Origin: an uncultured Flavobacteriaceae bacterium | GTDB taxonomy: Bacteria; Bacteroidota; Bacteroidia; Flavobacteriales; Flavobacteriaceae | DNA length: 64,000 nt | NCBI GenBank assembly: GCA_905479065.1 | Contig: CAJQLB010000002.1 | Span: forward strand, 1 to 64,000 | Direction of reading: 5' to 3' | Part shown: one piece after another, positions 1 to 64,000 of the stretch | How the letters are laid out: each line of letters opens with the position of its first letter | Numbering within the stretch: the first letter of the stretch is position 1 | Program-made: the position numbers and the translations under genes | The notes under the pieces: model-generated | The model's database searches: none | What the model saw: the letters and a program-made list of their open reading frames with translations, nothing else | What the model was told of the DNA's origin: nothing

Positions 1-148
1 AAACAAACATATAATGCCCATTTTATCAAGGCCGCAAATATAAAACCTCCTGATAACTATCCAAACTTATTTTAATCTATTTTTAACAACAATCAAAACA
101 ATCTTAAATCATAAGAAAAAATTCCAACTCTATTTTCTCAAATATCTA

Positions 149-179
149 TTGTCGGTATTTAATTATACTAGTATCTTTG
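149..179 (+). promoter_or_regulatory. Promoter of the thrS-infC-rpmI-rplT operon
   Basis: A TTG at 149-151 is followed, after 20 bases, by TATCTTTG at 172-179. This matches the Bacteroidota housekeeping promoter (TTG, 19-20 bases, TAnnTTTG). Transcription would begin within about ten bases of 185, only just upstream of the thrS start at 198, leaving a very short leader. This argues against the in-frame TTG at 177, which lies inside the -7 element. Confidence 0.7.
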
Positions 180-197
180 TGCACTAATTTACGTATG

Positions 198-2144
198 ATG
201 ATAACAATCACTTTACCTGATGGCAGTGTCAGAAAATATGAAAAAGTGGTGACACCAATGGATGTTGCTAAAGATATCAGTGAAGGTTTTGCACGAAATG
301 TGATATCTGCAAAGTTTAATGATGAGATCATCGAAACATCGTCCCCTTTAAAGTTTGACGGATCACTCGTCCTATATACGTGGAAAGACCAACAAGGTAA
401 ACAAGCATTTTGGCACTCAAGTTCTCACGTTCTAGCGCAAGCTTTACAAGAACTTTATCCAGGTGTGAAATTATCAATCGGTCCCGCTATTGACAACGGT
501 TTCTACTATGATGTCGAGACTCCAGACACAACTATTTCTGACAAAGATTTTAAAACTATTGAGAATAAAATGATTGAGATCGCTCGTGGAAAGCATGATT
601 TCAAAATGAAATCTGTTTCAAAAAAGGAAGCGCTCTTAAAATACCAACAAGAAAATAATCCATATAAAGTTGAGTTAATAGAAAACCTAACTGATGGAGA
701 TATCACATTTTGTGATCATTCATCATTTACCGATTTATGTAGAGGTGGTCATATTCCGAATACAGGCATCATAAAAGCGGTAAAGATTTTAAAGGTTGCC
801 GGAGCTTATTGGCGTGGAGATGAAAATAATACGCAACTAACGAGGGTTTATGGTATCTCATTTCCGAAGCAAAAGGAATTAACCCAACATTTGCATTTGT
901 TGGAAGAAGCTAAAAAGCGGGATCATAGAAAATTAGGAAAACAACTTGAATTATTTACATTCTCTCAGAAAGTTGGTCAGGGACTTCCTCTTTGGTTACC
1001 TAAAGGTGCTGCCTTAAGATCAAGATTAGAAGATTTCTTAAAAAAAGCACAGCAGTTGGCCGGCTACGAAATGGTGGTTACACCGCACATTGGTCAAAAA
1101 GAACTATATGTCACTTCTGGTCATTATGCCAAGTACGGCGAGGACAGTTTTCAACCAATCAAAACTCCTAAGGAGGATGAAGAGTTCTTGTTAAAGCCAA
1201 TGAATTGTCCTCATCATTGTGAAATTTACAACAGCTTTCAATGGTCTTACAAAGATCTTCCAAAGAGGTTTGCTGAATTTGGAACCGTTTACAGATATGA
1301 ACAAAGTGGTGAACTGCATGGTCTGACAAGAGTTCGAGGGTTCACACAAGATGATGCCCATATTTTTTGTACACCCGACCAGTTAGATCAAGAATTTAAA
1401 AACGTCATCGATTTGGTATTGTACGTATTTGGATCTCTTGGCTTTGAAAACTTCACTGCGCAAGTATCATTAAGAGATGCAGAACATCCTGAAAAATATA
1501 TTGGAAGTAAGGAAAATTGGGAAAAAGCAGAACAAGCAATATTAAATGCCACCATAGATAAAGGATTGGATTACACCATTGAATACGGTGAAGCTGCATT
1601 TTATGGGCCAAAATTGGACTTTATGGTCAAAGATGCCTTAGGAAGGCAATGGCAACTTGGGACTATTCAAGTAGACTATAATTTACCAGAACGTTTTGAT
1701 CTCACCTATAAGGGTAGTGACAACGAATTACACAGGCCTGTTATGATACATCGGGCCCCTTTTGGAAGTCTGGAGCGGTTTGTCGCTATTTTACTTGAAC
1801 ACACTGCGGGAAATTTCCCTCTTTGGCTGATACCAGAACAGGTAATAATACTGTCAATTAGTGAGAAATATGAAAAATACGCTGAAAAAGTTTTAAATGT
1901 GATGGAAAATAACGAAATTCGCGCCCTCGTTGATAATAGAAGTGAAACCATGGGTAAGAAAATAAGGGATGCTGAAATACAAAAAATTCCTTATATGATT
2001 ATCGTTGGTGAAAATGAAGAAAATGCCAATAAAGTGAGTGTTAGACGTCACGGGGGAGAAGATTTTGGAATGATTGACATCGATGAATTTTCGAATATAA
2101 TCGATACAGAAATTAAAAAGACATTAAAAGAGTTTATAGTTTAA
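198..2144 (+). CDS. thrS: Threonine--tRNA ligase
   Basis: Charges tRNA-Thr with threonine in the cytoplasm. The 648-residue protein has the full family order: an N-terminal TGS domain ([16 protein letters not shown]), the editing domain with an HSSSH motif and a later CRGGH, the class II catalytic core with the zinc-site segment NCPHHCEIY, motif 2 ([10 protein letters not shown]), motif 3 ([11 protein letters not shown]), and the anticodon-binding domain at the end. The start at 198 gives the usual N-terminus; an ATG directly before it (195) would add one Met, and the TTG at 177 sits in the promoter. It is the first gene of a translation operon, 16 bases ahead of infC. Length and motifs are normal. 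Confidence 0.97.
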
Positions 2145-2160
2145 TTTAAATAGAATAGTC

Positions 2161-2718
2161 ATAGCAATACGAAGAAGAAGAAATAGGGGTCCAGCCAGAA
2201 TAATTAAAGAAGACCAACACCGGATCAACAGAAAAATTACTTCACCAGAAGTAAGATTGGTTGGTGATAATGTAGAAGTAGGTGTATATCGTGTATCGCA
2301 AGCTCTAGGCATTGCTGATGAACAGGGTTTAGACCTTGTTGAGATTTCACCAAAAGCCATTCCACCAGTATGCAAGGTCATGGATTACAAGAAATTTCTT
2401 TACGAACAAAAAAAGCGTGAAAAAGTTCTAAAGTCTAAGGCATCAAAGGTAGTGATTAAAGAAATACGCTTTGGACCGCAGACAGATGACCATGACTATC
2501 AATTTAAAAAGAAGCATGCAGAGAAATTTTTAAGAGAAGGTGCTAAATTAAAAGCGTTTGTCTTTTTTAAAGGACGTTCCATTATCTATCAAGAGCAAGG
2601 ACAAATTTTATTGTTGCGCTTGGCTCAAGATTTAGAAGAAATTGGTAAGGTAGAACAAATGCCAAAATTGGAAGGAAAACGAATGATCATGTTCATAGCA
2701 CCTAAAAAAGTAAAATAA
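2161..2718 (+). CDS. infC: Translation initiation factor IF-3, probable ATA start
   Basis: IF-3 binds the 30S subunit, checks the start codon and initiator tRNA, and prevents premature subunit joining. The 185-residue frame has the N-terminal domain ([10 protein letters not shown], then [16 protein letters not shown]), the linker ([17 protein letters not shown]) and the C-terminal domain ([17 protein letters not shown], ending APKKVK). No ATG, GTG or TTG opens this conserved N-terminus: the codon in the initiator position is ATA at 2161. A TTG at 2257 would remove 32 conserved residues. E. coli infC uses AUU, and IF-3 represses such starts, so an AUA start would fit the same autoregulation; that is inference. 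No Shine-Dalgarno sequence is seen. Gene identity is certain, the exact start less so. Confidence 0.93.
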
Positions 2719-2745
2719 GCGAGAAATAACTAAATAAAGGAGACA

Positions 2746-2943
2746 ATGCCTAAAATGAAAACCAAATCAAGTGCCAAGAAACGCTTTAAAGTTACTGGTA
2801 CTGGTAAAATTAAAAGGAAGCACGCGTTTAAGAGTCATATCTTAACGAAAAAGTCAAAAAAACGCAAGCTTGCATTGACGCATGATACAGTTGTACATAA
2901 GTCAGACGAGAACAATGTTAAGTTGATGTTACGTATTAAATAA
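2746..2943 (+). CDS. rpmI: 50S ribosomal protein L35
   Basis: A 65-residue, very basic ribosomal protein with the L35 opening [20 protein letters not shown] and the [11 protein letters not shown] segment. It sits between infC and rplT in the usual order. It has an AAGGAG at 2737-2742, only three bases from the ATG. This is one of the few Shine-Dalgarno-like sequences in the window, where start sites mostly lack them. The spacing is shorter than ideal, so it may not act as a true ribosome binding site. Confidence 0.97.
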
Positions 2944-3042
2944 ACGCACATAATTAACAGGTTAAACAATTATAAACCGTGGAGATAGGCCTAAATAAAG
3001 TATTCTTAAAAAGAATCGCCTGCTACAAAAAAACTAAAAGAA
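2944..3042 (+). promoter_or_regulatory. rpmI-rplT intergenic leader with a small hairpin
   Basis: This 99-base spacer is unusually long for a ribosomal protein operon. It holds a hairpin ATTCTT-AAA-AAGAAT (3002-3007 with 3011-3016), enclosed by a possible AGGC/GCCT pairing (2987-2990 with 3018-3021). In E. coli and Bacillus, L20 represses its own operon through leader RNA. This spacer is a candidate site for similar control, but the fold is weak and I see no match to a known leader class. Confidence 0.25.
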
Positions 3043-3387
3043 ATGCCAAGATCAGTAAATTCAGTAGCTAAAAGAGCTAGAAGAAAAAAAGTGCTTAAAC
3101 AAGCAAAAGGTTACTTTGGACGTCGTAAGAATGTTTGGACAGTAGCCAAAAACGCAGTCGATAAAGCGATGCAATATTCGTACAGAGACCGTAGAAACAA
3201 AAAACGAACATTCCGTGCGCTATGGATCATGCGTATCAATGCCGGAGCAAGACAACACGGTATGTCGTACTCACAATTTATGGGTAAATTGAAGTCTAAC
3301 AATATTGAACTTAATAGAAAAGTTTTAGCAGACTTAGCCATGAATGACCCAGAGACGTTTAAAGAAATAGTCAATAAAATAAAATAA
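3043..3387 (+). CDS. rplT: 50S ribosomal protein L20
   Basis: A 114-residue ribosomal protein needed for early 50S assembly. The sequence is typical: [20 protein letters not shown], then [40 protein letters not shown] and the C-terminal region ending in VNKIK. It is the last gene of the thrS-infC-rpmI-rplT operon and is followed at once by a strong intrinsic terminator. In other bacteria L20 also represses translation of its own operon. Confidence 0.97.
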
Positions 3388-3694
3388 GGCTGAATTAGTT
3401 AGCCGTAAAATAATTTTTCGCTTAAAATCCGATTCTTACGAATCGGATTTTTTTTACTTATACTTTTTAAAAATGATACATCAAACTCGTAAAACTATAA
3501 TGTTGTAAACTCTTTATTAATGTTAAAATATTATTCAAATAATTGATTATGAATACTATAAAGTTTTAAAATTTAAGATTTTAATTTAAATTTGATAAAA
3601 GAAATGTTTTGACTTAGAACTGTTGTCGAACAATATGAGTCAAAAATAGCTCAAAGAACATATTTAGTTTAACTCACTAATAAACATCAATTTT
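3388..3694. other. Intergenic region after rplT
   Basis: Apart from the terminator at 3424-3456, this 307-base AT-rich stretch shows no gene, repeat or clear promoter. The promoter of the Gly-zipper gene at 3695 must lie here, but I see no good TAnnTTTG element. Confidence 0.5.
3424..3456 (+). terminator. Intrinsic terminator after rplT
   Basis: A perfect 12-bp stem (AAAATCCGATTC with GAATCGGATTTT), loop TTAC at 3436-3439, followed by a T run to 3456. It closes the translation operon. Confidence 0.9.
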
Positions 3695-4240
3695 ATGAAA
3701 ACACTAAATAACATTATTCCAATAATCGCAATATTGTTTAGTAATCTCATTGGTTTCTCTCAAGAACAAGTAACCATTAAAGAAGAAAAAGAAATCACCA
3801 TTAATTTACCAAAAGATTATTCAAAAACTCTCAATTTATTTATTTTTCCAAAAGAAAATCAAGATACATTAGAACAAACAAATGATATGAAAGAGTGTTA
3901 TGTTTGGGCTTACCGTCAAACTAATTTTGATCCTTTGAACCCAACTAAAGTAGAAGTTAAGCCAGTTAGTAAAATTCCAAAAGGGACTGCCGTTGTCGGT
4001 GCTGCACGTGGAGCTGCAGCAGGAGCAGCTATCGGGTCTGTTACTGGAAATATGGGTGATGGAGCCGCAATTGGTGCAATTAACGGAGTAATTAGGGGAC
4101 GTAGAGCATCTAGAAATGCTAAAAAACAACATATTAATAACAATATTCAGGCTGCAAGTAATGCTGAAAGAGACTTGAAATTAAATTTTAATAAAGCGTT
4201 TTCAGCCTGCATAAAAGCAAAGGGTTACAGTGTGGAATAA
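3695..4240 (+). CDS. Exported protein with YMGG-like glycine zipper
   Basis: A 181-residue protein of unknown role. It begins with a signal peptide (hydrophobic to about residue 21, then FSQEQ). A charged domain follows (ECYVWAYRQTNFDP), then a glycine/alanine-rich segment at about 105-138 (VVGAARGAAAGAAIGSVTGN, followed by GDGAAIGAINGVIRG) that has the small-residue periodicity of glycine-zipper membrane segments, then a basic helix and a C-terminal region with one Cys (FSACIKAKGY). Glycine zippers of this kind occur in envelope proteins. The gene stands alone. Exported location is well supported; the function is not. Confidence 0.75.
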   Translation: MKTLNNIIPIIAILFSNLIGFSQEQVTIKEEKEITINLPKDYSKTLNLFIFPKENQDTLEQTNDMKECYVWAYRQTNFDPLNPTKVEVKPVSKIPKGTAVVGAARGAAAGAAIGSVTGNMGDGAAIGAINGVIRGRRASRNAKKQHINNNIQAASNAERDLKLNFNKAFSACIKAKGYSVE

Positions 4241-4357
4241 ATTTTGAGATAACAGAAAAGTAAGTCATGGAATATTGTGACAATACCTAATTATTAGAAG
4301 CAATTTAATTTTTTAACTTGCGTAGCAATTTCAAACTATCGATATAAACTTGATATC

Positions 4358-5131
4358 ATGGAGTACTTTATCATTTGTCTCGTTGCATTCCTAACCTCTA
4401 TTTTAACTTTTTTTTCAGGATTTGGGCTTGGAACGATTTTAATGCCCGTTTTCGCCTTGTTTTTTCCAATTGAATTGGCCATTACCTTGACAGGAGTAGT
4501 GCACTTATTTAACAATGTTTTTAAGCTTATTATTGTTGGTCAAAAAGCTGATAAAATTGTATTATTAAAATTTGGAATTCCTGCAGTGATTGCCGCATTT
4601 TTTGGAGCTTGGCTACTTTTAAATATTACTGAATTACCATCACTATACAGCTATCAATTAGGTATTAAAGAATTTCAAATAACACCCGTGAAATTAATAA
4701 TATCCCTGATTTTAATAGGTTTCTCAATTATAGAATTACTTCCCCTTTTTGACAGAATTAAATTTAGTGCAAAACAATTGCCAATCGGTGGTTTATTAAG
4801 TGGTTTTTTTGGTGGACTATCTGGACATCAAGGTGCACTAAGAACAGCCTTTCTAATAAAAGCAGGGCTATCAAAAGAGGCGTTTATTGGAACCGCTGTT
4901 GTTATTTCATGTTTTGTTGATTTCACGCGTATTTCAATATATGCAACCAACATACTTGGTAAAGGCCTTTTAGAGAATACTGTATTGGTCACTAGCGCCA
5001 CTTTTTCTGCAATTTTTGGCGCTTTTGCCGGTCATCGTTTACTTAAAAAAGTAACCTTAAAGTTTATTCAAAAGTTTGTAGCAATTTGTCTAATATTGAT
5101 ATCGCTAGCCCTAGGAGTTGGACTTATTTAA
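4358..5131 (+). CDS. TauE/SafE (TSUP) family membrane permease
   Basis: A 257-residue inner-membrane protein made almost wholly of hydrophobic helices (about seven or eight), in two similar halves. The second half has the motif GGLLSGFFGGLSGHQGALRT, typical of the TauE/SafE family, whose members export sulfite, sulfoacetate or related anions. The first half has the matching FLTSILTFFSGFGLGTILMP. No sulfur-metabolism gene lies next to it, so the substrate cannot be inferred. Its last four bases overlap the end of the convergent gene at 5128-6387, so the two mRNAs are antisense at their 3' ends. Confidence 0.85.
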   Translation: MEYFIICLVAFLTSILTFFSGFGLGTILMPVFALFFPIELAITLTGVVHLFNNVFKLIIVGQKADKIVLLKFGIPAVIAAFFGAWLLLNITELPSLYSYQLGIKEFQITPVKLIISLILIGFSIIELLPLFDRIKFSAKQLPIGGLLSGFFGGLSGHQGALRTAFLIKAGLSKEAFIGTAVVISCFVDFTRISIYATNILGKGLLENTVLVTSATFSAIFGAFAGHRLLKKVTLKFIQKFVAICLILISLALGVGLI

Positions 5132-6387
5132 GTTTTTTGTTTTTTCTTTTTAGCAGCCGGAAATAACACATTATTTAAAATCAATCTATAACCCGGAGAT
5201 GTTGGATGTAAATCTAACTCGGTTTTAGGGTCACCAACACGGTGGGTATAATCTTCAGGGTCGTGACCTCCATAAAAAGTAAAAAAACCTTTTCCTTTGA
5301 TACCATGAATATACTTTGCCTCTCCATTTATTTTATTTTCTCCTAAAATTAACACACTAGATTTAATTTCATCTCTTGTAAAAGCAGTGGTCTGTCCCAT
5401 AAATCCTTTGATCAAAGCTGTATGATTTTGATTTAACATGGTTGGTATAGGGTCCCATTTTGCAGAAAAATCCATTAGTGAAAAGTAATCTGTTGTCTTT
5501 GTTATGCGTCTCTTTTGAGTCATATCAATTGATGAAAATTCATACACATTTGGACTTCGCTCTAAAACGTAATTCTTAAAAGCAAATGTTTTATTAAAAT
5601 CTATTTTATTTTGATAACTTGCATCACTACCGTCACCATCAAACATTGGTTCACAAATATCAATACCCTCAGCAGACAAGGCAATATCAAAACTGTCGGT
5701 AGCGCTACACATTGCAAACATGAAACCACCACCTATAACATAATCCCTGATTTTTAGGGCAACAGCTAATTTAGCTTCTGATACTTTGCTATATCCTAAT
5801 TCTTTGGCTAACAACTCGGCTTTTTTCTTTTCTTCAATATACCATGCAGCACTTCTAAATGATCTATAAAATTTCCCAAATTGACCAGTGAAATCCTCGT
5901 GATGTAGATGCAGCCATTCGTATAATAACAACCCGTCATTCAAAACTTCTTCATCATAGATGGTGTCATATGGAATTTCAGCATACGTTAAAACCATCGT
6001 CACGGCATCGTCCCATGGCTGCTTACTATTAGGTGAGTAAACAGCAATTTTAGGTGCCTTTTCTAAAACAACAGCTTCCATGTTTTGACTAGGACTTGAG
6101 ATTTCTTCAAGAATTTGTTGTGCTTTGTTATCACTTAAAATTTCAAAAGATACTCCTCGAATTTGACACTCCCTTTGCACCTCTTCAAAATCAGGTAACA
6201 AAAAAGAACCACCACGATAATTAAGCAACCACTTTACTTTCTGCTGTTTGTTAAGGGTCCAAAACGTAATTCCATATGCCTTTAAATGATTTTTCTGTCC
6301 TTCCGCATCCATTGGTATCAAAATGTAAGAAGCAAAAACATTACCAACTGAAAACAAGCAAATAAATAATATGATTATGTTCTTCAT
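5128..6387 (-). CDS. Exported glutamine-amidotransferase-fold-like protein (often labelled AsnB)
   Basis: A 419-residue protein with a signal peptide (MKNIIILFICLFSVGNVFAS). Related Bacteroidota proteins are, as I recall, often called asparagine synthetase B, but this protein lacks the features of AsnB: there is no Cys at position 2 and no SGGxDS pyrophosphatase motif. Instead it has a start of strand IAVYSPNSKQPWDDAV near 114 and a glycine turn GGGFMFAMCSATDS with Cys227, like the nucleophile elbow of class I amidotransferase-like folds. The region FYGGHDPEDYTHRVGDP near the end is rich in His and Asp. The likely place is the periplasm. Function unknown; a hydrolase is possible. Confidence 0.7.
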   Translation of the reverse strand: MKNIIILFICLFSVGNVFASYILIPMDAEGQKNHLKAYGITFWTLNKQQKVKWLLNYRGGSFLLPDFEEVQRECQIRGVSFEILSDNKAQQILEEISSPSQNMEAVVLEKAPKIAVYSPNSKQPWDDAVTMVLTYAEIPYDTIYDEEVLNDGLLLYEWLHLHHEDFTGQFGKFYRSFRSAAWYIEEKKKAELLAKELGYSKVSEAKLAVALKIRDYVIGGGFMFAMCSATDSFDIALSAEGIDICEPMFDGDGSDASYQNKIDFNKTFAFKNYVLERSPNVYEFSSIDMTQKRRITKTTDYFSLMDFSAKWDPIPTMLNQNHTALIKGFMGQTTAFTRDEIKSSVLILGENKINGEAKYIHGIKGKGFFTFYGGHDPEDYTHRVGDPKTELDLHPTSPGYRLILNNVLFPAAKKKKQKT

Positions 6388-6442
6388 AAACGTAATATAA
6401 TTAAAATTAATTTTCAGTTAAATATTTTAAGTTAATTTTAGT

Positions 6443-7477
6443 TTACGGTGTCTTTATATCATTGCCTGACAATAAACTTACAATTACCTCTGTTCCCGAA
6501 AATTGTTCAAGAATAATTTTAAAAAATACAGTGATAGGTATGGCCATTATTAATCCTGGAATACCCCATAAAAATCCCCAAAACATAAGCATAACTAGAA
6601 CAGCTATCACATTAATTGAAAAAGATTTACCCATAAATATAGGTTCTAATATCGCACCAAATAGCACTTGTACACCTGAAATAGTTATGATAAAAAAGAG
6701 TAATGTTCCGGTAGCACTTAATTCAACAAAGGCGATAATTGATAATAACATGACCGTAATAAAAGACCCTACCATTTGAATAAAATTAATTATAAATGCA
6801 AAAAGTCCCCAAAAAATTGGAAAACTAATATCGAAATAAAAGCATGCCAATCCTGTACCAATACCCGTAAGAAAACTGACCAAACATTTAACCTTTATAA
6901 AGGTGTTTAAATTATTTTCAATTTTTATGAAAGTTTTGATAGATGCATGCTTCTTTTTAAGTAAAGTTTTATTTAATAACTTGTGAATGTTAATGGATTC
7001 TGCTAACCACAGTACAACAAAAAACATCGTCATTAAAATTGTCGTGAGTAATTTTCTGAGATAGGAGACTAAGGAGCCTAAATTGTCTTTTTCAAAAAAC
7101 TGAGAAATAAGGTTTTGCTCTTTTTGAAAAGTAATACCAAAATTATCTTTGAGATAACGAGCGCCATCATAAAGCTTCATTTCAGCTTTGTCACTAAACT
7201 GCGAATCTGATGTTAAAATCTGCTGAATTGATAGTTGTATTAATTCAACGATACCAACTAAACTCCCAACAATTAAAAGCAAGATGACGACAATGCCTAA
7301 AAATCTTGGTACTTTATACTTGGTCAACCAGCGCATTAAAGGTAGAAATAATGACGCTATAAACATTGAAAATATCAATGGAATAAAAATGAAAGATAAT
7401 ATTTTTAGTAAATAAAAAATGAGAGAGACAACGATAACTAACAACAAAATGTTGGTGGTTCGAATTCGGTTAAGCAT
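6443..7477 (-). CDS. AI-2E family transporter (YdiK/PerM-like permease)
   Basis: A 344-residue inner-membrane protein of the AI-2 exporter superfamily. It shows two N-terminal membrane helices (ILLLVIVVSLIFYLLKILSF), a cytoplasmic segment at about 85-145, and a C-terminal membrane block. The family hallmark is visible near the end: LEPIFMGKSFSINVIAVLVM followed by FWGFLWGIPGLIMAIPI. Members export autoinducer-2 or act as Na+/H+ antiporters; the substrate here is unknown. It lies 26 bases downstream of dnaB on the same strand and may be co-transcribed. Confidence 0.88.
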   Translation of the reverse strand: MLNRIRTTNILLLVIVVSLIFYLLKILSFIFIPLIFSMFIASLFLPLMRWLTKYKVPRFLGIVVILLLIVGSLVGIVELIQLSIQQILTSDSQFSDKAEMKLYDGARYLKDNFGITFQKEQNLISQFFEKDNLGSLVSYLRKLLTTILMTMFFVVLWLAESINIHKLLNKTLLKKKHASIKTFIKIENNLNTFIKVKCLVSFLTGIGTGLACFYFDISFPIFWGLFAFIINFIQMVGSFITVMLLSIIAFVELSATGTLLFFIITISGVQVLFGAILEPIFMGKSFSINVIAVLVMLMFWGFLWGIPGLIMAIPITVFFKIILEQFSGTEVIVSLLSGNDIKTP

Positions 7478-7503
7478 GCGGGATTATTTTATTTTATTTT
7501 TAG

Positions 7504-9045
7504 TTAAAAAGGCACATCATTACCGTCATCGTTGACATCAAAAGCTTGATTTGGGTTTTGCCGGTAATTATCTGGTTTAAATGTATCATCATTTGCAGCA
7601 GCATTCATTTTACTGTGAAATTCATTTCCAAATGGTGTATCAAAATCATCCAAATTATCAAACTTCCCTAGATTACCAATAAATTTCAAACGAATATTAT
7701 CTAGACCACCATTTCTGTGCTTGGCCACTATAAATTCTGCTTGACCATCAGTAGGTGTTCTTTCTTCATCGTCCCATTCGTCAATTTTATAATATTCAGG
7801 TCTGTAAATAAAAGACACAATATCAGCATCCTGCTCGATAGCACCTGATTCTCTTAAATCTGATAGCAACGGTCGTTTGCTACCACCCCTAGTTTCAACA
7901 GCTCTCGATAGCTGAGAAAGTGCTATTACAGGGATGCTTAATTCTTTAGCTAAAGCCTTTAAATTTCTTGAAATCATTGAAATTTCTTGTTCTCTATTTC
8001 CACCCTTTTGCCCACCTCCTGCAGTCATTAATTGCAAATAATCCACCACAATCAATTTAATACCATGCTGAGATGATAATCGACGTGCTTTCGCTCTTAA
8101 ATCAAAAATGGATAATGATGGTGTATCATCAATAAAAAGTGGTGCTTTTTCTAAACTCTTAACTTTCACGTTTAATTGCTCCCATTCGTGCTTTTCGAGA
8201 CGTCCAGTTCTTAGTTTTTCAGACGAAAGTCCAGTTTCTGATGATATCAATCTCGTTATTAGTTGTACTGATGCCATCTCAAGAGAGAAAAAAGCAACAG
8301 GAATATTTTGATTGACGGCAATATTTCTTGCCATTGACAAAGTCAGCGCAGTTTTACCCATGCCGGGACGCGCAGCAACGATAATCAAATCGCTTTCTTG
8401 CCAACCCGAGGTCAGTTTATCTAATTTGTCAAATCCTGAAGGAATTCCACTCAAACCCTCCTTGTTTGAAATTTCTTCAATTTTTTTCTTAGCCTGAATG
8501 ACTAAATCTTGAGCCGTTTCTGAGGATTTTTTGATATTACCTTGGGTAACCTCATAAAGTTTTGACTCAGCTTTATCAAGCAAATCAAAGACATCTTTCG
8601 TTTCATCGTAAGAATCTTCAATAATTTCATTAGAAATTTTGATCAAGCTACGTTGAATAAATTTTTGTAAAATAATTCTTGCGTGAAATTCAATGTGAGC
8701 AGATGATGATACTTTCTGAGTTAGAGAAATTAAATAAAAATCTCCACCAACCTGATCTAATTTTTGGTCTTTCCTTAATTGGCTTGACACAGTCAGTAAA
8801 TCAATTGGCTCACTGTTTTCAAAAAGCTTAAATATAGCATCAAAAATATATTGGTGTGCTTCTTTGTAAAAAGCCTCTGGACTTAAGATATCAATAACTT
8901 CATCGACTCCTTTTTTATCAATCATCATAGCACCAAGTACCACCTCTTCCAAATCCAGAGCTTGTGGTGGAATTTTACCTCTTTCTAAACTGATGATGTT
9001 TCCTTGATTTGATGTGATAGCTCTCGATGATTTTGGCTGCTTCAT
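7504..9045 (-). CDS. dnaB: Replicative DNA helicase
   Basis: A hexameric 5'-3' helicase that unwinds DNA at the replication fork and recruits primase. The 513-residue protein has the N-terminal helical domain (PPQALDLEEVVLGAMMIDKK) and the RecA-like C-terminal domain with Walker A (ARPGMGKTAL), Walker B (LIVVDYLQLM) and the late motif RPLLSDLRESGAIEQDAD, ending in a flexible Asn/Asp-rich tail (DVNDDGNDVPF). No intein is present. It is transcribed away from accA, with a terminator between them. Confidence 0.97.
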   Translation of the reverse strand: MKQPKSSRAITSNQGNIISLERGKIPPQALDLEEVVLGAMMIDKKGVDEVIDILSPEAFYKEAHQYIFDAIFKLFENSEPIDLLTVSSQLRKDQKLDQVGGDFYLISLTQKVSSSAHIEFHARIILQKFIQRSLIKISNEIIEDSYDETKDVFDLLDKAESKLYEVTQGNIKKSSETAQDLVIQAKKKIEEISNKEGLSGIPSGFDKLDKLTSGWQESDLIIVAARPGMGKTALTLSMARNIAVNQNIPVAFFSLEMASVQLITRLISSETGLSSEKLRTGRLEKHEWEQLNVKVKSLEKAPLFIDDTPSLSIFDLRAKARRLSSQHGIKLIVVDYLQLMTAGGGQKGGNREQEISMISRNLKALAKELSIPVIALSQLSRAVETRGGSKRPLLSDLRESGAIEQDADIVSFIYRPEYYKIDEWDDEERTPTDGQAEFIVAKHRNGGLDNIRLKFIGNLGKFDNLDDFDTPFGNEFHSKMNAAANDDTFKPDNYRQNPNQAFDVNDDGNDVPF

Positions 9046-9207
9046 TTACAGTAGTGGTTATTTATGGTTCAGTTATTTTAGTTTCTAAATGACTTAGAAA
9101 CGAAAATAGCTAATATGAATTGAATTCAGCTCTAAAAAGCTACTGCATTGTCCACTAGAAGTAAACATATGACCTGTTAATAAGTTCAATATTTTGTTAA
9201 TAATGGC

Positions 9208-9244
9208 AAAAAAAATCTGATAGTTCCTGTATCAGATTTTTTTT
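9208..9244 (-). terminator. Intrinsic terminator after accA
   Basis: Near-perfect inverted repeat: an A run plus TCTGATA (to 9222), loop GTTCCTG, then TATCAGA plus a T run. It reads as a terminator on both strands and ends the minus-strand accA transcript 17 bases after its stop. Confidence 0.88.
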
Positions 9245-9261
9245 AGTAGGTAATATTGATA

Positions 9262-10215
9262 TTAATCTTTGTAAACACCCATTTCAGCGTATTTATTCAT
9301 GCGCTGTGACACCAATTCTTTTGGTGATAAGTTCTTAAATTCTGTGTATGATTTTACAATAGCATCTCTCACCGTTAAAAAAGTCTTTTCTCTATCCTTA
9401 TGTGCTCCACCTAACGGTTCTTTTACAATTTCATCGACTAATTTCATTCTTTTCATGTCTTTGGCTGTTAATTTTAAGGCTTCTGCGGCCTGTTCTTTAA
9501 ATTCCCAGCTTCTCCACAAAATAGAACTACAGGATTCAGGAGAAATAACAGAGTACCAAGTATTTTCAAGCATCAATACTTTGTCACCTACACCAATACC
9601 AAGTGCCCCTCCTGAAGCACCCTCTCCAATAATTACAGTGATTATTGGAACTTTTAGTCGTGTCATTTCTAAAATATTTCTTGCAATAGCTTCACCTTGA
9701 CCACGTTCTTCTGCCTCCAAACCTGGATACGCTCCTGGAGTATCAATTAACGTTACAACAGGAATACCAAATTTCTCAGCTGTCTTCATCAATCTCAAGG
9801 CTTTTCGGTATCCCTCTGGATTTGCCATCCCAAAATTTCTATATTGTCTGGTTTTTGTGTTGTAACCTTTTTGTTGGCCAATGAACATAAAACTTTGGTC
9901 ACCAATTTTACCAAGCCCGCCAATCATTGCTTTGTCATCTTTAAAATTACGATCACCATGTAGCTCTAAAAATGATTCACCAAAAATAGCATTGATATAG
10001 TCTAATGTATAGGGTCTATCTGGATGTCTTGACATTTGAACTCGTTGCCAAGCAGTAAGATTCTTGTAGATATCTTTCTTCGTTTCTGCTAATTTCTTTT
10101 CAATCTGTTTGCACGTCTCAGTTACATCGACATGACTTTCTTTTCCAATTAACTGACATTTTTGAAGTTGGTCTTCTAATTCTTTAATTGGGAGCTCAAA
10201 TTCTAAATATTCCAT
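9262..10215 (-). CDS. accA: Acetyl-CoA carboxylase carboxyltransferase subunit alpha
   Basis: Transfers the carboxyl group from biotin to acetyl-CoA, giving malonyl-CoA for fatty acid synthesis; it works with AccD. The 317-residue protein has the N-terminal coiled region ([14 protein letters not shown]), the signature [22 protein letters not shown], the oxyanion-forming turns ([57 protein letters not shown]) and [15 protein letters not shown]. Length is normal. It is followed by its own terminator and preceded by a short AT-rich gap before the LptF/G-type gene. Confidence 0.97.
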
Positions 10216-10301
10216 AGAATTTAGATTTAGTTTTAGTTAGTTCGTAAAAATACTCTTTTTTTCTTTTTTAGATAAAATTTTAGACTAAATAACATCGTGA
10301 A

Positions 10302-11378
10302 TTAACGCTTGGCATTAAACAGCAAGTAAAGAGCCAAACATCCAAAAACTACATTGGGAAACCACACAGCTACAATTGGTGAAAAATTTGATTGTTCAGC
10401 CATCACACCAAATACTTTATCAAAAAACACATAAATCATTGCAATGAAAACGCCTAAAGCTAAATTAAATCCCATACCTCCTCTTCTCTTGATCGATGAA
10501 ACAGAAACCGCAATGATGGTTAATATAAAAACTGACACAGGCAAACTCCATTTTTTGAACTGAACTACCTGATAACGCCCAATATTTGAAGAGCCTCGCT
10601 CCTTCTCTTTTTTTATAAAATCGTTAAGTTCACTGTAACTCAATATCTCTGCTGCATATTTAGGAGGAGTTAAATCTTCAATGTCAAAGTTAAAGAGAGT
10701 ATCCTTCCTTCTTTTTTGAATAATTTTATCACTCATTTCACCGACAGTTCTTAACGTGTAATTAATTAATCGGTAGGTACTATCTCTTTGAATAAAGGAT
10801 ATTCTTTCTGCCTTAATTTTATACAACAACTTGTTTCCTTCAAAATGTTCAAGAGAAAATTGTCTTCCGGTATTGGATTTGGTGTCAAAATTACTGACAT
10901 AGATATACTCGTTTTCATTAATTTGACGAAAGAGGTTATTCGTATCTTTGTCTTTTCTGCCACCCTTTAGGTACTTGTATGTAAATTCATTGAATCCCTT
11001 ACTCGCTTTTGGAGTCAAGTAAACACCGAGTAATAGAGAAAACCCCGCAACAATAAATCCACCAATAAAATATGGACGAAGAAATCTCCAAAAAGAAACA
11101 CCAGAGCTTAAAAAAGCGATTACCTCTGTATTGTTTGCTAATTTTGAAGTAAACCAGATTACAGATAAAAATAAAAACAAGGGAAATAACAAATTTGCAA
11201 AATAAATAGAAAAATCTAAATAATACTGAGCTACTTCTCTAAACGGCACTTGAGCCGCTAAAATTTTATCAATTTTCTCAGCAAGATTTACAGTAATCGC
11301 TATTGGTATAAATAATAGAATCATTAACAAAAATGTTGTTAAATACCGTTTTAATATGTACCAATCTAAAATTTTCAT
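10302..11378 (-). CDS. LptF/LptG family permease (YjgP/YjgQ)
   Basis: A 358-residue inner-membrane protein of the family that, with LptB, pulls LPS out of the inner membrane. It begins MKILDWYILKRYLTTFLLML-like, has three membrane helices before residue 125, a long periplasmic beta-rich domain (about 130-280; NNLFRQINENEYIYVSNF), and three more helices at the end (VSVFILTIIAVSVSSIKRRG). LptF and LptG are hard to separate by eye. It begins four bases after the tgt stop codon, so the pair is almost certainly one transcript. Confidence 0.9.
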   Translation of the reverse strand: MKILDWYILKRYLTTFLLMILLFIPIAITVNLAEKIDKILAAQVPFREVAQYYLDFSIYFANLLFPLFLFLSVIWFTSKLANNTEVIAFLSSGVSFWRFLRPYFIGGFIVAGFSLLLGVYLTPKASKGFNEFTYKYLKGGRKDKDTNNLFRQINENEYIYVSNFDTKSNTGRQFSLEHFEGNKLLYKIKAERISFIQRDSTYRLINYTLRTVGEMSDKIIQKRRKDTLFNFDIEDLTPPKYAAEILSYSELNDFIKKEKERGSSNIGRYQVVQFKKWSLPVSVFILTIIAVSVSSIKRRGGMGFNLALGVFIAMIYVFFDKVFGVMAEQSNFSPIVAVWFPNVVFGCLALYLLFNAKR

Positions 11379-11382
11379 TTGC

Positions 11383-12513
11383 TCAAAGTCGTTTATTCAT
11401 TTGTTTCACCATTTTATCTTTCCAAATTCTAAAGTTACCCAATAAAATTTGTCTTCTTGCCTCCCTAACTAACCACATGTAAAAACCTAGATTATGTATG
11501 GTGGCTATTTGCTTTCCAAGTAATTCATTCACACTGAAAAGGTGTTTAAGGTAGGCTTTTGAATAGTCTGTGTCAACAAATGTAATACCCATATCATCAA
11601 TGGGTGAAAAATCATCTTCCCACTTCTTGTTTTTTATATTTATAGTGCCGTGTGCTGTAAATAGCATGCCATTTCTAGCATTACGCGTTGGCATAACACA
11701 GTCAAACATGTCTATTCCTAATGCGATGTTTTCAAGGATATTGATTGGTGTTCCAACCCCCATAAGGTAACGAGGTTTATCTTCTGGAAGTATATTACAA
11801 ACAATTTCCGACATGGCATACATTTCTTCTGCTGGCTCACCCACAGATAATCCGCCAATGGCATTTCCGAGGGCACCGCTATTGGCTATGTATTCGGCTG
11901 ATTGCTCTCGTAAATCTTTGTAAGTACTTCCTTGAACAATTGGAAAAAATGTTTGGCTATAATCGTATTTAAGGGGTGTCTTTTCTAGATGTTTTAGACA
12001 CCTTTCCAACCAACGATGGGTCATGTGCATCGATCTTTTTGCATAGTCATAATCACATGGGTAGGGGGTACACTCATCGAAAGCCATAATAATATCGGCT
12101 CCTATTGAACGTTGAATTTCCATGACGTTCTCGGGTGTAAACGTATGAAAACTACCATCAATATGACTTTTAAATTTGACTCCCTCTTCTTTAATTTTTC
12201 TATTAGCAGAAAGTGAATAAACTTGATAACCACCTGAGTCAGTCAAAATATTTCTATCCCAATTCATAAACTTATGCAACCCTCCAGCTTGTTCTAATAT
12301 CTGAGTTTTAGGCCTTAAGTATAAATGATAAGTATTCCCGAGGATAATATCAGGATTAATATCATTTTTTAATTCCCTTTGATGTACCCCTTTCACCGTA
12401 GCAACGGTACCGACTGGCATAAAAATTGGCGTCTCTATTTCACCGTGATCTGTGCGTACACGTCCTGCTCTGGCTTTGCTTTGAGAATCTTTTTGTTCTA
12501 CTTTAAAAATCAT
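11383..12513 (-). CDS. tgt: tRNA-guanine transglycosylase lacking the usual zinc cysteines
   Basis: Exchanges guanine 34 of GUN-anticodon tRNAs for the queuosine precursor preQ1. The 376-residue protein keeps the catalytic parts: TDSGGYQVYSLS (Asp92) and MFDCVMPTRNARNG (Asp271, the expected nucleophile), plus FDECTPYP and IVQGSTYKDLR. The zinc site of E. coli Tgt (PLDPECDCYTC) reads SPIDDMGITFVD here, so the three cysteines are Gly309, Thr311 and Asp314; the later TIHNL histidine remains. The flanking YSKAYLKHLF aligns well, so this is a real change and not a frameshift. I recall similar loss in other Bacteroidota. Co-transcribed with the LptF/G-type gene. Confidence 0.94.
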   Translation of the reverse strand: MIFKVEQKDSQSKARAGRVRTDHGEIETPIFMPVGTVATVKGVHQRELKNDINPDIILGNTYHLYLRPKTQILEQAGGLHKFMNWDRNILTDSGGYQVYSLSANRKIKEEGVKFKSHIDGSFHTFTPENVMEIQRSIGADIIMAFDECTPYPCDYDYAKRSMHMTHRWLERCLKHLEKTPLKYDYSQTFFPIVQGSTYKDLREQSAEYIANSGALGNAIGGLSVGEPAEEMYAMSEIVCNILPEDKPRYLMGVGTPINILENIALGIDMFDCVMPTRNARNGMLFTAHGTINIKNKKWEDDFSPIDDMGITFVDTDYSKAYLKHLFSVNELLGKQIATIHNLGFYMWLVREARRQILLGNFRIWKDKMVKQMNKRL

Positions 12514-12628
12514 AAAGAGTAATTAATAGCTAACAAAGATAAATAACAAAACTCCATTAGGGTCTTAAGAGCATATTAAATTGTTAGCAATTACTAATAT
12601 TTAGTTGATAAGTGCTTAAATCCTTCCT

Positions 12629-12658
12629 TTGTGAAGGTTAGTTAAACACGTAATTTTG
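12629..12658 (+). promoter_or_regulatory. Promoter of the transketolase operon
   Basis: TTG at 12629-12631, 19 bases, then TAATTTTG at 12651-12658: an exact Bacteroidota-type promoter 25 bases ahead of the first transketolase ATG. Confidence 0.7.
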
Positions 12659-12683
12659 GACTTAAATTAGTAAAAAAGTTTCT

Positions 12684-13529
12684 ATGGCAAGTACACAGCA
12701 ATTAAATGATTTAACAACGCAAGTAAGAAGAGATATTTTACGCATGGTTCACAAAGTGAATTCTGGTCATCCCGGAGGATCTTTAGGTTGTGCAGAATTT
12801 TTTGTAGCCCTTTACTCAGATATCATGCAACGCCATGAAGGTTTTGACATGGATGGTCAAGGCGAAGATTTGTTTTTCTTGTCTAATGGACATATTTCTC
12901 CAGTGTACTATAGCGTCTTAGCAAGAACTGGCTATTTCGAAGTAAACGAGTTGAATACTTTTAGACTCATCAACTCGCGTTTGCAAGGACATCCAACAAC
13001 TCACGAAGGACTACCAGGGATTCGAATTGCCTCAGGCTCGTTAGGACAAGGCATGTCGGTTGCAATTGGTGCTGCACAGGCCAAAAAATTAAATAACGAC
13101 GCCCATTTGATTTATAGCCTCCACGGTGATGGTGAACTTCAAGAAGGTCAAAATTGGGAAGCAATAATGTATGCTTCAGCAAAAAAAATAGACAATTTAA
13201 TTGCTACAATCGATTTAAATGGTCAACAAATAGACGGTTCAACAGACACTGTGCTACCCATGGGTAGCCTTAAAGAAAAGTTTCAATCATTTGGTTGGAC
13301 TGTTATTGAAATTAGCAATGGTAATGATATCGACGCTATAAAAATGGGAATGGCCGAAGCTAAAAACGAAACCGGTAAAGGAAAACCTGTTGGTGTATTG
13401 CTAAAGACAGTTATGGGTCACGGTGTAGATTTTATGATGCATACGCACGCTTGGCATGGAAAAGCACCAAACGATGAGCAATTAGCCAAAGGACTTAAAC
13501 AAAATCCTGAAACCTTAGGAGACTATTAA
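12684..13529 (+). CDS. Transketolase, N-terminal (TPP-binding) subunit
   Basis: A 281-residue subunit equal to the first half of normal transketolase, which moves two-carbon units between sugar phosphates in the pentose phosphate pathway. It contains SGHPGGSLGCAEFFVALY, the active-site GHPTTHEGLPGI, GSLGQGMSVAIGAAQA and the thiamine diphosphate motif HGDGELQEGQNWEA. It needs the partner encoded 18 bases downstream. Two-gene transketolases are known in Bacteroidota and archaea. A canonical promoter lies directly upstream. Confidence 0.95.
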   Translation: MASTQQLNDLTTQVRRDILRMVHKVNSGHPGGSLGCAEFFVALYSDIMQRHEGFDMDGQGEDLFFLSNGHISPVYYSVLARTGYFEVNELNTFRLINSRLQGHPTTHEGLPGIRIASGSLGQGMSVAIGAAQAKKLNNDAHLIYSLHGDGELQEGQNWEAIMYASAKKIDNLIATIDLNGQQIDGSTDTVLPMGSLKEKFQSFGWTVIEISNGNDIDAIKMGMAEAKNETGKGKPVGVLLKTVMGHGVDFMMHTHAWHGKAPNDEQLAKGLKQNPETLGDY

Positions 13530-13547
13530 TCAGACAACAAACAATAC

Positions 13548-14501
13548 ATGAAAACATATACATATACAGAAAAAAAGGATACAAGAAGCGGTTTTGGAGC
13601 AGGTTTAGCTGAATTGGGAAGAACCAATCCAAATGTGGTAGCCTTGTGTGCAGACTTAATAGGTTCTCTCAAAATGAATACTTTTATTGATGAAAATCCT
13701 GACCGTTTTTTTCAAGTTGGTATTGCTGAAGCCAATATGATGGGAATTGCAGCAGGATTAACTATCGGAGGTAAAATTCCTTTTACTGGTACGTTTGCTA
13801 ATTTTTCTACAGGACGTGTTTACGACCAAATTAGACAATCTATTGCTTATTCAGGAAAAAATGTTAAAATATGTGCCTCTCATGCAGGCATCACTCTCGG
13901 AGAAGATGGTGCAACGCATCAAATACTTGAAGATATTGGTTTGATGAAAATGTTGCCCGGAATGGTTGTAATAAATCCTTGTGATTACAATCAGACAAAG
14001 GCTGCAACATTGGCTATTGCAGAATATGATGGTCCTGTATACTTGCGTTTTGGCCGTCCTGCTGTGCCTGTGTTTATGCCTGAAAATGAGCCCTTCAAAA
14101 TTGGAAAAGCAATCCATTTACAAGAGGGAACAGATGTGACCATTGTCGCAACAGGTCACCTTGTTTGGGAGGCACTTGAAGCTGCTAAATCATTATCTTC
14201 TGAAGGTATTTCAGCAGAGGTTGTAAATATTCATACCATCAAGCCATTGGATGAAGAAGCCATTTTAAAATCAGTTGCAAAAACTGGTTGTATCGTGACC
14301 GCTGAAGAACATAATTTTCTTGGAGGATTAGGTGAAAGTATCTCTAGAGTGCTAGCTCTTCATAATCCCTCACCGCAAGAATTTGTTGCGACCGATGACA
14401 CCTTTGGAGAATCAGGCACCCCATCTCAACTCATGGAAAAATACGGTTTAAATAGTGCTGCCATCATTGATAAAGTCAAATTAGTGATGTCGAGAAAATA
14501 A
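13548..14501 (+). CDS. Transketolase, C-terminal (pyrimidine-binding) subunit
   Basis: A 317-residue partner of the preceding gene, equal to the second half of transketolase (Pyr domain plus C-terminal domain). Visible features: GFGAGLAELGRTNPNVVALC, RFFQVGIAEANMMGIAAGLT (with the catalytic Glu of the Pyr domain), FANFSTGRVYDQIRQSIAYS and the C-terminal domain DVTIVATGHLVWEALEAAKS. It could be mistaken for 1-deoxyxylulose-5-phosphate synthase, but the split form and pairing point to transketolase. Confidence 0.95.
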   Translation: MKTYTYTEKKDTRSGFGAGLAELGRTNPNVVALCADLIGSLKMNTFIDENPDRFFQVGIAEANMMGIAAGLTIGGKIPFTGTFANFSTGRVYDQIRQSIAYSGKNVKICASHAGITLGEDGATHQILEDIGLMKMLPGMVVINPCDYNQTKAATLAIAEYDGPVYLRFGRPAVPVFMPENEPFKIGKAIHLQEGTDVTIVATGHLVWEALEAAKSLSSEGISAEVVNIHTIKPLDEEAILKSVAKTGCIVTAEEHNFLGGLGESISRVLALHNPSPQEFVATDDTFGESGTPSQLMEKYGLNSAAIIDKVKLVMSRK

Positions 14502-14547
14502 TAGCTTTTTTTTTACGTTTATAAGGCATAATAAAAAAATAACAATC

Positions 14548-15132
14548 ATGAAAAATCTTTTTACAATATTAGCAACGGTTATAAGCCTCACTATTGGTTT
14601 TGCTCAAGATGGCCCTGCATTCGGGTTCAAAGCTGGACTCAATTATAATGGCAATGGAAATTATATAGAATCTATTCAAGACAATGTCGAAAATCCAGAT
14701 AGAAACATCGGATTTCATGCTGGCTTTTTTGGTAAATTTGGAAATGCATTATACTTCCGGCCAGAACTAGTTTTTACTAGTACCAAAAGCGACTATGACA
14801 GTGGTAAATTTAATATGCAGAAATTAGACGCTCCTCTATTAATAGGTGTAAAATTAGTTGGACCATTAAGTGTTTTTGGAGGCCCCTCTTTACAATATAT
14901 TCTCAGTAGTAAATTCAATGATAATTCATCAAAAAACATTGATAAAGATTTAACTGTTGGCGTCAACTTTGGAGCGGCAATTAACTTTAATAAGTTTGCT
15001 ATTGATTTGAGATATGAAAGAGGTCTTAATAAAAATGAAGCTTCTTTCCTTGGTAACAATGGTATTGACGTGAGTGATAGAATAGACACGAGAGCCAATC
15101 AATTGATCTTGAGTTTTTCGGCCGTCTTTTAA
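14548..15132 (+). CDS. Outer-membrane beta-barrel protein (PorT/porin-like family)
   Basis: A 194-residue exported protein with a signal peptide (MKNLFTILATVISLTIGFAQ). The mature part has alternating amphipathic strands: FGFKAGLNYNG, GFHAGFFGKFGNALYFRPEL, GPLSVFGGPSLQYIL, VGVNFGAAINFNKFAIDLRY and a C-terminal strand ending LILSFSAVF, with the terminal aromatic residue expected for outer-membrane insertion. The pattern is that of the small eight-stranded barrels common in Bacteroidota. Substrate or partner unknown. It ends in a terminator shared with the convergent FKBP gene. Confidence 0.82.
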   Translation: MKNLFTILATVISLTIGFAQDGPAFGFKAGLNYNGNGNYIESIQDNVENPDRNIGFHAGFFGKFGNALYFRPELVFTSTKSDYDSGKFNMQKLDAPLLIGVKLVGPLSVFGGPSLQYILSSKFNDNSSKNIDKDLTVGVNFGAAINFNKFAIDLRYERGLNKNEASFLGNNGIDVSDRIDTRANQLILSFSAVF

Positions 15133-15158
15133 ATAAAACACCTTTGACTTGATGAATT

Positions 15159-15188
15159 AAAAAAACCACCTTAACGGTGGTTTTTTTT
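15159..15188. terminator. Bidirectional terminator between barrel and FKBP lipoprotein genes
   Basis: AAAAAAACCACC, loop TTAAC, GGTGG plus a T run. It works on both strands between convergent genes; its end touches the stop codon of the minus-strand gene at 15187. Confidence 0.88.
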
Positions 15189-16203
15189 AATCTTCATTGT
15201 AATTTATGACGATATTTGCATCGAGATAATCATCTAAGCCGTCATTATTAGAATCAACAATGGTAACTGTTTCAATTGTAATCACGCCATTTTCTTCAAC
15301 TCTATTAACCTCGTATTCTCCTGACGATAAAATAGGCTCATTTTCGCCTAAATTTGTATCAATAACATAACTTGTGGGAACTAATTCATCCCTTGTTATA
15401 ACGCCATCATTATCATCATCATTGTCAATAAAATTAAACAAGCCATCCTCATCCGTATCCTCATCATTTATATCAAAATCACTGTCTAAGTTTTCATCAA
15501 AACTTGGAATGCCATCTAGGTCATGGTCATTAATTTCAGTTTGAAGTAAATCAAATTTAAAAATTAGACATTTATATGGCCCAATTCCATTCGATCCAGC
15601 CGAATAGTATCCGAGTCCCGAGGGTAAAAACATGACTCCCACACCTGCATTATTATAACTTACTGTCCCATCTGTATTAATCTCAAAAGATTCAGCAATA
15701 TTGAATTCAGGTATGACACGAGCCCATCCCGGAATAAGGCCTGTAAGATCAAATTCTGTTGGATTAACAGTACTATCAAATACTTGTCCATCTTCAACCA
15801 AACTCCCTTCATAGTTCAATCTAACATCGTCTGAAAAGTTAGGTTGATCTGCGCCACCTCCTTGATTGATACGTAAAATGTAATAATTATAATCCTGATC
15901 TGAAAAATTAGTTGATCTTGATTCAACCGCATCTCTCAATAATGTATGACCCGTTGGAACACTTTCACCTTCTAATAACTCTGTAATAACGATATCATTC
16001 ATTGACGGATTTGAAAGACCGTTCAATTCGTTTGAATTATAATAATAGCTATCAAAATAAACATCTAGAATATCTTGATCAATGGGTTGTTGAATGGCTC
16101 TATCGATTTCTTCAATACCCTCATTAATCTTGTCATCGTCTCTACAGGTGTAGGTCGAAATGGTGGCTGCTAGTATAATTAAGAGTAACTTATTCTTTTT
16201 CAT
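15187..16203 (-). CDS. FKBP-type peptidyl-prolyl isomerase lipoprotein with calcium-type repeats
   Basis: A 338-residue predicted lipoprotein (MKKNKLLLIILAATISTYTC, acylated at Cys20). After a spacer comes an FKBP domain at about 110-215 (DDVRLNYEGSLVEDGQVFDS, IPGWARVIPEF, GVGVMFLPSGLGYY), a fold that speeds prolyl isomerization. The C-terminal part has Asp-rich repeats (DHDLDGIPSFDENLDSD, DEDTDEDGLFNFID, NDDDNDGVITRDEL) of the thrombospondin type 3/EF-hand kind that bind calcium. FKBP lipoproteins such as GldI belong to gliding and secretion systems in this group, but those I know lack such repeats. Likely envelope foldase. Confidence 0.85.
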   Translation of the reverse strand: MKKNKLLLIILAATISTYTCRDDDKINEGIEEIDRAIQQPIDQDILDVYFDSYYYNSNELNGLSNPSMNDIVITELLEGESVPTGHTLLRDAVESRSTNFSDQDYNYYILRINQGGGADQPNFSDDVRLNYEGSLVEDGQVFDSTVNPTEFDLTGLIPGWARVIPEFNIAESFEINTDGTVSYNNAGVGVMFLPSGLGYYSAGSNGIGPYKCLIFKFDLLQTEINDHDLDGIPSFDENLDSDFDINDEDTDEDGLFNFIDNDDDNDGVITRDELVPTSYVIDTNLGENEPILSSGEYEVNRVEENGVITIETVTIVDSNNDGLDDYLDANIVINYNED

Positions 16204-16356
16204 ATTTTTCGAAAATTTCTATGCTTCGTTGTAACTAATAAATTAGAACAACTAAAATCAGTGATAAGTGCAACTTTTTTATTTTAATTTTAGGAGTGCA
16301 AGATACAATTTTATAATATTTTTGTATCATACTATTAACGTAGATTTATAATAATT

Positions 16357-16728
16357 ATGCGAATTGATAAATATCTTTGGTGTGTGCGATATTTTAAAAC
16401 AAGATCTCTTGCGTCTATTGCTTGTCGAAAAGGTCACATTAAAGTTAACAATGCGTTAGCAAAACCAAGTAGACAAGTCTATCCTACAGACGTCATTACA
16501 GTACGGAAAAACCAAGTCAATTATCAGTTAACTATACATGATATTCCAGATCGCAGAGTTGCCGCAAAATTAGTAGATATTTACAGAGTTGATACTACCC
16601 CAAAATCTGAATTTGAAGCTCATGAGATGCTTAAATATTCAAAAAGTTATTATCGAAAAAAAGGTATCGGACGGCCAACAAAAAAGGATCGACGTGATAT
16701 AGATGATTTTAACGATGAAAATGCGTAA
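16357..16728 (+). CDS. hslR: S4-domain RNA-binding protein, heat-shock protein 15 type
   Basis: A 123-residue basic protein with an N-terminal S4 domain (MRIDKYLWCVRYFKTRSLAS, RKGHIKVNNALAKPSRQVYP). HslR in E. coli binds 50S subunits that carry a stalled nascent chain and frees them for reuse. The basic tail (SYYRKKGIGRPTKKDRRDID) matches the family. It precedes the PyrR-like gene by 22 bases and is probably co-transcribed. Confidence 0.85.
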   Translation: MRIDKYLWCVRYFKTRSLASIACRKGHIKVNNALAKPSRQVYPTDVITVRKNQVNYQLTIHDIPDRRVAAKLVDIYRVDTTPKSEFEAHEMLKYSKSYYRKKGIGRPTKKDRRDIDDFNDENA

Positions 16729-16750
16729 TTTTAATTTTGAAACTTAAACA

Positions 16751-17254
16751 ATGGCAAAAAAAAGTACAATCATTCTTACAGATCAAGAAATAAAGCATAA
16801 AATTAAGCGTATAGCTTATGAAATTTATGAAAATAATGTGGAAGAAAAAGAGATTATTTTGGCAGGAATTGCTGAGAATGGGTATTTACTTGCAAAGAAA
16901 TTAAAAATAGAGCTTTCCAAGATTTCACAGCTAACGCCAGTATTATGCAAAGTAGAAATTGATAAAAAGAAACCAAGAAACACGATAAAAACATCCTTAA
17001 ATAAAATTAATTACACTGATAAATCCATTGTTTTAATTGATGATGTTTTGAATTCTGGAACGACACTCATATATGCAGTAAAACATTTTATCGAGGTACC
17101 TTTAAAGCGATTTAAAACAGCTGTTTTAGTAGACAGAAATCACAAAAAATATCCTGTGAAAGCAGATTTTAAAGGTATTTCTTTATCTACTTCACTCAAC
17201 GAACACATCTCTGTAAATTTTGACAATAATAAATTTGAAGCGGTACTAAAATAG
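16751..17254 (+). CDS. Phosphoribosyltransferase of the PyrR-like type
   Basis: A 167-residue type I phosphoribosyltransferase. The PRPP-binding loop is IVLIDDVLNSGTTLIYAV and the C-terminal part (TAVLVDRNHKKYPVKADFKG, then LSTSLNEHISV) follows PyrR, the pyrimidine attenuator and weak uracil phosphoribosyltransferase. The segment ILAGIAENGYLLAKKL holds the 5' part of the fold. No pyr genes or attenuator are near, so a purely enzymatic or other regulatory role is open. It overlaps the end of the convergent aroK by nine bases. Confidence 0.85.
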   Translation: MAKKSTIILTDQEIKHKIKRIAYEIYENNVEEKEIILAGIAENGYLLAKKLKIELSKISQLTPVLCKVEIDKKKPRNTIKTSLNKINYTDKSIVLIDDVLNSGTTLIYAVKHFIEVPLKRFKTAVLVDRNHKKYPVKADFKGISLSTSLNEHISVNFDNNKFEAVLK

Positions 17255-17767
17255 CACATCTATGATCTCACGAACTACGATTCGAGGCGTTTTGTTATCT
17301 ACAAAAATTGTAGTATCGGCTTGTAAATAATAATTATTTCTTTCAAATAGATGTTTTCCCACAAACTCTGATAAAGATTCAGAACTTTTTAAATGTGATA
17401 CAAGTGGACGGTCATTTTTCGCTATTGTCAGTCTTTGCACAAGTTCATTTACAGAGGCTTTTAGATAGATGACAACATCATCAGTGCCGTTAAGTAATAG
17501 TTGCAAATTATTACCATAACAAGGAGTCCCACCACCAACAGAAACTACGATTCGCTCATCAAATCTCTTTAATTCTTTAAGATAATATGTTTCTATTTTT
17601 CGAAAATAAATTTCACCCTTTGTTTCAAAAATACGTGTAACCTCCATACCTTCTCTCGACTCAATATAGTCATCTAAATCAATAAATTTAAAATCAATTT
17701 TTGTCGCAAGTTGTTTACCACAAGTGGTCTTTCCAGAAGCCATATATCCCACCAAAAAAATCTTCAT
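17246..17767 (-). CDS. aroK: Shikimate kinase
   Basis: Phosphorylates shikimate at the 3-hydroxyl in the route to chorismate and aromatic amino acids. The 173-residue protein has the Walker A loop GYMASGKTT, the shikimate-binding FIDLDDYIESREG, the GGGTPC turn (VVSVGGGTPCY) and the lid with RPLV. I chose the ATG at 17767 (MKIFLVGYM), which puts the P-loop at the usual distance; an in-frame TTG four codons upstream is less likely. Its 3' end overlaps the phosphoribosyltransferase gene by nine bases. Confidence 0.95.
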   Translation of the reverse strand: MKIFLVGYMASGKTTCGKQLATKIDFKFIDLDDYIESREGMEVTRIFETKGEIYFRKIETYYLKELKRFDERIVVSVGGGTPCYGNNLQLLLNGTDDVVIYLKASVNELVQRLTIAKNDRPLVSHLKSSESLSEFVGKHLFERNNYYLQADTTIFVDNKTPRIVVREIIDVLF

Positions 17768-17842
17768 GTATTTATTCAAAACGTATGATTAATAATTTCA
17801 AATTTACAACACAAAAAAAGAAAAATTAATAAATAAAAAGTA

Positions 17843-17872
17843 TTGTTTTATTAATTAAACATTTTATATTTG
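17843..17872 (+). promoter_or_regulatory. Promoter of tRNA-Lys
   Basis: TTG at 17843-17845, 19 bases, then TATATTTG at 17865-17872. It is an exact consensus and ends 24 bases before the tRNA. Confidence 0.75.
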
Positions 17873-17896
17873 CACCCTCGTATTGAAAAATACAAA

Positions 17897-17969
17897 GACC
17901 AGTTAGCTCAGTTGGTAGAGCATCTCCCTTTTAAGGAGAGGGTCCTGGGTTCGAGCCCCAGACTGGTCA
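17897..17969 (+). tRNA. tRNA-Lys (anticodon TTT)
   Basis: A 73-base cloverleaf. Acceptor arm GACCAGT pairs with ACTGGTC; the anticodon stem TCTCC/GGAGA encloses loop CTTTTAA with anticodon TTT at 17930-17932; the T-arm has GTTCGAG. CCA is not encoded, as is common in this phylum. It has its own promoter and terminator. Confidence 0.97.
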
Positions 17970-17970
17970 C

Positions 17971-18003
17971 AAAAAAAGTTAAGCTTTTTGCTTAACTTTT
18001 TTT
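17971..18003 (+). terminator. Terminator after tRNA-Lys
   Basis: AAAAAAAGTTAAGC, loop TTTTT, then GCTTAACTTTTTTT. It separates the tRNA-Lys transcript from tRNA-Leu, so the two tRNAs are probably independent units. Confidence 0.85.
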
Positions 18004-18010
18004 ATTTTTG
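18003..18010 (+). promoter_or_regulatory. Possible -7 element of tRNA-Leu
   Basis: TATTTTTG lies 15 bases ahead of the tRNA-Leu gene and just after the tRNA-Lys terminator. No TTG sits at the proper distance upstream, so this is only a half-supported promoter. Confidence 0.4.
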
Positions 18011-18025
18011 TGAAGTTATTAAAAT

Positions 18026-18109
18026 GCGCACGTGGCGGAATTGGTAGACGCGCTAGCTTGAGGGGTTAGTGACCATTAGGTCGTGGAAGTTCGAATCTTC
18101 TCGTGCGCA
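18026..18109 (+). tRNA. tRNA-Leu (anticodon GAG)
   Basis: An 84-base class II tRNA with a long variable arm. Acceptor GCGCACG pairs with CGTGCGC; the anticodon stem CTAGC/GTTAG (one G-T pair) encloses loop TTGAGGG, giving GAG, which reads CTC and CTT leucine codons. T-loop TTCGAAT is normal. No encoded CCA. Confidence 0.96.
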
Positions 18110-18212
18110 CTTGATAATAAATACTACGCATTCACACATTTCGATAAGCATGTTGTTTGCCTTCCTTCATTAAAGATTTTAATGTAAAGAGGCTACTTTA
18201 GATTATATGTCT

Positions 18213-18220
18213 TACTTTTG
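18213..18220 (+). promoter_or_regulatory. Possible -7 element of the carH-like gene
   Basis: TACTTTTG lies 21 bases before the chosen ATG at 18242. No TTG is seen at the proper distance, so the promoter is weak or activated. Confidence 0.35.
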
Positions 18221-18241
18221 AATTAGATAAATTTTTTGTGT

Positions 18242-19144
18242 ATGGATAACATGAAGAGTGATTTCAGTATCAAGGATTTAGAGAACATCTCTGGAATTAA
18301 AGCACATACAATAAGAATTTGGGAAAAAAGATACAAACTTTTAGAACCAGAAAGGACAGAGACAAATATCAGACACTATGGCCTTAGAAGTCTCCAAAAA
18401 CTTTTAAACGTTGCTTTTCTTAATAGTAATGGTATTAAAATATCTAAAATAGTAAAACTTTCAAATGAGGAGGTTTCAGCACATGTCCGAGAAATAGCCT
18501 CCAGAGGAAACATTGAACATCATGCAATCAATGCATTTAAAATGTCCATGTTTCATTTCGATCAGGTCTTATTTTACAAAACCTACATGAATCTCCTTGA
18601 AAGATATACTTTTAGAGAAATCTTTTATGATATTTTCATTCCGTTATTGAATGAAATGGGACTTTTGTGGCAAACAAACACTATTTCACCAGCTCACGAG
18701 CATTTTATCTCTGTTCATATCAAACAGAAAATTTTATTAAATATTGAAAAACTACAAAGTTTAGAGCCTAAACCTGCTACTAGAACTTTTGTTTTATTTC
18801 TGCCTGAAAATGAGATTCATGACATCGGTTTACTTTTTGTAAATTATGAATTAAGAAGTCGGGGTTACCACACTATTTTTTTAGGTGAAAGTATTCCTAT
18901 GGAATCGCTAAGTGATGTGTTAGAATTTTTTAATGAAATCACTTTTATTTCTTATTTTACAGTAAAACCGATTGAAAGGGAAGATGTCTTAATTTATTTA
19001 GATAACTTTAAGCAGCTGCTTCTAAAAAAAGAATCTTCAAAACTCTGGTTATTGGGGCATAAATTAGGGCTTTTACAACCCAATGATTATCCAAAAGCAA
19101 CTTACGGATTTAATTCAATTGAAAATTTAGTTAAAGAATTGTAA
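18242..19144 (+). CDS. MerR-family regulator with B12-binding domain (CarH/LitR-like)
   Basis: A 300-residue regulator. Residues 8-75 form a MerR DNA-binding domain (FSIKDLENISGIKAHTIRIW, EKRYKLLEPERTETNIR). A helical domain follows with Trp143 and Glu153-His154, exactly the Wx9EH motif of CarH; then a Rossmann-type B12 domain with ExHxxG at Glu191-Gly196, whose His193 is the expected lower cobalt ligand. CarH proteins bind adenosylcobalamin, form DNA-bound tetramers in the dark and fall apart in light, which releases carotenoid genes. It sits 54 bases upstream of crtI on the same strand. Light control of the crt genes is inference. The ATG at 18242 was preferred to a TTG two codons earlier. 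Confidence 0.88.
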   Translation: MDNMKSDFSIKDLENISGIKAHTIRIWEKRYKLLEPERTETNIRHYGLRSLQKLLNVAFLNSNGIKISKIVKLSNEEVSAHVREIASRGNIEHHAINAFKMSMFHFDQVLFYKTYMNLLERYTFREIFYDIFIPLLNEMGLLWQTNTISPAHEHFISVHIKQKILLNIEKLQSLEPKPATRTFVLFLPENEIHDIGLLFVNYELRSRGYHTIFLGESIPMESLSDVLEFFNEITFISYFTVKPIEREDVLIYLDNFKQLLLKKESSKLWLLGHKLGLLQPNDYPKATYGFNSIENLVKEL

Positions 19145-19198
19145 AATTTAGTTTCATCTCTTTTTTTTGTTTAGATTTAAATTAAATTAATTAAACAA

Positions 19199-20701
19199 AT
19201 GAGTCAATCTATACATATAATAGGATCAGGTTTTTCATCCCTTGCCGCATCATGCTACCTCGCTAAAGCTGGTTACAACGTCACAATTTTTGAAAAAAAC
19301 AACACTATTGGAGGTCGTGCACGGCAATTAAAGCGAGATGGTTTTACATTTGATATTGGACCAACCTGGTATTGGATGCCCGATGTTTTTGAACGATTTT
19401 TTTCAGATTTCAATAAATCTCCAAATGATTATTACAGTTTAGAAAAACTAAATCCAGCTTACAGTGTTTATTTTGGACAAGATGACTTTATTTTAATAGA
19501 AGATTCATTACAAAAAATATGTAACGCTTTTGAAAGAGAGGAAGAAGGAAGTTCAGTACAGTTAATGAAATTTATAAACGAGGCTAAAAGCAATTATGAT
19601 ATCGCCATAAAGGATTTGGTTTACAATCCAGGAGTTTCACCTTTTGAATTAGTAACCCCAAAAACAATTGGTAAGCTGAATCAATTTTTTAGTACCATTA
19701 AAAAAGATGTTCGAAAACAATTTAAAAATAATCGATTAGCACAAATTCTAGAATTTCCTGTTCTTTTTCTTGGGGCAAAACCTAGTGACACACCTTCATT
19801 TTATAGTTTCATGAACTATGCAGATTTTGGTTTGGGAACTTTTCATCCAAAAAATGGTATGTATGAAGTCATTCTTGGTATTGAAACACTCGCAAAATCA
19901 CTCGGTGTGATTATTAAAACAGAATCACCGATAGAACAAATTTTAGTTGACCATAAAAATGAAGTAACAGGTGTTAAATCAAATAACTTAGAATATCCGT
20001 GTGATTATGTTTTAAGCGGTGCAGATTATCATCATACTGAAACACTACTCGATAAAAAACATAGACAATATTCTGAATCTTATTGGCAATCTAAAACTTT
20101 CGCTCCTTCATCATTACTGTTTTATGTTGGGTTTGATAAAAAATTAAAAAACGTAAATCACCACACGTTGTTTTTTGATGTCGATTTCGACACTCATGCA
20201 GAAAACATATACGACAATCCAGAATGGCCAGAAAATCCTCTCTTTTATGCAAGCTTTCCGAGTATCACAGATCAATCATCAGCACCAGAACATAAAGAAG
20301 CAGGTATTTTTTTAATTCCATTAGCACCTGGTCTCACTGATACATCAGAAATACGAGAAGAATATTTTGAAAAAATAATGACACGCTTCGAAGCGCTGAC
20401 AAGTCAAAAAGTTAAAAACGATATTCTCTTTAAGGAATCCTTTTGCGTTAATGATTTTGTAAAAGACTACAATTCATACAAAGGAAATGCTTATGGCATG
20501 GCAAATACACTATTTCAAACAGCCTTTTTAAGACCTAAATTAAAAAGTAAAAAAGTAAAAAAAATGTACTTTACTGGACAGTTAACTGTTCCTGGACCTG
20601 GGGTACCGCCTGCATTAATATCAGGAAAATTAGTTTCTGAACTAATAATTAAGGATATTGTAACCAATAAAACCAAGAATTCAACATTACAACCAGTTTA
20701 A
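19199..20701 (+). CDS. crtI: Phytoene desaturase (bacterial CrtI type)
   Basis: Introduces four double bonds into phytoene, giving lycopene, at the membrane with FAD. The 500-residue protein has the N-terminal dinucleotide fold (IHIIGSGFSSLAASCYLAKA, FEKNNTIGGRARQL), the substrate region FDIGPTWYWMPDVFERFF, and the C-terminal FAD motif YFTGQLTVPGPGVPPALISG. It is the first gene of a tight crtI-crtB-crtZ-crtY operon (gaps of 3, 7 and 13 bases). I see no canonical promoter in the 54 bases upstream, so it may be read from the regulator's promoter. Confidence 0.96.
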   Translation: MSQSIHIIGSGFSSLAASCYLAKAGYNVTIFEKNNTIGGRARQLKRDGFTFDIGPTWYWMPDVFERFFSDFNKSPNDYYSLEKLNPAYSVYFGQDDFILIEDSLQKICNAFEREEEGSSVQLMKFINEAKSNYDIAIKDLVYNPGVSPFELVTPKTIGKLNQFFSTIKKDVRKQFKNNRLAQILEFPVLFLGAKPSDTPSFYSFMNYADFGLGTFHPKNGMYEVILGIETLAKSLGVIIKTESPIEQILVDHKNEVTGVKSNNLEYPCDYVLSGADYHHTETLLDKKHRQYSESYWQSKTFAPSSLLFYVGFDKKLKNVNHHTLFFDVDFDTHAENIYDNPEWPENPLFYASFPSITDQSSAPEHKEAGIFLIPLAPGLTDTSEIREEYFEKIMTRFEALTSQKVKNDILFKESFCVNDFVKDYNSYKGNAYGMANTLFQTAFLRPKLKSKKVKKMYFTGQLTVPGPGVPPALISGKLVSELIIKDIVTNKTKNSTLQPV

Positions 20702-20704
20702 AAT

Positions 20705-21544
20705 ATGAAATACATTTTTGATAACGTGTCTTACGACTGTAGCAAGACTGTGACCAAAACATATAGCACTTCTTTTTCTCTAGCTACTAAAATGCTGAGC
20801 AAATCAATACGGCAGGATATCTACAATATCTATGGATTTGTCCGTTTTGCTGATGAAATTGTTGACTCATTTCATGATTTCGACAAAAATGAATTGTTTA
20901 ACAAATTTGAAGATGATTTAAAATTAGCCATTCAAAATAAAATTAGTTTGAATCCTATTTTAAATGCGTTTCAATATACATTTCACAAATACAAAATAGA
21001 CATTTCTTTAGTAGATGCTTTTATGAAATCCATGCGGATGGATTTACATAAATCAGAATACCTAACAAATGAGGAGTACAAGGCCTATATTTATGGATCA
21101 GCTGACGTCGTTGGCCTGATGTGTTTGAAGGTTTTTGTAAATGGAAATCAAAAAAAGTACGATGATTTGCAAGAGACTGCGATGTCACTAGGTTCCGCAT
21201 TTCAAAAGGTGAACTTTTTACGAGATTTAAAAGCAGATTTTGAGGGGTTGAATAGAACTTATTTTCCCAATACAGATCTTGCAAACCTTGATGAGCTCGC
21301 AAAACAGAACATTATAAATGACATAGAAAGTGACTTTGGCAAGGGGCTTGAAGGTATCAGAAAATTACCGATGGAAGCTAAATTTGGTGTTTTTATGGCT
21401 TATAGATACTACAGCCAATTATTAAAAAAGTTAAAACGCACGCCAGCTTTAGAGATTAAAAGTGCCCGAATTAGAGTACCAAACTATAAAAAAATTGAAC
21501 TTCTAACCAGAAGCTATGTCAAATTTCAACTTAATCTTTTGTAA
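20705..21544 (+). CDS. crtB: Phytoene synthase
   Basis: Condenses two geranylgeranyl diphosphates to phytoene, the first committed carotenoid step. The 279-residue protein has the first Asp-rich motif in YGFVRFADEIVDSFHD and the second in FQKVNFLRDLKADFEGL, which hold the magnesium-diphosphate substrates. It also shows TYSTSFSLATKML and the late YRYYSQLLKKL helix. It begins three bases after crtI. The substrate-making gene (crtE) is not in the window. Confidence 0.96.
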   Translation: MKYIFDNVSYDCSKTVTKTYSTSFSLATKMLSKSIRQDIYNIYGFVRFADEIVDSFHDFDKNELFNKFEDDLKLAIQNKISLNPILNAFQYTFHKYKIDISLVDAFMKSMRMDLHKSEYLTNEEYKAYIYGSADVVGLMCLKVFVNGNQKKYDDLQETAMSLGSAFQKVNFLRDLKADFEGLNRTYFPNTDLANLDELAKQNIINDIESDFGKGLEGIRKLPMEAKFGVFMAYRYYSQLLKKLKRTPALEIKSARIRVPNYKKIELLTRSYVKFQLNLL

Positions 21545-21551
21545 TTAATTT

Positions 21552-22001
21552 ATGCATACAGTTTATTGGATATTAATATTTCTAGGCACCTTTTCGATGA
21601 TGGAGTTTATGGCATGGTTTACGCACAAATTTATCATGCATGGCTTTTTGTGGCACTTACACAAAGACCATCACCAAAAAGATCACGATAACTGGTTTGA
21701 AAGAAATGACTTTTTCTTTCTGTTTTATGCCGTTGTTAGCATGACTTGTTTCTATTTAGCGAGTTATGAATTAATTTGGTTTTTCTTACCTATTGGACTA
21801 GGTATTCTTGCATACGGTATTGCCTATTTTACAGTCCATGACATATTTATTCACCAACGTTTTAAAATGTTTAGAAAAGCCAATAATTGGTATGCTAAAG
21901 GTGTAAGACGAGCCCATAAAATTCACCACAAACACAGAGGTAAAGAAAAAAGTGAAAATTTTGGAATGCTAGTGGTCCCATTTAAGTATTTCAAAAAATA
22001 A
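21552..22001 (+). CDS. crtZ: Beta-carotene 3-hydroxylase (CrtZ type)
   Basis: A 149-residue integral membrane di-iron hydroxylase that adds 3-hydroxyls to beta-carotene rings, giving cryptoxanthin and zeaxanthin. All His clusters are present: HKFIMHG, HLHKDHHQKDH, HDIFIHQRF and RAHKIHHKHRG, among membrane helices. It has the length of bacterial CrtZ. It lies between crtB and crtY, so zeaxanthin is the expected product. Confidence 0.95.
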   Translation: MHTVYWILIFLGTFSMMEFMAWFTHKFIMHGFLWHLHKDHHQKDHDNWFERNDFFFLFYAVVSMTCFYLASYELIWFFLPIGLGILAYGIAYFTVHDIFIHQRFKMFRKANNWYAKGVRRAHKIHHKHRGKEKSENFGMLVVPFKYFKK

Positions 22002-22014
22002 ATCTTTAAATTTT

Positions 22015-23160
22015 ATGAACCACTCCCACTTCGATTATGTCATTGTAGGAAATGGGCTTGCAGGTTTACAATTAGCTTTAAAACTGGCGTCTGATTCATA
22101 TTTTGATGGAGTTAAAATTGCATTAATTGACCCATTATCAAAAACCAAAAATGATAAAACATGGAGCTTTTGGGAAAAACATTCAACACCTTGGGATAAC
22201 CTTACTGAAAAAGAATGGCCACAAGCATCCTTTATTACAAAAAGTAAAGAAATAAGCTTAAACCTTCATCCATATCGCTACAAAACAATTCGCTCCATCG
22301 ACTTTTACAAGTTCTCAAGATCAGTACTCAGTCAAAAAAGTAATGTGATGTTTATTACAGATACAGTTACATCAATACAAGAAACTATTGATCTTGTGCA
22401 AATTACTACCAAAAGCGAAACATATACCTCAGCACATGTTTTTGATAGTAGAGTTCCAGATTCATTTAATAATTTAGAGAACAAATCTATTCGCCTCACA
22501 CAGCATTTTAAAGGTTATGTTATTGACGTGAGTTCAAATGTTTTTAACGATAATAACCTCGTGATGATGGATTATCGACTTAAAGATGGCGGGCAAACGA
22601 CCTTTATGTATGTCCTGCCATTTTCAAAAAGAAAAGCACTTATTGAGTTTACCTATTTTACAGAACAACTTGTTGAAGAATCGGTTTACGATACATTCAT
22701 TAAAACCTATATTAAGGACTATTTAAAGATAGATAAATATCATATCACAGAAACCGAAACTGGACAAATACCTATGTCTACGTTTCGCTTTGAAAAATTC
22801 AATACCTCAAAAATCACCAAAATAGGAACAGGTGGTGGTTGGGTAAAAGCGTCAACTGGTTACTCATTTAAACATACTGAGAAAAAGGTGACACAAATTA
22901 TCAACAATATAAAATTAAACAGAATACCCTCCTTCAAATTATTCAAGAGTAAATATAAATTTTATGATAAGGTCTTTCTTAAAGTATTAAAAGATGAAAA
23001 TTCGAAAGGCGAATGGGTGTTTCAACAACTTTACAGTAAAAATTCAATACAATCGATTTTTAGATTTCTTGATGAAGAGTCAACGCTGATTGATGAGCTT
23101 AAAATTATGTGGTCCTTATTATCATGGCGATTTTTAAAAGCCTTTTTTAAGACGCTGTAA
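22015..23160 (+). CDS. crtY: Lycopene beta-cyclase (CrtY type)
   Basis: Turns the ends of lycopene into beta rings. The 381-residue protein has the N-terminal FAD-binding fold (FDYVIVGNGLAGLQLALKLA), the conserved DKTWSFWEKHSTPWDNL, a middle strand DSRVPDSFNN and the C-terminal GTGGGWVKASTGYSFKHTE. It closes the crt operon and its last 14 bases overlap the 3' end of the convergent thioredoxin gene. Confidence 0.94.
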   Translation: MNHSHFDYVIVGNGLAGLQLALKLASDSYFDGVKIALIDPLSKTKNDKTWSFWEKHSTPWDNLTEKEWPQASFITKSKEISLNLHPYRYKTIRSIDFYKFSRSVLSQKSNVMFITDTVTSIQETIDLVQITTKSETYTSAHVFDSRVPDSFNNLENKSIRLTQHFKGYVIDVSSNVFNDNNLVMMDYRLKDGGQTTFMYVLPFSKRKALIEFTYFTEQLVEESVYDTFIKTYIKDYLKIDKYHITETETGQIPMSTFRFEKFNTSKITKIGTGGGWVKASTGYSFKHTEKKVTQIINNIKLNRIPSFKLFKSKYKFYDKVFLKVLKDENSKGEWVFQQLYSKNSIQSIFRFLDEESTLIDELKIMWSLLSWRFLKAFFKTL

Positions 23161-23713
23161 GTAATTTATCCAGTTGTTCTCGTACGCTACTAGAGTTCCA
23201 ATTAGCCGCTCCGTGCTTATCAATTACAATACGTCCTTGCTTATCAATTATGTAAGTTCTAGGAATACTTTTTGTTGTGAAATAAGAGGGGTATTGTGTA
23301 AGTGGAGTAAAAACCTTGATATTATAGCCATTGCGCTTTAAAAATTTTTGAATCGCTTTGGGTGATTCGTCAGAGACTAGAATAAAATCAACCTTTTTGC
23401 CGTAATCATCATATAAATTTTGAATCCCTTGAAACTCAGCAATACAGGGCGGACACCACGTTGCCCACAAATTAACAATAACAACACGATTTTTAGTATT
23501 GCTAAAATCAAATTCATTTCCATCTAAATCTTTTAATTTCCAAGGTTCATAGGAAATTTCTTTTTGTTCTTTGGGATTAATTACAGACGGTGAAAATAAC
23601 GACACTACAGAATGAAAAGCTATTTGTATTGGTTGTCTTGTCTGTGGCACGATCATTAAGACTACTAAAATCAAAAATAAAATATCTCCTTTTTTTATTT
23701 TTCTGAAATTCAT
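23147..23713 (-). CDS. TlpA-like membrane-anchored thioredoxin
   Basis: A 188-residue protein with one N-terminal membrane anchor (KGDILFLILVVLMIVPQTRQP) and a periplasmic thioredoxin domain with active site WATWCPPC, preceded by the strand RVVIVNLW and followed by the cis-Pro region IPRTYIID. TlpA/ResA-like proteins reduce periplasmic disulfides, for example in cytochrome c maturation. No such partner genes are adjacent. It lies downstream of aconitase on the same strand but after a terminator, and its 3' end overlaps crtY. Confidence 0.9.
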   Translation of the reverse strand: MNFRKIKKGDILFLILVVLMIVPQTRQPIQIAFHSVVSLFSPSVINPKEQKEISYEPWKLKDLDGNEFDFSNTKNRVVIVNLWATWCPPCIAEFQGIQNLYDDYGKKVDFILVSDESPKAIQKFLKRNGYNIKVFTPLTQYPSYFTTKSIPRTYIIDKQGRIVIDKHGAANWNSSSVREQLDKLLTAS

Positions 23714-23771
23714 TTACGTCGAAATAAACAATTAAATTAATTATAACTATAGTTTTTTATATTCATACCAT

Positions 23772-23802
23772 AAAAAACTCCTAAATTCATAAGGAGTTTT
23801 TT
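23772..23802 (-). terminator. Terminator after aconitase
   Basis: AAAAAACTCCT, nine-base loop, AGGAGTTTTTT. It lies 24 bases after the aconitase stop on the minus strand and reads equally well on either strand. Confidence 0.85.
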
Positions 23803-23825
23803 CAGTACAGTCATATCATAAAAGG

Positions 23826-26090
23826 TTAGTTCTGCTTTTTAATAAGGTTCAAGGCAGAGCCTTCTTTATACCAATCAATTTGAGATTGGTTGTAAGTATG
23901 GTTGGTAAGAATTACATCCCTACTCCCATCTAAGTGAACAAACTCGATACTCAGTGGCTTTCCAGGTGCAAAGTCAGACAAATCTAAAAAATTGACAGTA
24001 TCATCTTCCTGAATAAGGTTATAATCGTTTTCATTATTAAATGTTAGACCGAGCATCCCTTGTTTTTTTAAATTTGTTTCATGGATACGGGCAAAAGATT
24101 TCACGATCACTGCAGCAACGCCCAAGTGACGAGGTTCCATAGCCGCATGCTCACGTGAAGATCCTTCACCATAATTATGATCACCTACGACTATCGATTT
24201 TATATCATTTGCTTTATAAGCTCTTGCCGTTTCTGGAACAGCCCCATACTCGCCTGTTAATTGATTTTTAACAAAATTGGTTTTTTTATTAAATGCATTA
24301 ACGGCTCCAATTAAACAATTATTAGAAATATTATCTAGATGACCACGATATCTTAACCATGGACCTGCCATTGATATATGATCTGTTGTACATTTTCCAA
24401 ATGCTTTGATTAACAATTTTGCCTCAGAAATATCATCACCAATAGGCTCGAAAGGCGTCAATAACTCTAAACGTTCTGAATTTGGATTTACATCAACACT
24501 AATTCGGCTTCCATCATCTACTGGTGCTAAATAGCCATTATCATCAACTTCAAAACCTTTTGGAGGCAGCTCCCACCCTGTTGGCTCGTCAAGCATCACT
24601 CTCTCACCTTTATCATTTATTAATGAATCTGTCAAGGGATTAAAATCTAATCGTCCTGATATGGCTATGGCAGCCGTTATTTCTGGCGACGCTACAAAGG
24701 CATGTGTATTTGGGTTACCATCGGCTCGTTTTGCAAAATTTCTATTGAAAGAATGAACGATACTATTTTTTGGCGCATTCTTGGCATCTTCATACCTAGC
24801 CCATTGACCGATACAAGGTCCACAGGCATTCGTAAATATTTTGGCATCTAATTTTTGAAATATGTCTATAATCCCATCGCGCTCTGCAGTATAGCGAACT
24901 TGCTCTGAACCCGGATTAATTCCCAAATCAGATTTCATACTTATTCCCTTATCCAATGCTTGTTGTGCAACAGATGATGCTCGTGATAAATCTTCATATG
25001 AAGAGTTAGTACACGACCCAATTAATCCCCATTCAACTTTTAATGGCCAATCATTAGACTTGGCTTTTTCACTCATATCTGAACCAACTGACGTCGATAA
25101 ATCTGGAGTAAAAGGTCCATTCAAAGCTGGTCCTAGATCTGATAAATTAATATCTATCACCTGATCAAAATACAATTCAGGATTTTCATAAACCTCCTTA
25201 TCTCCTGTTAAGTATGTTTTCACATCGTTAGCAGCGTCAGCGACATCTGACCTGTCTGTTGCTCTTAAATAACGTTCCATGGAATCATCGTAACCAAAGG
25301 TTGATGTGGTCGCTCCTATTTCAGCTCCCATGTTGCAAATAGTCCCTTTTCCAGTACAAGAAATACCTTGTGCTCCAGGACCAAAATATTCAACGACAGC
25401 GCCAGTTCCTCCTTTAACAGTCAAAATTTCTGCTACTTTCAATATGACATCTTTCGGAGCAGTCCACCCAGAAAGTTTTCCAGTTAAACGAATACCTATT
25501 AATTTTGGAAATTTTAACTCCCACGGCATACCTGCCATAACATCCACTGCATCAGCACCTCCAACTCCAATCGCTATCATTCCTAAACCACCTGCATTAA
25601 CAGTATGCGAATCGGTACCAATCATCATTCCTCCAGGAAACGCATAATTCTCAAGAACTACTTGATGAATAATTCCAGCTCCTGGTTTCCAAAATCCAAT
25701 TCCATATTTATTTGAAACAGACTCTAAGAAATTAAAAACTTCATTGCTCGTATTTAAGGCATTTTGAAGATCACTTGTTGCTCCATTTTTAGCCTGAATT
25801 AAGTGATCGCAATGCACTGTAGTAGGAACAGCAACCCTAGGTTTTCCAGCTTGCATAAACTGTAACAACGCCATTTGGGCTGTTGCATCTTGACATGCGA
25901 CTCTATCCGGAGCAAAATCAACATAATCTTCACCTCTGGTAAAGGGTTTTGTTGAAATCTCATCCCATAAATGAGTGTAAAGTATTTTTTCTGAAAGTGT
26001 TAATGGTTTTCCAACGACCTCACGCGCCTTATCAACGTGATTTGTCATTCGTGAATACACTTTTTTTATCATGTCAATATCGAACGCCAT
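23826..26090 (-). CDS. acn: Aconitate hydratase (mitochondrial-type)
   Basis: Isomerizes citrate to isocitrate in the TCA cycle with a [4Fe-4S] cluster. The 754-residue protein carries the cluster cysteines in [14 protein letters not shown] and [16 protein letters not shown]. Other visible family regions are [20 protein letters not shown] near the start, [20 protein letters not shown], and the swivel-domain motifs [20 protein letters not shown] and [18 protein letters not shown]. The length is that of the mitochondrial-like branch, shorter than AcnA/IRP1. A CAAAAATA at 26130-26137 reads on the minus strand as a possible TATTTTTG -7 element. Confidence 0.96.
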
Positions 26091-26278
26091 AGGTGTAAAT
26101 TTTGATGTTTGTTGCTTTTTTTAATCAGGCAAAAATACAAAAAATTACCAAAAATTGGATGATTATATCAATACACTGAGACAAGGTTATGTGTTTTATT
26201 AAAAAAGCACAACATGTCGCCTTTTTTTATATAATTCTAATTATTAAGATACAAAATAGATAAAGTAATAATGGAACG

Positions 26279-27232
26279 CTAAAACAAACTTTTAATAATG
26301 TCTTCATCAGAAATACCTTCGGCTTCAGCTTTATAATTTTTGATAATTCTATGCCGTAAAATACCATTGGCAACCGCTTGAACATTGTCTATGTCTGGAG
26401 AGAATTTTCCTTGGATGGCAGCGTGAGTTTTTGCTGCTAAAATTAAATTTTGTGATGCTCTTGGCCCTGCTCCCCAATCAATAAATTGTTTTACTAAACT
26501 CGGAGCGGAATCATTATTCGGTCGTGTTTTAGCAACCAACCCAACAGCATATTCGATGACATTATCAGCAACAGGTATGCGTCTTATCGTCTGTTGATAC
26601 GCTGATATTTCTGACGCCGTGAACAAAGAGTTGATTTCTATTTTACTATCTGAAGTGGTTGCTTTTACAACATCTATCTCTTCTTGAAAAGAAGGGTACT
26701 CTAAGTTTATAGCGAACATAAATCTATCTAATTGCGCTTCTGGCAACGGATAGGTACCTTCTTGCTCAATCGGATTTTGAGTCGCTAAAACAAAATAAGG
26801 AAGATCTAGTTTATAATGATGACCAGCGATTGTTACCGCTTGCTCTTGCATTGCCTCTAGTAATGCAGCTTGTGTTTTTGGTGGCGTTCTGTTTATTTCA
26901 TCAGCTAAAATAATGTTTGCAAAAATAGGGCCCTTAATGAATTTAAACTGTCGATTTTCATCTAAAATCTCACTCCCCAAAATATCACTTGGCATCAAAT
27001 CTGGTGTAAACTGAATGCGTTTAAAGTCTAATCCTAAAGCACTGGCAATTGTATTTACCATTAATGTTTTCGCCAAACCAGGAACACCAATTAGGAGCGC
27101 ATGCCCTCCTGAAAAAATTGATATTAAAATTTGATTTACCACATCATCTTGACCAATAATGACTTTGGCTATCTCGGATTTCAGTTCTTTATATTTTGTA
27201 ACAAAGCCTTGAATTGCAACGACATCAGACAT
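26279..27232 (-). CDS. MoxR-family AAA+ ATPase
   Basis: A 317-residue ATPase of the MoxR group, which acts as a chaperone that matures or inserts metal cofactors together with VWA-domain proteins. It shows Walker A (IGVPGLAKTLMVNTIA), Walker B with the family signature (IILADEINRTPPKTQAALLE), sensor 1 (YFVLATQNPIEQEGTYPLPE) and sensor 2 (DWGAGPRASQNLI). It begins five bases after the stop of the SurA-like gene, so it ends that operon. The usual bat/VWA partners are not next to it: aconitase follows. The ATG at 27232 is preferred to an upstream non-ATG start inside the previous gene. Confidence 0.93.
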   Translation of the reverse strand: MSDVVAIQGFVTKYKELKSEIAKVIIGQDDVVNQILISIFSGGHALLIGVPGLAKTLMVNTIASALGLDFKRIQFTPDLMPSDILGSEILDENRQFKFIKGPIFANIILADEINRTPPKTQAALLEAMQEQAVTIAGHHYKLDLPYFVLATQNPIEQEGTYPLPEAQLDRFMFAINLEYPSFQEEIDVVKATTSDSKIEINSLFTASEISAYQQTIRRIPVADNVIEYAVGLVAKTRPNNDSAPSLVKQFIDWGAGPRASQNLILAAKTHAAIQGKFSPDIDNVQAVANGILRHRIIKNYKAEAEGISDEDIIKSLF

Positions 27233-27237
27233 AAATT

Positions 27238-28695
27238 TTAGTTTTCTTGTTTTAACCAATTACTTTTAAAATCACAAGATTTTTGCTCATTAGCAATACT
27301 AATAAAGGTTTCCAAAATTTTACTTTCTTGCCATTTCTCAATTTCTTTCAATTGCTTTTCTTGAAGTGCCAGGTCTTTAATTTTGAGATAATCCTTTGCA
27401 AACTCAGCCTGATGCTCCTCTTTTCTCTCAGTTACTGTAAGTATTTTGAACATGACAGGGTTTTCACGGTCCTCATCTTGGTAGACAACACTGACGTCAC
27501 CATCACTTAGGTTTTGAAGTTGTGTATACAATTCAGTATCCATTTTTGTGAGCTCAAAACTATAATCTTGTGTCTCTGGATTACGTAACTGTCCACCATC
27601 ATATTTTGTTTCATCCTGATCACTGATTTCTAAAGCTGCATCAGCAAAACTAATATCTCCATCAATGATTCTTTGTCTAGTATTTTCTAATTTTGCTTTT
27701 GCCAATTTAATATTGTCATCAGTAATTTTTGGTCTTAATAATATGTGTTGCACATCATATTCTTGTCCTCTTATCTTTTCAAGACGAATGATATGATAAC
27801 CAAAAATAGTTTTGAAAGGTTCAGAAACTTCCCCCTCCTGAAGTGTAAAGGCCACCTCTCTAAATTCCTTTACCATTTCTGGTCGAGTTCTATTTAACGT
27901 ATATCTACCTCCAGTTCTTTTAGATGCCTCATCATCTGAGTATAAAACTGCTTTCGTTGTAAAACTTGCACCATTATCAAGGACATCTGATCTAAATTCA
28001 TTCAAACGATTAATAACTTTTTGCTTTTCATCGTCTGTAGTGTCAGGAATTACCACTATTTGAGCAACTCGCAGTTCAGTTCCAAATATTGGTCGTTCTT
28101 CCTCAGAAATGCTATTAAAAAACTGTCTTACTTCCTCAGGTGTTACTTCAATCTCTCCAGTAATCTCGTCTTGCATTATCTTTACCATTTGACCGTTTTT
28201 ATTGACATCATAAAACATATCTCTCAATTCTTGTTCGGTCCCTTTTTTATAAAATTTAACTAACTTATCCATTGAGCCAATTTGTTGACTAAAGGCATTG
28301 ATTTGTTGATCGACTCTTGAACGTATTTCTGCCTCATTTACAACCAAACTATCCTGTACGGAGTGATGCATATATAATTTATCTTCCAAAAGCTTTCCAA
28401 ACATCTCACAGCGGGTGGGCATATCTTCAGCAGACACGCCTCCTTGTTGAAGCATTTCAAACTCTCTACTAATATCTGATTCTAAAACAACATAATCACC
28501 AACAACAGCGGCAACACCATCGATTTTAAAGCGCTTTGAAGTGTCAATAACTTCTTTTGAATCAGTGGAGACAACATCTTTGTTTTCTTCTATTATTTCT
28601 TGTGCTGAAATGGCACCAGTCATAAAAATCGAGACCAATACGGTCCGATACACTGGTTTAATTAAATATTTCAAATTGTTTATTTTTAATTGCAT
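27238..28695 (-). CDS. SurA-like periplasmic chaperone with two parvulin domains
   Basis: A 485-residue exported protein. After a signal-like segment (LVSIFMTGAISAQE) comes a SurA-type N-terminal chaperone domain (VAAVVGDYVVLESDISREFE), then two parvulin prolyl isomerase modules: one around ELRVAQIVVI to GEVSEPFKTIFGYHIIRLEK, one from YDVQHILLRP to about 420. SurA guides unfolded outer-membrane proteins through the periplasm. The start overlaps the upstream gene by 38 bases; no later Met leaves a signal sequence, so the overlap appears real and suggests coupled translation. Second of three related chaperones here. Confidence 0.9.
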   Translation of the reverse strand: MQLKINNLKYLIKPVYRTVLVSIFMTGAISAQEIIEENKDVVSTDSKEVIDTSKRFKIDGVAAVVGDYVVLESDISREFEMLQQGGVSAEDMPTRCEMFGKLLEDKLYMHHSVQDSLVVNEAEIRSRVDQQINAFSQQIGSMDKLVKFYKKGTEQELRDMFYDVNKNGQMVKIMQDEITGEIEVTPEEVRQFFNSISEEERPIFGTELRVAQIVVIPDTTDDEKQKVINRLNEFRSDVLDNGASFTTKAVLYSDDEASKRTGGRYTLNRTRPEMVKEFREVAFTLQEGEVSEPFKTIFGYHIIRLEKIRGQEYDVQHILLRPKITDDNIKLAKAKLENTRQRIIDGDISFADAALEISDQDETKYDGGQLRNPETQDYSFELTKMDTELYTQLQNLSDGDVSVVYQDEDRENPVMFKILTVTERKEEHQAEFAKDYLKIKDLALQEKQLKEIEKWQESKILETFISIANEQKSCDFKSNWLKQEN

Positions 28696-29512
28696 CCTTG
28701 GTAATATCCTTTTCTAATTGTTTAATAAATTCTAGCTTTCTTTTGTTTATTACGATTTGTCTGATTGTTGGCATTACATATTCTATGGGCGCCAACTGAT
28801 TCCGTAATAACACATCAGTAATTTGCATCAAATATAGTCCTAAAGAGTCTTTGAGTTCTATAAAATTAGGTTTTTTTAACAATTCTTGTTTGTTTTGATT
28901 ACCTAGTATCCTAATTTTCTCAATGACTCGATCGTAGCGAATCCACATTGAATCGTTCAACGTGTATGATTTAAATTGTATTGAAATGGAATCTAAAATT
29001 CGTTTATCTTCATCATTGAACCTCTTAAAACGTTTTCTAATATCTTCTAAATTAATGCTGTTTTCATTGATATTAAGATATCTTAATTTTAACAAGTCCT
29101 CATTGAGTTTAAAAATTTCTCTATTTGACTGATACACCTCGAGTGCTTGATTTAAACTCACTGTGGTGTCCATACTTTGATTCACTAGAGCTTCCTGATA
29201 TGCCTTAGTAAATAAATCTGTTTTGTATTGCTCAACAAGACTACCAAATTCCTTTTGTTTAGACTCAGTTAAATTAATTTTGGCCTTTGATAATAATAAT
29301 TGCTGACTGGCCCACTTATTTATAAAATTATTGACAATAATAGCACTATCTGCCTCAGAAACATTGTCTAAGCCTAAATTTTTCAAACTACTTTCATAGA
29401 GAAATAAGTTATTGACTCTAGCTACTGGCGTACCTCCGTCTTGTCTTTCAAATAATTCGCAAGAGCTTATTAAGACACAAATGGCTATTATTAAATAAAC
29501 GTTTTTAATCAC
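28658..29512 (-). CDS. SurA-N-like chaperone lipoprotein without isomerase domain
   Basis: A 284-residue predicted lipoprotein (MIKNVYLIIAICVLISSC, acylated at Cys18). It has a SurA/PrsA-like helical chaperone region (VARVNNLFLYESSLKNLGL, NNFINKWASQQLLLSKAKIN) and a C-terminal helical part (YVMPTIRQIVINKRKLEFIK) but no recognizable parvulin domain. It starts with GTG at 29512, directly after the TAG of the upstream isomerase gene, and its end overlaps the next gene by 38 bases. It is therefore tied to both neighbours and is likely part of one outer-membrane protein folding set. Confidence 0.82.
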   Translation of the reverse strand: MIKNVYLIIAICVLISSCELFERQDGGTPVARVNNLFLYESSLKNLGLDNVSEADSAIIVNNFINKWASQQLLLSKAKINLTESKQKEFGSLVEQYKTDLFTKAYQEALVNQSMDTTVSLNQALEVYQSNREIFKLNEDLLKLRYLNINENSINLEDIRKRFKRFNDEDKRILDSISIQFKSYTLNDSMWIRYDRVIEKIRILGNQNKQELLKKPNFIELKDSLGLYLMQITDVLLRNQLAPIEYVMPTIRQIVINKRKLEFIKQLEKDITKDAIKNKQFEIFN

Positions 29513-31453
29513 CTAATTATTTAGTTGTTGTTTGGTCCTTTTTAGAACTTCTTTGTTTACGGACACTTTATATTTTTTGGACAAAACTTCCATCCAATTC
29601 TTTTCATAAATTATTTGGTAATCAGAGATGACTAATCCTTTGGCATCTTCGAAGGTTTTAATTGACTCTGGCAACACCTCGGTCACCATGACGATATGAT
29701 ACGCTTTATTCCATTTATAAATATCGGATAAACCTATCTTCATGAGAAAATCTTCTGGAATAATGTTGGTGTTTTTTGATAACATTCCTGTTGTCACTAA
29801 AATGTTTTGGTCACTAGTATTAATTTGTTGTTTAATTTCTTCCACTGTCTTGTTTTCAATTAACAGTTTTTTTGCCTTTTTAATGAACTCCTTTTTGGGA
29901 GATGTTACAAGAATCGCTTTAACTTTTTCAGGATTTAAATAGTCCTTTTTATTGGACTCATAAAAGGCATGAAGTGCGGCGGTATCGCTTTTCACAGCAT
30001 TCCAAACTTTGTCTTCCATTAAATCAAATAATAATAAACCTTCCCGATATTCATTTAAGATATTAGCAAAATCTACATTTACAAATTCTAAATTCTCTTC
30101 GTGGTATTTAAGTACCTCAGAATTGACAAAATTCTCGTACTGGGTTGTTACAAAATCTGTTACCGATTGTCGCACTTTTAAGCCTCTTTTTGAGTTATTT
30201 AAATAATTATAAAAATCAGAATATACCAATTGTTTATTACCAATTACTATGAATTGTTTACTCCCTTCAAAAGATTCGGATAACGTCCAAGTATTTTTAA
30301 AAAATTCTTCGTCAAAAAACTCTAAAAAATTTGGTAACACAACTGCTGCTTCCGGAACCTTGTAGTTCTGTCTTAATTTTTTACTCATAGCAGAACTAAT
30401 TAATTTTGAGCGTGAATCTCTCTTTACCTGTTGCTCGAGATCAGACTTTAATTGCTCATAAGACGCTAGAGGCGTTTTGTTGTATAGTTTTACGATGTGC
30501 CATCCGTAACTAGTTTTAAAGGGAATTGAAATGTCACCATTGTTTTGCAAACTAAACGCTACTTTCTCAAACTCAGCAGAGGCTAATTGACCTGTTTTAA
30601 AGGATTTTAATTTACCTCCCATCTTAGCCGAGCTTTTGTCCTCTGAAAATTGTTGCGCTAGTGATTCAAATTTTTGACCCTGCTGTAGCATTTTATAGAG
30701 TTCGTTAATTCTAACTTCTGCCTTAGCTAAACTATCATTTTCGTTTAAGGAAATCATGATATGTCCTACGGTAACCTCTCCTTGAGATTTGCGCTTATCT
30801 AACACTTTTACAACATGATATCCATATTGGGTTCTGAAAGGATCTGAAATCTCTCCAACGCCAGTGTTATAAGCAGCACTTTCAAAATCGTAAACCATCT
30901 TAAAACTTGAAAAATATCCTAAATCTTCCACAAAAACTGTGTTGCCATTATGAACTGAAGTTTTAACACTTTCAAAACCTTGCTTAAAAAATCGCTCTTT
31001 GAAATTCAATATTTTTTTATAGTAAGCAGTCGTATCTTTTTCATACTCTTCTATCCTAACTAAAATGTGTTGAGCTTTAATTTCATAAGACATTCTGTCA
31101 TAAGCTTCTTTAATCAATGCTTCTGTAACGTTACTTTCTGTTAAATATTTTTTACTCAGTTGCTTTTGATATCCTTTTAACTCTTTAAGGTAAGACGGCT
31201 TTTTATCTAATCCAATAGATTTTGCCTCTTGGAGTTTGAGTTTATAGTTGACAAAAAGATTTAAATACGCATCAATATCCTTTTGAGATTCATCTTGAAC
31301 AATCTCTAAATTTTTATTGTAAACTCGGATAAATTCTTGAGCGAGGATCGGTTCATCACCAACAGAAAATAAAACATCATCATTACTAATCTGACTAAAA
31401 ACAGTCATATGTGCAGAAACAAGTAACAACCATAAAAACGGAAATTTATTCAT
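29513..31453 (-). CDS. Periplasmic peptidyl-prolyl isomerase with tandem parvulin domains
   Basis: A 646-residue exported protein (signal peptide MNKFPFLWLLLVSAHMTVFS). An N-terminal chaperone segment (FSVGDEPILAQEFIRVYNKN) is followed by two parvulin domains (KAQHILVRIEEY to FRTQYGYHVVKVLD; VTVGHIMISLN to FKTSYGWHIVKLYN) and a long C-terminal region with a weak third module (PEKVKAILVTSPKKEFIKKA). PpiD/SurA-like proteins of this form help fold outer-membrane proteins. The ATG at 31453 gives a clean signal peptide; upstream in-frame codons give an unlikely Tyr/Cys-rich extension. First gene of the chaperone-MoxR operon. Confidence 0.9.
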   Translation of the reverse strand: MNKFPFLWLLLVSAHMTVFSQISNDDVLFSVGDEPILAQEFIRVYNKNLEIVQDESQKDIDAYLNLFVNYKLKLQEAKSIGLDKKPSYLKELKGYQKQLSKKYLTESNVTEALIKEAYDRMSYEIKAQHILVRIEEYEKDTTAYYKKILNFKERFFKQGFESVKTSVHNGNTVFVEDLGYFSSFKMVYDFESAAYNTGVGEISDPFRTQYGYHVVKVLDKRKSQGEVTVGHIMISLNENDSLAKAEVRINELYKMLQQGQKFESLAQQFSEDKSSAKMGGKLKSFKTGQLASAEFEKVAFSLQNNGDISIPFKTSYGWHIVKLYNKTPLASYEQLKSDLEQQVKRDSRSKLISSAMSKKLRQNYKVPEAAVVLPNFLEFFDEEFFKNTWTLSESFEGSKQFIVIGNKQLVYSDFYNYLNNSKRGLKVRQSVTDFVTTQYENFVNSEVLKYHEENLEFVNVDFANILNEYREGLLLFDLMEDKVWNAVKSDTAALHAFYESNKKDYLNPEKVKAILVTSPKKEFIKKAKKLLIENKTVEEIKQQINTSDQNILVTTGMLSKNTNIIPEDFLMKIGLSDIYKWNKAYHIVMVTEVLPESIKTFEDAKGLVISDYQIIYEKNWMEVLSKKYKVSVNKEVLKRTKQQLNN

Positions 31454-31642
31454 TTGTATACATTTTAAAACCAAGCAAAAATAGTAATAATAACCTATAA
31501 TGCAAGTTGTAAAATATGACAATAATTTCAGGACTTAGGATGTAGTAAATTGATTAGAAAATTCTCACAAACAAAAAACATTTCTCAAAATAAGTTTATC
31601 CAATTTATACACAATCTGGTTTACAATAACCATTAAATCTTT

Positions 31643-31650
31643 TATCTTTG
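31643..31650 (+). promoter_or_regulatory. Possible -7 element of the DUF1456 gene
   Basis: TATCTTTG ends four bases before the ATG at 31655. It would give a nearly leaderless mRNA. No TTG is seen at the proper distance. Confidence 0.4.
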
Positions 31651-31654
31651 GCAC

Positions 31655-31927
31655 ATGGGATTAACTAACAACGATATCTTCAAAAAACTTAGAGTTGCGC
31701 ACAAACTCCGTGATGATGATATCATAAAAATTTGTGCATTAAAAGATTTTAAAATTTCAAAAAGTGAATTAGGTGCAATTTTTAGAAATGAAAACCATCC
31801 TAAATATATGGAGTGTGGGGATCAATTTTTACGAAATTTTTTAGATGGCTTAATCATACATTTACGCGGACCACTTCCAAAGAATAATTCTACCAAGGTT
31901 CAAACTAAAAATTTCTCAAAATCGTAA
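31655..31927 (+). CDS. DUF1456 (YehS-like) protein
   Basis: A 90-residue protein holding one DUF1456 unit (MGLTNNDIFKKLRVAHKLRD, LKDFKISKSELGAIFRNENH, YMECGDQFLRNFLDGLIIHL). E. coli YehS and many relatives carry two such units, about 150 residues, so this is a short form with a basic tail. The function is unknown. It stands alone between the chaperone operon and the LytTR regulator gene. Confidence 0.8.
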   Translation: MGLTNNDIFKKLRVAHKLRDDDIIKICALKDFKISKSELGAIFRNENHPKYMECGDQFLRNFLDGLIIHLRGPLPKNNSTKVQTKNFSKS

Positions 31928-31966
31928 TATTGAGTCCTGTAAAAAATAGAACGTTTAAAAATAGAA

Positions 31967-32725
31967 TTATTCAATCCATTTTTTAAAATCTCTTACGCGG
32001 TCACGAGCAACTATTAAATCGTGTTCCTTATAATGATTCAGACTAATTTTTAATCTTGAATTGGTATAACTCACAATATCTCTTATGGCTTTTAAATGAA
32101 TAATTTGTTTTCTATTAATTCTGAAAAAGAAATCAGGTTCAAGTTCAAGTTCAAGTTGCTCAAGGGAACCATCAATACAATAATTTCTGGAATTCTTTGT
32201 GAAAGCATATGTAGCCTTATTTTCACTAAAAAAACATTCAATATCTTCAACATCAATGAGTTTTATATGATGCCCTATAGTAACAGAAAATCGTTTCTTA
32301 TAATCTCTGCCTTTGGGATTTACAAGTAATTCTCTAAGATCATTAAAATTTAAACGCGTCGCTTGTAGGTTTGAGATACGATTCTCAAATTTTTTTAATG
32401 CTTCAGCCAATTCTATTGTATCAATCGGTTTTAATAAGTAATCAATACTATTTAATTTAAACGCTTTTAAAGCATACTCATCAAAAGCCGTAGTAAAAAT
32501 AACTGCAGATTTAATATCGACATTCTCAAAGATCTCAAATGACAAACCATCACTTAGTTGAATGTCTAAAAAAATCAACTCAGGATGTTGGTTGTTATTG
32601 AACCAAATAATAGATTCCTCAACAGAATGCAGCATCTCTTTTACGTTTATATCATGTGCTAAAAGCATTCGATTTAATCGTCTTGCGGAAGGTTTCTCAT
32701 CTTCTATAATGATAGATTGTATCAC
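31967..32725 (-). CDS. LytTR-family response regulator
   Basis: A 252-residue response regulator. The receiver domain (1-120) has the acidic pair in MIQSIIIEDEKPSARRLNRM, the phospho-acceptor Asp in PELIFLDIQLSDGLSFE, and the conserved Lys in SIDYLLKPIDTIEL. The C-terminal LytTR DNA-binding domain covers about 140-250 (RFSVTIGHHIKLIDVEDIEC, FFRINRKQIIHLKAI). It is the last gene of a minus-strand cluster with the LytS-type kinase at 33503-34852, its likely partner. Confidence 0.94.
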   Translation of the reverse strand: MIQSIIIEDEKPSARRLNRMLLAHDINVKEMLHSVEESIIWFNNNQHPELIFLDIQLSDGLSFEIFENVDIKSAVIFTTAFDEYALKAFKLNSIDYLLKPIDTIELAEALKKFENRISNLQATRLNFNDLRELLVNPKGRDYKKRFSVTIGHHIKLIDVEDIECFFSENKATYAFTKNSRNYCIDGSLEQLELELEPDFFFRINRKQIIHLKAIRDIVSYTNSRLKISLNHYKEHDLIVARDRVRDFKKWIE

Positions 32726-32816
32726 GAAATAATAAGTTTTTAAAAATTAAATTTTCTATTCTATAGCTCTAAAGAATACAGATGGATGTGCCAAGGCATG
32801 GTTAGTTTCTATTAAT

Positions 32817-33170
32817 TTATTTAAAACGTTGGTATTCTTGTCTCTCTTTATCCATATATTCTTTTATTTTATTGGCTTCCCATTTTTTTCCAAACATTAA
32901 TCCTGGACCGTAAACTGCCATCAAATGAAAAAGTAAACCAATACCCCAAAATAAAGCAGTTGCATAAGTACCAAAATGCCAAAAGCCATTATCTGACTGT
33001 GTCCCAATGAGTACGATTAAAAATACATTAATTATTACATAAACAGCTAAATGCCAATAAAAAGCGATTAACTTATCTAATTTTTTCTTTGCCCTTAAGT
33101 AAGCATCCTCTTTTTCATAATCAAATTTTGAATGCTGCACATTTAATGATTCCTCTTTAAAATTTTCCAT
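32817..33170 (-). CDS. 2TM-domain protein
   Basis: A 117-residue membrane protein with one 2TM domain: a charged helix (YEKEDAYLRAKKKLDKLIAF), two membrane helices (LAVYVIINVFLIVLIG and ALFWGIGLLFHLMAVYG) and a basic, charged end (GKKWEANKIKEYMDKERQEY). The 2TM domain is common in Flavobacteriia, often beside LytS/LytTR pairs; its function is not known. Same operon as the kinase and a second free 2TM protein, 12 bases upstream. Confidence 0.88.
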   Translation of the reverse strand: MENFKEESLNVQHSKFDYEKEDAYLRAKKKLDKLIAFYWHLAVYVIINVFLIVLIGTQSDNGFWHFGTYATALFWGIGLLFHLMAVYGPGLMFGKKWEANKIKEYMDKERQEYQRFK

Positions 33171-33182
33171 CTTGCTTCTTTG

Positions 33183-33491
33183 TTAATCGTTACTTTGCTC
33201 TTCGTTAATAAATTGTTTAATTTTTCGCTCCTCCCAGTCGTGACCTATTATTAAGGGTAACAAAAACACAGAGAAGGCATGAATACTGAGGCCAACTCCC
33301 CAAAATAACCACATCCCAGAATAATTCAGATTAAATAACGATTCAAATTGTCCTGAATTCCTTATAATCTTAAAAACTACAATGATCGTATTAACTGAAA
33401 GATAGATTCCCAAATGATAATAAAAACCTTTTAATTTTTGGACTCTTGTTTTTGCTCGTAACAAGGCTGATTCTTTACTTAAATTTTTCAT
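33183..33491 (-). CDS. 2TM-domain protein
   Basis: A 102-residue 2TM-domain membrane protein, similar in plan to its neighbour: SALLRAKTRVQKLKGFYYHL, helices LGIYLSVNTIIVVFKII and MWLFWGVGLSIHAFSVFLLP, then GHDWEERKIKQFINEEQ. The ATG at 33491 gives a start 11 bases after the kinase stop; an upstream TTG would overlap the kinase. Function unknown. Confidence 0.88.
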   Translation of the reverse strand: MKNLSKESALLRAKTRVQKLKGFYYHLGIYLSVNTIIVVFKIIRNSGQFESLFNLNYSGMWLFWGVGLSIHAFSVFLLPLIIGHDWEERKIKQFINEEQSND

Positions 33492-33502
33492 ATTGTATTG
33501 TT

Positions 33503-34852
33503 TTAATTCCAACGATCATCGGAGGCTTCATTTTCCATATACTTTTCAATTTTTCTCTGTTCCCAAGAGCGCCCAAACACACCATCATTAACATAAACTT
33601 TATAAGCATGAAAAAGTAGTCCAATACCCCACCCAAACATTGGGAACCAAAACCACTGAAACCCCCAAAAAGTACGATAATTAATAAATATTAAAAAAGG
33701 AATTACGATGACGTACGACAGTAAACTGTAGTAAAATTCTTTTACCTCGTCAACATGTTTACGTGCTCGTACATAGCTGTCGTCAAATTGGTTTTGTGTT
33801 CTTGTTTTCATAATTGATATTTGTTTTGTAAGCATGGGTATTGCAACTGTAAATAATTCTGCTTTTTGATTAATAATTACTTTTCTATCTGTTAACAAAT
33901 GGTACCGTTGTTTGATATTTTCGAGTCCAACTCCGCTACTTTTTCTAAGTATCTGTTTTGGCTGTAAATTATTCTCCACAACTAAAAATCCTGATGACTC
34001 AAATATTTTGATTTTCAATGGTTTACTTGTTGTAACTATATTGTGTTTAACCGCATTTTCGAGTAATAATTGCAATGATAGCGGAACAACTTTACTGTCT
34101 AAATTTGTAACTTTCTCAGGAGTTTCAAATACAATACTATCTTCAAATCTCATTTTTAAAAGTGACATGTAAATTGATGCGAAATTTAACTCTTCTCTCA
34201 ATGTCACCAAATCTTTATTTTTCTGCTCCAATACATAGCGATAAACTTTCGATAATGACGCTGTGAAATTTTTTGCATTTATTGGATTTTCATCAATTAA
34301 ACTTGTTAAAACATTTAGACTATTAAATAAAAAATGAGGATCTAATTGATTTTTTAATGCATCAAATTTCGCACTTGCAGTTCCAGCAATAACCTTTTGC
34401 TCTTGTATTTTACTTTTTTGTAATTGTTGATAAAAGTAAAATACATGAAAAAGTGCTGAAATTACAACCATACACAAAAAAGCCAAGAGATACATTTTAA
34501 TGTTTTCTGTCTTCAAAAAATATTCGTAATCAATACCTTCTATTGCAACTCTATGAAGTAGTCGGAGAATAATAAACGAAACCATAGTAATCACAACGGA
34601 ACTTAAAAATCCTATAATGAGACGATATTTTTGATATCTGTACCAAACTACATAATGGTTTAAATACTTAAAAAAAGCAAAATTAATTAATGCCAAACAG
34701 ACACCATAAAACACATAAAAGCCATTAGATTGAATGTGCTTTAGGTTTAATAGAAGGCTTCTTTTTGGATCAACATTGAAAACCACAATAACCATGAATA
34801 AAAAAATGGCTATCAAAAAGCTAAACCCTATTGTTTTTAAAATTAATTTCAT
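33503..34852 (-). CDS. LytS-type sensor histidine kinase fused to a C-terminal 2TM domain
   Basis: A 449-residue protein. Four N-terminal membrane helices (to about 142) carry no obvious sensor domain. The kinase part has the phospho-acceptor His173 in KNQLDPHFLFNSLNVL, the N-box LQLLLENAVKHN and the G-box GVGLENIKQRYHLL. From Met348 onward the last 102 residues form a complete 2TM domain (FDDSYVRARKHVDEVKEFYY, then two helices and RSWEQRKIEKYMENE), very like the two free 2TM proteins downstream. The internal ATG at 33811 could also start a free 2TM protein. Partner regulator: the LytTR gene at 31967-32725. Confidence 0.92.
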   Translation of the reverse strand: MKLILKTIGFSFLIAIFLFMVIVVFNVDPKRSLLLNLKHIQSNGFYVFYGVCLALINFAFFKYLNHYVVWYRYQKYRLIIGFLSSVVITMVSFIILRLLHRVAIEGIDYEYFLKTENIKMYLLAFLCMVVISALFHVFYFYQQLQKSKIQEQKVIAGTASAKFDALKNQLDPHFLFNSLNVLTSLIDENPINAKNFTASLSKVYRYVLEQKNKDLVTLREELNFASIYMSLLKMRFEDSIVFETPEKVTNLDSKVVPLSLQLLLENAVKHNIVTTSKPLKIKIFESSGFLVVENNLQPKQILRKSSGVGLENIKQRYHLLTDRKVIINQKAELFTVAIPMLTKQISIMKTRTQNQFDDSYVRARKHVDEVKEFYYSLLSYVIVIPFLIFINYRTFWGFQWFWFPMFGWGIGLLFHAYKVYVNDGVFGRSWEQRKIEKYMENEASDDRWN

Positions 34853-35284
34853 AAGTTCTGATATCTAAAATGGTTTTACTTAAGCTCTTCGTGTCTCAAT
34901 TTAAATAGAAAGCCTTCATCAAATTTATTGGAGCTAGGTTTTTTTTGTTTATCATCTGCTTAAAGTTTAAAATAATATATTCACAACGAAAAAAACAATT
35001 TTAATAATGATAAAAATTAATCTAAACATAACACCCACTTATTTATACAGCAAATATCCACTATTGTTAAATTTTACAAAAAACAAAATTACCCAATCGT
35101 TGTATTAGTGTGCTGAACTGTCTAATTGAAATTATAACAGCATCCTCGAGTTTATTTCAATTAGTATTACTGGAATATTTTATTGTATGACAGATAAATC
35201 ATCTACCATTTTAATAACTAATAATATTATTGTATCAAATGCTTTGTATGAAATTAGTTAACTTACACTAATAAACTTAGTTTC
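34853..35284. other. 432-base divergent intergenic region with an 11-bp inverted repeat
   Basis: No gene is seen. This very AT-rich region separates the minus-strand kinase operon from the plus-strand DUF1684 gene and must hold both promoters. Its one clear feature is a perfect inverted repeat, CTAATTGAAAT (35122-35132) and ATTTCAATTAG (35154-35164), with 21 bases between. Confidence 0.5.
35122..35164. repeat. Perfect 11-bp inverted repeat
   Basis: CTAATTGAAAT and its exact reverse complement lie 21 bases apart, center to center 32 bases, about three helical turns. It could be a paired operator or a hairpin. No T run follows, so it is not a standard terminator. Confidence 0.5.
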
Positions 35285-36154
35285 ATGAAAAAGCTTTCAT
35301 CTCTATTACTCGTGCTCATTTTTTGTAACTGTTCAGGCAATAGCCAACAAAAAGAAGATAGTGATTATATTTCTGAAGTAAATGCTTACTTTAAGACTTT
35401 GAACAATGAGCGTAAAAATAATTATCTTCAATTAATTGCCTTATATCCTCTGAAAGAAGGTTCAAATACCTTTGGAAAAGATAGTTTAAATGATTTAATA
35501 TTAAATTTTGACTTGATTCCAAATTACGTTGGAAGTTATTATAGACAAGAAGATAGCTTGATATTTGATGGTGCCAAAGATTTAATGGTCCAATCAATGG
35601 ATTCCACCACCCTTAAAACGCCTGTAAAAATTGATGTTCAAGGTAATTCTGAAAAATTATTTCATCAAAATCTAAGCTGGAAAATTATTTCTCGATCAAA
35701 CCAATATTATCTTAGAATTTGGTACAAAAAAAATCCTAAAATCAACACCTTTAAAAAATTTTTACGTTATCCTACAAACAAGGATTATTTAATTAAGGCT
35801 CAATTCACTAGTTATGAGCAAGAAAAACATGAAATTGTAAAAGCTAAAATTGATGGAAAACGAATAACAAGCTTTATTGGAAATGTAACGTTTGCTTTAA
35901 ATGACAAGAACTTTACATTGGAAGTAGGACATAATGGTTTTATCATGGTTGGAGATTTGACAAATTCTAATACGACATATGGGGGTGGTCGATACATGTA
36001 TATCACGGTTCCTCAAAATAACGGAGATGTTAATTTAGATTTCAATAAACTCTACAACCCTCCGTGCTCATATTCTGTTTTCACTACCTGTTTATTTCCT
36101 CCAAGTCAAAATCAATTGTCATTTCCTATTTTTGCAGGCGAACAATCAATTTAA
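35285..36154 (+). CDS. DUF1684 lipoprotein
   Basis: A 289-residue predicted lipoprotein (MKKLSSLLLVLIFCNCSGNS; acylation at Cys14 or Cys16). The body matches DUF1684: an early KNNYLQLIALYPLKEGSNTF, the late GGGRYMYITVPQNNGDVNLD and FNKLYNPPCSYSVFTTCLFP, then PIFAGEQSI. The family is widespread and of unknown function; the strongly conserved end suggests a binding or catalytic site. It precedes the nitrilase by 41 bases and may be co-transcribed. Confidence 0.88.
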   Translation: MKKLSSLLLVLIFCNCSGNSQQKEDSDYISEVNAYFKTLNNERKNNYLQLIALYPLKEGSNTFGKDSLNDLILNFDLIPNYVGSYYRQEDSLIFDGAKDLMVQSMDSTTLKTPVKIDVQGNSEKLFHQNLSWKIISRSNQYYLRIWYKKNPKINTFKKFLRYPTNKDYLIKAQFTSYEQEKHEIVKAKIDGKRITSFIGNVTFALNDKNFTLEVGHNGFIMVGDLTNSNTTYGGGRYMYITVPQNNGDVNLDFNKLYNPPCSYSVFTTCLFPPSQNQLSFPIFAGEQSI

Positions 36155-36195
36155 AAAAAAACACTCATTACCTAAGCGTAATAATCTAAATTAAA

Positions 36196-37119
36196 ATGAA
36201 AATTAAAGTTGCAGTTGTCCAAGATAGTCCTGTTTTTTTTGATAAAGAAGCTACCTTTAAAAAAATTGAAACCATATGTATTAACAATGCTTCAAAAGGT
36301 TGTCAGTTAATTGTGTTTCCCGAGTCATTTATTCCTGGCTATCCACGAGGACTCTCTTTTGGTACGACTATCGGTGAACGAACAGAGACTGGGAGACAAC
36401 AATTTGCTGATTACTACAATCATAGTTTTGATTTAAAAAGTAATGATTTGGTAAGATTAGAAATACTTTGTAGAGAGCAAAATATTTTTCTTGTTATTGG
36501 AGTTACTGAAAAACAAGAAGTAAGCGGCAGTTTGTTTTGTTCTATGCTTTTTATTTCACCATCAAACGGTTTATTAGGAGTACATCGTAAATTAAAACCT
36601 ACAGGCTCTGAAAGAATTATATGGTCAGAGGGTGATGCAAAAGATTTAGTTACTTTTAACACTAAAATTGGCAAACTTGGAGGACTTATTTGTTGGGAAA
36701 ATTACATGCCATTGGCACGTATGAGTATGTATCTTAAAGGGGTTGAAATTTATATTGCCCCAACAGCTGATTCTCGAAAACAGTGGACCGCAACTATGCA
36801 ACAAATAGCCATGGAAGGGCGATGTTTTGTTCTTGGTTGTAACCAATATATGACAACAGCATTATATCCTGATAAATATAGAAAAGAAGTTTCGCATCTC
36901 GATGAAAACTTTTGTCCCGGGGGTAGTGTTATAGTTTCTCCACAAGGTACTATTCTTGAAGGACCTCTTTTCAATAAATCTGGAGTTCTGGTCACCGAAT
37001 TAGACATGGAAGATATTAAGAAAAACAAACTAGATTTTGATGTTATAGGTCATTACAGCCGAGATGATATTTTTAAATTTGAAGTAATTAATCAACCTGA
37101 AATTAAAAATAACAACTAA
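36196..37119 (+). CDS. Nitrilase-type carbon-nitrogen hydrolase
   Basis: A 307-residue cytoplasmic enzyme of the nitrilase superfamily. The catalytic triad is complete: Glu43 (LIVFPESFIPGYPRG), Lys132 (GVHRKLKPTGSER) and Cys166 (GGLICWENYMPLARM). The CWEN motif and HRKLKPT are those of the true nitrilase branch (EC 3.5.5), which hydrolyse nitriles to acids, not of amidases or N-carbamoyl hydrolases. Substrate unknown; aliphatic or aryl-acetonitriles are typical. Flanked by a DUF1684 gene and YhhN genes, which give no clue. Confidence 0.9.
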   Translation: MKIKVAVVQDSPVFFDKEATFKKIETICINNASKGCQLIVFPESFIPGYPRGLSFGTTIGERTETGRQQFADYYNHSFDLKSNDLVRLEILCREQNIFLVIGVTEKQEVSGSLFCSMLFISPSNGLLGVHRKLKPTGSERIIWSEGDAKDLVTFNTKIGKLGGLICWENYMPLARMSMYLKGVEIYIAPTADSRKQWTATMQQIAMEGRCFVLGCNQYMTTALYPDKYRKEVSHLDENFCPGGSVIVSPQGTILEGPLFNKSGVLVTELDMEDIKKNKLDFDVIGHYSRDDIFKFEVINQPEIKNNN

Positions 37120-37189
37120 AAGACACATATAGTTAATAGTCTCACTTGCAGAATTTTAATGTTTTATTTATTTTTGAAAAAAATATGAT

Positions 37190-37882
37190 TTGATCTTTGA
37201 TAAAATAAATAAATCTTTTGGTGCCTTATTCCTACTGATTCTTTTGATTGAGGTAATTTCAAGTAAAAGTGAAGATTTCAGTAGACTTCATACAGTAGCT
37301 ATGCCTCTGCTATTGGCGTATCTTTTTATATTTTTTTACTTGCGTCGACAAGGAACATCTATAATATCTAAAATACTTTTATTTTCTGCCCTAGGGTGTG
37401 CATTTACGGGAGATATATTCTTGTCTAAAGAGTTGAGTATTTTTGACAGCGAAAATAGTCTTGGTTATATATGTCATGCATTGGCACATGCCTTGTTAGT
37501 GATATTGTTTTACAATGGCAGAAATAAAAAAAACAAGGGATATCAATTTCTCTTACCACTATTGATAATTGCTGGTCTTTTTATGTTTTTCAATTATAAA
37601 TATCAATATGAAGAAACTTTAAACCTTTTTTCTTTTGTGCAATTGGTTTTAATATTAACAATGATTTATTTTTCTTTTTTAAGAAAAAACAATGTCACAA
37701 AAGAGAGCTACACATTTATTTTAATAGGTTCAGTGTTATTATTCATCTCTTATATATTTGTAAATTTCGAACCATCACTTCAATTTGAAGTTCACGATTT
37801 TATCATGATACCATATGCAACAGCATTTTTATGTTTCGTTATCGGCATTATTAAAGAAAAGCAGACCTCTTTTAATTTTTAA
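37190..37882 (+). CDS. YhhN-family membrane protein (lysoplasmalogenase-like), TTG start
   Basis: A 230-residue integral membrane protein with about eight helices. The YhhN/TMEM86 features are visible: HTVAMPLLLAYLFIFF, SALGCAFTGDIFL, GYICHALAHALLVILFY and a late FILIGSVLLFISYIFVNFE. TMEM86 and some bacterial relatives cleave the vinyl-ether bond of lysoplasmalogens; others are uncharacterized. No ATG or GTG opens this frame; a TTG at 37190 is the only start after an in-frame stop 15 bases upstream. The nearby ATG at 37185 is out of frame. A related gene follows 94 bases downstream. Confidence 0.82.
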   Translation: MIFDKINKSFGALFLLILLIEVISSKSEDFSRLHTVAMPLLLAYLFIFFYLRRQGTSIISKILLFSALGCAFTGDIFLSKELSIFDSENSLGYICHALAHALLVILFYNGRNKKNKGYQFLLPLLIIAGLFMFFNYKYQYEETLNLFSFVQLVLILTMIYFSFLRKNNVTKESYTFILIGSVLLFISYIFVNFEPSLQFEVHDFIMIPYATAFLCFVIGIIKEKQTSFNF

Positions 37883-37976
37883 AGATATTGTCATTTATCA
37901 CCGTAAATAGGTCTATTGCAATTTAAAATAATATTGCTTTTTTTTAAAAAAAAAATTAATTTGCATAAAAAAAAAT

Positions 37977-38708
37977 TTGACAAGTTTTACCGGGAAAAAA
38001 AAATTGAACTTTAGTGAATTTGATAAATCATTTTCAATTCTCTATTTTGTGATTTTAATCATTGAATTATTTGCCCATCCGATACAAGGCTTAAGTAATT
38101 TACACTTTGTTGCAAAACCACTCTTAATTATTTCTTTACTCTATTATCTTTATATCAAGCGTTTTGAGATAAAAATGAATTCCCGCCGTCTTTTGTTTTG
38201 GGCACTATTCATTTCCTTAATTGGTGACACCCTAATTTTATTCGAAACCCTTGATAATAATAATATGCTTTTTATTTTTGGCGTGTTAGCTTTTATGGTA
38301 GTTCTAATCCTTTATTCCTTTATTTTTCTTCAAAAAAGAAATAATAATTTACGATCATTTAAATTTTTATTTACCTTAATGATGTATACCATAATATTAT
38401 TTTCCGTTTTGTGGAGATCACTTGACCATATGCTAATACCCGTAATGTTATATGCTCTAGTTATATTGATGATGAATTATATTGCCTCTTTAAGATCTTT
38501 TAATGTGCCAAAACTGAGTTTTAATTTTGTGCTTATTGGTACATTGTTAATGTTAATTTCAAATACTTTAGTTGTCATAAACAAATTCTATTTTCCACTA
38601 TCTTGGAGTCATGTATTAATTATGTCGAACTATGGACTGGCCCAATATTTCATTGTTTTTGGTGTTTTAAAACAAAACAGTACTCTCCATAACAAATTTA
38701 ATATTTAG
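37977..38708 (+). CDS. Second YhhN-family membrane protein, non-ATG start
   Basis: A 243-residue paralog of the preceding gene, again with about eight membrane helices: NLHFVAKPLLIISLLYYL, LFWALFISLIGDTLILFE, a late FNFVLIGTLLMLISNTLVVI. It keeps the family's Asp in the third helix region (GDT) but lacks the GY.CHALAH segment of its neighbour (FIFGVLAFMVVLILYSF instead). The start is TTG at 37977, or another TTG at 38004 just after an A9 run at 37995-38003. Either the gene uses TTG or the A run hides an indel. Confidence 0.75.
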   Translation: MTSFTGKKKLNFSEFDKSFSILYFVILIIELFAHPIQGLSNLHFVAKPLLIISLLYYLYIKRFEIKMNSRRLLFWALFISLIGDTLILFETLDNNNMLFIFGVLAFMVVLILYSFIFLQKRNNNLRSFKFLFTLMMYTIILFSVLWRSLDHMLIPVMLYALVILMMNYIASLRSFNVPKLSFNFVLIGTLLMLISNTLVVINKFYFPLSWSHVLIMSNYGLAQYFIVFGVLKQNSTLHNKFNI

Positions 38709-38709
38709 T

Positions 38710-38780
38710 AATTTTATCATTTATTGTTACATGTTTACTAAGCGTCACTATGTGCTCTGTGCTCTACAAATGATAAAATT
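38710..38780. repeat. Perfect 13-bp inverted repeat with 45-base spacer
   Basis: AATTTTATCATTT (38710-38722) and AAATGATAAAATT (38768-38780). It begins at the end of the second YhhN gene and lies before the amidohydrolase gene. The spacer holds GTGCTCTGTGCTCT, a short direct repeat. It could form a long hairpin in the mRNA. Confidence 0.5.
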
Positions 38781-38860
38781 CACAAAAGAACTCATTTTAA
38801 AGAATGAATAAAATAAAAAAAAGACACTTATATTTGACTGTGTATTTAATTAAAATAACA

Positions 38861-40279
38861 ATGATAACACGGCTATCAACTTTCGTAATAGTACTTTTAA
38901 GTTTACCAATTTATGCTCAAAATAATAATCCTCTTGCTGACTTAGATATAAAGACCTCTTTTTACCAAGCCATAGCAAATGACATTTGGAATTATGCAGA
39001 AATGGGATATCAAGAACATAAAAGTAGTGAAAGATTAAAACGTGTACTTTACGATGAAAATTTCACAATAAGTTCGGGGGTCGCCGGTATGCCAACAGCA
39101 TTCATTGCAGAGTATAACAATGGAGGACCTGTCATTGCCTTTTTGGGTGAGTATGATGCCTTGCCAGGTTTATCCCAACTCGCCGTTTCAATAAAGAAAT
39201 CTGCAGGTAAACCTGCGGGACACGCATGTGGTCATCATCTTTTTGGAACAGCCTCTGCAGCAGCTGCAATAAGTGTAAAAAACTGGTTAATTGACAACAA
39301 CATTAATGGAACAGTAAGGTTCTATGGATGTCCCGCAGAGGAGGGAGGATCAGGTAAAGTATACCTAACTAGAGCGGGATTATTTGATGATGTGGACATC
39401 GCTCTTCATTGGCATCCATCATCAATAAATGCTGCAAATCCCGGTGCTGCTTTAGCGAATAAATCAGCTAAATTTAGGTTTAAAGGAGTTTCTGCTCATG
39501 CAGCTGGATCACCAGAAAAAGGACGATCTGCCCTTGATGCTGTTGAAAGCATGAATTACATGGTGAATATGATGAGAGAACATATTCCGCAGGATGCTCG
39601 TATTCATTACGTTATTACCGATGGGGGGAAAGCACCAAATGTTGTTCCAGATTTTGCAGAGGTTTATTATTATGCAAGGCATCAAAATAGAACTACTGTC
39701 GTTGATATTTTTGAGCGAATAAAAAAAGCTGCAGAAGGTGCAGCTCTCGGTACAGATACGAGCATGAGTTTTGAAATGATAGGTGGAACTCATGAGTTAC
39801 TACCAAATATAACATTACAAAAAATTATGTATAATAATCTTATTAAGATTGGTGGCTATCAATATGACGATGATGAACTCAATTTTGCCTCTAATATTTC
39901 TATAAGCTTGGGTAATATCTCTTTAGATACAACTTTCTCAGAAGGTATTGCTCCGTACACTGACAATGCAAAAGCTTATGGCTCCACCGATGTTGGAGAC
40001 GTAAGTTTTATAGTTCCAACTGTTGGCATGAGTGCTGCAACTTGGGTTCCTGGCACACCTGCGCACAGTTGGCAGGCCGTTGCTGCAGGAGGCACATCAA
40101 TCGGTACGAAAGGAATGATGATTGCTGCAAAAACTCTTACTGCAACAGCAATTGACTTGTTTTCAAATAACAAACTAATTTCTGAAGCAACACGAGAATT
40201 TATATTGAAACGTGGAAAAGATTTTCAATACAAACCGTTGTTAGGTAATAGAAAACCTGCATTAAACTACAGAAATTAA
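38861..40279 (+). CDS. Exported M20-family amidohydrolase (AbgB-like)
   Basis: A 472-residue zinc peptidase-fold hydrolase with a signal peptide (MITRLSTFVIVLLSLPIYAQ). The M20 motifs are present: AFLGEYDALPGL, GHACGHHLFGTASA, FYGCPAEEGGSGK and the lid-domain KGVSAHAAGSPEKGRSALDA. Its length and the C-terminal STDVGDVSFIVPTVGMSAAT are those of AbgB, the subunit of p-aminobenzoyl-glutamate hydrolase. No AbgA partner is nearby, so the substrate may differ. I chose the ATG at 38861 since it gives a clean signal peptide; an ATG 57 bases upstream adds a basic segment. Confidence 0.88.
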   Translation: MITRLSTFVIVLLSLPIYAQNNNPLADLDIKTSFYQAIANDIWNYAEMGYQEHKSSERLKRVLYDENFTISSGVAGMPTAFIAEYNNGGPVIAFLGEYDALPGLSQLAVSIKKSAGKPAGHACGHHLFGTASAAAAISVKNWLIDNNINGTVRFYGCPAEEGGSGKVYLTRAGLFDDVDIALHWHPSSINAANPGAALANKSAKFRFKGVSAHAAGSPEKGRSALDAVESMNYMVNMMREHIPQDARIHYVITDGGKAPNVVPDFAEVYYYARHQNRTTVVDIFERIKKAAEGAALGTDTSMSFEMIGGTHELLPNITLQKIMYNNLIKIGGYQYDDDELNFASNISISLGNISLDTTFSEGIAPYTDNAKAYGSTDVGDVSFIVPTVGMSAATWVPGTPAHSWQAVAAGGTSIGTKGMMIAAKTLTATAIDLFSNNKLISEATREFILKRGKDFQYKPLLGNRKPALNYRN

Positions 40280-40353
40280 AATATTAACCTACGAGTGTAA
40301 CATTTTAGCTATTGTAACTACTCATATATTGGGTAATTAACTAACTAACAGAA

Positions 40354-40848
40354 TTGACAAAAGATAAAGAACAGCATTTTGTAGCATTACTTGAGAAGCA
40401 TCAAAATATAATACACAAAGTTTGTAGACTGTACACATATAATTATAATGCCCACAATGATTTGTTTCAAGAAATCACGATTCAATTATGGCGAGCTTAT
40501 CCAAAATTTCGTGGGGATTCAAAGTTTAGTACTTGGATGTATCGCGTTGGACTAAACACCGCTATATCGCTCTACAGGAAATCAAAACGACGTATCAAAA
40601 CACAAGATTTTAGTGATATTCAATTTAAAATTTCAGCAGAGGAATATGATGATACAGAGGAACAACAGTTAAAATTACTATACAATGCAGTGAGACAGCT
40701 AAATGATATTGAAAAAGCGTTGGTGTTTTTGTATTTAGAAAATAAAAATTATCGAGAAATAAGTGAAACGATGGGAATAAGTGAAGTTAATGCGAGAGTT
40801 AAAATGAATCGTATTAAAACTAAGCTCAGAACCATCTTAAATCCGTAA
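40354..40848 (+). CDS. ECF-type RNA polymerase sigma factor, TTG start
   Basis: A 164-residue sigma-70 family factor. Region 2 runs HQNIIHKVCRLYTYNYNAHN to LFQEITIQLWRAYPKFRGDS and TWMYRVGLNTAISLYRKSKR; region 4 is EKALVFLYLENKNYREISET with the helix-turn-helix MGISEVNARVKMNRIKTKLR. The start is TTG at 40354, which places the usual short N-terminus (TKDKEQHFVALLEKHQ) correctly. The next gene begins four bases after its stop and probably encodes a membrane partner. Confidence 0.92.
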   Translation: MTKDKEQHFVALLEKHQNIIHKVCRLYTYNYNAHNDLFQEITIQLWRAYPKFRGDSKFSTWMYRVGLNTAISLYRKSKRRIKTQDFSDIQFKISAEEYDDTEEQQLKLLYNAVRQLNDIEKALVFLYLENKNYREISETMGISEVNARVKMNRIKTKLRTILNP

Positions 40849-40852
40849 TATT

Positions 40853-41494
40853 ATGGATGAATTAGAAATATTAAAAAAAGATTGGCAAAAAGATGATGCA
40901 AATTATCCAAAACTCACTTTTGAAGAGATTTATAAGATGTTATTAAAAAAATCATCATCAATAGTTAAATGGATTTTCATCATAAGTATTTTAGAGTTTA
41001 TTTTTTGGGCGTTAATTTCTTACGTGTTAAAAGACGCTGACTACAATAAAAAATTTCAAGAATATCAAGCAGAGAATATCATGTTTTCAATCATGGTTTT
41101 TGGCTATCTAATTATCATCTACTTTTTGGTCAGATTTTTCATGAATTATAGAACCATATCTGTTACGGATAATGCGAAAATTTTGATGGAAAATATTTTA
41201 AAAACTAGACGTACTGTTAAGCAATATGTTGCTGTTAATCTTGGATTTATTATAATATCTGCCTTTGTTGTCCTAGGCATTCAATTTAATCGAGATCAAC
41301 AAATGGTTTCTATCATTGATAACGCTGCTGCCAATGGCGAATTATTGAAATTTTATTCAATTACAATTATCGTTACACTAGTGGTTCTGGGCTTAACTGT
41401 CGGTGTTTTATTACTTTTTTACTATCTCATCTATGGCATACTATTAAAACGCCTCAACAATAACTATAAAGAATTGAAAAAGTTAGAGGTCTAA
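40853..41494 (+). CDS. Membrane protein paired with the ECF sigma factor
   Basis: A 213-residue protein. A soluble N-terminus (MDELEILKKDWQKDDANYPK, then LTFEEIYKMLLKKSSSIVKW) leads to four membrane helices (WIFIISILEFIFWALIS; MFSIMVFGYLIIIYFLV; LGFIIISAFVVLGIQF; IVTLVVLGLTVGVLLLFYYL). Its place four bases after the sigma gene suggests it is the anti-sigma factor or a membrane signal partner. I see no zinc anti-sigma motif (HxxxCxxC). In Flavobacteriia this kind of protein often follows ECF genes. Role is inference from position. Confidence 0.75.
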   Translation: MDELEILKKDWQKDDANYPKLTFEEIYKMLLKKSSSIVKWIFIISILEFIFWALISYVLKDADYNKKFQEYQAENIMFSIMVFGYLIIIYFLVRFFMNYRTISVTDNAKILMENILKTRRTVKQYVAVNLGFIIISAFVVLGIQFNRDQQMVSIIDNAAANGELLKFYSITIIVTLVVLGLTVGVLLLFYYLIYGILLKRLNNNYKELKKLEV

Positions 41495-41523
41495 ACGTCT
41501 CAAATTAAAACGCGTGTAATAAG

Positions 41524-42321
41524 TTAGTATTGACGTTGTTTGTTGAGTTCTTCTTTGGCGAGTAACTCTTTTTGTGGTATTACCTTTAGAAATGACGGAT
41601 GTTGCTCAATTGCATATTCAATTTGTTCAACTATGTCGGGAATTGTTCCGTTTTGATAATCAATTTTTAATGGTTTTTTAATTTCCATTGATTGAAGAAT
41701 ATTTTTCTTTTTTATTCGCAATCCCTTTTTATCATATGCACGTCTAAAACCATCAATTACAATGGGAACAACAATGGGTTGGTAACGTTTAATAATGTGT
41801 GCTGTACCTTTTCTAATTGGTTTAAAAGGAGTTGTGGTTCCTTGTGGAAATGTAATCACCCAACCATCCTCCAATGCTTTGCCTATATTTGATATATCAC
41901 TCATTTTAACTTGCCTATTGATATTTTTTCCTTCACTTCGCCAAGTTCTTTCAATACTAACTGATCCTACATAGGCAAGTATTTTTGGTAGCAGTCCAGA
42001 TTTCATAGTTTCTTTAGCAGCCACGTAGTACAAATTTAATTTAGGATGCCATAAATATCCAACATTTTTAATCGAATCTACACGCCCACTCAAGCTAGCA
42101 TTGAAAACATGAAACATGGCTACGACGTCAGCAAAATAAGTTTGATGATTTGAAATAAACAAAACATTGGTGTTCGGTAAGTCTTTTAAAATTTCAGAAC
42201 CTTCGATATGTAATTCATTGAAACCTCTGAAACGTCGATGAGTAATGACACCAAGAATTCTAATTAGCCACTTTTTTAAAAACAATTTGTGACCGAAAGG
42301 ATTTTGCTTAAATAATCCCAT
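41524..42321 (-). CDS. PlsC-like acyltransferase with HX5D and FPQGT motifs
   Basis: A 265-residue membrane-associated acyltransferase. The fold is that of 1-acyl-glycerol-3-phosphate acyltransferases, but the usual NHxxxxD (HX4D) reads NHQTYFAD, His59 to Asp65 with five residues between, and the FPEGT motif reads FPQGT at 158-162. GSVSIERTW and VVPIVIDGFRRAYDKKGL match later motifs. The acyl acceptor is uncertain: lysophosphatidate, ornithine lipid or another amino-lipid are possible. ATG at 42321 chosen over a TTG five codons upstream. Confidence 0.85.
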   Translation of the reverse strand: MGLFKQNPFGHKLFLKKWLIRILGVITHRRFRGFNELHIEGSEILKDLPNTNVLFISNHQTYFADVVAMFHVFNASLSGRVDSIKNVGYLWHPKLNLYYVAAKETMKSGLLPKILAYVGSVSIERTWRSEGKNINRQVKMSDISNIGKALEDGWVITFPQGTTTPFKPIRKGTAHIIKRYQPIVVPIVIDGFRRAYDKKGLRIKKKNILQSMEIKKPLKIDYQNGTIPDIVEQIEYAIEQHPSFLKVIPQKELLAKEELNKQRQY

Positions 42322-42436
42322 AAATTTATATCTCAATCTAAAAATTACGAATCACAAACCTACATATTTTTCCATTGATAAGTATCAATAATTAATAAAA
42401 TAACAAAACTAAAATAGGTTTTTCATGAAAGCTAAA

Positions 42437-43078
42437 TTACAAAATTTGTCGGGTAAGATCTTTAATTTCACTAAGCATCATTGCAGTTGCTCCCCAAACA
42501 ATATGCCCATTTAACATATACGCCGGTACATCAACTAAATTACCATTAGAGGACATAACCGATTCTTGTATGACAAAGCGATCATCCAATAACTCAGATA
42601 TCGCAACCTCTAAAATCGCCTCTACTTCTGAATCTTGCTTTTTAAATACTGGTGTTGATTTAGTTATTGCAAAAAAAGGCTGAACATAAAAATTACTTGG
42701 AGGAATATAAATATCAGTCATTCGTTGTATCACCTCAATTAAGTTCATTGATATGCCAATTTCTTCAAATGTCTCTCTAATCGCTGTTTGTCTCAGAGTT
42801 TTATCTTTGTCCTCATATCTACCACCGGGAAAACCTATTTGAGCAGAATGCACACCACGATAAGTCTTTCTTAAAATTAGTGCTAATTTAGTGCGTTGCT
42901 GGTTATCTGGATAAAATAAGGCAAGAACTCCTGCCCTTTTAGCCTTGAGTTTAGCACCGTTATAAACCTTGATTAATTCGCTTCTAAAGGGAGGTGACAT
43001 TTTAAACTGAGAAGCTTCGCCTGGCAACGGTATATTCTTTATTTTTGCTATTGCGATTAAAAAATTATTAAAATTCAT
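42437..43078 (-). CDS. Nudix hydrolase, CoA pyrophosphatase type
   Basis: A 213-residue Nudix enzyme. The Nudix box reads GGRYEDKDKTLRQTAIRETF followed by EEIGI, with all metal-binding Glu residues. Upstream the LALILRKTYRGVHSAQIGFP segment matches the CoA-pyrophosphatase (NUDT7/YeaB) group that splits CoA to 4'-phosphopantetheine and adenosine bisphosphate. Its ATG is only two bases from the start of the divergent cyclophilin gene, so its promoter must lie inside that gene. Confidence 0.92.
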   Translation of the reverse strand: MNFNNFLIAIAKIKNIPLPGEASQFKMSPPFRSELIKVYNGAKLKAKRAGVLALFYPDNQQRTKLALILRKTYRGVHSAQIGFPGGRYEDKDKTLRQTAIRETFEEIGISMNLIEVIQRMTDIYIPPSNFYVQPFFAITKSTPVFKKQDSEVEAILEVAISELLDDRFVIQESVMSSNGNLVDVPAYMLNGHIVWGATAMMLSEIKDLTRQIL

Positions 43079-43080
43079 CT

Positions 43081-43788
43081 ATGAGATTTATTTTACTATT
43101 AGTTACATTTTTAAGTTTATGTCAATGTGAAGATACACAAAAGACATCACAAAAAATTGACAAAAAACAGACATCCAAACAAACGAAAACTGAATCTTTA
43201 GAAGCAAATAACTCATCAAAAATAGAAGAGAAATTTTCAAAATTGAATGACAAAAACGCTATGGATTTTTTTTTAGAATATGAAAAAAACAACAAAGAAA
43301 ATACAGTTCGCATTGTTACGGATTTTGGTAATATAGATATTTTGTTATTTAGTAAAACAAAATTTCACAGAGCCAATTTTATTTTTTTAACAAAACAAAA
43401 ATACTTTAATAACACACAATTTTACCGAGTCATAAAAAACTTCATTATTCAAGGCGGCAACAGTGATGATAAGGCAACTGCAATTAAACGACGTAACATT
43501 GGGAAATACCTGCTTCCAACCGACACAAAAAGAGGTTACACACATGATCGAGGAGTTATAAGTATGCCAAGTAGTGATATTGATAATCCACATAAATTAG
43601 CTTCTCCTTATGAATTTTTCATTGTGCAACAAAAAGGTGGAGCAAAATTTCTAGACGGAGATTATACAATTTTCGGTAAGATTATAAAAGGAATGAGTGT
43701 TGTTGACAAAATAGCCTCTGTTGCAACTGATGATGGAGATTGGCCACATAAAAACGTCATGATAAGAAGAGTTGAAATTCTTAAATAA
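43081..43788 (+). CDS. Cyclophilin-type peptidyl-prolyl isomerase lipoprotein
   Basis: A 235-residue predicted lipoprotein (MRFILLLVTFLSLCQCEDTQ; acylation at Cys14 or Cys16). A Lys/Thr/Ser-rich linker leads to a cyclophilin domain from about residue 75: TVRIVTDFGNIDILLF, HRANFIFLTKQKYFNNTQFY, RVIKNFIIQGGN, the GVISMPSSD segment and FFIVQQKGG, ending DKIASVATDDGDWPHKNVMI. It probably assists folding in the envelope. Its start codon is two bases from that of the divergent Nudix gene. Confidence 0.92.
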   Translation: MRFILLLVTFLSLCQCEDTQKTSQKIDKKQTSKQTKTESLEANNSSKIEEKFSKLNDKNAMDFFLEYEKNNKENTVRIVTDFGNIDILLFSKTKFHRANFIFLTKQKYFNNTQFYRVIKNFIIQGGNSDDKATAIKRRNIGKYLLPTDTKRGYTHDRGVISMPSSDIDNPHKLASPYEFFIVQQKGGAKFLDGDYTIFGKIIKGMSVVDKIASVATDDGDWPHKNVMIRRVEILK

Positions 43789-43895
43789 ACATTTGATAAA
43801 ACTACAATTGCTACAACTTTAATCTATTAAAAAGTAGATTCACTATAAGTTTAATCGATAGTTTTTGTACCTTTCATTTAAATTAACTTCAAGTA

Positions 43896-44837
43896 ATGAC
43901 CATAACACAATTATATTACGTTTTAGCGGTTGCCGAGCACCAAAATTTCACAAAAGCAGCAGAAAAATGTTACGTGACACAACCCACGTTGAGTATGCAA
44001 ATTCAAAAATTAGAGGATCAGCTTGATATTCAAATTTTTGACAGAAGTAAAAAACCCATAGAGCTAACAGCAGTAGGTGTAAAAATTGTTGAACAAGCAA
44101 AAAACATTGTAAATGAGGCTGATAGAATTAAAGACATCGTTGACCAACAAAAAGGGTTCATCGGAGGTGAATTTAAATTAGGAATAATTCCTACCATCAT
44201 GCCAACACTGCTTCCAATGTTTTTAAAAACTTTTATAAAACGTTACCCGAAAGTCACTTTAAAAATAAAAGAACTTACTACAGAAGCAATAATTAATCGT
44301 ATTAATGACGGCCATTTGGATGCCGCCATTTTAACGACTCCTTTAGAAAATGATAGTATCAAAGAACGTGTTTTGTTTTATGAACCTTTTGTAAGTTATA
44401 TTCCAGAGGGTCATCGACTCGAAAAAAAGAAAAATATCGAAGTTGATGATTTAGAAATTGATGATATGCTATTACTTGAAGATGGTCATTGTTTTAGAGA
44501 TGGAGTCATTAACCTGTGTAAGTCTCTCAAACAGCAAGACGAAGAAGCATTTCAATTACAGAGTGGAAGCATTGAAATGTTGGTTAAACTCTCAAATGAA
44601 GGATTAGGAATGACCCTACTACCATACCTTCATACTTTGGATTTAAAAGATTATGAAAAATCGAATTTACATCACTTTAATGAACCAACACCAGCACGAG
44701 AAGTTAGTCTCATCTACAATAAAAGTGAATTAAAAATTCAAATTATAGAGGCATTGCATACCACAATTTCAGGTGTAATTAGGGGGGCTATTGCTTTTCA
44801 AAATGTCGATATCATCAGTCCTATTGTTAAAAAGTAA
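43896..44837 (+). CDS. oxyR: Hydrogen peroxide-inducible genes activator OxyR
   Basis: A 313-residue LysR-family regulator. The N-terminal helix-turn-helix is MTITQLYYVLAVAEHQNFTK and AAEKCYVTQPTLSMQIQKLE. The effector domain holds LLLEDGHCFRDGVINLC with Cys199 and Cys208 at the same numbers as the redox-active pair of E. coli OxyR, so peroxide sensing by disulfide formation is expected. Target genes such as dps or catalase are not in the window. A conserved small gene lies convergent 25 bases downstream. Confidence 0.93.
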   Translation: MTITQLYYVLAVAEHQNFTKAAEKCYVTQPTLSMQIQKLEDQLDIQIFDRSKKPIELTAVGVKIVEQAKNIVNEADRIKDIVDQQKGFIGGEFKLGIIPTIMPTLLPMFLKTFIKRYPKVTLKIKELTTEAIINRINDGHLDAAILTTPLENDSIKERVLFYEPFVSYIPEGHRLEKKKNIEVDDLEIDDMLLLEDGHCFRDGVINLCKSLKQQDEEAFQLQSGSIEMLVKLSNEGLGMTLLPYLHTLDLKDYEKSNLHHFNEPTPAREVSLIYNKSELKIQIIEALHTTISGVIRGAIAFQNVDIISPIVKK

Positions 44838-44862
44838 ACCAATTGAGATGATATCTTTACAG

Positions 44863-45060
44863 TTAAGCTTTAAGGTATATCAAACACTGATTTAATTCTG
44901 GATGTTGTTGAACCAGAGAATTGATAAAAATCTTTAATTCTTCAATTTCATAAGGTAATAATCGTTGAAGTGCTTTTTCTAATTCCTTACAAAATAGTAC
45001 GGAGTCAAAACTAACTTTTTTTAAAACGGTCTTAGTGTACTCAAACATTGCTCTTGCCAT
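44863..45060 (-). CDS. Small conserved hypothetical protein
   Basis: A 65-residue soluble protein (MARAMFEYTKTVLKKVSFDS, VLFCKELEKALQRLLPYEIE, ELKIFINSLVQQHPELNQCL, IYLKA), mostly helical, with two Cys. I recall near-identical small proteins in many Flavobacteriia, so it is likely a real gene, but I know no function. It is convergent to oxyR. Confidence 0.75.
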   Translation of the reverse strand: MARAMFEYTKTVLKKVSFDSVLFCKELEKALQRLLPYEIEELKIFINSLVQQHPELNQCLIYLKA

Positions 45061-45419
45061 AAGTTTCTTCGGGTGTTGAGAATTATTGAAAAGTAAAGTT
45101 AACCTATAGGCGCTATTTTTTGATTAATACTAAAGTAATGAAAAATTGTGAGATTTGATAGTTATTTAACAAATGAGGGGAATTAAAGAGATACTTTAAA
45201 TATTTAACGAATTTTAAATCTACCCCATTTTTTGGTCGACACCTTCCTTAAATAAGAACACTGTCTTTTTGTGATTTTCTAGTTGAAGTTTTTGAAAAAC
45301 AACCGTTATTCAAGTTTCCAAATTAATTTCTTCATATGAAGGATAGAAAAAAACTCAAAATAAGATAAAAACTAAAGAAATATTTTTCTATTTTCGCTAG
45401 TATAGTTTATAATTTCAAT
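45061..45419. other. Intergenic region upstream of the TonB-receptor locus
   Basis: A 359-base AT-rich region with no gene. It must hold the promoters of the minus-strand small gene and the plus-strand receptor locus. I looked for a palindromic Zur/Fur-like box and a canonical promoter ahead of 45420 and found neither clearly. Confidence 0.5.
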
Positions 45420-45743
45420 ATGAAACAATCCTTTGGGAAAAATATTTTGGCTCTATTGTTCGTAGCATTTTTAATGCTTCCGACAGCGATTCAGCTTTTT
45501 CATATTTCAGAGGTTCATCAACACGTAACTTGTACAAAAAAACTGATTCATGTACATAAATCTGTATCAGAATGTGATTTATGTGATTTCCACATGTCGC
45601 CTGTAACGTATGATATTGAATCTTACGCTGGATTATTGATACCAGATATATTTGTAAACTTAAATATCGATCTTAACGGCTTACAACTTCCATCTTTTAA
45701 GATAACAAACACACGATTAAGGGCACCTCCGATGCATTCTTGA
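45420..45743 (+). CDS. His/Cys-rich exported protein ending in RAPP, receptor locus
   Basis: A 107-residue protein with an N-terminal membrane or signal helix (ILALLFVAFLMLPTAIQL), then a dense set of possible metal ligands: His28, His33, His35, Cys38, His44, His46, Cys52, Cys55 (CDLC) and His58. The C-terminus ends in RLRAPPMHS. The plan resembles the small DUF2946-like proteins found beside TonB-dependent copper receptors in other phyla, which also end in a RAPP-like motif; that likeness is from memory. It starts the locus, 39 bases ahead of the receptor. A related protein is at 49302-49826. Metal binding in the periplasm is inference. Confidence 0.78.
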   Translation: MKQSFGKNILALLFVAFLMLPTAIQLFHISEVHQHVTCTKKLIHVHKSVSECDLCDFHMSPVTYDIESYAGLLIPDIFVNLNIDLNGLQLPSFKITNTRLRAPPMHS

Positions 45744-45782
45744 TAAACAAACAAATCTGTTTTATGTTAATTAAGAATTATT

Positions 45783-48182
45783 ATGCGCTATTATGCGATT
45801 ATAGTAATGCTGTTATGCATAACTATAACACATTCACAAAATTGTGATCATTCACTATCTGGTACAGTCATAGACCTTCATGACGGGCAAATCCTCGTGG
45901 GAGCAACTCTGATTATAGCTGGTACAAATCAAGCTGTACAAACAGATATTGATGGTAGATTTTCTTTTTCAAACTTATGCAACGACACCTATTCAATTCA
46001 GGTATCACATCCTTATTGTAGAACAGAAGGATTTACAGTAAAAGTACTTGGAAAAACACGGCGTTCTTTTAGATTAGAACACCACATAGAGGAACTCAAC
46101 CAAATAACAATTGAAGGAAAAGCTTTCACAAGCAAATCCAAAACGATTCTTGAAAACACATTAAACAGTAAAGACTTAGAGCGTTACAGTGCCGGCTCTT
46201 TAGGAGATGCCCTAAACAATTTAAGTGGTGTATCGTCTTTAAATACTGGGAATACCGTCATAAAACCTCTGATTAATGGTCTCCACAGTAGCCGTGTAGT
46301 CATCATAAATAATGGTGTTCGTCTAGAAGATCAAGAGTGGGGAGCAGAGCACGCTCCAAACATAGACATTAACACCGTTGGAAATCTAACACTGATAAAA
46401 GGAGCCGGTGCGCTTCAGTATGGTGGAGATGCCGTTGGAGGTGTCATCATAGCAGAGGCGGCAAAAGTCCCTGTGAAGGATAGCTTGTATGGTAAAAGTT
46501 TAATGACAATGTCCAATAATGGCAGAGGAGCATCATTGACATCTCAATTAACTAAAAGTCACAAAAATGGCTGGTATGCTAAAATACAGGGAACATTGAA
46601 GCGCTACGGAGATTTTAAGGCGCCAAATTATGTGTTGAGTAACACAGGGTTCTTTGAGCGTAATTTATCGCTAGGCATTGGGCTTAATCGGTTTAATTAT
46701 GGTTTTGAAGCTTATTATTCCTTGTTTAAAAATGACATTGGTATTTTAAGAGCATCTCACCTCGGAGGCGCCCAAGATCAAGTTCAAGCCATTGAAAGCG
46801 ATGTACCGTTAATCATTGATGATTTTACATACCATATCGATGCACCAAAACAAAATGTCACACATCATCTGGCAAAAATTAAAGGATTTAGACGATTTGA
46901 TAATTTTGGGAAATTAGAAATTCAATATGATTTTCAAAGAAATAATCGTTTTGAATTTGATATTCGACGGGGCGATGATAAAAATAAGGCCTCATTAGAT
47001 TTACAACTAGACACACACACTTTACTATTAGATTTGGATATAAACACTAGCAGTAAAAGTAGTTTTCAAACAGGTCTCATGGCAAGTTATCAAAAAAATA
47101 TTGCAAATCCGGAAACAGGTGTTCGAAGATTAATTCCCGATTATGATATGTATGCGCTTGGAGCCTACGGTATCGCTAACTTTAAATTAAACGAGCAATG
47201 GTTACTTGAGGTTGGTGGAAGATTTGATTACACCCATATGGATGCTTTCAAATTTTACCGAAGTTCCTTTTGGGAGTCTAGAAATTATGATGTCATATTT
47301 TCTGATATCGTGGTTGAGGAATTAGATAATCAAGTTCTCGCAAATCCTCAACTAAATTTTTATAACGGTTCAGGAACATTGGGCTCAACATATTCTTTTG
47401 GACAGGATTATCAATTATTTATTAATTATTCGATTGCCTCTAGAACTCCAAACCCTTCAGATTTATTTAGTGAAGGCTTACACCACTCTGCTTCCAGAAT
47501 TGAAATAGGTGATTTACGTTTCGATTCAGAGATTGGACATAAATTAATGTTGTCCTTAAACAAACGCAGTCAACTGTTTAGCTACACCATAAATCCGTTC
47601 ATCAATGTTATCACTGATTTCATTGTTATCGAGCCAACTGATGTTAGGCAAACAATCAGAGGGAATTTTCAAGTTTGGGAATATCGACAAACTAATGCAA
47701 AATTAATAGGGATCGACGTAGATGCCTCTTATTCTATTTCAGGAAATTTTATTTACAATGGGCAACTATCTTTGGTAAAAGGTTACGATCGAACAAGAAA
47801 GGAGCCACTAATTAATATGCCCCCGGCGCAAATAAAAAATGAAATTGTATTTCAAAAAAATAGTGTCAACAATCTTCGCTTGTCATTAGAAAGCGAATAT
47901 AATTTTAAACAAAATGAATACCCAGACAACAATTTCGAAGTGTTTATTCCTGAAATAGGGGCCACTAAATTAGTGGATGTTAGTACCCCACCTGATGCTT
48001 ACCATTTACTCCATTTTAATTCAAGTATTGATTTCAAAACAACTAAAAATAAAACGCTTACAGTTGGTTTAGAAATTGAGAACCTTTTAAATACATCATA
48101 CAGAAATTACCTAAATCGTTTTCGTTATTACGCAGATGATTTAGGTAGAAACTTTTTAATCAACTTAAAATTCAATTATTAA
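45783..48182 (+). CDS. TonB-dependent outer-membrane receptor, probably for metal
   Basis: A 799-residue receptor with signal peptide (MRYYAIIVMLLCITITHSQN), a carboxypeptidase-D-regulatory-like domain at about 20-105 (SGTVIDLHDGQILVGATLII), a plug domain (SLGDALNNLSGVSSLNTG, VVIINNGVRLEDQEWGAEHA, IKGAGALQYGGDAVGGVIIA) and a 22-strand-type barrel ending in LGRNFLINLKFNY with terminal aromatic. The plug segment QEWGAEHAP recalls zinc receptors such as ZnuD, where QWGxEH-like text is usual; this is inference. Neighbours (two His/Cys-rich proteins, a MerC-like protein) support a transition-metal substrate. Confidence 0.92.
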   Translation: MRYYAIIVMLLCITITHSQNCDHSLSGTVIDLHDGQILVGATLIIAGTNQAVQTDIDGRFSFSNLCNDTYSIQVSHPYCRTEGFTVKVLGKTRRSFRLEHHIEELNQITIEGKAFTSKSKTILENTLNSKDLERYSAGSLGDALNNLSGVSSLNTGNTVIKPLINGLHSSRVVIINNGVRLEDQEWGAEHAPNIDINTVGNLTLIKGAGALQYGGDAVGGVIIAEAAKVPVKDSLYGKSLMTMSNNGRGASLTSQLTKSHKNGWYAKIQGTLKRYGDFKAPNYVLSNTGFFERNLSLGIGLNRFNYGFEAYYSLFKNDIGILRASHLGGAQDQVQAIESDVPLIIDDFTYHIDAPKQNVTHHLAKIKGFRRFDNFGKLEIQYDFQRNNRFEFDIRRGDDKNKASLDLQLDTHTLLLDLDINTSSKSSFQTGLMASYQKNIANPETGVRRLIPDYDMYALGAYGIANFKLNEQWLLEVGGRFDYTHMDAFKFYRSSFWESRNYDVIFSDIVVEELDNQVLANPQLNFYNGSGTLGSTYSFGQDYQLFINYSIASRTPNPSDLFSEGLHHSASRIEIGDLRFDSEIGHKLMLSLNKRSQLFSYTINPFINVITDFIVIEPTDVRQTIRGNFQVWEYRQTNAKLIGIDVDASYSISGNFIYNGQLSLVKGYDRTRKEPLINMPPAQIKNEIVFQKNSVNNLRLSLESEYNFKQNEYPDNNFEVFIPEIGATKLVDVSTPPDAYHLLHFNSSIDFKTTKNKTLTVGLEIENLLNTSYRNYLNRFRYYADDLGRNFLINLKFNY

Positions 48183-48202
48183 TTATTAAAATCAAAAACA
48201 AA

Positions 48203-48760
48203 ATGAAAAATGTAAAATTATTAACAAGACTATTATTTGTAGCGATACTTTTCACAGCCTGCTCAAATGATGATGACGCGCCGACACCGGTGAATGAAGA
48301 AGAAGTTATTACTACACTTACAGTTAAACTTATACCAAGCGGTGGAGGATCAGAAATTTCGATGATATACCGTGACTTAGACGGACCGGATGGCCCTAAT
48401 GATCCTGTTATTACAACAACATCAGACTTAGCAACTGGTATTACCTACAACGGAACTATTCGTGTAGAAAATGAAACAGAAAGTCCTGCTGAAAATATCA
48501 CAGAAGAGGTAGAAGAAGAAGATTTAGAACATCAATTTTTCTATACGCCAGGAGGTGGTTTAAGTGTAACAACGACCTACAGTAATTTTGATGCTGATGG
48601 CAATCCATTGGGTACTCAATTTACATTGACAGCAGGAGCGGCAAGTTCGGGAACACTAACATTCACATTACGCCATGAGCCAACTAAACCAAATTCTGGT
48701 TTAAGCGATGCTGGTGGAGAAACAGATATTTCTGCGACTTTTGACGTAACTGTACAATAA
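48203..48760 (+). CDS. Lipoprotein of the TonB-receptor locus
   Basis: A 185-residue predicted lipoprotein (MKNVKLLTRLLFVAILFTAC, Cys20). The mature part begins with an acidic stretch (SNDDDAPTPVNEEE) and is beta-rich (TLTVKLIPSGGGSEISMIYR, FDADGNPLGTQFTLTAG, SGTLTFTLRHEPTKPNSG). It follows the receptor by 20 bases and is almost certainly co-transcribed. As in SusCD-like pairs it may act at the surface with the receptor, but it is not a SusD homolog. The function is unknown. Confidence 0.82.
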   Translation: MKNVKLLTRLLFVAILFTACSNDDDAPTPVNEEEVITTLTVKLIPSGGGSEISMIYRDLDGPDGPNDPVITTTSDLATGITYNGTIRVENETESPAENITEEVEEEDLEHQFFYTPGGGLSVTTTYSNFDADGNPLGTQFTLTAGAASSGTLTFTLRHEPTKPNSGLSDAGGETDISATFDVTVQ

Positions 48761-48792
48761 TTTTGAATTAGTCACACTTCAATTCCTTTCAT

Positions 48793-48827
48793 AAATGTCC
48801 TTTACGGTTTTTAGTAAAGGGCATTTT
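48793..48827 (+). terminator. Probable terminator after the lipoprotein
   Basis: An 11-bp stem, ATGTCCTTTAC with GTAAAGGGCAT (one G-T pair), loop of eight bases, followed by only a short TTTT. It may end or attenuate the receptor-lipoprotein transcript ahead of the MerC-like gene. Confidence 0.6.
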
Positions 48828-48912
48828 GATCAAGTCATTATGTCTCCATTAGAAATTAATGGTATATCTAAAATACGTTGCTTTAACTTAAATAACATAA
48901 AACTCAAAGAGA

Positions 48913-49305
48913 ATGAATTTAATTTTAAAAAAACCTGACACTGTCGGTGCAATTGCGAGCATATTATGCATGTTACATTGTGTGTTAACCCCATTTTTAT
49001 TTTTAACATATCCAGGACAAATTGATCATGTTCAGGGATCACCTGTTTGGTGGCAAAACTTCAATTATATTTTCATTATTATTTCGTTCTTTGCAGTATA
49101 CAAATCAGTTAAAACAACCTCAAATTCAATTATAAAATATGCGCTTTGGTCTAGTTGGATAGTCCTGTTATCACTCATTATAAATGAACAATATGAATGG
49201 GTCTCTCTACCAGAGTTTATGACATATATAACAACTTCGCTACTCGCTATCTTACATATTTATAATTTAAATTATTGTCAATGTGAAAATTGCACTAAAA
49301 AATGA
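48913..49305 (+). CDS. MerC-like membrane protein
   Basis: A 130-residue protein with four membrane helices. The first carries a Cys pair in GAIASILCMLHCVLTPFLFL, the metal-binding site of the MerC family of mercury uptake proteins. The end has a second Cys cluster (YCQCENCTKK). In Bacteroidota, MerC-like proteins often accompany metal receptors and need not concern mercury. No merA or merR lies nearby. Its stop overlaps the next start (ATGA at 49302-49305), so the two are translationally coupled. Confidence 0.85.
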   Translation: MNLILKKPDTVGAIASILCMLHCVLTPFLFLTYPGQIDHVQGSPVWWQNFNYIFIIISFFAVYKSVKTTSNSIIKYALWSSWIVLLSLIINEQYEWVSLPEFMTYITTSLLAILHIYNLNYCQCENCTKK

Positions 49306-49826
49306 ATAAAAAAAAGACGTATTCAAATGATAATTATTCTAAAGTAGCACAACAAAACGTGTCATTATACGTCGACTCATTCTCTATATTAAAATTAAAA
49401 AAACACTTTAACAGCCGCAGTAATTTGGTGCTAGACAATAAAGATGTATCTAATTTAATCGCCTATTTTTTACTCATTAATTTTATTGTTGGCGCCCTTC
49501 TACCATTAAATTTATTACACAGCCATTTTGAGGCATCCAATTTTATTCATGATGACATGACCATTGAAAACGATCCATGTCATGTCGCTGTATATCATAA
49601 GACTTCCTTAAGAAATCAATGCGAACATAAAACCCATATCTCCAAACATAAAGAAGTTTGTAATGACTGTACAGGGGTTAATAATAGACGAATGTATGTC
49701 ACTCTGGAATATCAACATGGCTTTTCAATAGTTATGTGTAATAAGACATATTCCACATCAAAATTTCTTCCAATTTCTTTACATACAAATGAGTCTTATT
49801 TAGGCAGAGCTCCACCATTTATTTAA
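49302..49826 (+). CDS. Second His/Cys-rich protein ending in RAPP, receptor locus
   Basis: A 174-residue protein with the same plan as the 107-residue protein at the start of the locus. A hydrophobic helix (LIAYFLLINFIVGALLPLNL) is followed by His73, His75, His83, Cys93, His94, His99, Cys107, His109, His112, His116 and a CxxC at 120-123 (KHKEVCNDC), ending YLGRAPPFI. It differs in an extra N-terminal segment of about 50 residues before the helix, which would be cytoplasmic. Start fixed by the ATGA overlap with the MerC-like gene. I infer a metal-binding role; not a family I can name. Confidence 0.72.
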   Translation: MNKKKTYSNDNYSKVAQQNVSLYVDSFSILKLKKHFNSRSNLVLDNKDVSNLIAYFLLINFIVGALLPLNLLHSHFEASNFIHDDMTIENDPCHVAVYHKTSLRNQCEHKTHISKHKEVCNDCTGVNNRRMYVTLEYQHGFSIVMCNKTYSTSKFLPISLHTNESYLGRAPPFI

Positions 49827-49968
49827 CTATTTTCAAAACAATATTTTTTAAATTTTTGTGCTCCACAACTTGAACACTACTATTATAATCAATGTTCAAA
49901 TCATATCTTGTGTTGCCTAATTATTACTAATCGGTCAAATTAAAATAAAGGCCAAAATCCATAAAAAA

Positions 49969-50139
49969 ATGAAAGAAAGTTTAAGTTTTTACGATGTAAA
50001 AAGTAAATCAAAATTCGAATCAAAAGAGTATGAAATAAGAGAGAAAAATAACCGCTATTTTGCAGTGACTAAATCATTAGTAGGCAAACATGAATGTTGG
50101 AGAATTTTATCTAAATCTCATGGCGAAAGACTCAAATAA
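49969..50139 (+). CDS. Small 56-residue conserved-looking protein
   Basis: A short gene. The protein begins MKESLSFYDVKSKSKFESKE, continues YEIREKNNRYFAVTKSLVGK and ends HECWRILSKSHGERLK. It is basic and has a compact beta-like pattern (FYDVKSK, YEIREKNNRYFAVTKS, HECWRIL). The regular codon use, clean ATG and ordered pattern suggest a real protein; I recall similar small proteins in Bacteroidota with no known role. Its last 20 bases overlap the start of the next gene in another frame, suggesting coupled translation. Confidence 0.65.
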   Translation: MKESLSFYDVKSKSKFESKEYEIREKNNRYFAVTKSLVGKHECWRILSKSHGERLK

Positions 50140-50503
50140 AATCAATAGTCTCGATGTAACTCGTTCAAACACGCTAGATTTAATTCAGTATTGGAAATCA
50201 TTTCTTGGTATTAATGAATGGGAAATTTTATGTGAATCGATATCTGAAATGCAGGTAGTTGATGCACTAGATAACAATACGTTTGGTCATGAATTTGTTG
50301 GTATTTCAATTAATTTTAAATTAAAACAAGGAATTATTCATCACACTCGGAATCTTGAGGAAGATGATATTATTCATGAACTATTACACGTACGGTATCC
50401 AAAATGGAGTGAGCAAAAAGTAAATTTAATAACAAACTTATTAAGACAAAGACCAATATTTGATATCGGTCCTCATCCTAATATATTGCTTGCAAATGGA
50501 TAA
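50120..50503 (+). CDS. Small putative metallopeptidase (HELLH motif)
   Basis: A 127-residue protein with a zinc-peptidase motif HELLH at 86-90 (EDDIIHELLHVRYPKWSEQK) and a Glu at 98 that may be a third ligand. The early part is WKSFLGINEWEILCESIS. No signal peptide is seen, so it is likely cytoplasmic. I chose the ATG at 50120 rather than 50090, since the latter would overlap the 56-residue gene by 50 bases. No activity can be claimed. A strong terminator follows. Confidence 0.72.
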   Translation: MAKDSNKINSLDVTRSNTLDLIQYWKSFLGINEWEILCESISEMQVVDALDNNTFGHEFVGISINFKLKQGIIHHTRNLEEDDIIHELLHVRYPKWSEQKVNLITNLLRQRPIFDIGPHPNILLANG

Positions 50504-50851
50504 ATAATTTGTTTTTGTTAATATGACTATGTGGAGTAATTAAATGTCAATTACTCCACATTTTTTTTAAAGAAACAAATACAATTGTGTGATATAAAAA
50601 AATGAGGAAAACGATTTCTGTATTCTAACTCAAAATCAAACAACAAAAACAGACTATCACCTTTAAGTAATCCATAACTAATTGAAAATTTTGCTCAATA
50701 CTAATTTCAAGAATTGTTAGATTATCATCCAGGAGGTTGAGAGAAAAAACTATTTTTTAGTTTACTAGTTATTGAATTAAACTAGGAGTAGGTCATGTGT
50801 CTAAAAAGTAATTTTTGTAACACGCCCCTTTAAAATTGTGATTTTGAACAA
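50504..50851. other. Intergenic region between the HELLH gene and sulP
   Basis: A 348-base region between convergent genes. Apart from the terminator at 50530-50568 I see no gene, repeat or RNA element. Confidence 0.5.
50530..50568 (+). terminator. Strong terminator after the HELLH gene
   Basis: A perfect 12-bp stem (TGTGGAGTAATT with AATTACTCCACA), loop AAATGTC, then eight T. It closes the plus-strand run that ends at 50503. Confidence 0.92.
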
Positions 50852-52438
50852 TTATTTCTTTGGTGTTAATCGAAAAAACTGTAAATAACTAGATGGATTT
50901 TCAATAACTCCACGTTCTGAAATAAGCTTTATAGTGATGTTTCTTAGGTTGGCTTTAAATGAAAAGTCATCTAAAATTTCAATAATATCATTATCCAAAT
51001 ATCGCGTCTTTCTAACATCTAACTCAAGGAAAGAATTTTCAGGCAAATTATCTAACTCTTTAAGAATAGCCCCCTTGTGAAAAAAAGTTACTTGTTCAGC
51101 TAAGGTCATTTTAAGTTTGCCATCATTTATATTTTGACCCTCAATATGAAGAAAATGCGAGTTTTGATAACTTTTGATCAAGACAACTACGATACCTACT
51201 AGAAGTCCTAATCCAAGACCAATAAGCAAATCAATAAATACAATACCAAAAACTGTCACAGAAAATGGAATGAACTGCTTCCAACCTAGCTCATACATAG
51301 ATTTAAAAAGTGTAGGTTTCGCCAATTTATATCCGACTATAAATAATATGGCCGCTAATACAGACAGAGGAATCATATTTAATAAGAGTGGTATTAGAAG
51401 TACCGAAATTAAAAGTAAAAAACCATGAAAAATAGCTGATATTTTGGTCTTATTATTTGACTGAATATTTGCTGAGCTTCTCACAATAACTTGAGTAATT
51501 GGGAGACCACCTATCATACCTGAAAAAATATTTCCTGTGCCTTGTGCTAAAAGTTCTCTATTTGTTGGTGTTACTCGTTTTTCAGGATCTAATTTATCAG
51601 TGGCCTCAACACAAAGTAGGGTTTCTAAACTGGCAACTATGGCAATTGTAAATGCTACAACCCAAATTTCAGGATTCGTTATAGCTCCAAAATTGGGAAA
51701 ACTAAATTGTGCCATAAATGAAGAAGTATCTTTCGGAACTGGCACACTCACCAATTGGTTAGCATTAAACCCGAAAGTAGAACTACCCTCATTTATTATG
51801 AAGAAAATAATTCCAATAACTACAGCTACTAAGGGCCCTTGAATTAATTGAAAAATTTTGGCTTTTTTAGACAATACATTACTCCAAAGGATTAAAATAG
51901 CTAAAGAAATTAACGCAATGAAAGTGGGCCCAAGACTGATATGATTAATCGCATTTAGGATTTCTGAAAATGTATTTTCACCATCGACTTGAATAAAGGC
52001 AAAATCACCCTCGGGATTAACATCATATCCAAAAAAATGAGGTATTTGCTTTAAAATTATAATAATTCCAATACCTGTTAACATACCTTTTATGACAGAT
52101 GAAGGGAAATAGTAACCAATAATACCAGCTCTAAAAACACCAAAAAGGATTTGTATTACTCCTCCCAAAACAACGGCTAAAATAAAATTCTCATATCCTC
52201 CAAGGTTTTCTATCGCTGAAAACACAATGGCTGCTAGACCTGCTGCAGGTCCACTAACACCAACTTGTGATCCGCTAATAGCACCTACAACAATACCTCC
52301 TATAATACCGGCAATTAAACCAGAAAAAAGTGGGGCTCCACTAGCAAGAGCAATCCCTAGACAAAGAGGTAGTGCTACAAAAAACACGACCACACTCGCA
52401 GGTAAGTCCTTTCTTAAATGTTGTAAATACTTTTTCAT
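50852..52438 (-). CDS. SulP-family anion transporter (sulfate/bicarbonate type)
   Basis: A 528-residue inner-membrane transporter. The N-terminal SulP motif reads DLPASVVVFFVALPLCLGIA, LFSGLIAGIIGGIVVGAISG and SQVGVSGPAAGLAAIVF. About 14 helices follow, with the STAS domain at the end (about 430-528; ENSFLELDVRKTRYLDNDII). Family members move sulfate, bicarbonate or other anions, often with a carbonic anhydrase, which is absent here. The divergent TetR gene may control it. ATG at 52438 chosen over an upstream TTG. Confidence 0.92.
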   Translation of the reverse strand: MKKYLQHLRKDLPASVVVFFVALPLCLGIALASGAPLFSGLIAGIIGGIVVGAISGSQVGVSGPAAGLAAIVFSAIENLGGYENFILAVVLGGVIQILFGVFRAGIIGYYFPSSVIKGMLTGIGIIIILKQIPHFFGYDVNPEGDFAFIQVDGENTFSEILNAINHISLGPTFIALISLAILILWSNVLSKKAKIFQLIQGPLVAVVIGIIFFIINEGSSTFGFNANQLVSVPVPKDTSSFMAQFSFPNFGAITNPEIWVVAFTIAIVASLETLLCVEATDKLDPEKRVTPTNRELLAQGTGNIFSGMIGGLPITQVIVRSSANIQSNNKTKISAIFHGFLLLISVLLIPLLLNMIPLSVLAAILFIVGYKLAKPTLFKSMYELGWKQFIPFSVTVFGIVFIDLLIGLGLGLLVGIVVVLIKSYQNSHFLHIEGQNINDGKLKMTLAEQVTFFHKGAILKELDNLPENSFLELDVRKTRYLDNDIIEILDDFSFKANLRNITIKLISERGVIENPSSYLQFFRLTPKK

Positions 52439-52543
52439 AAATTGCAATTTAAGTACAAATATATATAAATATTAGTTTTACTTATATAAATATATGTTTT
52501 ATTAACAAATATTTTAGTTTTATAAAAATCAGAAATTATTTAA

Positions 52544-52551
52544 TATATTTG
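52544..52551 (+). promoter_or_regulatory. -7 element of the TetR gene
   Basis: TATATTTG lies 23 bases before the ATG at 52575 and only five before the alternative ATG at 52557, which favours the later start. No TTG is seen at the ideal distance. Confidence 0.45.
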
Positions 52552-52574
52552 CGCCTATGTTTATCTTAACAGAT

Positions 52575-53231
52575 ATGTCAATTCCAAAAGGTTTGTCTTT
52601 GAGAGATCCACTTCAAAGCAAGCTAGGCAAAAGTATTATTACCAACAGTATTATTTTAATTGATGAAATTGGTTTTGAGTCCTTTACCTTCAAAAAGTTA
52701 GCATTAAAAATGCAATCAAATGAAACCTCATTGTATAGGTACTTTGAAAATAAGCATTTTATATTGCTCTATTTAGTGGTATGGTATTGGAATTGGGTAA
52801 GTTACCTTATTGATTACAATACTAAAAACATTACTGATTCGAACAAAAAGCTCAACATTATCATTGATAACTTTGTAGATGCTACCAAAGAAAATCCTTC
52901 TATAGACTTTGTAAACGAGAAACTCTTACATCGGATCATAATTGCAGAATCCGCAAAAGCGTATCATACAAAAAATATTGATGAGGAGAATAAACAAGGA
53001 TTTTATAAAAGTTATAAATCACTGATACAAAAAGTTGCCGATGTCATCCTTGACATAAACCCTGAATTTCCATACCCCCACTCTTTGGCAAACAACTTAT
53101 TTGAAATGGCAAATAATGAAATTTTCTTTGCAGAACATCTACCTCGTCTTACTGATATGAAAGTATCTAATGAAAATTATGAACAGGTCAATAAGTTGTT
53201 GAAATACTATAAGTCTAAAATGTTAGATTAG
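52575..53231 (+). CDS. TetR-family regulator
   Basis: A 218-residue regulator. The N-terminal helix-turn-helix is SIITNSIILIDEIGFESFTF and KKLALKMQSNETSLYRYFEN, the classic TetR ending with YRYF. The ligand-binding part (about 65-218) is helical and lacks recognizable family marks. It is divergent from the SulP transporter gene, a common layout for a regulator and its target. I chose ATG 52575 because of the -7 element at 52544; ATG 52557 adds six residues. Confidence 0.88.
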   Translation: MSIPKGLSLRDPLQSKLGKSIITNSIILIDEIGFESFTFKKLALKMQSNETSLYRYFENKHFILLYLVVWYWNWVSYLIDYNTKNITDSNKKLNIIIDNFVDATKENPSIDFVNEKLLHRIIIAESAKAYHTKNIDEENKQGFYKSYKSLIQKVADVILDINPEFPYPHSLANNLFEMANNEIFFAEHLPRLTDMKVSNENYEQVNKLLKYYKSKMLD

Positions 53232-53427
53232 ATTATAAAATTCACGCGTAAAATAACTTTTTGAAGATTACACAAAAGAACTGATGACAGCATCATGCAA
53301 ATAGGGAAACATCTATTGAAATAACATAGAAGCTATTAATAACACAAAGAATTTGAACCTTAATAAAAAACAAGTTTAATAGCGATACTCACCATGTTAC
53401 GTTTGATACGAAATGAATTATTTTTTA

Positions 53428-53889
53428 TCAAGAACTCATTTTAACTTTTAAGGTCCATTGAAAATTAAAATTGGAGACCTCTATATTTTGAGAATTTATT
53501 CCTTTAGAATTTAGCCAGATCGTCTGCCCCTCACCAGTCTTAATAGCTTTTGCAATAGTAGCGTCTATTTCGTGTCCTTGATTACAAGAAAAAGATATGA
53601 GCCCTTTTGCCTTTTTGCTAAATGTAGCATCATTTTTTAATACCAACATTGAAATATCTTTACCACTCTGATGGATTTTATTCATAACTAAAGCGCCTGT
53701 TGATAATTCTGCAGCCATACCTTGAACTGCCCAAAACATGGATTTAAATGGATTTTGATTTATCCATTTATATTTTACAGCTACAATACAGCTTTGAGAA
53801 TTAATAGATTTTACACGAACTCCTGAAATAAAGACTAAGGGTAATTTAAAAATATTAAAGACATTGATTTTTTTAGGAGTCAAAAACAT
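53428..53889 (-). CDS. DUF4442 hotdog-fold protein
   Basis: A 153-residue protein of the DUF4442 group, related to hotdog-fold thioesterases such as PaaI. Visible segments: LPLVFISGVRVKSINSQSCI, WINQNPFKSMFWAVQGMAAE, STGALVMNKIHQSGKDISML and a late IWLNSKGINSQNIEVSNFNF. The FKSMFWAVQGMAAE helix fits the central hotdog helix. Possible acyl-CoA thioesterase; unproven. It stands alone. Confidence 0.8.
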   Translation of the reverse strand: MFLTPKKINVFNIFKLPLVFISGVRVKSINSQSCIVAVKYKWINQNPFKSMFWAVQGMAAELSTGALVMNKIHQSGKDISMLVLKNDATFSKKAKGLISFSCNQGHEIDATIAKAIKTGEGQTIWLNSKGINSQNIEVSNFNFQWTLKVKMSS

Positions 53890-54226
53890 AAAAGAAAATT
53901 TTCATAAAATTATTGAAAATAAATGACTTTATGATTGTTAAATAAATGTTAATATTTAGTACTATGTATTGCATAATACCTTTTTTTATATATATATTTG
54001 TAAAGTCTAATATGTAAACTCAATAATAATGAATTTCTCTTCTAACAATACTTCGAAAATGACTCGACAATTACTATTTAGTAGCTTGTCATTTTTTTTA
54101 AACTCATGGTAAATAAAGAAACTTAAACAGCAATTATCCGTGGTAAATTTGAGACACCAAAAGGTGTTTTCATGTTGCTGCTGTCGGTATTACTCTGACA
54201 AAAAAACATATTAAACAATGCAATAG
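53890..54226. other. Intergenic region upstream of the PadR gene
   Basis: A 337-base AT-rich region. It holds a small hairpin ACACC-AAAA-GGTGT (54154-54167) and a 27-codon frame at 54029-54112 (start MNFSSNNTSKMTRQ) that I do not regard as a gene. A TATATTTG at about 53994 could be a -7 element. Nothing else is clear. Confidence 0.45.
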
Positions 54227-54568
54227 ATGAAGATAGAAAACACAAAAGCTCAAATGCGAAAAGGTGTATTGGAGTACTGTATATTATCCGTTCTTGAAAA
54301 TAATGACGCTTATGTTGCTGAGATCCTCAACACACTCAAAGATGCGAAAATGCTCGTTGTTGAAGGAACCATATATCCATTATTAACACGTCTAAAAAAT
54401 GCTGGCCTGCTAGGTTACCGGTGGGAAGAATCAACATCTGGGCCACCGAGAAAGTATTACGGTTTAACAGAGACGGGGAAATTATTTTTAAATGAGTTAA
54501 ATACTACTTGGAGCGAATTACAAAATGCTGTCAATTTAGTAACTAGTAAAAACAATAAGAATGAATAA
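54227..54568 (+). CDS. PadR-family transcriptional regulator
   Basis: A 113-residue winged-helix regulator of the short PadR-s2 type: KAQMRKGVLEYCILSVLEN, DAYVAEILNTLKDAKMLVVE, GTIYPLLTRLKNAGLLGYRW and PPRKYYGLTETGKLFLNEL. Members of this type often repress their own operon. It overlaps the PspC gene by eight bases, so the pair is coupled. Confidence 0.94.
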   Translation: MKIENTKAQMRKGVLEYCILSVLENNDAYVAEILNTLKDAKMLVVEGTIYPLLTRLKNAGLLGYRWEESTSGPPRKYYGLTETGKLFLNELNTTWSELQNAVNLVTSKNNKNE

Positions 54569-56303
54569 AACAATCAACATAAATTTAGCAGGTACCTTTT
54601 TTCACATTGACGAAGACGCCTTTCAAAAGTTACAGAGATATCTGGAGGCTATTAAAAATTCTTTGACTACCACGCAAGGACAAACAGAGATATTAGCTGA
54701 TATCGAAGCTCGTATTGCAGAACTTTTTGGAGAACGAGTAATTCATGAAAGACAGGTAGTCTCGTTAAACGAAGTTGAGGAAATCATCAATATTATGGGA
54801 CAACCTGAAGACTATATTGTTGACGAAGAAATTTTTGACGATGAACCCACAGGTAACCCAAATAATACAAACAATAACTCTTCGCGGAAATTATTTCGAG
54901 ATACCGGTAATGCCTATATCGGTGGTGTATCATCTGGTCTTGCATATTATTTTGGGGTGGATCCTCTGTGGATTAGAATATTATGGGTGTTTTTATTTTT
55001 TGGTTTTGGAACGGGAATTCTTCTTTACATCTTATTGTGGATATTAATGCCTGCTGCCAAAACAACTGCTGATAAATTAGCGATGTCAGGCAAACCCATA
55101 AATATTTCCAATATTGAGGAAAAAGTAAAAGAAGGGTTTAGCAATGTAAAAGGTAGTTTTGACGATGTTGCAGATCGTATTTCAAATGCCAACTACGATG
55201 ATGTAAACCAAAAGGTAAAAGATAAATCTCGATCTTTTTTTGATACATTGAGAAAAATAATCAAGTTCATTTTTACAATTTTTTCAAAATTTATTGGGGT
55301 TATTTTGATTATCATGGGGGCATCGACATTAATTGGGCTTACTATTGGCTTGTTTACGGTTGGGGTAGCGGATTTATTCAATTTTCCAAGTATTGATTTT
55401 GCCAATGCTCTAAACTCAACAAATTTACAGTTATGGCTAGTCTCTACAATTGCATTATTTGCTGTTGGTATTCCATTTTTCTACATTTTAATCCTTGGTT
55501 TAAAAATACTTTCAAAAAATATCAAATCACTAGGGAATATTACAAACTTTACACTCCTTGGTATTTGGTTAGCGTCCATCATTACACTGGTCGTTTTTAC
55601 CGTAAAAGAAATTAATGAACATATCTATACAGAGAGTGTGACTGTAAAAACAGAATTAGCTGTAACGAGCAAGGACACGTTGTATGTAAAAATGTCAGAC
55701 AATGTAAATAACTATCGTTCGAGCTCAAGCCCATTGTATAGAAATGGAGATGATTTTAAAATTATCATGACCAATGACAGTATTAGAAAACTTTATAATA
55801 CGGATGTTCGATTGATTTTCAGATCCTCGAAAGAATCATTGACAACAATTAGTGTTGAAAAGATTGCCAATGGAAGTGATTTTCAGACAGCAAAACAACG
55901 AGCAAAAAATATTGATTATAATTATGATTTTACTAACGGGAACTTAGAACTCGACCCATTTCTTTTGACAAGTTTTGAAGATAAATTTAGTAATCAACGC
56001 ATCAAAATAACTATTTACATTCCAGAGGGAGCCATTGTGTGGACTGATGAGAACACCTATTCATTTCACAGAAACACACGAGAATACAAAGATATTTTGG
56101 ATAATGGATTTGAGGAGCATTTTCTTGAAGTCACCAAAAATGACGTTTTATGTTTAGACTGTTCTAAAAGATCAAAATATAATATAAATATGGATATCAA
56201 CATGGGAGATTCAAGTATTAAAATAAACGGAGATAGCTTAAGATTAGATACTCCCAAAGTACCAACTACACCGGGGGTACCAGCAAAAACAAAAAACAAT
56301 TAA
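54561..56303 (+). CDS. PspC-domain membrane protein with HAAS-like N-terminus
   Basis: A 580-residue protein. The N-terminus (about 1-90) has a PadR-associated HAAS-like helical region (FQKLQRYLEAIKNSL, ILADIEARIAELFGERV, EEIINIMGQPEDYIVD). A PspC domain follows at about 105-170 (KLFRDTGNAYIGGVSSGLAY, YFGVDPLWIRILWVFLFFGF). Then come a soluble linker, four or so membrane helices (about 230-360) and a beta-rich exported C-terminal part with a CLDC motif, ending in a Pro-rich tail. PspC proteins serve envelope stress responses. Regulation by the upstream PadR gene is likely. Confidence 0.9.
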   Translation: MNKTININLAGTFFHIDEDAFQKLQRYLEAIKNSLTTTQGQTEILADIEARIAELFGERVIHERQVVSLNEVEEIINIMGQPEDYIVDEEIFDDEPTGNPNNTNNNSSRKLFRDTGNAYIGGVSSGLAYYFGVDPLWIRILWVFLFFGFGTGILLYILLWILMPAAKTTADKLAMSGKPINISNIEEKVKEGFSNVKGSFDDVADRISNANYDDVNQKVKDKSRSFFDTLRKIIKFIFTIFSKFIGVILIIMGASTLIGLTIGLFTVGVADLFNFPSIDFANALNSTNLQLWLVSTIALFAVGIPFFYILILGLKILSKNIKSLGNITNFTLLGIWLASIITLVVFTVKEINEHIYTESVTVKTELAVTSKDTLYVKMSDNVNNYRSSSSPLYRNGDDFKIIMTNDSIRKLYNTDVRLIFRSSKESLTTISVEKIANGSDFQTAKQRAKNIDYNYDFTNGNLELDPFLLTSFEDKFSNQRIKITIYIPEGAIVWTDENTYSFHRNTREYKDILDNGFEEHFLEVTKNDVLCLDCSKRSKYNINMDINMGDSSIKINGDSLRLDTPKVPTTPGVPAKTKNN

Positions 56304-56440
56304 AATATATAACAAAATTAGCCTAAACTAATTATATCCATAAAGCTTGATACTTTACTACGTCAAACAAGATAAAAGTAAGAAAGTCATTAATGACATT
56401 ACACTATGATAACTCTGTTAAAAATAATAATTACCATCAT

Positions 56441-56480
56441 TATCATACTTTTAAATTACTCATAATTTGAAAGTATGATA
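56441..56480. repeat. 18-bp inverted repeat with four-base loop
   Basis: TATCATACTTTTAAATTA, loop CTCA, then the reverse complement with one change that gives a G-T pair in the plus-strand RNA. It sits between convergent pspC-like and trxB genes. The plus-strand RNA hairpin is the better one, so it may end or protect the pspC mRNA, although no T run follows. Confidence 0.65.
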
Positions 56481-56539
56481 CTCCTCTTAAAATTGTCTAT
56501 CCGCATTGTATAACTATCAAGATTCTATCAATCACCTTT

Positions 56540-57493
56540 CTAAAGAGCAGTTTTCGAGGCCAACCAACGCTCAGCGTCCAATGCAGCCATACAACCTGTT
56601 CCAGCAGCAGTTACAGCCTGTCTGTAAACATGATCTGCAGCGTCACCGGATACGAAAACGCCCGGAACATTGGTTTTGGAAGTTCCGGGAGTATTGATAA
56701 TATAACCTGTCTCGTCTAAATTCAAAAATTCTTGGAAAATACCGGTATTTGGCTGATGTCCAATAGCAACAAAAAAACCTGTGGCAATGATATCATGTTT
56801 TTCATTTGTTAAATTATTAAAAACACGAACTCCTGTTACGACCTGACCATCTCCTAATACTTCATCAGTTTCAGTATTAAAGAGTATGTCGATATTTTCA
56901 GTATTCTTGACGCGATTTGCCATTATTTTTGACGCTCTAAATTGATCCCTTCTAACCAGCATCGTAACTTTCGTGCATAACTTCGATAAATAATGGGCCT
57001 CTTCACATGCGGAATCTCCTGCACCTACAATCACTACTTCTTGATTACGATAGAAAAAGCCATCACAAACAGCGCAAGCAGATACACCACCACCTAACTT
57101 TAAATACTTCTGCTCAGAGTCTAAACCTAAGTATTTTGCAGATGCTCCAGTGGAAATAATTACAGTTTCACAGTGAATTTCTTTTACGTCATTTACCCAC
57201 ACTTTATGGACATCTGCTGAGAAATCTACCTTCGTAATCCAACCGTCTCGAACATCTGTTTCAAAACGCTCAGCTTGTTTTTGTAATTCAATCATCATTT
57301 CCGGTCCCGTAACTCCCTCAGGATATCCTGGGAAATTTTCTACTTCATTGGTTGTGGTCAATTGACCTCCCGGTTGAGTTCCTTGATAAAGAATTGGACT
57401 CATATTAGCCCTTGCTGCATAAATAGCAGCGGTATATCCAGCTGGACCAGAACCAATAATTAAACATTTTACTTTCTCTATTTGATCAGACAT
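56540..57493 (-). CDS. trxB: Thioredoxin-disulfide reductase
   Basis: A 317-residue FAD/NADPH enzyme that keeps thioredoxin reduced. It has the FAD motif CLIIGSGPAGYTAAIYAARA, the redox pair CAVC at Cys140/Cys143 (GVSACAVCDGFFYRN), the NADPH motif VVIVGAGDSACEEAHYLSKL and the C-terminal FAD motif GVFVSGDAADHVYRQAVTAA. ATG at 57493 chosen over a TTG 42 bases upstream. A CAAAAGTA at 57514-57521 reads on the minus strand as a TACTTTTG -7 element. Confidence 0.97.
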   Translation of the reverse strand: MSDQIEKVKCLIIGSGPAGYTAAIYAARANMSPILYQGTQPGGQLTTTNEVENFPGYPEGVTGPEMMIELQKQAERFETDVRDGWITKVDFSADVHKVWVNDVKEIHCETVIISTGASAKYLGLDSEQKYLKLGGGVSACAVCDGFFYRNQEVVIVGAGDSACEEAHYLSKLCTKVTMLVRRDQFRASKIMANRVKNTENIDILFNTETDEVLGDGQVVTGVRVFNNLTNEKHDIIATGFFVAIGHQPNTGIFQEFLNLDETGYIINTPGTSKTNVPGVFVSGDAADHVYRQAVTAAGTGCMAALDAERWLASKTAL

Positions 57494-57580
57494 ATCTTTG
57501 AATTTTAATGAAACAAAAGTAGGACTTTTGGCCAAAATGATACTTAGAAGTTATTAACAGTTTAGATGAGAAAATATTAC

Positions 57581-57616
57581 TTAAAAACAAAAGCTCAACG
57601 GTAGTTGAGCTTTTTG
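57581..57616 (-). terminator. Terminator after tRNA-Pro
   Basis: AAAAGCTCAAC (57589-57599), loop GGTA, GTTGAGCTTTT (57604-57614). Read on the minus strand, it ends in TTTTGTTTTT right after the tRNA-Pro gene. Confidence 0.82.
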
Positions 57617-57618
57617 TG

Positions 57619-57693
57619 TCGGGGTGGCAGGATTCGAACCTGCGACCTCCGCGTCCCAAACGCGGCGCGATAACCGGGCTACGCTACACCCCG
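57619..57693 (-). tRNA. tRNA-Pro (anticodon TGG)
   Basis: A 75-base cloverleaf on the minus strand. Acceptor CGGGGTG pairs with CACCCCG; the anticodon stem CCGCG/CGCGG encloses loop TTTGGGA with anticodon TGG; the T-arm has GGTTCGAATCC. CCA is not encoded. Confidence 0.97.
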
Positions 57694-57786
57694 AAATGAT
57701 TATCAAAATTCAAGCTGCAAATATAATGTTTTTATATATATCCCAATAATATTATTCTTAAATTTATACGCATCAATACTAAAATT

Positions 57787-58887
57787 ATGAAATCAAATTT
57801 AATCTGTTTAATAAGCCTATTATGCTTTATTTCGTGCGCTCAAAAAAAATCCAAAACACCCTCTAATTACACATACGAGATCGTAGTACCTGACATAAAT
57901 ATTCCTTGGGGATTCGCATTTCTACCGGATAATTCAATACTCATAACTGAAAAGAGTGGAGTGCTTATTCATTTTAAAAATGATTCTAAATCCTTCATAA
58001 AAGAATTACCCGAAATAATTGTTCAAGGACAAGGTGGATTAATGGACATAGAACTACATCCTAATTATCCCGAAAATGGTTGGGTATACATATCTTATGC
58101 TTCATCAGATGGCACAGGAAAAGGTGCGAACACAGCCATAATGCGATTTAAAATTCAGAATAAAACTGCTATTGAAAAGCAACTTCTTTATAAAGCAACT
58201 CCAAATAGCGGTCGGGGTCAACATTTTGGGTCAAGATTAGAATTTGATAATGACGGTTTTCTATATTTTTCAATTGGAGATCGTGGAAATAGAGATATTA
58301 ACCCACAAAATATTGAGAGAGATTGTGGAAAAATATATCGTTTATTAGACAATGGGAATATTCCTATTGACAATCCTTTTGTCAAAGATAGAAATGCAAA
58401 AAAAGCCATCTTCTCTTACGGTCATAGAAATCCTCAAGGAATGGTCAAACATCCTACAACGGGAAAAATTTGGGTGCATGAGCATGGCCCTCGTGGTGGA
58501 GACGAAATAAATATAATTGCATCAGGGAAAAATTATGGTTGGCCAATTATTAGTTACGGGATAAATTACAGTGGAACTAAATTTACAAATTTGACAACAT
58601 TAGATGGTATGGAACAACCCATTCATTATTGGAAGCCATCAATAGCTCCAAGCGGCATGGAATTTATAACAAGTGATGTTTACCCTGAATGGAAAGGAAA
58701 TCTCATGGTAGGAGCCTTAAAATTTCAATATTTAAATCGTTGTATTATTAAAAACAATAAAGTTATCGAAGAAGAAAAATTGTTAGAGGGACTTGGACGA
58801 GTGAGATCTGTCAAACAAGGTAACGACGGATATCTTTATGTAGGTATTGAAAATGTTGGAATTGTTAAAATAATTCCCAAGAAATAG
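57787..58887 (+). CDS. PQQ-dependent soluble aldose dehydrogenase-like lipoprotein
   Basis: A 366-residue predicted lipoprotein (MKSNLICLISLLCFISCAQK, Cys17). The body is the six-bladed propeller of soluble glucose/aldose sugar dehydrogenases (GdhB, YliI): IPWGFAFLPDNSILITEKSG, GQGGLMDIELHPNYPENGWV, RGQHFGSRLEFDNDGFLYFS with the likely catalytic His, GDRGNRDINPQNIERDCGKI and HRNPQGMVKHPTTGKIWVHE plus HGPRGGDEIN. It oxidizes sugars with PQQ in the envelope. No PQQ synthesis genes are in the window. Confidence 0.92.
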   Translation: MKSNLICLISLLCFISCAQKKSKTPSNYTYEIVVPDINIPWGFAFLPDNSILITEKSGVLIHFKNDSKSFIKELPEIIVQGQGGLMDIELHPNYPENGWVYISYASSDGTGKGANTAIMRFKIQNKTAIEKQLLYKATPNSGRGQHFGSRLEFDNDGFLYFSIGDRGNRDINPQNIERDCGKIYRLLDNGNIPIDNPFVKDRNAKKAIFSYGHRNPQGMVKHPTTGKIWVHEHGPRGGDEINIIASGKNYGWPIISYGINYSGTKFTNLTTLDGMEQPIHYWKPSIAPSGMEFITSDVYPEWKGNLMVGALKFQYLNRCIIKNNKVIEEEKLLEGLGRVRSVKQGNDGYLYVGIENVGIVKIIPKK

Positions 58888-58923
58888 TCTTATGTTTGTA
58901 GCAACTAATCTATTAAATTACAC

Positions 58924-59529
58924 ATGCTAATCATTGGTATTGCTGGAGGTACAGGGTGCGGTAAAACAACCGTTGTAAACCAAATTTTAAATGAATTACC
59001 TGAAGGAGAGGTTGGCGTTATTTCCCAAGATTCTTACTACAAGGATACAACGCATTTAGATTACAAAGAACGTGTTAAAATAAATTTTGATCATCCCAGA
59101 TCCATCGATTTTGATTTATTAACAGCACACCTTAAAGATTTAAAAAACAATAAACCCATAAACCAACCAGTATATTCATTTATCGAGCACAACAGAACAG
59201 GAGATACGATTAAAACAACACCTCGAAAAGTGATCATTGTTGAAGGTATTTTAATTTTGACAAATCCTGAATTGAGAGATTTATTTGATATTAAAATATT
59301 TGTCCATGCGGATAGTGATGAAAGATTAATAAGAAGATTAAAACGTGATACATCGGAGCGTGGAAGAGATTTGGACGAAGTTTTACTGAGGTATCAATCA
59401 ACCTTGAAACCAATGCATCAACAATTTATTGAACCGATGAAAGAATATGCCGATCTTATTATTCCAAACAATAAATACAATACTGTTGCTATTAATATTG
59501 TAAAGACCATTATAAACGAGAGACTTTAA
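58924..59529 (+). CDS. udk: Uridine kinase
   Basis: A 201-residue enzyme that phosphorylates uridine and cytidine in pyrimidine salvage. The P-loop is GIAGGTGCGKTTVV, followed by the signature SQDSYYKDTTHLDYKERVKI and NFDHPRSIDFDLL, and VIIVEGILILTNPELRDLFD. The lid is RRLKRDTSERGRDLDEVLLR. It is first in a tight run with the DivIC-like gene (one base apart) and the mutase genes. Confidence 0.95.
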   Translation: MLIIGIAGGTGCGKTTVVNQILNELPEGEVGVISQDSYYKDTTHLDYKERVKINFDHPRSIDFDLLTAHLKDLKNNKPINQPVYSFIEHNRTGDTIKTTPRKVIIVEGILILTNPELRDLFDIKIFVHADSDERLIRRLKRDTSERGRDLDEVLLRYQSTLKPMHQQFIEPMKEYADLIIPNNKYNTVAINIVKTIINERL

Positions 59530-59530
59530 A

Positions 59531-59866
59531 ATGACTTTTTTTAATTCAAAATACAAGTTTCTCTTTCGGCCCTTCAAAAATATATTTCTATTAATAAGTT
59601 TGGTATTTTTAATTTGGATGCTTTTTTTTGATAGTAATTCATGGATGATTCATCACGAACTAAACCAAGATTTGAAAAAATTAGAAGATGAAAAAAATTA
59701 CTACAACCAAGAAATTAAAAAAGACCTTATCGAAATAAAAAAATTGAGCTCAGATGAAGGGTTAGAAAAGTTTGCGAGAGAAGAGTACCATATGAAAAAA
59801 AGTGATGAAGACATTTACATCATTGAGTACGAGGATAGCATAAGAAAACAGAAAGGAGATGACTAA
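59531..59866 (+). CDS. Septum formation initiator family protein (FtsB/DivIC-like)
   Basis: A 111-residue bitopic membrane protein. A short cytoplasmic start precedes one membrane helix (NIFLLISLVFLIWMLFF), then a periplasmic coiled coil (MIHHELNQDLKKLEDEKNYY, NQEIKKDLIEIKKL) and the family's GLEKFAREEYHMKKSDEDIY. FtsB/DivIC links the cell-division proteins FtsL and FtsQ. The gene overlaps the mutA start by eight bases; this udk-divIC-mutA order is common in Flavobacteriia as I recall it. Confidence 0.9.
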   Translation: MTFFNSKYKFLFRPFKNIFLLISLVFLIWMLFFDSNSWMIHHELNQDLKKLEDEKNYYNQEIKKDLIEIKKLSSDEGLEKFAREEYHMKKSDEDIYIIEYEDSIRKQKGDD

Positions 59867-61238
59867 ATCATTATTTGATGACTTCAATTCAGTTTCTGCG
59901 AAAGCATGGAAGCAAAAAATACAATTAGACCTTCAAGGTGAAGAGTATCAAAATATCATCTGGAAATCTCCAGAGGGTATTGATGTCAAGCCCTTTTATA
60001 CTCTTGAGGATTTACAGGATTTTTCACATGACATAAACATGCCGAATTCATGGTCAATTTGTGAAACGATTTACACTAAAAGTGGTGAAGATGCAAATGC
60101 TAAAGCATTGTATTCACTGTCAAAAGGCTCTGATAGTTTAAAATTTATCATACCGAACACAGCGGTTTCAGTTTCTGAAATGCTACAAGGCATCGACACC
60201 TCATCAACTCATGTTTATGCTGACTTATCTTTTTTAGATGCGTCATTTATCATAAATAATTGGAGAGATCACAACATTAACTTTAATATTGACATTATTG
60301 GTAATCTCACTAGATCAGGAAATTGGTATATTGATTTAAAAAATGACTTCAATCATTTTAAAAACATCGTAAGAAAAACACATCGCATAAGTATAGACGG
60401 TACTGGATATCAAAACGCTGGAGCCAACGTCGCCCAAGAAATTGCTTATGTATTGGCACATACAAATGAATATCTTAATTGCATTTATAACGATGATATT
60501 CTTCGATTACAATTTGAAAAAAAATTAGATGTAACAATACACTTATTTGTAAAAATCGCCGTTGGATCCAACTACTTTTTTGAAATAGCAAAACTAAGGG
60601 CTATTCGCCTACTTATTAATAAATTATGTTTAGAATATCATTTTAAAATTGATCTGTGTTTAGAGGTAACTCCCTCAAAAAGGAATAAAACCTTATATGA
60701 CTACAATACTAATATGATTCGAACAACTACAGAGATTATGAGTGCAATTTTAGGTGGTGCAAATCTCATCAATAACTTAGATTACGATGCGTTATATCAC
60801 AAAAAAAATGAGTTTGGCTCTAGAATTTCAAGAAATCAATTATTAATTTTAAAGCATGAAAGTTATTTTAATTCTGTAAAAAATGCATCAGATGGTGCCT
60901 ATTATATCGAATCATTAACTAATCAATTAGCAAAAAAGTCTTTATTGCTTTTCAAGAAAATTGAAAATAATAAAGGGTTTATTTCTCAGCTATTTAAAGG
61001 AACCATTCAGCGTAAGATAAAAGAAAGCGCAACGAAAGAACAACATTCATTTGATAATAATACAGAAATATTGGTAGGTACAAATAAATATCAAAATCCA
61101 AACGATAAGATGCAAAACGAATTAGAATTGTATCCTTTTAAAAAAACTAAAGTCAGAAAAACATTAATTGAGCCCATAATAGAAACAAGACTTAGCGAAA
61201 CCATAGAAAAAGAACGACTTAAAAATGAAAAAAAATAA
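59859..61238 (+). CDS. mutA: Methylmalonyl-CoA mutase small subunit, short form
   Basis: The non-catalytic partner of MutB. The 459-residue protein matches the barrel part of the small subunit (AWKQKIQLDLQGEEYQNIIW, WKSPEGIDVKPFYTLEDL, GYQNAGANVAQEIAYVLAHT, FFEIAKLRAIRLLINKL, GANLINNLDYDALYH). It is about 150 residues shorter than classic small subunits and shows no C-terminal B12-binding domain. It overlaps the DivIC-like gene by eight bases and the following lipoprotein gene by 14. Confidence 0.93.
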   Translation: MTKSLFDDFNSVSAKAWKQKIQLDLQGEEYQNIIWKSPEGIDVKPFYTLEDLQDFSHDINMPNSWSICETIYTKSGEDANAKALYSLSKGSDSLKFIIPNTAVSVSEMLQGIDTSSTHVYADLSFLDASFIINNWRDHNINFNIDIIGNLTRSGNWYIDLKNDFNHFKNIVRKTHRISIDGTGYQNAGANVAQEIAYVLAHTNEYLNCIYNDDILRLQFEKKLDVTIHLFVKIAVGSNYFFEIAKLRAIRLLINKLCLEYHFKIDLCLEVTPSKRNKTLYDYNTNMIRTTTEIMSAILGGANLINNLDYDALYHKKNEFGSRISRNQLLILKHESYFNSVKNASDGAYYIESLTNQLAKKSLLLFKKIENNKGFISQLFKGTIQRKIKESATKEQHSFDNNTEILVGTNKYQNPNDKMQNELELYPFKKTKVRKTLIEPIIETRLSETIEKERLKNEKK

Positions 61239-61926
61239 TCTTATAATTACCACAATTTGTATCTGCCTCATGAGCTGTAACAAACAATCCAATGTAACTT
61301 TTAAGTACCAAGATAATGATGACCTGTTTTCTTGCGAATCAGTTAATATGGATTTAATAAAAGAAGCTAAATATGCCTTTGAGGACTATATTGAAAAACA
61401 TTATTCATTTCAAAACCCAAAATCAGTAGACCAAGGCTATTTCTATTACTGGGAAATTTCAAAATCTCCAACCATACCAGCAGTTGAGTTTGTGAATCCA
61501 CATGTCTTAAAAATTAGAGACGAACTCAAAAAAATTAAAAACTTGTGGCATTTTAATGGTGATATTGCCAGCTTAAACTATGCGCATCCGTTAGTAAAGT
61601 GTCTTGGCGCCAACATGGTCAATCAAGAATTAAAGAATACCTTCAATACTCTTATAGATACGAAAACTTTCAAAGAGCGTGTTTTTTTAGCATTGCTCAA
61701 AAGAGATCCTACAGCGATAAGGAAAGATGTAGGATTGTCTACGTATTTAGCTCTTGATACCTTCTACGCCAGAATTTTAACTCTTGACTTTACTAATCTT
61801 GAAGAGTTACAACAAATCAATGCAAACAGGTATTTTGAAAAACAGAAAAAAGAAATGGGTGAAGAACTTAAAAATGTGACCAAAGATAATTTAATACCTA
61901 TTGATTCTTTAGAAAAATATCGTTAA
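61225..61926 (+). CDS. Lipoprotein of unknown function between mutA and mutB
   Basis: A 233-residue predicted lipoprotein ([20 protein letters not shown], Cys18). The mature part is soluble and mostly helical ([60 protein letters not shown]). No known family is recognized. Its start overlaps mutA by 14 bases and its stop is two bases before the mutB start, so all three are translated as one set, yet a lipoprotein leaves the cytoplasm where the mutase works. Role unknown. Confidence 0.8.
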
Positions 61927-61928
61927 GC

Positions 61929-64000
61929 GTGCAGCGTAAGAACATCCAACATATCAACCTAGATAGTGTAAATTCCAACTTAAAAATACATAAAAAAGTG
62001 TTTTTAACTGCTGAAAATATTACGATAAACTCACATTACTCCAAAGACGATTTACAAGATGTTAATCATCTAGATTTTGCAGCAGGTCTTCCGCCCTACC
62101 TACGTGGTCCCTATTCAACAATGTATGTAAAAAGACCATGGACCATACGACAATATGCTGGCTTTTCAACAGCCAAAGAAAGTAATGCTTTTTACAAAAG
62201 AAATCTTGAAAGCGGTCAAAAAGGTCTTTCCGTAGCATTTGACTTGGCAACACACAGAGGTTATGATTCTGATCACCATCGCGTAATCGGTGATATCGGT
62301 AAAGCCGGTGTGGCAATTGACACCGTTGAGGACATGAAAACTCTCTTTCATGAAATCCCCTTAGATCAAATGAGTGTATCAATGACAATGAATGGTGCCG
62401 TTCTCCCAATTATGGCCTTTTACATCGTTGCCGCAGAAGAACAAGGGATCAATTTGAACCAACTCAAAGGAACTATTCAAAATGATATATTAAAAGAGTT
62501 TATGGTGAGGAACACTTACATCTACCCTCCAAAATCTTCGATGAAGATAATTTCAGACATCTTTGAATTCACTAGTATCCATATGCCAAAATACAATAGT
62601 ATAAGTATTTCTGGATATCATATGCAAGAAGCGGGAGCTAGCAGTGATTTAGAGTTAGCTTACACATTAGCAAATGGATTAGAGTACATAAAAACGGGTC
62701 TCGCAACGGGAATGAATATTGATACATTTGCACCAAGATTATCATTTTTTTGGGGCATTGGTATGAATCATTTCATGGAAATTGCCAAAATGCGTGCAGC
62801 AAGAATGTTATGGGCAAAAATCATAAAACAATTTAATCCTAAGAATCCAAAGTCCATGTCTCTAAGAGCTCATTGTCAAACTAGTGGTTGGAGTCTAACA
62901 GAACAAGATCCTTTTAATAACGTAGCAAGAACAACAATTGAAGCTTCTGCTGCTATTCTCGGAGGAACTCAAAGTTTACATACCAATGCTCTTGATGAAG
63001 CAATTGCTTTACCTACTGATTTTTCAGCACGAATTGCAAGAAACACACAATTATTCTTGCAGGAAGAAACAAAACTATCAAAAACTGTTGATCCCTGGGC
63101 TGGAAGTTATTTTGTGGAAAAATTAACTGATGACCTTGCCAAGAGAGCGTGGACCTTATTGGAAGAAGTTGAAGCCTTAGGTGGAATGACAAAGGCAATT
63201 GAGGCTGGAATCCCTAAAATTAGAATCGAAGAAGCAGCAGCTAAGAAACAAGCGAGGATAGACTCTGGGCATGATGTCATTGTTGGTGTCAACCAATACA
63301 AATTAGATTTTGAGGATCCAATACAAACACTGGAAGTGGACAATCAAATTGTAAGAAATGAGCAAATTGGACATTTAAAAAACATTAAAAAAAGTAGAAA
63401 TTCAATAAAAGCAAATGAAGCTCTTTTAAAAATAACTGCAGCAGCGAGAACAGGACAAGAAAATTTATTAGCTTTAGCCGTAGAAGCTGCCAGAGAGCGT
63501 GCCACTTTAGGAGAAATTAGTCACGCTTTAGAGGTCGTATTTGGAAGGTATAAAGCCAAAATAAAAACATTTTCAGGCGTGTATAGCAAAGAAGTTAAGA
63601 ACGATATATCATTTCAAAAAGCCAAAGATTTGGCAAATATTTTTGCTGAGCAAGAAGGACGCAGGCCTAGAATTATGATTGCTAAAATGGGACAAGATGG
63701 TCATGATCGTGGAGCGAAGGTTGTAGCTACAGGTTATGCAGATATAGGCTTCGATGTCGATATTGGACCACTATTTCAAACACCTGAGGAAACTGCAAAA
63801 CAAGCTGTCGAAAATGATGTGCACATTCTGGGAATTTCATCATTAGCTGCAGGACATAAAACTCTTGTACCTGAGGTAATCACACAACTCAAAAATTATG
63901 GACGTGATGACATAATCGTTATCGTTGGTGGTGTTATTCCAAAACAAGATTATCAATACCTTTTTGATTCAGGAGTAATTGCTGTTTTTGGTCCTGGATC
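61929..64000 (+). CDS. mutB: Methylmalonyl-CoA mutase large subunit, 3' end beyond window
   Basis: The catalytic subunit, which interconverts succinyl-CoA and (R)-methylmalonyl-CoA with adenosylcobalamin. The frame is open from a GTG at 61929 to the window edge (690 full codons, no stop). The N-terminus is [13 protein letters not shown]; the barrel has [57 protein letters not shown] and [17 protein letters not shown]; the C-terminal B12 domain has DGHDRG at about 63696-63713, with its base-off His. The visible end (VFGPGS) is near the family's terminus, so I expect about 25 residues more beyond 64000. Confidence 0.96.

Follow-up and report, generated by a model that had tools for sequence, protein, structure and literature searches.

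A gene for a MerR-type regulator resembling the B12-dependent photoreceptor CarH lies directly ahead of a carotenoid operon in this uncultured member of the Flavobacteriaceae, which raises the question of what DNA such a protein reads, which genes it governs, and whether it senses light through adenosylcobalamin (AdoCbl). We addressed these points in the window, the stretch of 64,000 nucleotides analysed here, and in related genomes; all coordinates refer to the forward strand of the window.

The regulator gene (300 aa; ATG at 18242, stop ending at 19144) is followed, after a gap of 54 bases (19145-19198), by crtI (19199-20701; 716.9 bits to the NCBIfam phytoene desaturase model, cut-off 640), crtB (phytoene synthase, 20705-21544; SQS_PSY, 1e-48), a gene for a crtZ-like beta-carotene hydroxylase with the fatty-acid-hydroxylase fold (21552-22001; FA_hydroxylase, the crtZ name being taken from context) and crtY (lycopene beta-cyclase, 22015-23160; Lycopene_cycl, 5e-46), an arrangement that an initial sequence-only reading had described correctly. 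Its designation of a zeaxanthin operon is consistent with the gene set and with the absence of the CruF family (PF04240) from the genome, which is 97.9% complete; zeaxanthin as the product is nevertheless unproven, because the model that crtI matches also carries the second activity in its name (phytoene desaturase/3,4-desaturase).

The regulator comprises a MerR winged helix-turn-helix (residues 8-74; PF13411, 4e-13), a four-helix B12-binding_2 domain (97-163, bearing GxxWx9EH; PF02607, 33 bits against a cut-off of 23, also matched by 35 of 35 members of homologue set A1) and a Rossmann half (approximately 180-300) with ExHxxG; PF02310 matched neither the regulator nor its homologues in profile searches. 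Numbered from Met1, Trp143 is separated by nine residues from Glu153-His154, and ExHxxG reads Glu191-Ile-His193-Asp-Ile-Gly196, exactly as first claimed. In a homologue alignment of 60 rows, reduced to 57 distinct sequences (the window's included) by dropping three same-genome repeats, Gly140, Trp143, Glu153, Glu191, His193 and Gly196 are invariant, His154 occurs in 54, and R25, W27, E28, R30 and Y31 of the recognition helix, RxWE[RK]RY, are each present in all 57. GxxWx9EH and [DE]xHxxG are also kept in every one of 80 relatives' loci (the best 80 of 589), so that these motifs are not attributable to chance.

These residues had been taken as the two marks of AdoCbl-dependent light sensing, and their presence is confirmed; other marks are replaced. 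In the GG of the published B12 motif (PMC9304148, partial text) the first glycine, G272, is universal among the 57 family sequences and the second is gone in 56; the SxT/V portion likewise departs from the motif, S237 occurring in 52 but the third position being Phe in 51. The light signature of B12 photoreceptors, given as GxxW, EH, GxxH and GxxxP in the available text of PMC11796333, is represented by three of its four parts (G140xxW143, E153H154, G215xxxP219), the glycine of GxxH being Asn190 in the window protein and Gly in only 5/57 family sequences. The His that follows Trp, a common though not universal residue that serves Thermus CarH as upper ligand when in the light state, is Gln144 here (Gln in 54/57, His in 2/57). 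The NCBIfam CarH equivalog model gave 64.5 bits, far below its cut-off of 400, and was still the best-scoring model of that library.

A CarH fold is well supported by structure prediction. The AlphaFold model (pLDDT 89) aligns with the B12 domain of Thermus CarH over 196 residues (VIA Z 20.2, rmsd 2.5) and matches 5c8e in Foldseek (1e-13); photocobilin (Z 20.1) and CtMerR (Z 19.6) are near-equal in fold, and other corrinoid proteins reach Z values of at most 17.

A search for an operator repeat, which the sequence-only reading had proposed, revealed a 32-bp inverted repeat, TTGTTTA-N18-TAAACAA, with both arms perfect, at 19167-19198 in the merR-crtI gap, its end abutting the crtI ATG. The same repeat occurs at four further places in the genome, and all five copies are 32 bp long although spacers of 14 to 20 were allowed; the reversed-letter control gave none. 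In 25 of 28 close relatives the corresponding gap matches the repeat at no fewer than 13 of its 14 letters. A set of 30 loci was used without L006, which was not oriented. Allowing up to three mismatches gave 27 matches in the window where 20.7 were expected, which is no enrichment, so that only near-perfect copies are informative. An operator built like those of known CarH proteins, from direct repeats in tandem, was also considered, and no triple tandem with at most one mismatch occurs in the window; nor does a B12 riboswitch, Rfam at the gathering threshold yielding three tRNAs only. Control of the crt operon by this regulator of CarH fold is well supported by the predicted operator and the fold.

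The repeat is closely aligned with presumed promoter elements. At the crtI-gap position, 22 of the 24 relatives' loci that have the site there (from the best 80 of 589) carry a -7 element, TAnnTTTG, and the right arm of the repeat begins directly after it; comparison with these gaps identifies TAAATTAA, at 19183-19190, as its decayed counterpart in the window. A further -7-type element, TACTTTTG (18213-18220), lies 21 nt upstream of the merR ATG as part of a presumed promoter of that gene, and is identical in letters and place in congener G199. In 69 of the best 80 of 589 loci a copy of the repeat overlaps the start codon of the regulator gene itself, always placed at exactly -24; 61 of these copies match at 13 or all 14 letters and eight at 12. 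Near the start, 68/80 loci reach a best score of at least 13 when the spacer is 18, whereas each of the 20 other spacers gives between 0 and 22 such loci out of 80. To judge from these copies, the regulator is likely to autoregulate in relatives. This organism has lost its start-codon copy: the decayed operator at 18218-18249 (in relatives TTGTTTA-N18-TGAACAA) retains 8 of 14 letters, against 13 in congener G199.

We surveyed 199 genomes of the family, using the reversed letters of the repeat as control. The 149 genomes with a close regulator homologue contain 399 sites (control, 32) and the 39 without a homologue 21 (control, 10), or 2.7 against 0.5 sites per genome (Mann-Whitney p 2e-14, uncorrected for relatedness). 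Nine close-homologue carriers lack an exact site. Conversely, at least one site occurs in 12 of the 39 genomes without a detected homologue, seven of these 12 being at least 90% complete; they include G180 (99% complete) with three sites, G079 (81%) with seven, and congener G197 (93%), which keeps one site before a fasciclin gene. Between merR and crtI the repeat is present in 24/76 relatives' loci (from the best 80 of 589); three of the 80 loci are titled as unrelated bacteria (MAG bins), and since some records occur in both collections, the locus and genome sets are not independent. Spacing was tallied for 75 of 95 forward matches from six genomes (G109 and one match of G179 being left out), a count that leans to 32 bp because all of these genomes save G000 were picked as rich in 32-bp sites; in G000 alone 5/11 matches were at 32 bp, and among the matches tallied 33 bp (seven) and 31 bp (four) were also somewhat frequent. 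The reversed control, the spacing and the co-occurrence with the regulator rule out a chance origin of the repeat.

The regulator had been assigned to carotenoid genes, and this underestimates its reach, for the repeat also marks genes outside that pathway. We classed 74 distinct sites (loci L040-L103 and L145-L159) out of at least 427 forward matches, a non-random sample in which some sites come from regulator-less genomes and most crtI-side sites are left out; copies stand ahead of fasciclin genes in this sample. The repeat likewise precedes the gene for a 259-aa membrane protein adjoining blh, which has no Pfam or NCBIfam match. The possibility that the fasciclins are carotenoproteins of the AstaP type was not upheld and remains a lead, because the single-domain one matches TGFBI and another fasciclin (7e-35, 1e-30) better than AstaP (3e-14). 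Of 53 rhodopsin matches listed, 46 had their promoters scored, the remainder being L116 and L117 (no ORF with the motif), G185 and G067 (short upstream DNA), G104 and G045 (weak matches) and G055. Thirteen or 14 of 14 letters were present in 24 of 38 regulator carriers and in two of eight genomes without the regulator, a weak contrast (p 0.06), and 14/38 carriers score below 13; the mean best score at other spacers was 10.5. In this genome the rhodopsin site is degenerate (12 of 14 letters, shuffle p 0.035), and it is perfect in several relatives.

With respect to cofactor supply, the genome encodes an adenosyltransferase and two other B12-binding proteins. Across the survey the adenosyltransferase family PF01923 occurs in 156/160 regulator carriers against 28/39 other genomes (p 3e-6), a difference to which genome size and completeness may contribute. 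A CobA-type enzyme replaces it in none of the four carriers that lack PF01923, and in two of the carrier genomes, G008 and G064 (99% complete), neither known adenosyltransferase family was found.

We infer that the regulator binds the repeat and represses, that AdoCbl is the ligand, and that release is brought about by light; a flavobacterial dark repressor of CarH type, acting through the 32-bp inverted repeat on a light regulon that includes proteorhodopsin, is in our view a reasonably probable account. In the dark, AdoCbl would be bound with the helical bundle on one side and the Rossmann domain on the other, and the loaded regulator would sit on TTGTTTA-N18-TAAACAA over the crtI core promoter, blocking transcription of crtIBZY; light would split the Co-C bond, the regulator oligomer would fall apart, and crtIBZY would be expressed. 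The same repeat would serve the regulator at the fasciclin-domain genes, the blh-adjoining membrane protein and proteorhodopsin.

Many MerR proteins are activators, and the regulator might instead be a classical activator whose action is switched by light or B12. A TTG spaced 17-23 nt before the -7 element is present for only 3 of 23 crtI-gap -7 elements (from the best 80 of 589 loci), so that these promoters may need help. The right arm directly after the -7 element and the covered start codon at merR are, on the other hand, blocking positions, and the CarH proteins described in the available text of PMC9304148 are repressors, which together make activation improbable. Slightly less probable still is a repeat that belongs to a different, co-occurring transcription factor, the MerR protein having another site. 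The sites in 12 of 39 homologue-less genomes, G180, G079 and G197 among them, point that way, although the site in one of the 12, G059, falls within a gene; the copies over the regulator's own start codon, those between merR and crtI, the drop in sites per genome without the regulator, and a half-site, TAAACA, that fits the TnnACA of CarH (PMC9304148, partial text) all argue for the MerR protein itself.

Plain membership of the CarH family is called into question by the lost GG, the replaced GxxH glycine and post-Trp His, the inverted operator and the two near-complete carriers without known adenosyltransferases. All of these except the operator also favour a reading that we judge rather unlikely, in which regulator, operator and regulon are the same and the B12 fold is a scaffold, the protein either working independently of B12 or answering another ligand (redox, singlet oxygen, or a carotenoid or retinal precursor). 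CarA of Myxococcus xanthus, likewise a CarH-type crt repressor with a B12 fold, offers a precedent, as it keeps the B12 motif yet works B12-independently (PMC9304148, partial text). CarA, however, has lost the Trp of Wx9EH, according to the same partial text, whereas here Trp143, its Glu and the ligand His are present in 57/57 sequences and the His of EH in 54/57, and the adenosyltransferase tracks the regulator.

Returning to the AdoCbl-dependent dark repressor, its best sequence and Foldseek match is CarH/LitR of Thermus thermophilus (5c8d, 5c8e, 3whp), which likewise combines a MerR domain, a four-helix bundle with Wx9EH and a Rossmann half with ExHxxG, at 17-19% identity by structure. Unlike Thermus CarH, the window protein lacks GG, has Asn for the Gly of GxxH and Gln for the post-Trp His, and appears to have a regulon extending to rhodopsin and fasciclins. 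What is new is the 32-bp inverted-repeat operator, the known CarH operator consisting of tandem 11-bp direct repeats, nnnnTnnACAn. CtMerR of Chloracidobacterium (8jbs, 8jbt) and the photocobilins (8j2w), the latter with a bilin domain in place of the MerR domain, are B12 photoreceptors that retain GxxH (PMC11796333, partial text). MliR, which belongs to the MerR proteins too and comes from the marine Bacteroidetes species Bizionia argentinensis, was rejected as the same protein; its partly available description gives it no effector domain and a role in iron regulation. Chryseobacterium lacus forms carotenoids upon light induction, but according to the available part of the report on it neither a car nor a lit gene was found there (PMC7064467), so that it neither supports nor refutes a CarH-type reading.

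How light affects marine flavobacteria that carry proteorhodopsin has been studied extensively, and among the matches listed in that literature none identifies a protein that regulates the rhodopsin gene directly; in Dokdonia this gene is preceded by a housekeeping promoter consensus in strain MED134 but not in PRO95 (PMC3587595, 2013, partial text). With an operator defined and a regulator proposed, the question of rhodopsin regulation becomes directly testable. The chances seem almost evenly divided that the regulator is the direct controller of proteorhodopsin across the Flavobacteriaceae, a B12-type photoreceptor reading the 32-bp inverted repeat that would co-repress in the dark carotenoid synthesis, rhodopsin (with blh where the promoter is shared), fasciclins and several other genes, with its own operator incorporating its start codon. 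One switch may thus run much of the light response in many related bacteria. If so, this would represent a second way in which a CarH-type protein reads DNA, and the supply of vitamin B12 may be tied to the use of light in the sea.

The regulator gene lies where the sequence-only reading had placed it (18242-19144), as an ORF of 300 amino acids whose product matches the Pfam MerR and B12-binding_2 domains. The residue numbers given for its light-sensing marks (Trp143, Glu153-His154 and Glu191-His193-Gly196), the 54-base gap before crtI and the gene order crtI-crtB-crtZ-crtY proved equally accurate. Zeaxanthin as the product fits the finding of no CruF (PF04240) in the genome that includes the window (2.4 Mb, 48 contigs, 97.9% complete), although crtI falls under a model named phytoene desaturase/3,4-desaturase. 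Genes for tRNA-Lys (17897-17970) and tRNA-Leu (18026-18110) lie just upstream of merR, the latter in the same position in many of the close relatives listed. Homologues of the regulator (E-values of 1e-10 or better) occur in 160 of 199 genomes of the family, 149 having a close homologue (1e-60 or better) and 11 a distant one only. The nearest titled relatives, from the best 80 of 589 matches, belong to Algibacter (a member of Flavobacteriaceae), Confluentibacter and Flavivirga. Three family loci (L256, L257 and L261) belong to MAG records whose titles name Klebsiella pneumoniae, Rhizobium and Bifidobacterium breve, probably mislabelled bins.

Gly140, Trp143, Glu153 and the cobalt ligand His193 are invariant in all 57 distinct sequences, the window's included; His154 is kept in 54, and the recognition helix retains RxWE[RK]RY. 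An AlphaFold2 model (mean pLDDT 89), built from 35 sequences comprising the window's and those of fetched loci, found as its top Foldseek match the AdoCbl- and DNA-bound Thermus CarH (5c8e, 1e-13). VIA-align superposed it on the CarH B12 domain (Z 20.2, rmsd 2.5, 196 residues), tied with a photocobilin (Z 20.1) and CtMerR (Z 19.6); Z fell to 16 to 17 for further corrinoid proteins, among them methionine synthase, AppA and AerR. By both comparisons the modelled fold is that of a B12 photoreceptor. Three published marks are nonetheless missing from the regulator. The second Gly closing the B12 motif D/ExHx2G/Px41SxT/Vx22-27GG, as it stands in the available part of PMC9304148, is absent in 56 of the 57 sequences, and in the window protein Asn replaces the Gly of GxxH in the light signature GxxW, EH, GxxH, GxxxP (available part of PMC11796333). 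Many CarH proteins have His directly after the Trp, whereas this regulator has Gln, and PF02310 matched none of the 35 family members examined.

A candidate operator repeat, for which the sequence-only reading had advised a search, is present in the merR-crtI gap. A block strongly conserved there among close relatives, TTGTTTAACTTTTnnnTATATTTGTTAAACAA, has the form TTGTTTA-N18-TAAACAA, an inverted repeat; 25 of 28 relatives match it at 13 or 14 of the 14 arm letters. Its right arm begins directly after the flavobacterial -7 element, TAnnTTTG in the consensus printed in the accessible portion of PMC3587595. In the window the candidate operator (19167-19198, forward strand) has both arms intact and its last base adjoins the crtI ATG, the -7 octamer having decayed to TAAATTAA. 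A whole-genome search with slightly longer arms and a spacer of 14 to 20 bases returned five places, each 32 bp long, and none for the pattern read backwards. With seven-letter arms and spacers of 3 to 33, this genome gave 11 places, 5 of them 32 bp long, and that length was shared by 34 of 75 matches listed from five genomes pooled (four picked for richness in 32-bp sites), versus 1.4 per other length. One gap (L020, from genome G051; score 11/14) carries a mirror-image change in both arms, GTCTA and TAGAC, as if both half-sites had been altered together, in this single case.

In most of the titled relatives a copy also overlies the start of merR itself. Among the titled loci (the best 80 of 589 matches), TTTGTTTA occurs upstream of merR in 74, in 65 at one fixed distance, because the second arm of the repeat falls inside the gene. 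This copy reads TTGTTTA-N18-TGAACAA, in which TGAACAA is made up of the final letters of the ATG followed by AAC AA. In the same 80 loci it stands at exactly -24 in 69, of which 61 match 13 or 14 letters and 8 match 12. A spacer of 18 near the start reaches a score of 13 in 68 of the 80; of 20 other spacers, 13 give none and the commonest gives 22. The encoded proteins begin Met-Asn-Asn in 59 of these 80, and in 7 more Asn-Asn follows GTG. Autoregulation is thus likely, on this sequence pattern, to be built into the merR start codon. The window has lost this copy (8/14; N-terminus Met-Asp-Asn-Met); of the genus's three other genomes, one (G199) has it at 13/14, along with a perfect repeat before crtI and a good -7 element. 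G199 has two regulator copies (contigs C62 and C112; L280 and L281), which share 75% and 59% identity with that of the window, and only at the first is the space before crtI large enough for a further operator. Where crtI lies directly downstream (76 titled loci), a second site is present in 24, and 14 have sufficient room but score below 13. In the other 38 the gap is too short to fit one, so there all the genes of the operon could be under the single operator at merR. In L277 (Flavobacterium granuli, position 5501) the right arm is a perfect TAAACAA and the usual ATG becomes ATA, so that the gene would use a rare start codon or begin elsewhere.

Across the 199 genomes, the 149 with a close homologue hold 399 exact repeats versus 32 for the control pattern with its letters reversed; 140 have at least one and nine have none. 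Counts were 7 versus 1 in the 11 genomes with only a distant homologue and 21 versus 10 in the 39 without any. At least one repeat occurs in 12 of those 39, five of the 12 being less than 90% complete; three lie in G180 (99% complete), and in the congener G197 (93%) a single one precedes a fasciclin gene. On these counts the repeat tracks the regulator. Within the 150 bp ahead of rhodopsin genes, the repeat scores 13 or 14 in 24 of 38 carriers of the regulator and 2 of 8 non-carriers, a contrast that taken alone gives p 0.06. Other spacers give a mean best score of 10.5; when 20 of them are pooled, 9 carriers out of 38 and 4 non-carriers out of 8 reach 13. Among the 24 carriers with a high score, 18 have a site whose end is 13-24 nt from the rhodopsin start. 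The window's genome has a site in the right place (22 nt; 12/14, shuffle p 0.035); perfect repeats lie in the rhodopsin promoter of G056 and between rhodopsin and blh in G034.

Elsewhere in the window's genome, repeats precede two fasciclin-domain proteins (domain matches 1e-67 and 2e-33), in tandem at C2:118144 and 118185 and singly at C3:134899. Another (C8:53839) lies 90 nt ahead of a gene for a 259-aa membrane protein (L035:3962-4741) without a match in Pfam or NCBIfam, flanked by dnaK-like and blh-rhodopsin genes. Where a fasciclin gene and an mnmA-like gene are transcribed divergently (C2:118144-118216; L057, L070, L090), the former has two repeats 41-43 bp apart. The fetched loci contain 74 distinct sites, classed by short motifs devised for this analysis: 24 lie by fasciclin genes (16 shared with what we take to be mnmA), 5 by a presumed htpG (2 shared with a TetR-like gene), 4 by crtI (most crtI-side sites being left out of the sample), 4 by a 75-aa protein, 4 by a GLPGLI-like protein, 3 by SRPBCC-like proteins, 2 by GHMP kinase, 1 by a presumed ketolase-like gene and 1 in a rhodopsin/blh promoter; GLPGLI, SRPBCC, GHMP and TetR denote partial-sequence matches under curated cut-offs. 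Two sites fall inside a long ORF, and 24 lie by genes outside any recurring class or have no gene nearby.

The literature matches listed, among them the accessible parts of PMC7064467, PMC8123684, PMC6739363, PMC9478572 and PMC11796333, include no paper on a flavobacterial CarH protein, on MerR control of proteorhodopsin or on fasciclin genes in such a regulon; subscription journals lay mostly outside their scope, and the absence carries little weight. In a 2025 account of Nonlabens spongiae (PMC11855829, in part), the crt cluster is described as beginning with a MerR gene. Use of B12 by the regulator is plausible, since the window's genome encodes an adenosyltransferase and two other B12-binding proteins and the former co-occurs with the regulator (156 of 160 carriers versus 28 of 39 non-carriers, an association that may stem partly from genome size and completeness). 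At the window's end, from 63669 on (C2:63669-64016), lies a B12-binding domain in a 723-aa frame, by its size probably methylmalonyl-CoA mutase. Two near-complete carriers, G008 and G064, with four and three exact repeats, yielded neither a PF01923 nor a PF02572 adenosyltransferase, a warning that some carriers may take the coenzyme up from outside or have no need of it. According to the part of PMC9304148 available, the CarH proteins described there bind DNA with AdoCbl in the dark and release it in light, and the half-site TAAACA fits their TnnACA. Because of this behaviour, the half-site fit, the retained RxWE[RK]RY and the right arm just after the -7 element, a position suited to block, the regulator would in the dark repress crtIBZY and the other genes bearing the repeat, and in the light would let go and release them.
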